IMG/VR virus record: IMGVR_UViG_3300030116_000745
Location: 1-24,497 of that record
Length of the DNA stretch: 24,497 nt
Source: a virus
Reading direction: 5' to 3' (one strand)
Below, in pieces: positions 1 through 24,497 of this stretch. Both the position numbers and the translations under genes were made by a program. The notes below the pieces were generated by a model. That model saw nothing but the letters and a program-made list of their open reading frames with translations. It searched no databases and had not been told where the DNA came from. Position 1 is the first letter of the stretch. The number at the start of each line of letters is the position of its first letter.

Positions 1-126
1 TCCTCCGTACCATAAAGGATCGAGTTTAGACAAGTGGGCAAGAAGAGGGAAACCTAAGATGAGTGCTTTTTTAGTTGCTAAAAAGATTTCAAAGAGAGGT
101 TTAAAAATGAAGCCGTTTATTGGCGG
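1..126. repeat. Terminal direct repeat, left copy
   Basis: These 126 bases recur at 24372..24497. The only difference is position 49 (G here, T at 24420), which changes GGG to GGT, both glycine, within the same coding frame. An open frame runs from the right end straight into the left end. The simplest reading is a circular or circularly permuted genome of about 24,371 bp with overlapping assembly ends, not a biological terminal repeat, although the latter is not excluded. Confidence 0.93.
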
Positions 127-217
127 TGTTGTATTTGAGAATCAGAAAGAAATAAAGAAGAGAGGGGAAAAAATGTTAGAATTAATTGCTAATGATATTG
201 TAAGGAGTGTTAGATAA
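2..217 (+). CDS. HK97 gp10-like head-tail/neck protein, C-terminal part (cut by window edge)
   Basis: This is the 3' part of the gene that starts at 24025. Joined across the circle junction, the two parts give a 187-residue protein. HK97 gp10-family proteins act at the head-tail interface during tail completion. This part is rich in Lys and Arg and ends in a helical segment (ELIANDIVRSVR). The stop TAA at 215..217 shares its last base with the ATG of the next gene (TAATG), indicating translational coupling. The gene is not broken: the frame is continuous with the right end and the single mismatch in the overlap is synonymous. Confidence 0.85.
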   Translation, partial: PPYHKGSSLDKWARRGKPKMSAFLVAKKISKRGLKMKPFIGGVVFENQKEIKKRGEKMLELIANDIVRSVR

Positions 218-627
218 TGGCTACCTTTTCTGCTATAAGATCTGGTTTAAAGACAAGACTAGAAACCGTATCTGGTTTAACTGTATATGATTATGTTCCT
301 GATTTTATAGATCCTCCAACTGCGTTAATCGCACCTTTCAATACTTTAAACTTTGATTCAACAATGCAGAGAGGATCAGATACCTATGAAATACCTGTTA
401 TTGTGTATGTGTCTAAAGTAGATGCTGAAACTGGACAAGATAGCATAGATTCCTATTTAGCGGCTTCAGGAAGTAACTCTATAAAGGCAGCCATTGAGGG
501 AGATACAACTTTGGGAGGTGCGGCGATGTCTGTTAGAGTGGTAAGTGCTACGGAATATGGAGAATATGAAGTAACGCAGGGAACTAGCTTTCTTGGTGTA
601 ACATTTAATGTAGAGGTAATAGGATGA
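217..627 (+). CDS. Tail terminator-like protein
   Basis: This 136-residue protein begins with a helix-rich segment (MATFSAIRSGLKTRLETVSG). A 'YDYVPDFIDPPTALIAP' stretch follows, then alternating beta strands (YEIPVIVYVSK, FLGVTFNVEVIG). That layout is typical of siphovirus tail terminator proteins, which cap the tail tube and bind the head connector. The position between the gp10-like protein and the tail-tube genes fits. The start overlaps the preceding stop (TAATG) and the stop overlaps the next ATG at 624. The assignment rests on layout and general sequence character, not on an unmistakable motif. Confidence 0.75.
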   Translation: MATFSAIRSGLKTRLETVSGLTVYDYVPDFIDPPTALIAPFNTLNFDSTMQRGSDTYEIPVIVYVSKVDAETGQDSIDSYLAASGSNSIKAAIEGDTTLGGAAMSVRVVSATEYGEYEVTQGTSFLGVTFNVEVIG

Positions 628-791
628 AAATAAAAATATTATTAGGATCAGACTATCTTGATGGAAAAAAAGAAGTCAGGGTAGAAGCTGGAGAAGTAGT
701 AACAGTTCCAGATAAAATAGCAAAAGCATTAATTAAGAATAATGCAGCGATAAAGTTTGATAGTAAAATGATGCAAGAGGAAGAGGAATAA
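624..791 (+). CDS. Small acidic-tailed structural-module protein, 55 aa, function unknown
   Basis: This short gene starts at an ATG that overlaps the preceding stop (ATGA) and ends one base before the ATG of the first tail-tube gene. The protein begins MKIKILLGSDYLDGKKEVRV and has a motif of the type 'V.AGEVVTVPDKIAKALIKNNAA', ending in a run of glutamates. Small proteins of this kind, with a beta-hairpin followed by 'G..V.VP...A..LI..G.A', often lie between tail terminator and tail tube genes in phages. Their role is not established. I name no function; tight packing and position support that it is real. Confidence 0.75.
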   Translation: MKIKILLGSDYLDGKKEVRVEAGEVVTVPDKIAKALIKNNAAIKFDSKMMQEEEE

Positions 792-792
792 G

Positions 793-1512
793 ATGCCTAC
801 ATTTAGTCATGGTAAAGATGCAGTAATATTATTAGATAATACTAATCTTTCAACAACACTTACGGATGCTTCTATTACAATGACTTCTGATGTTATTGAA
901 ACAAGTACCTTTACAGCTTCAAGTAAAACTTATGTATCAGGGCTTTCTGATGGTACTGCTACCTCAAGCGGTTTTTTTGAAACCTCTTCTCCTGACTCAG
1001 ACGCAGAATTTTTAGCTCAACTTGGAAGCTCTGGAAGTGCTTTCTCAATTATGCCTATCGGAGCAACAAGAGGAAATCCTAGCAGTTTAGGTAAGGTTAT
1101 TGAGGTATCCTATGACAGATCAGCTGACATAGGAGGAATTGTTTCAGTAGCAGTAAGTTTTCAGTTTGATTCAGACAGTTTCAACGGTTTTTCACTTTTA
1201 GCTCCAACCGCTAAAACTTCAACTGGTAATGAAACTTCAGTAGATTTCGGATCAGCAGGTACTAATGGAGGAGGAGGAGTTATCCATGTAACCGCCGCAA
1301 GTGGTACATCTCCAACACTAGATGCTAAAATCCAAACAAGTTCAGACAATGCTTCTTTTAGTGATTACATCACTTTTACTCAATTAACAGGAGTAGGATC
1401 TGAATATAAAACAAGTACAAGCGCACCTAACAGATATGCTAGAGCAGTCTTAACTATTGGAGGATCATCTCCTAGTTTTACTGTAGCAATCTCGTTTGGT
1501 CAGGGAATATAA
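793..1512 (+). CDS. Major tail tube protein with C-terminal extra domain (paralogue 1)
   Basis: This 239-residue protein likely forms the tail tube. Its N-terminal ~135 residues (MPTFSHGKDAVILL..., 'SDVIETSTFTASSKTYVSGLSDG', 'MPIGATRGNPSSLGKVIEVSYDRSADIGGIVSVAVSFQ') match the following gene almost module by module. A low-complexity linker follows (TSTGNETSVDFGSAGTNGGG), then a ~90-residue beta-rich domain ('VIHVTAASGTSPTLDAKIQTS', 'RYARAVLTIGG') resembling the decorating domains often fused to siphovirus tube proteins. It lies just upstream of the chaperone and tape measure genes, where tube genes normally sit. The reading 'tube' is firm as a family type; which paralogue dominates the virion is unknown. 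Confidence 0.85.
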   Translation: MPTFSHGKDAVILLDNTNLSTTLTDASITMTSDVIETSTFTASSKTYVSGLSDGTATSSGFFETSSPDSDAEFLAQLGSSGSAFSIMPIGATRGNPSSLGKVIEVSYDRSADIGGIVSVAVSFQFDSDSFNGFSLLAPTAKTSTGNETSVDFGSAGTNGGGGVIHVTAASGTSPTLDAKIQTSSDNASFSDYITFTQLTGVGSEYKTSTSAPNRYARAVLTIGGSSPSFTVAISFGQGI

Positions 1513-1521
1513 AGGAGAATA

Positions 1522-1929
1522 ATGCCTACATTTACTCATGGTAAAAACGCAGCATTCAAGTTTGATGACTCTGGAGGAACTTTAAGAGATATTTCTAATG
1601 TTCTTACAGATGTTGCAGTAACTAGAACTGCTGATGTAAGCGAGGTATCTGCTTTTTCTAATTCCAGTAAGGCATTCGTGTCAGGCCTAAAGGATGGCTC
1701 AATTTCATTAAGCGGCAGCTTTGATGCTACTGTAAATGGATATTTTACTGGTATTTTAGGATCAGAAGTAGATTTCGAGTTCTATCCAATAGGAACAACC
1801 TCAGGTAATCCAAAAGCAAGTGGTAAAGCAATTCTAACCTCTTATGATCGTTCGCCAGATATTGGCGGAGCAGTTGGATTTTCAGCTAATTTCCAACTCA
1901 CAGGCGACATAACAGAGGGAACTGCTTAA
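1522..1929 (+). CDS. Tail tube protein, short paralogue 2
   Basis: This 135-residue protein is a paralogue of the preceding one. Shared blocks include MPTF.HGK.A, 'ADVSEVSAFSNSSKAFVSGLKDGS' against 'SDVIETSTFTASSKTYVSGLSDGT', and 'YPIGTTSGNP...YDRSPDIGGAVGF..NFQ'. It lacks the C-terminal extra domain. The first ~30 bases of the two genes are nearly identical, so the pair looks like a tandem duplication. The SD sequence AAGGAG precedes the ATG. It may be the minimal tube subunit, with the longer form interspersed or used at one end. Confidence 0.85.
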   Translation: MPTFTHGKNAAFKFDDSGGTLRDISNVLTDVAVTRTADVSEVSAFSNSSKAFVSGLKDGSISLSGSFDATVNGYFTGILGSEVDFEFYPIGTTSGNPKASGKAILTSYDRSPDIGGAVGFSANFQLTGDITEGTA

Positions 1930-1966
1930 AATATAAGATCACTTAATATAGTTTTAGGAGGTTTTA

Positions 1967-2317
1967 ATGAAAAGATTAAAGATAGAAGATATCAATAATG
2001 CTCCATCTCTTCCTGAAAAAGAGATAGAGATACCAGAGTGGGATGCTTCTGTAATTGTTACAGGACTTACTAAAGCTGATTCTGTAGAAATAACTGAGTT
2101 ATCTACGGTTAATGGTGTTCGAGATGAGGTATTGTTTGAAAAATATCTACTTATTAAAGGACTAAAAGATCCTAAGTTTGATGACTTGAATCATGTAGAA
2201 GAGCTTTACCAAAAAGCAACTCCTACAATAGTTGATAAAATTTTAATAGGTATCTATAGATGCATGGCTTGGACTAAGGAGGATCAGAGAGAAATCTCTG
2301 AACAATTTCCAGAATAA
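1967..2317 (+). CDS. Tail assembly chaperone, upstream frame (lambda gpG-like)
   Basis: This 116-residue protein lies between the tube and tape measure genes, the fixed place of siphovirus tail assembly chaperones. It begins MKRLKIEDINNAPSLPEKEI, has 'IPEWDASVIVTGLTKADSVE', typical of gpG-like proteins, and ends in a helical, acidic tail (WTKEDQREISEQFPE). A strong SD (TAGGAGG) precedes the ATG. The +1 frame is open from 2250 and carries the second chaperone part, so this frame is expected to yield both a short product and a frameshifted long product. Confidence 0.8.
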   Translation: MKRLKIEDINNAPSLPEKEIEIPEWDASVIVTGLTKADSVEITELSTVNGVRDEVLFEKYLLIKGLKDPKFDDLNHVEELYQKATPTIVDKILIGIYRCMAWTKEDQREISEQFPE

Positions 2318-2495
2318 CGAAGAAATTCTTTTTGAGTTTACCTTAGCTAAAGATCTTGGAATGACTGTTGATTACTTAAGAAAAAATATGAGTATGCGCG
2401 AATTTGAGTCTTGGAAGTTATACTATATTGATAGAAATAAAAAAGAACAAAAAGCTATTACAGAAGCTAATAGCAGATCGAAGTTAAGGAGATAG
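2310..2495 (+). CDS. Tail assembly chaperone, frameshifted extension (lambda gpT-like)
   Basis: The +1 frame relative to the upstream gene encodes about 61 residues, including 'FELAKDLGM..DYLRKNMSMREFESW'-type sequence (seen: FEFTLAKDLGMTVDYLR and MSMREFESWKLYYID). This is a very characteristic pattern of the T part of siphovirus G/GT chaperones. There is no good SD or start codon for separate translation. The probable slip site is the TTT at 2306..2308 followed by C, where tRNA-Phe can re-pair on TTC and translation resumes at CAG 2310. The fusion would be about 175 residues. It ends at TAG 2493..2495, just before the tape measure start. Confidence 0.75.
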   Translation, partial: QNNEEILFEFTLAKDLGMTVDYLRKNMSMREFESWKLYYIDRNKKEQKAITEANSRSKLRR

Positions 2496-2498
2496 TTT

Positions 2499-4379
2499 AT
2501 GGCTAGAGCAACTCTTGAGATGTTAATCAAGATTGTTGGTGCAAACAAAGTATCAAGAGCTTTAGATAATGTTTCTGATGAATTAAAAGACTTACAGAAT
2601 CAGACAGAGAAAACAGACAAAGCAAATGCTAAATTCGCCTCAGGTATGTCTGGACTTCAAAAGACAGCTATTGCAGGTGGAGTTATATTTGCAGGAAAAC
2701 AATTAATAGATTTTTCTAGGAGCGCAGTTGAAGCTGCGGTAAGTGCTGAAGAGGCGGCGGCTGCGTTTGGTACAACTTTTGGTAGTGCGGCGGACAGAGC
2801 AACTAGATTTTTAGAGGGTTTCGCGATAAGTGCTGGATTAACCGTAGGAGAAGCACAGCAACTTCAAGCTACTTTAGGAGCAGTTGCACAGGGTATAGGA
2901 TTTACACAAGAAGAGTCAGCAGATCTTTCTATTGAGCTAACAAAAATCGCAGCAGATGTCGCCTCATTTTCAAATATCTCTGCTGGAGCCGAGCCAGTTC
3001 TTCAAGCATTCAGATCAGCTTTAGTTGGCGAGAGAGAGGCATTAAAGACATACGGAATCGCTATCGGCGAAGCGGAGGTGCAAACTAAAGCGTTTGAACA
3101 AACAGGAAAAAGAACAACTGATGAATTAACACGACAAGAAAAAGCACTGGCGACTCTTGCACTTATACAAGATAAGGCAGCTGTTCAAATAGGAGATTTA
3201 TCGAGAACTTCACAAAGTTTTGCTAATCAATCAAGAGCGGTTGGTGCAGAATTACGATCTATTAGAGAAGAAATAGGAGCAGAATTAATTCCAGCTTTAG
3301 AAGTATTGTTGCCTAAGTTTAGAGAAATAGTTCAGAATGTAACTCCTAGTCTTATTGATGGATTTGCGGGTATCGCTAATTCAGTTGTTACACTTGTATT
3401 AGCTTTAGATAGATTAGATGACATAGACAGAGGTTTTTTCTTTTTGATAAGCAATATGTCCACACTTGCAGAGGAACAAAGATTTTTAAATGAAATTACT
3501 GATAGGACAATCGACAAACAGAATTTACTAGCTATTCAAACAGGATTTACTGCTAAAGAACAAGAAAGATCAAGACAAGCAGCGTTAAAGCAACAGGTAC
3601 AATATAAAAAAGTTGCAGATACTATCGATCAGTTTTTAAATCCAATTTTTGGCGAACAAAACGCTTTAATATTGTCAAATATACAATTAGAACAAGATAG
3701 AAACAGATTACTTAATTTAATATCTTCAGCTAATGATGATGTTGCTCTTGCTACGACTAACAGAAATAATGCTTTAAAAGTATTAGAAGAATTACAGATT
3801 CAGGAGAATTTGAATGACGCTGAAGCAGCGATAACAAAAGCACAATTACAAACTCAAATAGCACTATTGACAGATGCACAAAGTAAAGGTGCAGATGTAA
3901 CTTTAGAACTAGGTTTAGCAACTGCACAATTACAAGAAGCTGAGTTTGAATTAGCTAATGATTCTCCTCGATTAATTACAGCACGAGAAAATTTAAACAT
4001 AGCAGAACAAAACTTAGAAACAGCAATAGCAAGACAAAAAGGAGCTATAGAGCAAAGAAATGATGAATTACTTAAGTCAATTAATCTTACGAATCAACAA
4101 ACAAATGCTAATAAAAAACTCATAGATCAGAGTGCATTATTAAATCAGTTTATGTCCATTGAAAGACTCGGAGGAGGAGGTTTTGCTCCTGATCCTGTAA
4201 TAACTCCATCTCCAGTATTGACTCCTCCAACTGAGCTTACTGCTCCTAGTGGAAATCAATCTATAACAATTACAAGCAATTTGATTTTAGAAGAAGAGGT
4301 ATTAGCTACAGAAGTTCAAAAAGTAAACACAAAAACACAGCAACAGGGTAAAACCTTTATAATTGATAGATTGCAATAA
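2499..4379 (+). CDS. Tail tape measure protein
   Basis: This 626-residue protein follows the chaperone pair, the usual tape measure position, with SD AAGGAGATAG ahead of the ATG. The sequence is largely helical. An N-terminal coiled segment (residues 1-60) is followed by a hydrophobic stretch (IAGGVIFAGKQLIDF). Next comes an Ala/Glu-rich tape-measure core ('SAEEAAAAFGTTFG', 'LQAFRSALVGEREALKTYGIAIGEAEVQ'). A long Gln/Asn/Leu-rich coiled coil follows (~400-540) and then a Pro-rich tail (DPVITPSPVLTPPTELTAP). At about 1.5 angstrom per residue it would set a tail of roughly 90 nm. No peptidase or lytic domain was recognised. Confidence 0.9.
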   Translation: MARATLEMLIKIVGANKVSRALDNVSDELKDLQNQTEKTDKANAKFASGMSGLQKTAIAGGVIFAGKQLIDFSRSAVEAAVSAEEAAAAFGTTFGSAADRATRFLEGFAISAGLTVGEAQQLQATLGAVAQGIGFTQEESADLSIELTKIAADVASFSNISAGAEPVLQAFRSALVGEREALKTYGIAIGEAEVQTKAFEQTGKRTTDELTRQEKALATLALIQDKAAVQIGDLSRTSQSFANQSRAVGAELRSIREEIGAELIPALEVLLPKFREIVQNVTPSLIDGFAGIANSVVTLVLALDRLDDIDRGFFFLISNMSTLAEEQRFLNEITDRTIDKQNLLAIQTGFTAKEQERSRQAALKQQVQYKKVADTIDQFLNPIFGEQNALILSNIQLEQDRNRLLNLISSANDDVALATTNRNNALKVLEELQIQENLNDAEAAITKAQLQTQIALLTDAQSKGADVTLELGLATAQLQEAEFELANDSPRLITARENLNIAEQNLETAIARQKGAIEQRNDELLKSINLTNQQTNANKKLIDQSALLNQFMSIERLGGGGFAPDPVITPSPVLTPPTELTAPSGNQSITITSNLILEEEVLATEVQKVNTKTQQQGKTFIIDRLQ

Positions 4380-5623
4380 TGTCAGTAACTTTTGATTCTA
4401 ATGTTTCAATTACAGTCGAAATAGCTTTTGACTCTAATCCTCTTGACTCCTCACAAAGTTTTACAGATGTATCCTCTTTTTTAAGATCTTTTGAAACAAA
4501 TAGAGGAAGAGCTTCTAATTTAACTGATTTTCAAACTGGTACGGCTATGGTTGAGCTAGATAATAGAGATAATAGATTTTCTCCGAATCAGACAACACAT
4601 TACTACGACTCTACAAATAATGTATCAAAAGTACAACCATTAAAGAGAATTAGGATAAAAGCTACCTATGATTCAACAACATACACAATATTTCACGGTT
4701 TTGTAGAAAGTTTTCCAGTTAATTATGCAGGACAAGGATCAGACTCAACTACAAAAATAAGAGTAGTCGATGCATTTAAGTTGTTTTTTAATGCAACTTT
4801 GAACGGTATTGGATGGAGATTAGGTATTTCAAAACTTGGAGAATCAACAAACTTAACTTTAACACAAGCACAAGAATTAAGCTCTGTAAGAGTAAAAAAT
4901 ATACTTGATTCATTCGGTTATACAGAGCAACAAATATCTACTGGACAATTACAAGTACAAACACAACCAGATACAGATGACATATTGACAGCAATTAGAA
5001 AAGTAGAAACAGCAGAAAACGGTACTTTTTTTATCGCAGCAGATGGAAAAGCAACTTTTAGAGATCGTAATTTTAGATTAACAAATACTACAACTCCATC
5101 AGCTACTTTTGGACAGGGAGTAGGAGAGTTACCTTATGTTGATATAACTTCTTCTTTTGATGATAATAAAATAATTAATACGGTACAAAGAACTAGAACT
5201 GGAGGAACAACACAGATAGCTATTGATTCAGATTCTTTGCAAAGATTCGGCTCACATGTCTTAAATGAGTCTGCAACTTTAAATATAAACGATTCTGATG
5301 CTTTAAGTATAGCTAAACAAAAAGTAGTTTCTAACTCTATTCCACAGACAACGGTTGAAACATTAAGTTTTACTCCACAACAAAACACTTCACTATGGCC
5401 AAAAGCTCTAGGTTTAGATATAGGATCTTTTGTAGAAGCTAAAGTAACAACTCCTAGTACAACAATAGAAACCTATGATCTTTTCATAGAAAGAATTAAG
5501 CATAAAGTGAATGCTAAAAATAAGACTTGGAATTGGTTTATTGGATTGAGTCCAGCAGAAACAGGAGCATGGATTCTAGGAGTAAATAAGTTAGGAATTG
5601 ATACTAATCTTAGTTATACTTAA
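4379..5623 (+). CDS. Tail hub / minor tail protein
   Basis: This 414-residue protein starts at the last base of the tape measure stop (TAATG). Its N-terminal half has the pattern 'LRSFETNRGRASNLTDFQTGTAMVELDNRDNRFSP...PLKRIRIKATYDSTTYTIFHGFVESFP', a hallmark of siphovirus distal-tail or hub proteins that begin the tail tip. The middle (190-370) is a beta-rich domain. A short motif occurs twice, at residues 147-162 (RLGISKLGESTNLTLT) and 399-414 (ILGVNKLGIDTNLSYT). The genes downstream are tail-tip components. The hub role is inferred from the motif and position. Confidence 0.8.
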   Translation: MSVTFDSNVSITVEIAFDSNPLDSSQSFTDVSSFLRSFETNRGRASNLTDFQTGTAMVELDNRDNRFSPNQTTHYYDSTNNVSKVQPLKRIRIKATYDSTTYTIFHGFVESFPVNYAGQGSDSTTKIRVVDAFKLFFNATLNGIGWRLGISKLGESTNLTLTQAQELSSVRVKNILDSFGYTEQQISTGQLQVQTQPDTDDILTAIRKVETAENGTFFIAADGKATFRDRNFRLTNTTTPSATFGQGVGELPYVDITSSFDDNKIINTVQRTRTGGTTQIAIDSDSLQRFGSHVLNESATLNINDSDALSIAKQKVVSNSIPQTTVETLSFTPQQNTSLWPKALGLDIGSFVEAKVTTPSTTIETYDLFIERIKHKVNAKNKTWNWFIGLSPAETGAWILGVNKLGIDTNLSYT

Positions 5624-5640
5624 AAAAATAAAGGAGAAAT

Positions 5641-6105
5641 ATGGCCGCAGGCGGTTGGTTTGATTGGACTACTGGAGATCTTGTAACAGAATCAAGATTT
5701 CAAGATATTCAAGATTCAATAGTATTTATTTTTGCCTCAGAAAGTGCAGCGAATACTGCTTTGACAAATAAAGTAGAAGGCACGGTGTTTTATGATACTG
5801 GAGCTAATTTACTGAAAGCATGGTCAGGATCAGCGTGGATAGGTGCAGAAGCAGGAGATATTGAGGGAATTACAACAAGTTCTACATCAGGTTTAGAGGG
5901 TGGAGCAACATCAGGTACTCCTAGCTTGAGTGTAAAACCTAACTCTGCAACTTCAGGTACAGTTGCGGCTGGAGATGAAATTCTTTTTGGAGATATAAAC
6001 GATAGCAATAATCTTAAAAAAACAACTGCTCAAGATATTGCTAATCTGGCGGACGCAGGTTTTGAATTAAATAAAGCAAAAAGTTTTTTTGCGTTGAACG
6101 GTTAA
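5641..6105 (+). CDS. Tail fibre / tail-tip protein
   Basis: This 154-residue protein begins with an aromatic N-terminus ('GGWFDWTTGDLVTESRFQDIQDSIVFIFAS') that looks like a virion attachment segment. A small strand-turn unit follows ('EGTVFYDTGANLLKAWSGSAWIGA'), of the kind common in tail fibres that display text-like repeats of 'YDT....L..W.G..W'. The C-terminal half is Gly/Ser/Thr-rich. The SD AAAGGAG precedes the ATG. Function as a fibre or fibre anchor is inferred from composition and position. It is short for a whole fibre, so host recognition may be shared among the small proteins that follow. Confidence 0.65.
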   Translation: MAAGGWFDWTTGDLVTESRFQDIQDSIVFIFASESAANTALTNKVEGTVFYDTGANLLKAWSGSAWIGAEAGDIEGITTSSTSGLEGGATSGTPSLSVKPNSATSGTVAAGDEILFGDINDSNNLKKTTAQDIANLADAGFELNKAKSFFALNG

Positions 6106-6115
6106 GGAGAAATAA

Positions 6116-6433
6116 ATGGCGAGTGGAATATTAGGACAAATAGTAGGCACAGGATCAGAAGCAGATGTTTACACAGTTCCATCTAATACTCTTTCTGTTG
6201 TTAATGTATCAATAATAAATAATGATGCATCAAATAACGAAACAGTAGTTCTTAGGTTGGTAAACTCTGGAGATACCTCTGCCGCGAAACATAATCTTGA
6301 AAATATGTCTGTAGTTTCCAATGGAGTTGTAGAAAGAACAGCTATTGTAATGAGTTCTGGAGATAAAATTACAATGAATGCAAGTTCTGATGTATCAATT
6401 TCAGTTTACGGCATAGAAGAAAGCACAAGCTAA
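6116..6433 (+). CDS. Small beta-rich tail-tip protein
   Basis: This 105-residue protein is almost entirely predicted beta strand and turn. It opens with 'MASGILGQIVGTGSEADVYTVPSNTLSVVNVSIINNDA' and has a hydrophilic 'NNETVVLRLVNSG' strand pair. The layout resembles small jelly-roll-like units found beside phage fibre genes. The SD AAGGAG precedes the ATG and its stop overlaps the next ATG by one base. Position in the tail-tip string suggests a virion surface role, perhaps receptor contact or decoration, but no motif proves this. Confidence 0.6.
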   Translation: MASGILGQIVGTGSEADVYTVPSNTLSVVNVSIINNDASNNETVVLRLVNSGDTSAAKHNLENMSVVSNGVVERTAIVMSSGDKITMNASSDVSISVYGIEESTS

Positions 6434-6732
6434 TGGCTCGTAAGAAAAGTTGGAGAAGTGGCGAAATAAAGTCGATACAAACTTTTACCTATCAAGACAG
6501 TACAAACGCAAATGCAGATTTTCAGATCGGTATAAATGCAGTTGATTTATCACACAGTTTTGTTGGTCATACTTCTGCGTATGATACAGGAAGTTCTGAT
6601 CCTTTGAGAGATACAAGACAAGTATATTTAAACAGTTCAACTCAACTTGTTGGACAAGCAAGAAACTCATCAGGTGGAAGTTCATCTTTATTCGCAGCAG
6701 GAGCAGGACAGGTTGTTGAGTATTATGCCTAG
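6433..6732 (+). CDS. Small tail-tip protein, 'IKSIQ' family (paralogue A)
   Basis: This 99-residue protein shares its plan with the next gene. A conserved 'SGEIKSIQTFTYQDST' segment is followed by beta strands, a central 'SHSFVGHTS' strand and a 'VYLNSSTQLVGQARNSSGG...VVEYYA' end. The 'G.(I/V)KSIQ' start is a recurrent feature of short proteins encoded beside phage tail fibres. The start shares one base with the previous stop and the stop overlaps the next gene by 8 bases. A role in the tail tip is inferred from position and composition only. Confidence 0.6.
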   Translation: MARKKSWRSGEIKSIQTFTYQDSTNANADFQIGINAVDLSHSFVGHTSAYDTGSSDPLRDTRQVYLNSSTQLVGQARNSSGGSSSLFAAGAGQVVEYYA

Positions 6733-7003
6733 ATATAGTTTAGAAAATCAAGCAGGAGCAGTTAAATCAATTCAACAAGAAACTTTAGGATCTACTTTAA
6801 GCGGAAGTTCTGATACAAAATCCATTAACTCAGTTAATACTGATTATGCCTTTGTTGTCAGTTCAGGTGGTAGTGAGCAGGCACCAGGCGTAAATATTCA
6901 AGATTCAACAACTTTATTTCTCAGGTGGCGACATAGTGCAACACATTATTACAGGACAACAACTACAGTATTAGAGTTTTTTGGTGGTAGAGGATATGAG
7001 TAA
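6725..7003 (+). CDS. Small tail-tip protein, 'IKSIQ' family (paralogue B)
   Basis: This 92-residue protein is best started at ATG 6725 (MPRYSLENQAGAVKSIQQET), because that places the 'AGAVKSIQ' motif in register with 'SGEIKSIQ' of the previous gene. The longer in-frame start at 6647 would lie inside the coding region of that gene. Shared features with paralogue A are the 'VKSIQ' opening, a central strand ending in 'AFVV', and a terminal 'V.EF' strand. It likely assembles with its neighbours at the tail tip. Its stop overlaps the next ATG by 8 bases. Confidence 0.6.
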   Translation: MPRYSLENQAGAVKSIQQETLGSTLSGSSDTKSINSVNTDYAFVVSSGGSEQAPGVNIQDSTTLFLRWRHSATHYYRTTTTVLEFFGGRGYE

Positions 7004-7238
7004 TCATTCAGCACAAATAAATGAAGCAAATGTTGTTGTTTGTATCTTACATGATTCTTTAGGTAGAATCCCAGATAGTAATATACCGTTTGAAGTAGAA
7101 AATCCAGAACTTGTATTAGGTTGTAAATATGATCCTGATGCAGAAATTAATGATATAAAAACAATGGACAGCTTTACTCCACCTAGTGAAAATAAGTATT
7201 TCGATAATGAAGGCGTTGAACGAGATTTTCCAACATAA
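6996..7238 (+). CDS. Small acidic protein at the end of the tail operon, unknown
   Basis: This 80-residue protein starts at ATG 6996 behind 'GTAGAGG'; an in-frame TTG at 6981 would add five residues. The protein is acidic and includes 'LHDSLGRIPDSNIPFEVENPELVLGCKYDPDAE'. It ends in 'YFDNEGVERDFPT'. I do not recognise a family. It is the last gene before a short gap with a strong SD, so it probably belongs to the tail-tip string. Confidence 0.55.
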   Translation: MSNHSAQINEANVVVCILHDSLGRIPDSNIPFEVENPELVLGCKYDPDAEINDIKTMDSFTPPSENKYFDNEGVERDFPT

Positions 7239-7261
7239 CCTACATTAAAAGGAGGTTATCA

Positions 7262-7516
7262 ATCATTAACTTAGAAAGCTACTCTAAAGAACAGGGTAAA
7301 AAACAAACAGGACAATATGCGTCTAAAAGGTTTATTTTAGATGATCCTGAAGCTAGAAAAATATTTCTTAATGTGGCGAAAACTGCTGAAGAAAAATATA
7401 TTTCAGATACAGTCGCAGCACAATATTTAGTGGATACCTTTATACAATTTAATCATTTGCATTACAACACAGTTAGAAGATACTTTAGGGATTTTCGTAA
7501 TGGTCGAATCAAATAG
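7262..7516 (+). CDS. Small HTH-like protein with non-AUG start
   Basis: An open frame of 84 codons follows a perfect AAAAGGAGG (7247..7255) but has no ATG, GTG or TTG near it. In-frame candidates are ATC at 7262 (6 bases after GGAGG, matching the spacing seen at other genes here) and ATT at 7265. The protein has a helix-rich C-terminus ('DTVAAQYLVDTFIQFNHLHYNTVRRYFRDF') resembling a DNA-binding helix-turn-helix. The frame overlaps the metallophosphoesterase start by 17 bases. Without this reading the SD would be orphaned and 261 bases would be non-coding, unlike the rest of the genome. The DNA-binding role is inferred. Confidence 0.6.
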   Translation: MINLESYSKEQGKKQTGQYASKRFILDDPEARKIFLNVAKTAEEKYISDTVAAQYLVDTFIQFNHLHYNTVRRYFRDFRNGRIK

Positions 7517-8717
7517 TTTAGAAGAATTTAATAAGACTATAAAAGACAGATCTCCACAGATTACTAAAAAGAAAACTACTCATCCTAAAGGATTTGAGCC
7601 ATCGGTTTCTTATAAAAGTTCAACAAGATCTGGAGAAATAGTAAGCTCTCCACAAAAAAAGAATAAAGTAAATTGGAAAGAACAATTAGAATCATACTTT
7701 GGAAAAGATGCTCATAAATATAAAGTTCTGGAAGATACAGCAGAAATACGCTTCTGGGATTCAAATATAGGAAATGGCTCAATAGAAAGACTTTATTATT
7801 TTAAAGCTAAAATTGTATCTTCAGAAAAATACTTACCTGATGAAGATATAAAGAAACTTATAAAATTAGCAAGTCAAAAGAAACCAGTACAAAAACCAAA
7901 AGTCAATAAAGGATCACTTACTTTTACAATATGCCTTGCAGACTTTCAAATAGGCAAAGAGGGAACTGAAGAATCAATAGAAAGATTTATTTCATATATT
8001 CCAAAGATTAAAACACAGATAAAAAAATTACAAAAAACTGAAAACTTAAGGCAGGTTTTGTTTGCGGGATTAGGCGATTTAGTTGAATCATGTTCTAATC
8101 ATTACTCTATGCAAGAGTTTTCAACAATGATTGATGAAAGATCACAACAGAAAGTAGCTAGGAGAATGATCTACACATTAATTAAAGAAATTATGCCTTT
8201 ATTTGATAAAGGTTTGGTAGCTTTTATTGGAGGCAATCATGGCGAAAACCGTAAGAACGGCAAAGCATATACGACTTTTGGAGATAATAAAGATGTTATG
8301 TTAGCTGAAGAATTACAAGAAATATTTAAAGAAGCTCCAGCTTATAAAGACAGGTTGTTGTTTATGATTCCAGAAAATGAATTATCTATGACTTTTGAAA
8401 TATCTGATACAACAATCTGCATTCTTCACGGCCACCAAATGAGAGGAGCTGGTAATTCACAAGCTAAAGCTAGGAAATGGGTATCCGATCAGTCATTTTC
8501 TCGCAACTCAATAGCTGATGCTGATATAGTTCTTCATGGCCATTACCATTTTTTTTCTGCTTATGAGTCATCAGATAGATTAATTATACAAGCTCCAACT
8601 CTTGATTCAGGTAGTGAGTGGTTTGAAAACACAAAGGGAGATAAGTCTAAAGCAGGATTATTGACTTTTGTAATTGGAGGAGAACAGAAATGGGATTATA
8701 TTAAGGTTATAAGGTAA
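7500..8717 (+). CDS. Calcineurin-like metallophosphoesterase
   Basis: This 405-residue protein has the ordered metal-binding motifs of calcineurin-like phosphoesterases: D-x-Q at 148-150 (in LADFQIGK), GDLVE at 191-195, GGNHGE at 243-248, HGHQ at 309-312 and HGHYH at 345-349. The first metal site has Gln where many family members have His, as in several phage homologues. The N-terminal 130 residues are Lys/Ser-rich and may bind nucleic acid. Family members hydrolyse phosphodiesters or phosphomonoesters with two metal ions. The substrate here is unknown. It lies after the tail genes and overlaps the HTH-like gene upstream. Confidence 0.88.
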   Translation: MVESNSLEEFNKTIKDRSPQITKKKTTHPKGFEPSVSYKSSTRSGEIVSSPQKKNKVNWKEQLESYFGKDAHKYKVLEDTAEIRFWDSNIGNGSIERLYYFKAKIVSSEKYLPDEDIKKLIKLASQKKPVQKPKVNKGSLTFTICLADFQIGKEGTEESIERFISYIPKIKTQIKKLQKTENLRQVLFAGLGDLVESCSNHYSMQEFSTMIDERSQQKVARRMIYTLIKEIMPLFDKGLVAFIGGNHGENRKNGKAYTTFGDNKDVMLAEELQEIFKEAPAYKDRLLFMIPENELSMTFEISDTTICILHGHQMRGAGNSQAKARKWVSDQSFSRNSIADADIVLHGHYHFFSAYESSDRLIIQAPTLDSGSEWFENTKGDKSKAGLLTFVIGGEQKWDYIKVIR

Positions 8718-8720
8718 ATA

Positions 8721-9320
8721 ATGAAACTAGAAGTATTAAGATTTAATAGTCAAGATGATTTCACTAATGGACTCTTATTTGATGTAACTGATAACGTAAG
8801 ATCTTTCTTAGCATATACTCTTGAAGATGAAGCACGAACAACTAAAGTATGGGGCGAAACCAGAATACCTGCAGGCAAATATAAACTTACTTTAAAAGGT
8901 CATGGCGGTTTCCATAACCGGTATTTAGCTAAATATGGTGCAGAATTTCATAAAGGTATGCTCTTAGTTAATAATATTAAAAATTTTACAGATGTGCTAA
9001 TCCACTGCGGCAACAGCGATGATGACACGGCGGGATGCCTTTTGGTCGGAAAAACTTCACAAGATAACTTTATAGGGAGTTCTGTTGCGGCCTACAAGTC
9101 CATATATCCACCTATAAGAGATGCAATTTTATCTGGGGAGGAAGTCTGGATAGAGTATATTGATTTTGATGGCAAGATGAATAACGATCTTAATAAAGAA
9201 AATGTTTCAAATAATGAGGAGGATATAATGAGTATCTTATCGAATGAAATAAAAAATCTAAAAAAAGAAGTTAAATCTCTTAGACAAACAATAATCCTAA
9301 AAGGGATGCAAGCGAACTAA
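8721..9320 (+). CDS. DUF5675-like protein with C-terminal coiled coil
   Basis: This 199-residue protein carries a DUF5675-type domain (residues ~1-150): 'TLEDEARTTKVWGETRIPAG.Y', 'GMLLVNNIKNFTDVLIHCGNS', 'DDTAGCLLVG'. The IH (94-95) and GC (105-106) arrangement recalls the His...Gly-Cys active-site order of L,D-transpeptidase (YkuD) folds, although homology is not claimed. The last 30 residues form a short charged coiled coil preceded by a strong internal SD. It lies two genes upstream of the holin, so a cell-wall or lysis role is plausible. The family has no settled function. Confidence 0.7.
   Translation: MKLEVLRFNSQDDFTNGLLFDVTDNVRSFLAYTLEDEARTTKVWGETRIPAGKYKLTLKGHGGFHNRYLAKYGAEFHKGMLLVNNIKNFTDVLIHCGNSDDDTAGCLLVGKTSQDNFIGSSVAAYKSIYPPIRDAILSGEEVWIEYIDFDGKMNNDLNKENVSNNEEDIMSILSNEIKNLKKEVKSLRQTIILKGMQAN
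9228..9320 (+). CDS. Possible internal in-frame product, 30-aa coiled coil
   Basis: Inside the 3' end of the DUF5675-like gene, a near-perfect SD (GAGGAGG, 9216..9222) stands five bases before an in-frame ATG at 9228. It would give a separate 30-residue peptide (MSILSNEIKNLKKEVKSLRQ and ten more residues), a short amphipathic helix. This could be a second product that oligomerises with the full-length protein, or a trace of a gene fusion. The SD is as good as those of real genes here, but a purine-rich stretch can also arise by chance. Confidence 0.4.
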   Translation: MSILSNEIKNLKKEVKSLRQTIILKGMQAN

Positions 9321-9330
9321 ATCGTTTCTA

Positions 9331-9453
9331 ATGAATTTAAAATGTAGTTCCTGTGGAACTAAACTAGAACTTATAGATAAAGTTTTTGTTTGTATAACAA
9401 AAAAATGTAATCAATTTAAAAAGATACAAACAAGATTAAAAGAAGAGGAGTGA
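9331..9453 (+). CDS. Mini zinc-ribbon protein, 40 aa
   Basis: This very short gene lies between the DUF5675-like gene and the holin. It has four cysteines in two pairs: C5-x2-C8 (KCSSCG) and C21-x4-C26. That fits a small treble-clef or zinc-ribbon knuckle. A basic helix follows (FKKIQTRLKEEE). Its stop TGA (9451..9453) is one base before the holin ATG and its coding end supplies the holin SD (AGAAGAGGAG). The SD of this gene itself is weak. The role is unknown; several other short Cys-pair proteins lie in this genome. Confidence 0.6.
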   Translation: MNLKCSSCGTKLELIDKVFVCITKKCNQFKKIQTRLKEEE

Positions 9454-9454
9454 T

Positions 9455-9643
9455 ATGTCTGAAGATCTTAAAGACATGTTAGAGAGATCCTTTTGGACTT
9501 TCTGCGAGGCATTTATCGGTGCATTAACTATTAGCCCACTTGTTGGCGTTGATGCGTCTGCTTTACAACTTGCGGCAATTTCTGGAGGATCCGCTGCATT
9601 GTCAGTTATCAAAACGTATGCAAAAAAACAGATAACAAAATAA
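9455..9643 (+). CDS. Holin, r1t-like
   Basis: This 62-residue protein has two hydrophobic segments (about residues 14-31 and 36-55) separated by a short loop containing 'GVDASALQL'. A charged N-terminus (MSEDLKDMLERSFW) and a basic tail (KTYAKKQITK) flank them. The pattern 'R.FW....AFIGAL....GVD...LQLAAISGGSAALSVIK' matches the r1t-type holin family found in phages of Gram-positive bacteria. Such proteins form membrane holes that end infection and release endolysin. It is the last gene before the strong terminator at 9679. Confidence 0.82.
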   Translation: MSEDLKDMLERSFWTFCEAFIGALTISPLVGVDASALQLAAISGGSAALSVIKTYAKKQITK

Positions 9644-9678
9644 TCTGTATGGACTAGCAATAGCTCATACACATAAAA

Positions 9679-9710
9679 AAAAGAGGAGGATAACAATATC
9701 CTCCTCTTTT
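9679..9710. terminator. Strong bidirectional Rho-independent terminator
   Basis: A perfect 14-bp stem (left arm 9679..9692, right arm 9697..9710) has a 4-base loop. The left arm begins AAAAGAGGAGGAT. The + strand reading ends in TTTT followed by G. On the - strand the hairpin is followed by eight Ts (complement of A 9675..9682). It would stop late transcription after the holin and any leftward transcript from the minus-strand gene. Confidence 0.88.
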
Positions 9711-9717
9711 GTTAAGC

Positions 9718-9788
9718 AAGAGAGGGAGGTTGAATTAGGGTACAACATATACTCAAAGGGGAGATATGTTATTAGGACTCTCTCTCTT
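9718..9788 (+). other. Predicted stem-loop RNA structure around a micro-gene start
   Basis: Two nested helices can form. An outer 11-bp helix pairs 9718..9728 with 9778..9788 (one G-U). An inner helix pairs 9744..9750 with 9764..9770 and continues as CTC (9752..9754) with GAG (9761..9763). The apical loop contains the purine-rich AAAGGG that would serve as SD for the ATG at 9766, and that ATG lies in the inner stem. If transcribed, this could control translation of the micropeptide. I did not find a clear promoter immediately upstream. Confidence 0.3.
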
Positions 9789-9861
9789 TATGTACTATTT
9801 ATACCATATATTGATGACAATATTTTTTTTAAAGATCAATAAAAAAAGTTGTAGTTTGTAA
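9766..9861 (+). CDS. Possible membrane micropeptide, 31 aa
   Basis: An ATG at 9766 follows the purine-rich AAAGGGGAG (9755..9763). The 31 codons encode a single hydrophobic helix (LLGLSLFMYYLYHILMTIFF) followed by a basic tail (LKINKKSCSL). The form suits an antiholin, holin-like or membrane-targeting peptide, and it lies just after the holin and its terminator. Against it: AT-rich DNA often gives hydrophobic frames by chance. The end also overlaps the terminator of the minus-strand gene. Confidence 0.3.
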   Translation: MLLGLSLFMYYLYHILMTIFFLKINKKSCSL

Positions 9862-9903
9862 ATACAGAACTTTTTCATGTATGGTATTTACACAACTACA
9901 ACT
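9847..9903 (-). terminator. Terminator of the minus-strand gene
   Basis: A long imperfect hairpin is formed by 9847..9865 (starts AGTTGTAGTT) and 9884..9903, with 19 paired bases, one bulge and an 18-base loop. Read on the - strand it begins just past the stop of the minus-strand gene (9905) and is followed by seven Ts (complement of A 9841..9847). This is the classic Rho-independent layout for leftward transcription. On the + strand there is no T run after it. Confidence 0.75.
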
Positions 9904-9904
9904 C

Positions 9905-10060
9905 TTAATTACTACTATAAGTAGTCATAAAACAATAATCAGAATTATTTTCTAATAATTTTTTGTCTTGACTACTAATACAGTTTTTACAAAAAATAGA
10001 TTCGTAAATATTATAAATCCATTCATCTTCTGTAAAACTATAATTACAGTTTTCACACAT
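9905..10060 (-). CDS. Small zinc-ribbon protein, the only minus-strand gene
   Basis: This 51-residue protein starts at ATG (10060 on the - strand) behind AAGGAGGTTGATT. An upstream in-frame start would extend it over the promoter and is less likely. It has two pairs, C2-x2-C5 (MCENC) and C24-x2-C27 (CKNC), flanking 'FTEDEWIYNIYESIF', which is a rubredoxin-like or zinc-ribbon knuckle. Its own promoter and terminator can be seen. As the sole leftward gene, between the late and early blocks, it may be a regulator expressed from the start of infection, but that is inference. Confidence 0.75.
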   Translation of the reverse strand: MCENCNYSFTEDEWIYNIYESIFCKNCISSQDKKLLENNSDYCFMTTYSSN

Positions 10061-10078
10061 AATCAACCTCCTTAAAAT

Positions 10079-10087
10079 AGTATAACA
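10079..10087 (-). promoter_or_regulatory. Extended -10 promoter for the minus-strand gene
   Basis: On the - strand the sequence reads TGTTATACT, an extended -10 element (TGn plus TATACT, one base from TATAAT). Transcription would begin near 10072, right at the SD of the minus-strand gene, giving a leader of only about 12 bases. A TTGTCA lies upstream but at 21 bases, too far for an ideal -35, so the extended -10 would carry recognition. Confidence 0.55.
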
Positions 10088-10104
10088 GATTTTTTTTATT
10101 TCGT

Positions 10105-10132
10105 ATGACAAAATTTATTTTTATAGTAATAT
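10105..10132 (+). promoter_or_regulatory. Probable rightward promoter of the early region
   Basis: ATGACA (10105..10110) and TAATAT (10127..10132) are spaced 16 bases apart and could be -35 and -10 boxes. The start point would be near 10139, just at the AGGAGG (10140..10145) of the gene at 10152. The match to consensus is only partial, but the location opposite the leftward promoter and ahead of a long run of co-directional genes is right. Confidence 0.4.
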
Positions 10133-10151
10133 ATTTATAGGAGGTTGATTA

Positions 10152-10472
10152 ATGAATAATACATTACAAAAAGATTCTATAAAAATAGGATCTTTTGTAG
10201 AGTTCAAAGCTAATAACACAACTCTTAGAGGTGTTGTTACTAATGGTATATCTGATCAAGTAGTTGAAGTAGAAGTAACTTCAAAACTTATCAAGAAAGA
10301 AAACTTTTATAAATTATATGAGAGTATTCCGGTATATCACGTAAAAAAAGAGATTCTCACAGTTGTAAAATGTGATTGTGATAGAGTCATTCACGAAACA
10401 ATACTATCAGACAGAGGACATTATTTTGAGTCCGCTTTTTGTCCAGATTGTTATTGGGATTGTGTAAGTTAA
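10152..10472 (+). CDS. Early protein with C-terminal Cys pairs, unknown
   Basis: This 106-residue protein is the first gene of the rightward early block. The N-terminal ~60 residues look like a small beta barrel ('IKIGSFVEFKANNTTLRGVVTNGISDQVVEVEVTSK'), reminiscent of SH3/KOW-type modules. The C-terminus holds CDCDR (C75, C77) and CPDCYWDC, a likely zinc site. The SD AGGAGGTTGATT precedes the ATG. No family is recognised. Position suggests expression early in infection. The stop shares a base with the next ATG (TAATG). Confidence 0.7.
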   Translation: MNNTLQKDSIKIGSFVEFKANNTTLRGVVTNGISDQVVEVEVTSKLIKKENFYKLYESIPVYHVKKEILTVVKCDCDRVIHETILSDRGHYFESAFCPDCYWDCVS

Positions 10473-10603
10473 TGAAAAAATTATTTTATTGTGAAGATTG
10501 CGATAAATATCTAAATGGTATGAACAAAATAAAAACAGTTCAAAAAGGTAAAGAAGTATTAAAGGAACATAATTTAGTTTGTGTTCCTTTTACTGATTAT
10601 TAA
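10472..10603 (+). CDS. Mini Cys-pair protein, 43 aa
   Basis: This short gene is translationally coupled to the one before it (TAATG at 10470..10474). The protein starts MKKLFYCEDCDKYLNG and has one CxxC (C7, C10) plus a later Cys (C37), so it could complete half a zinc ribbon or bind metal as a dimer. No family is recognised. A 9-bp hairpin overlaps its 3' end (10561..10590). Confidence 0.55.
   Translation: MKKLFYCEDCDKYLNGMNKIKTVQKGKEVLKEHNLVCVPFTDY
10561..10590 (+). other. Hairpin at the end of an early gene
   Basis: AAAGGAACA (10561..10569) and TGTTCCTTT (10582..10590) form a perfect 9-bp stem, with a possible G-U pair inside and a 10-12 base loop. It is followed by TACTG, so the T run is short (TTTT ending at 10591). 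It may act as a weak terminator, processing site or attenuator inside the early transcript. Confidence 0.35.
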
Positions 10604-10612
10604 GGGTTAAAA

Positions 10613-10795
10613 ATGGATAAAAAATTAAAAACGAAAAGTTTGTACGAACTTACACTCATTAAAACTGCATTACATACTCTTATTGGAAGTGATTTGCACC
10701 AAGATGTTTTAATCAAAACCGAAGAGTTAGTTGCACAAGAAATTGAAAGAAAAACACAAGAAGATTTATGGTGCGAATGTGGTTGTGAAAACTAA
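10613..10795 (+). CDS. Small early protein with terminal CxCxC, unknown
   Basis: This 60-residue protein is mostly helical (LYELTLIKTALHTLIGSDLH, TEELVAQEIERKTQEDLW). It ends in CECGCEN, a metal-binding-like cluster at the extreme C-terminus. The SD is weak (AAGGGTT). I do not recognise it. It could be a small adaptor that binds a host or phage protein and one metal ion, but nothing in the sequence identifies a partner. Confidence 0.6.
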   Translation: MDKKLKTKSLYELTLIKTALHTLIGSDLHQDVLIKTEELVAQEIERKTQEDLWCECGCEN

Positions 10796-10819
10796 TTAAA
10801 TTCTAAAGGAGGTTGATCG

Positions 10820-10990
10820 TTGATTCAAGAGAGAATCTATATAGGACTTATCCTATTATCACTCACAATTATATTATTTGGTGGTGCGTATCTGTGGTTG
10901 TGGACAGAACACAAGATCATGAGTAAAAAATATGATTTTGAAGTTAGACTCCATAGAGGAGAAGTTTTAAACAAAGATAATATTTTCTAA
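10820..10990 (+). CDS. Small single-pass membrane protein, TTG start
   Basis: A 56-codon frame begins with TTG at 10820, seven bases after a perfect AAAGGAGG (10806..10813). The protein has a clear membrane helix near residues 6-28 ('IYIGLILLSLTIILFGGAYLW') and a charged cytoplasmic tail ('HKIMSKKYDFEVRLHRGEVL'). The stop TAA shares its last base with the next ATG (10990). No ATG is suitable, so TTG is the start. Possible roles include an early membrane protein, an exclusion protein or an antiholin; none is proven. Confidence 0.65.
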   Translation: MIQERIYIGLILLSLTIILFGGAYLWLWTEHKIMSKKYDFEVRLHRGEVLNKDNIF

Positions 10991-11220
10991 TGGTAAAGGC
11001 ATATCCGGAAGTTAGAAAAAATAAATTTACATGGACCTATAGGTTTATGTATTGGAACAGAAATATAGGTAGATTATATCTATACACAATATCAACAGAC
11101 AAAGGATTTCAAGTTGCAGAGAGTGCCGCTTGGGGTAATGCACAGTTTGATGGATGTACAAATATAAAATACTTAGGAAGAAATAAGGAGGTTGAAGATG
11201 GCACAACAACAAATGCCTAA
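10990..11220 (+). CDS. Small early protein, unknown
   Basis: This 76-residue basic, aromatic protein ('KFTWTYRFMYWNRNIGRLYLYTIST') looks like a compact beta sheet. It ends in a hydrophilic tail (GRNKEVEDGTTTNA) whose coding sequence contains the SD and start of the next gene (overlap 23 bases). No family is recognised. The coupling to the downstream recombination-like gene suggests a shared operon, possibly DNA metabolism. Confidence 0.6.
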   Translation: MVKAYPEVRKNKFTWTYRFMYWNRNIGRLYLYTISTDKGFQVAESAAWGNAQFDGCTNIKYLGRNKEVEDGTTTNA

Positions 11221-11851
11221 ATTCTTAGAAGATTATGTAAAGGTTGATGATCTTATTAAGGAAATGAATAAAAAATATCCAGAGGGTAGATTAGTAACAG
11301 AAATAGTAGAAAAAACTTCAGAAATGGTAGTTTTTAAAACATCTTTTTACGAAGATGGATCAGATGTTCCTAAATGTACCGGACATGGATCAAAACAAAG
11401 TAACGAAAGAGATTGGTTAGAAAAAGCTGAACAAAAGTCTAGGGGTAGATGTTTAAGAGTATTACTTGGATCAGATCCTACCAGCGAAGAGATGGAGGGT
11501 ATTGCACCAAGTAAAAATGAAAAGAAACCAATACAAAAACAAAAATTAACTTATAAATATACAAATGAAGAGATACCAAAGTCTTTAGATGAAAAAGTGA
11601 AAGATCTTGAAGATGAGGGATTGGTTGAAGATGTATCTCAAAAAAAACAAGCTCTAATGGATAATATTAAAGACTTTACTTTGAGTTTGACCGGTAACGA
11701 TCTTGATAAAGCAAAGTTAATCGCTGCACAAGCACTTGGAGAACTTCACATCAGTAAAAATGATGTAAATATTAATAATTTACAAACTATAAAGAATAGT
11801 ATTCAAGACATAGTAATATTACAAAAAACAGAGGTTGATAAAGGAGAGTAA
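11198..11851 (+). CDS. Putative single-strand annealing / recombination-type protein
   Basis: This 217-residue protein uses ATG 11198, with AAGGAGG six bases ahead; an in-frame TTG at 11192 is less likely. The N-terminal domain has 'YPEGRLVTEIVEKTSEMVVFKTSFYEDG...KCTGHGSKQ', followed by 'LEKAEQKSRGRCLRVLLGS' (74-92). This resembles the 'TGHA...E.AET.A.GRAL..LG' signature of Rad52/ERF-like phage annealing proteins. The C-terminal half is Lys-rich and helical. If right, it binds ssDNA during replication or recombination. The next gene is replication-like, which agrees. The match is partial, so the call is tentative. Confidence 0.5.
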   Translation: MAQQQMPKFLEDYVKVDDLIKEMNKKYPEGRLVTEIVEKTSEMVVFKTSFYEDGSDVPKCTGHGSKQSNERDWLEKAEQKSRGRCLRVLLGSDPTSEEMEGIAPSKNEKKPIQKQKLTYKYTNEEIPKSLDEKVKDLEDEGLVEDVSQKKQALMDNIKDFTLSLTGNDLDKAKLIAAQALGELHISKNDVNINNLQTIKNSIQDIVILQKTEVDKGE

Positions 11852-12273
11852 TGTCAGGATGGGTACAAGTAGATATATCTCTACTAAGAAATCCTAAACT
11901 TATCTTATTCGCTAGAAACAACAACTTATCAGAAATGGAAGCTATTGGATCTTTAGTTAAGTTGTGGGCATATTCTTTTGAATTTGGTAAAAGAGGAGGA
12001 GAGATTCCTCAAGCTCAATTATGTAAGGATTTAATCTGGAGTGGTAACGATCTTTTAAATCCAATGATAAAAGCTGGTTTTGTTGATAAAAAGAAAACCG
12101 GATATTTTGTACATGATTGGGATGATAAATATAATCAATTAGATTCATACAGAAAAATGAACGCAAAAAGACAAGCAGAATATCGTAAGAGAAAAAAAAG
12201 GGAGGAGTCTGATAAAAGATACAAAGAACTCCAAAAAAAGATCCATCCAGAAATAAAAGATGAAATTAAGTAA
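11851..12273 (+). CDS. Replication-initiation-like protein (DnaD/replisome-organiser N-domain type)
   Basis: This 140-residue protein begins 'MSGWVQVDISLLRNPKLILFARNNNLSEMEAIGSLVKLWAYSFEFGKRGGEI', followed by a wing-like 'LCKDLIWSGNDLLNPMIKAGFVDKKKTGYFVHDWDD'. This is the usual pattern of winged-helix N-domains of phage replisome-organiser proteins. A strongly basic tail (RKMNAKRQAEYRKRKKREES) may contact DNA. The gene overlaps the preceding one by one base. Repeat-rich DNA lies directly downstream (12274-12365), as expected if this protein binds its own origin. No helicase or polymerase gene was seen. Confidence 0.65.
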   Translation: MSGWVQVDISLLRNPKLILFARNNNLSEMEAIGSLVKLWAYSFEFGKRGGEIPQAQLCKDLIWSGNDLLNPMIKAGFVDKKKTGYFVHDWDDKYNQLDSYRKMNAKRQAEYRKRKKREESDKRYKELQKKIHPEIKDEIK

Positions 12274-12285
12274 TATTATTCGTTG

Positions 12286-12310
12286 TAACAATGTTATAAC
12301 AAGTAACATT
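12286..12310. repeat. Overlapping palindromes and TAACA repeats, candidate origin part 1
   Basis: A 10-bp perfect palindrome TGTTATAACA (12292..12301) lies within a stretch where TAACA occurs three times (12286, 12297, 12304). AATGTTA (12290..12296) is an inverted repeat of TAACATT (12304..12310). The stretch directly follows the replication-initiation-like gene. It may be a binding site for that protein or a melting region. Confidence 0.45.
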
Positions 12311-12318
12311 ACAGAGGC

Positions 12319-12348
12319 AGAGTAGAGTAGAGTAAAATAGAGTAGAAT
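12319..12348. repeat. Six tandem pentamers (AGAGT type), candidate iterons
   Basis: From 12319 there are three copies of AGAGT, then AAAAT, AGAGT and AGAAT, with no gaps. The array lies between the replication-like gene and the next SD (AAAGGAGG at 12353). Phased short repeats next to an initiator gene are typical of iteron-type origins. At 5 bp per unit a two-unit step is about one DNA turn, so alternate copies would face the same side. A simple slippage repeat is the alternative. Confidence 0.45.
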
Positions 12349-12365
12349 ATATAAAGGAGGTTGAA

Positions 12366-12623
12366 ATGGGTATGAGAACATTAATAAAAATGTCAGATAG
12401 ACAAAAAATTCGCATACTTTTTGAAATGGATCAGGAAATTTGTTCTCTAGATCCAGAATTTAATAAAGGATCTGTAAGGAAATATGCACATCAATTCAGT
12501 AAATTATATGGATGGATTATTTATAGAGAAAATTGTAATTGTGATAATAAAGCAAAGGGTACTCTTAATATGGATGGTACTCCTAGAAAACATAATAAAT
12601 ATATAAAGGATTGGGCAATATGA
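12366..12623 (+). CDS. Early protein, 85 aa, unknown
   Basis: The ATG at 12366 is five bases after AAAGGAGG (12353..12360). The protein is charged and helical ('MSDRQKIRILFEMDQEICSLDPE', 'VRKYAHQFSKLYGWIIYRE'), with 'NCNCDN' near position 60. The C-terminus (GTPRKHNKYIKDWAI) overlaps the methyltransferase start (ATGA). A second ATG at 12390 would remove eight residues. I do not recognise the family. Coupling to the methyltransferase gene suggests co-expression. Confidence 0.6.
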   Translation: MGMRTLIKMSDRQKIRILFEMDQEICSLDPEFNKGSVRKYAHQFSKLYGWIIYRENCNCDNKAKGTLNMDGTPRKHNKYIKDWAI

Positions 12624-13153
12624 TACCTTTTCCAAATAAAAAATATAATATAATTTATGCGGATCCTGCTTGGAGTTATAATCTAGGAAATGTTCAGGGT
12701 ACAACAGAAAATCATTATGAAACAATGTCTTTAGAGGATATTAAAAATTTACCTGTAAAAGATATAACAACAGAAAATGCAGCGTTATTTTTATGGGTTA
12801 CTTTTCCTAAATTAAATGATGGTGTTTTAGATGTTTTTGAGTCTTGGGGTTTTCAATATAAAACAATAGCTTTTAATTGGGTTAAATTAAACAAACAAAA
12901 TAATAAGCCCTTTTTTGGCATAGGTTATTATACAAGATCAAATGCAGAAATTTGTTTGCTTGGTATTAAAGGAAAGATGCCTGTTGTTGATAAAACTGTG
13001 AGTAGTGTTGTAATGACTAACAGGGAAAAACACTCAAAAAAGCCAGATATTATTAGGGATAAAATTGTGCAATTATATGGAGATATTCCTAGAATAGAGC
13101 TATTTGCCAGAGAAACTGCTGATGGTTGGGATTCTTGGGGTAATGAATTATGA
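12620..13153 (+). CDS. MT-A70-type adenine N6 DNA methyltransferase
   Basis: This 177-residue protein has the MT-A70 layout: 'KYNIIYADPAWSYNLG' (catalytic DPPW-like motif as DPAW, residues 15-18), 'AALFLWVTFPKLNDGVLDVFESWGFQYKTIAFNWVK', 'GIGYYTRSNAEICLLGIKG' (SAM-site type motif) and 'KKPDIIRDKIVQLYGDIPRIELFARE'. The family transfers methyl from SAM to adenine N6. Ala for the second Pro in DPPW is a known kind of variation. The start ATG 12620 overlaps the previous stop; an in-frame TTG at 12611 lacks a good SD. It may protect phage DNA from restriction or mark it for packaging. Confidence 0.88.
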   Translation: MIPFPNKKYNIIYADPAWSYNLGNVQGTTENHYETMSLEDIKNLPVKDITTENAALFLWVTFPKLNDGVLDVFESWGFQYKTIAFNWVKLNKQNNKPFFGIGYYTRSNAEICLLGIKGKMPVVDKTVSSVVMTNREKHSKKPDIIRDKIVQLYGDIPRIELFARETADGWDSWGNEL

Positions 13154-13210
13154 GTAAATTAAGTAAGCCATTACAAAAAACTAATTTAGGTTGGTTTGTC
13201 AGGTTGTAAT

Positions 13211-13441
13211 ATGTTTATAAAAAAAGATAACAGCGCGTTAGCTAAAAGATTAATACAATATTTGTTTAAAAAGCCAAGCAATGTTTTGTTTTATGTAAAA
13301 AATCTTATTTTTAATAATTACAATACTCCAAAAGAAATTAGATTATTTCAATGTTTTATGTGTAAAGAAAATTTTGTTTTTCCTTTGACAAGTAAAGATT
13401 ATATATTGTGTAATAAATGTTGGAGATCTTTAAATGATTAG
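13211..13441 (+). CDS. Zinc-ribbon protein, 76 aa
   Basis: The protein has a basic, helical N-terminal half ('KKDNSALAKRLIQYLFKKPSN') and a C-terminal zinc ribbon with C48-x2-C51 (QCFMC) and C67-x2-C70 (CNKC), separated by 15 residues. The start is not certain: ATG 13211 has a weak SD, and an upstream TTG at 13196 would add five residues. The stop overlaps the next gene (ATG 13434) by 8 bases. DNA or RNA binding is plausible from the basic half and ribbon, but no target is known. Confidence 0.65.
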   Translation: MFIKKDNSALAKRLIQYLFKKPSNVLFYVKNLIFNNYNTPKEIRLFQCFMCKENFVFPLTSKDYILCNKCWRSLND

Positions 13442-13859
13442 TCTTTTGTTGTCTTGTTCTTTGTTAGTAAGTATTGAGCCAACAACATCAAATATTTACA
13501 AAATACGGAATACATCTTATCAATGTGAGATAGCAAAAGAAGTGCAGGAGTGGATTCCTTTAATAAACAAATACTTTCGGTCAGAGGAATCCTCTCTTGC
13601 TATAACAGTTTTATATTGTGAATCTTCTGGAAGATCTAAAGTTACCGGTAAAAATAATGATGGGTCCTTTGATAAGGGTTTATTTCAAATAAATTCAAAT
13701 ACGGAAAAATGGTTAGAAGAAAAAATATATAAAAAAGAATTAGATATGTATGATCCGGAAACAAATGTCAAAGTATCTTCATGGATTGTGAGAAATATAG
13801 GAAATTGGTCTTGGTGGAATAGTAGTAAGAAATGTTGGGATAAATATGACTCCTACTAG
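13434..13859 (+). CDS. Lysozyme-like transglycosylase (endolysin or virion hydrolase)
   Basis: This 141-residue protein has a short hydrophobic N-terminus (MISLLLSCSLLVSI), perhaps a signal or signal-arrest peptide. A goose/SLT-like catalytic stretch follows: 'LAITVLYCESSGRSKVTGKN' with likely catalytic Glu63 and then 'GSFDKGLFQINS'. The C-terminus ends 'NWSWWNSSKKCWDKY'. Cys31, Cys62 and Cys134 could form a disulfide if it is exported. The family cleaves peptidoglycan glycan strands. It is the best endolysin candidate, although it lies in the early block, far from the holin at 9455. Confidence 0.78.
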   Translation: MISLLLSCSLLVSIEPTTSNIYKIRNTSYQCEIAKEVQEWIPLINKYFRSEESSLAITVLYCESSGRSKVTGKNNDGSFDKGLFQINSNTEKWLEEKIYKKELDMYDPETNVKVSSWIVRNIGNWSWWNSSKKCWDKYDSY

Positions 13860-14022
13860 ATTTTTATGTAATCAATGTGATCTATGGAAAAAAAGAGGAA
13901 CTATATTTAGAGGTTTTATTTTTCTTTGTTCTGATTGTGATGTTACTTATTGGAAAGAGAAAAAAAATTGGTCTAGTGATGGAAGGGTATATTATGCAAA
14001 TATCAGTACAAAAAGTTCCTAA
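13846..14022 (+). CDS. Zinc-ribbon protein, 58 aa, nested between two genes
   Basis: This frame overlaps the end of the transglycosylase gene by 14 bases and the start of the Mom-like gene by 29 bases. It encodes 'RFLCNQCDLWKKRGTIF' and 'IFLCSDCDVTYWKEK', a pair of CxxC knuckles 17 residues apart with a basic tail. The strong Cys-pair pattern shows that this is a real gene, and that the downstream gene should start at 13994 and not in the hydrophobic frame that begins at 13877. Confidence 0.68.
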   Translation: MTPTRFLCNQCDLWKKRGTIFRGFIFLCSDCDVTYWKEKKNWSSDGRVYYANISTKSS

Positions 14023-14701
14023 GTCTGTTTATGCTGATTGGCTTTTAAACAAACATTACGCAAAAAGATTATGCTCTGTTTCGTATGCTTATGGTTTATA
14101 TATGAATCAAGAAATTAAAGGAGTAGTAACTTATGGAATGAGTCCGAATAATATGTTAGGAACAGCAATAGCTGGGGAAAAGTTTAAGCATTTAGTTTAT
14201 GAGTTAAATAGATTGATAACTGTAGATAATCTTCCTAAAAATACATTAAGCAAGTTTGTAACTGAATCTTTTAAATTATTACCAAAACCTTTAATAATTG
14301 TTAGCTATGCAGATGCAAACAAAGATCATCACGGATACATTTATCAAGCTCTAAACTTTCTTTATACTGGTAGATCTGTAAATACTTACGGATACATATA
14401 TCCTGATGGTAGTAGTTTTCATACTAGAAATTTTCATCATCATCAAAAAAGCAGCCAATTTAAAAAAGAAATAGGTAAAGATAATGTAACAAAAGAAGAT
14501 GTAATAAAAAAATATGGACTTAAAAAGGTTGAAATATTAGGAAAGTATCGTTATGTAAAAATTTTAGGATCGAAAACAGATAAAAAAGTTATTATGAGAA
14601 ACTTTAAGCTAGATGTTTTAAAATATCCAAAAGGAGAAAATAAAAATTATAAAGTTGAGTTTACCGATATGGATACTCAATTAAATTTATTTGGAGGTTG
14701 A
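13994..14701 (+). CDS. Mom-like DNA adenine modification protein (GNAT-fold type)
   Basis: This 235-residue protein is best started at ATG 13994, behind GGAAGGG. Features of the Mom-like family are a 'NKHYAKR' motif (HY at 21-22), 'YGLYMNQEIKGVVTYGMSP', 'VYELNRLI' (68-75), 'LPKNTLSKFV' (80-89) and 'SYADANKDHHGYIYQALN' (104-121) followed by 'FLYTG'. Phage Mu Mom converts adenine N6 to a carbamoylmethyl derivative and blocks restriction enzymes; related proteins have a GNAT-like fold. The His/Tyr/Asp residues present suit such chemistry. The C-terminal ~90 residues are Lys-rich. The exact product made here cannot be read from the sequence. Confidence 0.7.
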   Translation: MQISVQKVPKSVYADWLLNKHYAKRLCSVSYAYGLYMNQEIKGVVTYGMSPNNMLGTAIAGEKFKHLVYELNRLITVDNLPKNTLSKFVTESFKLLPKPLIIVSYADANKDHHGYIYQALNFLYTGRSVNTYGYIYPDGSSFHTRNFHHHQKSSQFKKEIGKDNVTKEDVIKKYGLKKVEILGKYRYVKILGSKTDKKVIMRNFKLDVLKYPKGENKNYKVEFTDMDTQLNLFGG

Positions 14702-14704
14702 TAA

Positions 14705-14932
14705 ATGAGTGATAAGCAAACAATATTTAATATATTGAAAAGAAATGAGAATACTTATGTCTGTTCTGGAATATTTATATTTGAAAATAGAATCAAAGAT
14801 TATGCTCAAAGAATTTCAGAACTTAGAGCAAACGGACATAAAATAGATGGTATTGCTTGTACTGAACACAATCATAAATTGTTTATGTATAAGTTAAATG
14901 TTAGTTATGAACAAGAAAGTATTTTTGGATGA
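14705..14932 (+). CDS. Winged-helix HTH protein, 75 aa
   Basis: The protein has the pattern 'KQTIFNILKRNENTYVCSGIFIFENRIKDYAQRISELRANGHKIDGIACTEHNHKLFMYKL'. A leading helix is followed by a helix-turn-helix ending in 'RISELR..GH.I' and a beta wing. Phage HTH-domain proteins of this size often have exactly this form and may regulate genes or bind DNA during replication. The SD TTGGAGGTTGAT is strong. The stop overlaps the next ATG (ATGA). Confidence 0.7.
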   Translation: MSDKQTIFNILKRNENTYVCSGIFIFENRIKDYAQRISELRANGHKIDGIACTEHNHKLFMYKLNVSYEQESIFG

Positions 14933-15336
14933 GTTTATTTTCAGAATCAATAAATATTGGCTATAAAACTGTAATGCTTTTTATTGCTAATGAACATACT
15001 TTATTAGATAAAGTACAGAAACCGTATGAAGTGTATCCTGATTCAGAATTAGAAGAACAGGGAGGAGCAGGTTTTCACGCAATAATTAAAAACTCCTTAA
15101 CAGCAGTCTGTATAACTATGAACAAAGATGGATCTTTCAATATTAAAACTGTTACTCACAAAGGACTTGTAGAATTTCAAAAAGAAACTGCTGAAACATT
15201 AATAAATTATTTGCATCTAATTTATGTCAATATGGTTGATGATGAAGAGAAAATACTAAGCAGGGGAATAGATCAGTATAAATACAGGAAAGCTGCGAAA
15301 ACAATGCACTACAGAGAACGCTTCGATGGCGATTAA
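14929..15336 (+). CDS. Early protein, 135 aa, unknown
   Basis: This soluble protein has mixed composition: beta strands ('KTVMLFIANEHTLLDKVQKP', 'HAIIKNSLTAVCITMN') and a C-terminal helix ending in a basic segment ('YKYRKAAKTMHYRERFDGD'). No motif was recognised. It starts inside the HTH gene stop and overlaps the next gene by 11 bases, so it is likely co-translated with both. Confidence 0.6.
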   Translation: MSLFSESINIGYKTVMLFIANEHTLLDKVQKPYEVYPDSELEEQGGAGFHAIIKNSLTAVCITMNKDGSFNIKTVTHKGLVEFQKETAETLINYLHLIYVNMVDDEEKILSRGIDQYKYRKAAKTMHYRERFDGD

Positions 15337-15547
15337 ATATAGAGGTTTTGAGTATAAAAAGAATCAGTCTGTCAAGTTTGTGATTCCTACAGACTACAGG
15401 ATCATCAATCCAGAAGATAAAAATATTATATGGAGATATGGGAAAATAAAATACTTTTCTAATGATAAAAAAAGTTGTTACCTCAATGAAAATGGGATAA
15501 AAGAAGTAGTTAGAATTTCATTATTCTGTGTTCTACCTCTAAATTAA
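15326..15547 (+). CDS. Small beta-rich protein, 73 aa, unknown
   Basis: This protein is basic and aromatic, with alternating strands ('YRGFEYKKNQSVKFVIPTDYRII', 'WRYGKIKYFSNDKKSCYLNENGIKEVVRI'), suggesting a small SH3-like barrel. There is no SD; the start is coupled to the previous gene by an 11-base overlap. No family is recognised. A role in binding nucleic acid or protein is possible but unsupported. Confidence 0.5.
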   Translation: MAIKYRGFEYKKNQSVKFVIPTDYRIINPEDKNIIWRYGKIKYFSNDKKSCYLNENGIKEVVRISLFCVLPLN

Positions 15548-15551
15548 AAGT

Positions 15552-15764
15552 ATGAAAGCACAAGTCAATTTAAGTCAAATATTGCAGGGAGGACTCGCTG
15601 CGTTAGTAGGTTGGTTATTTAAAACCGTTAATGATCTTCAACAAGAAGTAGCTGTAGCTATGGTACAAATAGCAGATTTGAAAGATGACATGATGAGTCT
15701 AGCAATAAGAGAACAAGAACTAAACAACGCAATTACAGAGATTCTAATTAAACTGGGTGGATAA
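15552..15764 (+). CDS. Small membrane/coiled-coil protein before the terminase genes
   Basis: This 70-residue protein has an N-terminal hydrophobic segment ('ILQGGLAALVGWLFKTV', ~9-25) followed by a long amphipathic coiled coil (NDLQQEVAVAMVQIADLKDD and onward to ~66). The form resembles small holin-accessory (XhlA-like) proteins with the order of parts reversed. The SD is poor. It may be a second lysis component, or an unrelated membrane-anchored oligomer. Confidence 0.5.
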   Translation: MKAQVNLSQILQGGLAALVGWLFKTVNDLQQEVAVAMVQIADLKDDMMSLAIREQELNNAITEILIKLGG

Positions 15765-15777
15765 TCTAAAATAAAGA

Positions 15778-15783
15778 TATAAT
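15778..15783 (+). promoter_or_regulatory. TATAAT -10 box placed for a leaderless terminase mRNA
   Basis: A perfect TATAAT ends six bases before the ATG of the small terminase at 15790. A start point 6-8 bases downstream falls on that ATG, and no SD lies ahead of it, so the transcript would be leaderless. No -35 match is seen at the usual distance (15755..15760 is GGGTGG). The gap between this gene and the one before is only 25 bases. Confidence 0.5.
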
Positions 15784-15789
15784 AACTCT

Positions 15790-16290
15790 ATGGACTTTAT
15801 AGATGATATGTCTATAGCACTTCCTTATCAACAACAGGTAGGCGAATCAAATATAGACTTTAAAAGATTTAAGTATTATCTGGATTTAGGAGCTTCAAGA
15901 TCTTTAAAAAAAGTTTCTAATAACTTCGGCATTACAGACAGAAGAATCCAGCAGATATCTAGTAAGCATCAATGGGTAGATAGAATCAATGCTATTAATA
16001 AAATGCTTAATGAACAAATAATATCTATTGTTCTAGCTTCTGTTGGAGAAACCGTTAGAGATTTAGCAGAGGAAATAAAACCTTTGATATTTAAAATCAT
16101 TAACGAAATAAACGAAAGAGATCTTGCTTCTATGAATCCTACAGAACTTAAAGGAATTTTAGATATTTGTTACAAGATGGTTTCACAAATATACGGACTA
16201 GGTAATCCTCAAGTGAATGTAACACAAGTAGAGTATCCACAAATAAGGTTTAAATGGGATTGGGAGCAGGATGATGAGTCAGACTATTGA
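15790..16290 (+). CDS. Terminase small subunit
   Basis: This 166-residue protein lies directly before the large terminase, with an overlap of 20 bases. Its N-terminal half has a helix-turn-helix: 'LGASRSLKKVSNNFGITDRRIQQISSKHQWVDRINAIN', typical of small terminases that recognise the packaging site. A helical oligomerisation region follows (~70-140). A C-terminal tail with 'YPQIRFKWDWEQDDESDY' probably contacts the large subunit. Translation may begin from a leaderless mRNA (see the -10 box at 15778). Confidence 0.85.
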   Translation: MDFIDDMSIALPYQQQVGESNIDFKRFKYYLDLGASRSLKKVSNNFGITDRRIQQISSKHQWVDRINAINKMLNEQIISIVLASVGETVRDLAEEIKPLIFKIINEINERDLASMNPTELKGILDICYKMVSQIYGLGNPQVNVTQVEYPQIRFKWDWEQDDESDY

Positions 16291-17503
16291 TGCTACTCCT
16301 CCTGATCTTCATTCTGGACAATTAGCAGTAATACAAGCTCTTAATGAAAACAGACATATTATTGCTGTTTGTGGTAGAAGATGGGGTAAAAGCACTTTAT
16401 CACTTGTCGCTGCTATAGATCAAGCTCTAAAAGGTTTAAAGGTATGGGTGATCTTTCCAGTATATCCACAGAGCTTAGAAGCATGGTTAAATTTAAAGAG
16501 TCTAGTAAGACAGTTACCAGAAGAATACGCAGAAGTTAGGGAAGTAGAGAAAAGAATAGTTTTAAAGAATACTGGCTCTATACAGATTAAATCAGCTAAT
16601 AAACCAGAATCATTAAGAGGTGCAGGTGGTATAAGTCTTGTTATATTTGATGAAGTAGCTTACATGGACAAAGAAACATGGGATACAGTCAGGCCTATAC
16701 TTGCAGACAACAAAGGTAAAAGTCTTATGATATCAACTCCAAATGGAATTAATTGGTTTTATGAGTTATTTGAAAATGCTAAACGCAGAGAGGATTGGGT
16801 TGTATTTCACTATCCTACTGAGCAATCTCCTAGAATAGATCGTGCAGAATTAGACATAGCTAGAGAAGAACTAGGATCACTTGTATATGCTCAAGAGTTT
16901 CTAGCAGAGTTTACTGAGGTAGGAAACATGTTTAAAAGAGAATGGTTTAAATACTTTGATGTAATAAAACAAGATGATCCTGAATATATTGTTGGAGATG
17001 AAGTAATCAAGCATAGTGAGTTAAGTATCTTTGGAACAATGGATACTGCTTTGAGTATAAAAGAAACTGCTGATTACTCAGTAATAGTTACAGTAGGATC
17101 TTCTCCTAGTGGTAAGCTACTTGTATTGGATGTATTTAGAGCAAGACTAGAAGCTCCTGAATTACTCCCAAAAATAGAATCAATGATTCATAAATGGAAT
17201 ATGTCTTGGTTGGGAGTTGAGGATTCTAGTTTTGGTTTAGGTATTATTCAAATGGCTAGAAGATCTGGACTACCAATCAGAAATCTAAAAGCTGATAAAA
17301 GTAAAACAGCTAGAGCAGTTCCAGCGGCAGCGGGAATAGAAAATGGTAGTATATGGTTTTTGAAAAATGCTAAATGGCTTGTAGAATTTGAGAGAGAATT
17401 GACTAGCTTTCCATCTGCCGGCTCTCATGATGATCAGGTGGATGCACTTAGCTACGCAGCTAGATTTGGAATAGTTAGGAAAACGAATTGGAGTGTTACC
17501 TAG
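16271..17503 (+). CDS. Terminase large subunit (ATPase and nuclease)
   Basis: This 410-residue protein has the ATPase Walker A motif GRRWGKST (35-42), Walker B VIFDE (124-128, Asp127 and Glu128), and the coupling-type motif 'SLMISTPNG' (151-159). The nuclease acidic residues are D258 (TMDTALS), D318 (GVEDSSFG) and D387/D388/D391 (SHDDQVDALSYA). It pumps DNA into the prohead and cuts concatemers. It starts with two adjacent ATGs (16271 and 16274); the first is taken. The stop TAG is directly followed by the portal ATG at 17504. The length is slightly short but complete. Confidence 0.95.
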   Translation: MMSQTIDATPPDLHSGQLAVIQALNENRHIIAVCGRRWGKSTLSLVAAIDQALKGLKVWVIFPVYPQSLEAWLNLKSLVRQLPEEYAEVREVEKRIVLKNTGSIQIKSANKPESLRGAGGISLVIFDEVAYMDKETWDTVRPILADNKGKSLMISTPNGINWFYELFENAKRREDWVVFHYPTEQSPRIDRAELDIAREELGSLVYAQEFLAEFTEVGNMFKREWFKYFDVIKQDDPEYIVGDEVIKHSELSIFGTMDTALSIKETADYSVIVTVGSSPSGKLLVLDVFRARLEAPELLPKIESMIHKWNMSWLGVEDSSFGLGIIQMARRSGLPIRNLKADKSKTARAVPAAAGIENGSIWFLKNAKWLVEFERELTSFPSAGSHDDQVDALSYAARFGIVRKTNWSVT

Positions 17504-20500
17504 ATGGGTTTAACAGATAATATAAGAGGATTCTTTAAACAACAAGAATCAGTAGAGAAAAAAATGTTTGGTAATGTACCAACTTCTCAAATAGTTTTTC
17601 CGTTTAATAGTGATGCAGGATACTATTCTGGAGTAAATCAAATGAGTCCAGAGGGAAACAGCGCAGCGTTAGCGTGTCTTAATGTACTTGGTACTGCATT
17701 TTCTGAGCCACCTCTTGAGGTATATAAGAAATCACAAGATGGAATGGAATTAATAATCAACCATCCAGCAAGTATTTTAATTCAGAATCCTAATCCTAAC
17801 ATGAGCGCTAACTTACTTAATAATTACATAATGACTTCTGTAGCAGTTTACGGAGATGCCTTTTTACTTAAATTAAAAAGTGAATCAGGACAAGTAGCAC
17901 AATTAATTCCATTACTACCAGACATGGTTGAAGTAAAAGGAAACAATGAAGAACTAATAACAGTTTATGAATATAAGCAAAAAGGGAATACTTTAGTCAT
18001 ACCTCCTGAGGACATGATTCATTTAAGAGAAAGAATAGATCCTAGAAATCACAGAAGAGGACTAGCTCCGTTAAGATCAGTAATGGTTGAAGTATTAGGA
18101 GATGCTGCGGCAAGTCAGATGGGGGCAGCGTTAGTCAAGAATACAGGTGTTCCTAGTGTTGTGATATCTCCTAAAAATGATTTATCTATGACAAGTGATG
18201 AAGCAGAAAATATAGCAGAAGTATTTGGAAGAAGATTCGGAGGAGAGAATAGAGGTAGGCCTCTTGTTATTTCAGGTGGAGAAGTAGATATACAAACTCT
18301 TTCTTTCAGTCCGAAAGATCTTGAAATAGGAAAACTTAGATACATAAATGAAGAAAGAATTTCAGCAGTTTTAGGCGTGCCATCAATCCTCGCAGGACTC
18401 GGCTCAGGACTAGAACGAGCAACCTACAGCAATGTAAGAGAATTGAGAGAGTTCTTTACAGAGCAAAAACTTATACCTAGTTGGAATCACTTTGCTAATG
18501 AATTTACAAAACAATTATTATTAAAAGACTTTGAAACTGATCCTACGTTTTGTTTTAAGTATGATTTATCAGATGTTAGAGCTTTATCTCAAGATGAAGA
18601 TGCTACTATGCAAAGAGTTACTCAGGGATTTAATGCAGGTTTCGTAACTGTAAATGAAGCTAGAACATCAACTCAATTACCACCACTTGACAATGGAGAT
18701 TACTTTATTAGAAACTTATCTTTAGTTGAAGTACCAGTAGATGACTCTAATAATGCAATTATGTATCAACAGAACAACAATGATGAATCACTTAAATTTA
18801 AAGCTAAATTGTCTGACATAAAGGTAGGAGATTCTGTTTCTTGGAGCATAAATAAAGATCCAGATCCTCCTAGTACAATAAATGGAATCATAAAGTCTAT
18901 AAATTCAACTGATGAAACTGCTTCTGTAAAGGTATGGGCAATATTAGAAGATGGAGGACATCAAGAAACAGACAGGACAGTAGTAGTAGAGGTATCTAAG
19001 TTAAGAGTCATCAGTCCAATAGATACAGAGGAAAAACAATTATCAGCTAGGGTAGAGAAAGCTCTAAAGAAAAAAGTTGAGGATCATAATGCAAGTAATC
19101 CTAAGTTCAGAGTAACTATTGGAAAGCTAAGAAAAGTATTTGAAAGAGGAGTAGGTGCTTATAGAAATAATCCAGAATCAGTCAGAGGTAATGTAACCTC
19201 AGCAGATCAGTGGGCAATGGCTCGCGTGAACGCGTTCTTAAAAGCTCTTAAGACAGGTAAGTTTCCTAGATCTCCATTTGATACAGACTTACTTCCTCCA
19301 GATCATCCAAATGCATCAGATGATAAATATAATAAACCAAAGAAACCTAGAAGAAAAAAAGCTATAGAAAATGTTCCTAGTTACATTCAAAAGAATGCTC
19401 AAAGAGGTTTAGAGTTGTTAGAGTTTGCTGGAGATGGACTTACAGACAAAACTAAGAGAGAAGCTAGGGATATGGCTAATGGAAAAATCTCTGATTCAAA
19501 AGTAGTTCGTATGGCCGCATGGTTTTTAAGACATGAGAGTGATCTTGACTCAGAAAGAGCAGATGACTATTTAGCTGGTAAAGGTGATCCTACCGCTGGC
19601 CAGGTAGCATGGCTTCTCTGGGGCGGCGACATATCAAAGTCTAATAAAATGAGAGCTTATGAATGGGCAAACAGACAAGCAGACAAAGTAAAAGAAGAAA
19701 AGTCTATAGAGTTTGATTTGTACGGTTGGGAAGAGCCAACAACTAAATTTTTAGGACTTCCTACAGTAAAACATTATAAAACTAGACAAGATAAAAAAGA
19801 ACTATGGAAAGCTATAAACAGTTTAGAAAATGTCTGGATTGATTATATGTCTGGAGTTTATGCAAAGGAACTTAACAGACAAAAAAGAGGATTGACAAAT
19901 GTTGCTAAGGTATCAAATGACATAGAATCTTTAGAAACAAATATAGATATATTTTTAACAGAATCTAAATTTGAAAAAGATTTGCTTCCTTTGTTTTACA
20001 GTATAGGAGATGATTTTACCGTAAGAACTTATGACAACTTGTTTCCAGCAAATGATTCATTCAAACAAGCTGATCCTGTAGATTTGAATGTTACAGTCGA
20101 TCCTGAAGAAACTATAAGAACAGTATTTACAGCAGTAGCAGGTGTTCTTCCACAGGGTAGAAGTCTTAAGAAAATTGTTGAAGATGGATTCTATAGAGGT
20201 CAAAGAGAAATACCAGTCGCAGCAAGATCACTATTTGAAGATGGTCAAGCCGCAGGATTCATTCAGGAAAATGCTAAAAAAGTAATGAACGATCTTAATG
20301 CTACAACTAAGAAAAGAGTTTTTAAACAAATAGAAAACACTATTAAAGAGTTTGAAGATTTAGGAATAATTAATCCAGTAGCTAATACTCCAGAGGGAGA
20401 TAGGTTTTTTAATGAATTATCTAAGAGAATTAATACTGCACTAGGAGGACAGAACTTAGGTAGAGCTAAGAATATAGCAAGAACTGAAGTAGGTAAAGTA

Positions 20501-20746
20501 AGTTCATGGAGTCAGCAAAGAGCCGCTAAATCAACAGGCAAAACTTTAGAAAAAGAATGGATTAGTTTTAGAGATGGAATTGTTAGAGAAGCTCACTTTG
20601 AACTAGACAATCAAAGAGTGCCGCTGAACAGCTTTTATCTGTATAATGGTATTAAGTTAGACAGGCCGAGAGATCCTAACGCACCGATAGGATTAATCGC
20701 AAACTGTAGATGTAGTGAATCATATATTGAGGTAATAGATGAGTGA
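17504..20746 (+). CDS. Portal protein fused to extra domains and a MuF-like C-terminus
   Basis: This 1080-residue protein is unusually long for a portal. Residues 1 to ~415 are an HK97-type portal ('DPRNHRRGLAPLRSVM', 'INEERISAVLGVPSILAGL', 'RELREFFTEQKLIPSW'). Residues ~438-503 form a small beta barrel ('IKVGDSVSWSIN...GIIKSINSTD') of the Tudor-like type common in marine phages. Residues ~535-602 contain 'LRKVFERGVGAYRNNPESVRG..SADQWAMARVNAFL' and 'DTDLLPPDHP'. A basic linker (611-620) leads to ~624-730 with 'RMAAWFLRHE' and 'WLLWGGD'. The end (~960-1078) is MuF-like: 'ARTEVGK', 'REAHFELDNQRVPLN', 'IGLIANCRC'. It may be processed by the adjacent protease. The portal part docks the terminase and forms the DNA channel. 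Confidence 0.9.
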   Translation: MGLTDNIRGFFKQQESVEKKMFGNVPTSQIVFPFNSDAGYYSGVNQMSPEGNSAALACLNVLGTAFSEPPLEVYKKSQDGMELIINHPASILIQNPNPNMSANLLNNYIMTSVAVYGDAFLLKLKSESGQVAQLIPLLPDMVEVKGNNEELITVYEYKQKGNTLVIPPEDMIHLRERIDPRNHRRGLAPLRSVMVEVLGDAAASQMGAALVKNTGVPSVVISPKNDLSMTSDEAENIAEVFGRRFGGENRGRPLVISGGEVDIQTLSFSPKDLEIGKLRYINEERISAVLGVPSILAGLGSGLERATYSNVRELREFFTEQKLIPSWNHFANEFTKQLLLKDFETDPTFCFKYDLSDVRALSQDEDATMQRVTQGFNAGFVTVNEARTSTQLPPLDNGDYFIRNLSLVEVPVDDSNNAIMYQQNNNDESLKFKAKLSDIKVGDSVSWSINKDPDPPSTINGIIKSINSTDETASVKVWAILEDGGHQETDRTVVVEVSKLRVISPIDTEEKQLSARVEKALKKKVEDHNASNPKFRVTIGKLRKVFERGVGAYRNNPESVRGNVTSADQWAMARVNAFLKALKTGKFPRSPFDTDLLPPDHPNASDDKYNKPKKPRRKKAIENVPSYIQKNAQRGLELLEFAGDGLTDKTKREARDMANGKISDSKVVRMAAWFLRHESDLDSERADDYLAGKGDPTAGQVAWLLWGGDISKSNKMRAYEWANRQADKVKEEKSIEFDLYGWEEPTTKFLGLPTVKHYKTRQDKKELWKAINSLENVWIDYMSGVYAKELNRQKRGLTNVAKVSNDIESLETNIDIFLTESKFEKDLLPLFYSIGDDFTVRTYDNLFPANDSFKQADPVDLNVTVDPEETIRTVFTAVAGVLPQGRSLKKIVEDGFYRGQREIPVAARSLFEDGQAAGFIQENAKKVMNDLNATTKKRVFKQIENTIKEFEDLGIINPVANTPEGDRFFNELSKRINTALGGQNLGRAKNIARTEVGKVSSWSQQRAAKSTGKTLEKEWISFRDGIVREAHFELDNQRVPLNSFYLYNGIKLDRPRDPNAPIGLIANCRCSESYIEVIDE

Positions 20747-21833
20747 AGTAAAAAGGCCAGAAGAGTTATCTTTTAAAAATGCTCCTATTGAGCTTAAAGA
20801 AGAGGGAAATAAAAGATACCTAGAAGCTGTATTTTCTTTATTTGACACAATAGACTCGGATCAGGATGTAACTAAACAGGGAGCTTTAAGATCTGGTTAT
20901 AACGGTAATAAAGTTCCGTTAGTATGGAATCATGACTGGTCTAAGGTTATAGGTAGAGGAATCATAGAAACAGACAATCAAAAAGCAGTATTCAAAGGAT
21001 ATTTTTTAGACACGGAAGCAGGGAAAGAAGCATATAACACAGTCAAAGAAATGTCCGATATGCAACAATTTTCTTACGGTTTTCAAGTAATGAAATCTAG
21101 TAAGGGTACTCATGTTGATTCAAAGGGAGAAGAAGTTCCTGTAAGAGTCTTAGAAGATGTAAAAGTATGGGAGGTATCTCCTGTGTTGGTAGGCGCACAG
21201 CAGAACTCTTTTGTACAAGCTCTTAAGTCAGGTTTACAACCAGATGATCCTGAAGATGAAGAAGTTGATGACTATGATACTGAATTTGAAGAAGTTAAAG
21301 AAATGGTAGGACAAGATGAATATACTACTCAACAGGAAGCTGCGGAAAGAGCAAAAGAGATAGGATGTGAGGGAACACATACTCTCGAAAAAGATGATGG
21401 AAGTTTAATTTATATGCCTTGTGCTACTCATAATGAATATGTAAATCAAAAAGAAAAAGCATACGGTAAGAAAAAATGTAATTACGACAAAGATGGAAAA
21501 TGTCGCAAAGAAATGAAAGATTCAGAGATTTCAAGTGAAGCTGGTACAGGTATCAGTAATTCCCAACAGGGTAAAAGACTTGGAGAACATGCAGTATCTT
21601 CTCTTGAGGAGATTAAGGCATTTACAGAGAGAATAGAAGATCTTGCTCTTCTTAAGAACTCTGAAAAGAAAACGCTTAGCTCAAAATCTACAGAGCTTGT
21701 AGTTAAATACTTAGAAGCATTGAATCATGTCTATAACAGACTAGATGACTTGCTTCTTGGTTATGGTTACGATCCTGTTAAAGATAATGAGTTATTTATA
21801 GAAGTTCAAAAGAACTTAGCCAAAGGAGAATAA
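20739..21833 (+). CDS. Prohead protease (S78 type) with C-terminal extra domains
   Basis: Residues ~1-165 are the HK97-type serine protease: 'VPLVWNHDWSKVIGRG' (catalytic His65), 'MQQFSYGFQV' (catalytic Ser112) and 'VKVWEVSPVLVGAQQNS' (Glu145). After an acidic linker (168-190) comes a ~40-residue unit 'ERAKEIGCEGTHT...IYMPCATHNEY' (203-234), seen fused in other phage head genes, then a Cys/Lys stretch (243-258). The C-terminal helix (~290-355) is probably a scaffold. The protease trims the capsid delta-domain during maturation. The start overlaps the portal stop by 8 bases. Confidence 0.88.
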   Translation: MSEVKRPEELSFKNAPIELKEEGNKRYLEAVFSLFDTIDSDQDVTKQGALRSGYNGNKVPLVWNHDWSKVIGRGIIETDNQKAVFKGYFLDTEAGKEAYNTVKEMSDMQQFSYGFQVMKSSKGTHVDSKGEEVPVRVLEDVKVWEVSPVLVGAQQNSFVQALKSGLQPDDPEDEEVDDYDTEFEEVKEMVGQDEYTTQQEAAERAKEIGCEGTHTLEKDDGSLIYMPCATHNEYVNQKEKAYGKKKCNYDKDGKCRKEMKDSEISSEAGTGISNSQQGKRLGEHAVSSLEEIKAFTERIEDLALLKNSEKKTLSSKSTELVVKYLEALNHVYNRLDDLLLGYGYDPVKDNELFIEVQKNLAKGE

Positions 21834-21834
21834 A

Positions 21835-23064
21835 TTGAGTAATTTGAGAGAACTCAAAAAAGAAAGCGCTTCAAAGCGCGAGGACTTAGCTAAGGTATTT
21901 GATTCTGTACAAGACTTGTCAGAACTTTCTTCAGATCAAAAAGAAGAAATTAAAAAGAGAAATGATGAGTTAGCAGACTTACAACACAAGATTACAGAAA
22001 TTGAAAATCTTGAGGAAGTAAAGTCATCTAACAAACAAGAATTAGAATCTTCTAAAAGAGTTTCTGGGGTTTCTGTTTATGCAGAGCCAGAAAAAGAAGA
22101 AGCTAAATCTCTTGGACAACAATTCTTAGAGTCAGATGCTTATAAGTCTTTTGTCGATCATGGTATTAAAAATGTTCCTTTTGAGTCTAAAACAACTGTA
22201 ACAACTTCAGTATGGACTAGAGATACAATCTATCAACAGGTTATACCTGCGTTAGAGCCAAATCCTAATCCAGCTTTAGACTTAGTAGATTCAATTAATA
22301 CAGATCAAACAACTTACTACTTCTTACAAGAAACAAGCACAAATAACGCTGCGGAAAAAGCAGAGGGGGCAGCTTCAGGAGAAGATGCATTCAGCTATAC
22401 AGCAGTTACAGCGCCAGTAAGAAAATTCATTACAACTCTACCTATTACAAGTGAGTTACTTGAAGATCAAGCTGGAGCAAGAGCTTACTTCGATGGAAGA
22501 TTAGCAAATCATGTTATGCAAAGATTAGAGAAGCAATTCCTAGTCGGTGGTGGTGTAGCTCCTGACATAAAAGGACTTACACAACAAACAGGAATCAATA
22601 CAATTACCTATACCGCAGGAGCATTTCCCGCAACTGCTGGAGGTAAATTAAGAACTGTTTTAGATGGTATCAAAGACATAGAAGTTAATGCTTTTATGAG
22701 TCCAGATGCTATTTTAATGAGTCCACCTGCGTACAATGCGCTAGTTGCACAAGTAGATGGAAACAACAACTTCATGCTAGGACAGTCAGCGTTAGCTGGT
22801 ACTCCAACTATATGGGGATTACCTGTTGTTAAATCTTCGCAGATCGGTGGAGCAGTTTCTACAACTATTGATGTAGTAGTCGGTAAATTTGGTGGAGGTC
22901 TAGCCGCTAACCATGTATTTAGAAGAGGAATGGAATTACAAATTTCTGATTCTGCTAAAGATGGAGATTTTGGTAAAGACATTTTAACCGTTAAAGCATC
23001 ATTACGATATGCTTTAGCTGTTTATAAACCACAAGCATTTACAAGAATCAACGACATAGAATAA
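21835..23064 (+). CDS. HK97-type major capsid protein, TTG start
   Basis: This 409-residue protein starts with TTG (21835), with AAAGGAG six bases ahead. The N-terminal ~105 residues are a charged coiled-coil delta-domain ('RKRNDELADLQHKITEI'-like stretch seen at 40-58), expected to scaffold assembly and be removed by the protease. The rest is the HK97 capsid fold: 'TSVWTRDTIYQQVIPALE', 'APVRKFITTLPITSELLEDQ', 'RLEKQFLVGGG', 'MSPPAYNALVAQVDGNN' and a final 'LRYALAVYKPQAFTRI'. Each stretch suits the E-loop, spine helix and P-domain order. Non-ATG starting of such an abundant protein is notable. Confidence 0.93.
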   Translation: MSNLRELKKESASKREDLAKVFDSVQDLSELSSDQKEEIKKRNDELADLQHKITEIENLEEVKSSNKQELESSKRVSGVSVYAEPEKEEAKSLGQQFLESDAYKSFVDHGIKNVPFESKTTVTTSVWTRDTIYQQVIPALEPNPNPALDLVDSINTDQTTYYFLQETSTNNAAEKAEGAASGEDAFSYTAVTAPVRKFITTLPITSELLEDQAGARAYFDGRLANHVMQRLEKQFLVGGGVAPDIKGLTQQTGINTITYTAGAFPATAGGKLRTVLDGIKDIEVNAFMSPDAILMSPPAYNALVAQVDGNNNFMLGQSALAGTPTIWGLPVVKSSQIGGAVSTTIDVVVGKFGGGLAANHVFRRGMELQISDSAKDGDFGKDILTVKASLRYALAVYKPQAFTRINDIE

Positions 23065-23080
23065 GTTAATTATGGATGAA

Positions 23081-23123
23081 CAGAGCCATGAGTTTGTTTT
23101 AACGAATACAATTCTTGGCTCTG
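23081..23123 (+). other. Hairpin downstream of the capsid gene
   Basis: CAGAGCCA (23081..23088) pairs exactly with TGGCTCTG (23116..23123) across a 27-base loop. There is no T run, so it is not a standard terminator. It lies just after the major capsid stop and could set a processing or attenuation point between capsid and downstream genes. It would sit in untranslated leader if the next gene begins at 23150. Confidence 0.35.
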
Positions 23124-23149
23124 GATTCCATGAGGAGAAAAACAAAAAT

Positions 23150-23347
23150 ATGAAATATATTGAAAAAGAATCTGATTTTGTCTGGAAAGATACAAAGACA
23201 GGAAAGTTTGCTAAAGGAAAAGAATGTCCATTTATTAGTGGTGTTCTTGTAGCTGGAATGGGTGATCCTTTACCAGATGTTAAAATAGCTCCTAAAAAAG
23301 CTCCTGCGTCAAAGACAAAAGCAGTAAAACCATCAGAAAATAAATAG
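23150..23347 (+). CDS. Small protein after the capsid gene, Ala/Pro/Lys-rich tail
   Basis: The protein begins 'MKYIEKESDFVWKDTKTGKFAKGKECP' and ends in a disordered 'KKAPASKTKAVKPSENK'. ATG 23150 follows GAGGAG by 12 bases; an in-frame ATG at 23072 would add 26 residues (91 in total) but has no SD and would code through the hairpin at 23081. Small proteins between the capsid and connector genes are often head decoration or completion proteins, but no family motif is visible. Confidence 0.6.
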   Translation: MKYIEKESDFVWKDTKTGKFAKGKECPFISGVLVAGMGDPLPDVKIAPKKAPASKTKAVKPSENK

Positions 23348-23350
23348 GAC

Positions 23351-24028
23351 ATGAGCCAGACTTATTGCGCTTTATCTGAGTTAAAAACTTGGTTAGGTCT
23401 ATCAGGATCAGGTCAAGATGATAACTTAAATGCGTCTATTAAGTCTGCCTCTAGTTCTATAGCTAAATATTGTGGAAGGCAGTTTGATATTGATTCTACA
23501 GTTCAAACTAGAGTCTATGACTGTGAGTTTATGGATTATGCTTTTGTTGATGACATAGCAACAACAACTGGTTTAATTGTTAAAACTTTAAACGCAGATG
23601 CTTCTGTGCATGAAACTTTAACAATTAACACAGATTTTTTATTAGCTCCATACAATGCTGATAAGCTCGATCCAGCTATTCCATTTGATAAAATCGTTAT
23701 GAATATAGAGAATGGAGGAAAAGTATTACCAGTTGAACACAGACAGGGATTACAAGTTACAGCAAAGTTTGGTTTCCCTAGTGTTCCTGATGATGTCAAA
23801 CAAGCTGCCTTGATTCAATCAGCTAGATACTTCCAGAGAAAAAATAGTCCAATGGGATTTTCTGGAAATCCAGAAACAGGCCAAGCTCCTATAATGTTTT
23901 TAAGTCAATTAGATCCTGATGTCAAGACAATGATTCGACATTATAAGAAATCTACAATTACTCTTGCTAGTGGAAGGCCTTATGTTGGCTTAGTTGCTAT
24001 TGAAAACAATAGGCAATATGGAGTATGA
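23351..24028 (+). CDS. Head-tail connector (HK97 gp6-like)
   Basis: This 225-residue protein opens 'YCALSELKTWLGLSGSGQDDNLNASIKSASSSIAKYCGRQFD', the helix-turn-helix pattern of phage head-tail connector proteins of the gp6 type. These form a ring under the portal. A beta-rich central region and 'PDDVKQAALIQSARYFQRKNSPMGF' (another typical helix) follow. The stop overlaps the next ATG (ATGA). Confidence 0.82.
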   Translation: MSQTYCALSELKTWLGLSGSGQDDNLNASIKSASSSIAKYCGRQFDIDSTVQTRVYDCEFMDYAFVDDIATTTGLIVKTLNADASVHETLTINTDFLLAPYNADKLDPAIPFDKIVMNIENGGKVLPVEHRQGLQVTAKFGFPSVPDDVKQAALIQSARYFQRKNSPMGFSGNPETGQAPIMFLSQLDPDVKTMIRHYKKSTITLASGRPYVGLVAIENNRQYGV

Positions 24029-24497
24029 AACTAACTCTTAATGGAGCTTTAGATCTTTCAAGATCTATAAATGGACAAAGTATCTGGAATACAAGATCTT
24101 TAGAATATGTAAACGGTTTAGCAAAAGATTTTAAAGAAGAATCAATAGATAGATTAGTTTTACCTCCATCTCCTAGATCACAAAGAGGCAGAGGTAATAA
24201 AAATACAGGAAACTTGAGAAGATCTATATATACAAAGAAGTTTAAGAATACCAGCTCTCTTAGGATTTCAGAGGGATTCAGTTTAGCTACTGATGTTGAT
24301 TATGCTCCGTTTGTGCATGGAAAACCTATATTTAGAGCTTTTAGGCCAGTTTTAAAAACAAAACCTTTTTTTCCTCCGTACCATAAAGGATCGAGTTTAG
24401 ACAAGTGGGCAAGAAGAGGTAAACCTAAGATGAGTGCTTTTTTAGTTGCTAAAAAGATTTCAAAGAGAGGTTTAAAAATGAAGCCGTTTATTGGCGG
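24025..24497 (+). CDS. HK97 gp10-like head-tail/neck protein, N-terminal part (cut by window edge)
   Basis: This is the 5' part of the gene completed at 2..217 across the circle junction (187 residues in all). It has 'NKNTGNLRRSIYTKKFK', 'LATDVDYAPFVHGKPIF' and 'RPVLKTKPFFPP', the hallmark order of HK97 gp10-family proteins: strand pairs, then 'V.YA..VE.G', then a 'RPF..PA' type segment. The protein completes the head-tail joint. The open frame runs to the last base without a stop. Confidence 0.85.
   Translation, partial: MKLTLNGALDLSRSINGQSIWNTRSLEYVNGLAKDFKEESIDRLVLPPSPRSQRGRGNKNTGNLRRSIYTKKFKNTSSLRISEGFSLATDVDYAPFVHGKPIFRAFRPVLKTKPFFPPYHKGSSLDKWARRGKPKMSAFLVAKKISKRGLKMKPFIG
24372..24497. 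repeat. Terminal direct repeat, right copy
   Basis: This is the right copy of the 126-base end repeat (left copy 1..126). It differs at one base, T at 24420 against G at 49, a synonymous glycine codon change. The coding frame of the gp10-like gene runs through it, so it marks circular closure. Confidence 0.93.

Follow-up and report, generated by a model that had tools for sequence, protein, structure and literature searches.

A Mom-family gene with a Com-like leader and a separate MT-A70 methyltransferase gene at exchangeable sites in a 24-kb phage of an uncultured marine lineage

The mom gene of bacteriophage Mu is methylation-controlled and is switched on by host Dam methylation. Across its start is encoded Com, a 62-aa CCCC zinc-finger protein that activates mom translation (PMC6483171), and in jumbo phages Mom domains have been described as fused to endonuclease domains (PMC7824862). 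Phage methyltransferases of the MT-A70 family (phrog_359), such as that of Pasteurella phage Pm86, which is 54% identical to the one described here, resemble it in family and size, but unlike in the present genome no Mom is seen alongside them. The locus reported here has the Mom family, predicted fold and active-site residues in common with Mu, together with a small out-of-frame ORF, of the four-cysteine zinc-finger type, across the start of mom; it lies, however, in a phage of a different type, with a second, separate adenine methyltransferase in its genome. As in the jumbo phages, Mom-type modification is tied to DNA conflict genes, whereas Mom stands alone here, and in sister phages its site is taken instead by a nuclease-fold gene.

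The stretch analysed (positions 1 to 24,497 of IMG/VR record IMGVR_UViG_3300030116_000745; 24,497 nucleotides, hereafter the window) comes from a marine phage and constitutes a nearly complete, circularly permuted genome of 24 kb, since homologues of its last ORF (24025-) directly precede homologues of its first ORF (217-) in four relatives. A preliminary description, made from the sequence, had spoken of a 24-kb phage, and the adjacency of the two ends bears this out. The phage belongs to an uncultured lineage: among the matches listed, its large terminase is less than 30% identical to the terminases of isolated phages, and a terminase search of bacterial genomes recovered no relative and no host. 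About 80 relatives were collected through terminase and Mom searches; these are metagenomic contigs whose loci are not independent, and some are fragments, so that a gene scored as absent may lie off the contig.

Gene order is conserved across the approximately 80 relatives with the exception of three variable sites, designated A, B and C (Table 1). The gene bordering site A on the left is 44-95% identical in relatives and constant in position, and the gene bordering site B on the right is 45-85% identical; site B is empty in three loci (L084, L131 and L132), where the latter gene directly follows the lysozyme gene. Occupants of the swap sites confirmed with Pfam are MT-A70, Dam (PF05869), an N6/N4 methylase (PF01555), a C5 methylase (PF00145) and Mom, and the nuclease-fold gene is a further occupant in relatives. 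Site C holds MT-A70, PF01555, a C5 methyltransferase or a PAPS-reductase-like gene, the last of these at L088:106-987 (phrog_424, 8e-45) and in L108 (ORF at 2015). A Pfam profile check found no PF01555, PF05869 or PF00145 gene in the window. Besides the two enzymes, which lie at the positions and on the strand already described, the interval contains a 3′ remnant of a Dam gene, an ORF with CxxC motifs, an SLT gene and a zinc-ribbon ORF. The CxxC ORF is 57% identical to its counterparts in L006 and L008, and a Pfam search with it gave nothing above cut-off.

Table 1. Coordinates of features in and around the variable sites of the window, and examples of gene X in relatives.
Feature	Position	Strand	Description
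Conserved 85-aa gene	12366..12623	+	Left border of site A; ATGA overlap with MT-A70 start
Swap site A	between 12623 and 13434		Occupied by MT-A70 in the window
Predicted MT-A70 adenine methyltransferase, 177 aa	12620..13153	+	PF05063; catalytic motif DPAW
Remnant of 3′ end of Dam gene	13171..13209	+	PF05869; reads LQKTNLGWFVRL-stop; just behind MT-A70 stop
Small ORF	13196..13441	+	Two CxxC motifs; listed start TTG, ATG at 13211
Lysozyme-like transglycosylase (SLT)	13434..13859	+	PF01464 2e-10, PF18896 1e-9; separates sites A and B
Swap site B	between 13859 and 14705		Occupied by Com-like ORF and mom in the window
Com-like four-cysteine zinc-ribbon ORF, 58 aa	13846..14022	+	29-nt out-of-frame overlap with mom start
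Predicted Mom-family DNA-modification enzyme, 235 aa	13994..14701	+	PF25680
Conserved 75-aa gene	14705..14932	+	Right border of site B
Swap site C	16271..16290	+	Junction of small (15790-16290) and large (16271-17503) terminase genes; empty in the window
Gene X examples	L142:3920-4522; L101:5021-5590; L137:2227-2802		Site B of sister clade

Mom and the methyltransferases occur independently of each other. Four near-complete contigs of 24-31 kb (L134, L148, L150 and L151) carry the Com-like ORF and mom without MT-A70, Dam, PF01555 or PF00145, and 18 of the 68 loci that lack this Mom have MT-A70, from which we conclude that the two are independent layers rather than a coupled pair. In a coupled system, methylation by the MT-A70 enzyme would switch on mom, or would prepare or partition sites for Mom; the methylation control of Mu mom offers a precedent, and an adenine methyltransferase accompanies Mom in several site combinations (7 of the 16 com-mom loci). 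These combinations are MT-A70 in A with mom in B (the window), mom in B with MT-A70 in C (L006-L008), Dam in A with mom in B (L002/L003), and a divergent Mom in A with MT-A70 in B (L137). Thus both the partner and the site vary, methyltransferases are about equally frequent in loci without this Mom (27 of 68), and among 13 isolated phages with mom none has MT-A70, while Dam and PF01555 are found in one each. Together with the mom-bearing contigs that have none of the four methyltransferase families, this makes coupling improbable. The preliminary description had offered either different target sites or competition between marks as layers of anti-restriction; independent layers fit the distribution better than competition or partnership, given Mom without methyltransferases, MT-A70 without Mom, and the replacement of Dam described below.

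At site A, MT-A70 has displaced an earlier Dam gene, and a scar of that gene persists behind the MT-A70 stop codon. The Dam gene in the same site of L002/L003 (PF05869, 2e-17 in L002) terminates in LQKANLGWFVKL-stop, and the window DNA at 13169-13199 is identical to its 3′ end at 30 of 31 bases. The remnant peptide has a BLOSUM score of 57; neither 20 codon-shuffled windows nor ten relatives that lack Dam gave more than 29.

The assignment of the replacing gene to MT-A70 in the preliminary description is upheld by its matches to PF05063 (1.8e-30; 106.6 bits, above the curated cut-off of 23.9), to phrog_359 (7.6e-76) and, in the PDB, to an MTA1-type MT-A70 protein (9e-18). Relatives with 55-63% identity occupy sites B or C in other phages. 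By sequence it plausibly methylates the N6 position of adenine in phage DNA. Alternatively, it might be a regulatory or RNA methyltransferase, or be inactive, and so give the phage DNA no protection: the MT-A70 family includes RNA enzymes (METTL3), and the textbook catalytic motif, DPPW, reads DPAW in the window and in most relatives (DPPW in L006/L135). We think this unlikely, as the protein is conserved, with invariance among relatives at three motif positions (D, P and W) and throughout the HSKKPD and LPRIELFAR blocks, as its phage homologues are labelled DNA methyltransferases (an annotation), and as the site that it fills is also used by DNA methyltransferases.

The product of the gene in site B is, by sequence and by predicted fold, a true Mom-family protein, as had been proposed. 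It matches PF25680 at 4.5e-33 (115 bits, above the curated cut-off of 27.1) and the Mom-like family phrog_1384 at 1.2e-48, and its sole PDB sequence match is Mu Mom (8bv8, 1.2e-11), a crystal structure titled as the inactive mutant S124A. The ATG at 13994 is kept in all close relatives and is taken as the start in place of the longer GTG start of the ORF list (13877). Sequence comparison thus identifies both modification genes and finds Mom active-site residues retained: by alignment H21, Y22, R73, S86, D107, Y117, Q118 and N121 are shared with Mu Mom, with S86 falling on Mu S124, a position conserved in 99% of 80-odd Mom homologues. The top fold match of an AlphaFold model built from 36 homologues (pLDDT 84.6) is again Mu Mom 8bv8 (E 4.3e-11, with a TM-score of only 0.59-0.67). 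That the protein might instead be a common GNAT enzyme acetylating a small molecule or a protein is very improbable, for although it has a GNAT-type core and generic acetyltransferases match the model at about 1e-4, Mu Mom is best in both sequence and fold with far better E-values, and residues specific to Mu, including Ser124, are retained. The protein does not model as a plain acetyltransferase, an outcome that the preliminary description had named as counting against its proposal. The Mom-family protein may make an N6-carbamoylmethyl-type adenine in DNA, and the earlier suggestion that both enzymes act on adenine N6 is likewise plausible through homology.

Several variants of Mom were seen in other phages. 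L059 (G026, IMGVR_UViG_3300031566_000549) has six tandem Mom-family genes at 6065-10152 of an 18-kb contig, one of which contains stop codons, and G027 (L062) has two tandem copies. An inserted domain separates the core from the RY motif in L012:3419-4312, L042:2430-3704, L045, L046, L048, L064, L066-L069 and L071; the insert is either about 80 aa long and HTH-like by eye, or about 200 aa long, in which case it weakly matches YunG (PF24585, 2e-4). The divergent Mom in site A of L137 (243-1010) is 30% identical to that of the window and matches PF25680 at 3.5e-53; this phage is CG-free and has no Com-like ORF.

Counts of short sites were also compiled. GATC occurs 126 times in the window compared with 75 in dinucleotide shuffles, yet is 1.13-fold under a second-order Markov expectation; on the same second-order basis the value is 1.24 for com-mom relatives and 0.84 for relatives without com-mom. 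The Mom target motif SASNY is seen 924 times in the window (996 expected), a difference that is uninformative. Observed/expected ratios for 4-mer palindromes are 0.96 with mom and 0.90 without, but are confounded by clade and by the loss of CG described below, and palindrome avoidance was therefore left unused as a read-out of Mom action.

The zinc-ribbon ORF over the mom start has the pattern CxxC-x16-CxxC, with C8, C11, C28 and C31 invariant, and is co-inherited with Mom: it is present in 16 of 16 site-B loci with this Mom and in none of the 68 others, some loci being near-copies. Its pN/pS is 0.34 in its own frame and 0.9-1.2 in the other frames; purifying selection thus acts on its own frame. 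The anatomy is that of Mu. A Pfam profile search, however, gave no match to Com (PF10122), and a single hhalign comparison with Com gave a probability of 2.4% (E 0.019); homology to Com is rejected at this sensitivity. An RNA hairpin at the mom start, as in Mu, is likewise unsupported (shuffle z-scores -0.5 to 1.3, covariation term 0.03), an Rfam search there found no family, and no inverted repeats were found within 12300-15000. We therefore call the ORF Com-like by position only, and by analogy with Mu it probably controls mom. Among 27 non-redundant Mom groups, 4 have a small double-CxxC ORF at the start of mom, compared with none of 144 control genes, by a criterion set post hoc and with two of the four groups being the window and its own lineage.

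Leaders of this kind are not confined to mom. In the Mu-like phages Chuche (L160:986-1928) and B3 (L161:1001-1950), a Mu-type Com ORF lies over the start of a Dam-type DNA methyltransferase gene that replaces mom; such leaders are thus not tied to Mom, and Com may be a general leader of modification genes. As in the window lineage, mom and methyltransferase genes exchange, but in B3 and Chuche the methyltransferase sits in place of mom, whereas in the window both are present at different sites. Another cysteine-rich small ORF (MKCPQC...) ends just before mom in five unrelated mom phages (L056, L061, L072, L073 and L074).

We consider it likely that the region belongs to a kit of exchangeable anti-restriction genes, with two independent adenine marks. 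The Mom-family enzyme, whose expression is probably late and probably under the control of the zinc-ribbon ORF, would add a bulky group to phage adenines; the separate MT-A70 enzyme, successor to Dam in site A, would methylate adenines; and the two marks, acting independently, would block a wider range of host restriction enzymes. Modification genes would be gained, lost and exchanged at the three fixed sites of the lineage. We infer in this the activity, chemical products and target sites of the enzymes, their anti-restriction role, the control of mom by the zinc-ribbon ORF, and restriction pressure on the lineage. Counted against the kit are the DPAW of MT-A70 and a zinc-ribbon ORF without detectable Com homology or conserved RNA structure.

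In a sister clade, site B is filled not by com-mom but by a gene of about 200 aa, here called gene X, which has no Pfam match. The CG dinucleotide is nearly absent from these phages: for 56 loci (490 kb) base composition predicts 12,690, and 99 are seen; 33 loci contain none at all (6,461 expected), and the 75 loci carrying gene X, some of which are overlapping cuts of one contig, have 24 CG compared with 19,258 expected. L102, L106, L142, L099 and L146 are examples of near-CG-free genomes with gene X, in addition to about 70 further loci. Among site-B loci, observed/expected CG never exceeds 0.009 where gene X is present and never falls below 0.016 where it is missing. The terminase tree has one CG-free clade, inside which the L084/L086/L092 sublineage, without gene X, has 2-5% of the expected CG; L084/L086 have regained this CG, a single event. 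L010 and L011, in which com-mom and gene X occur together, are CG-free, and the purge of CG thus tracks gene X and not the absence of Mom. A search of the open-access literature found no report of CG-free phages.

Codon usage alone was rejected as the cause of CG absence, since the terminase genes checked also have no NCG codons and no CG spanning two codons, and deamination alone is unlikely given the exact zero in many contigs and the little rise in TpG/CpA. Gene X is predicted to have a PD-(D/E)XK nuclease fold: its model (pLDDT 77) matches Hjc resolvases (1e-4), the SPARDA nuclease (7e-4) and NhoI (6e-3) in Foldseek, and invariant E15, D48 and E61-x-Q63 lie on the expected strands, with ExQ instead of ExK. 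The main alternative to a role for this protein is that a CG-restriction system imposed by the host drives the loss of CG. We suggest only tentatively that gene X is a phage nuclease aimed at CG-containing DNA, whether of the host genome or of rival phages, to which the phage itself is immune by sequence erasure. On this reading, the locus would accommodate either of two solutions, modification by Mom or removal of CG.

The list of two modification genes thereby becomes a testable account of the way in which anti-restriction defences are put together in a small phage, with fixed swap sites, replacement that leaves a scar, a com-like leader inherited with mom outside the Mu-like phages, and Mom alone in sister phages. 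The CG-free clade with gene X is perhaps more important than the modification genes and merits a study of its own. Should gene X prove to be CG-directed, self and non-self would be told apart in a new way; otherwise the loss of CG points to a host defence of great strength directed at CG. Whichever cause holds, this lineage offers a natural experiment in restriction pressure.
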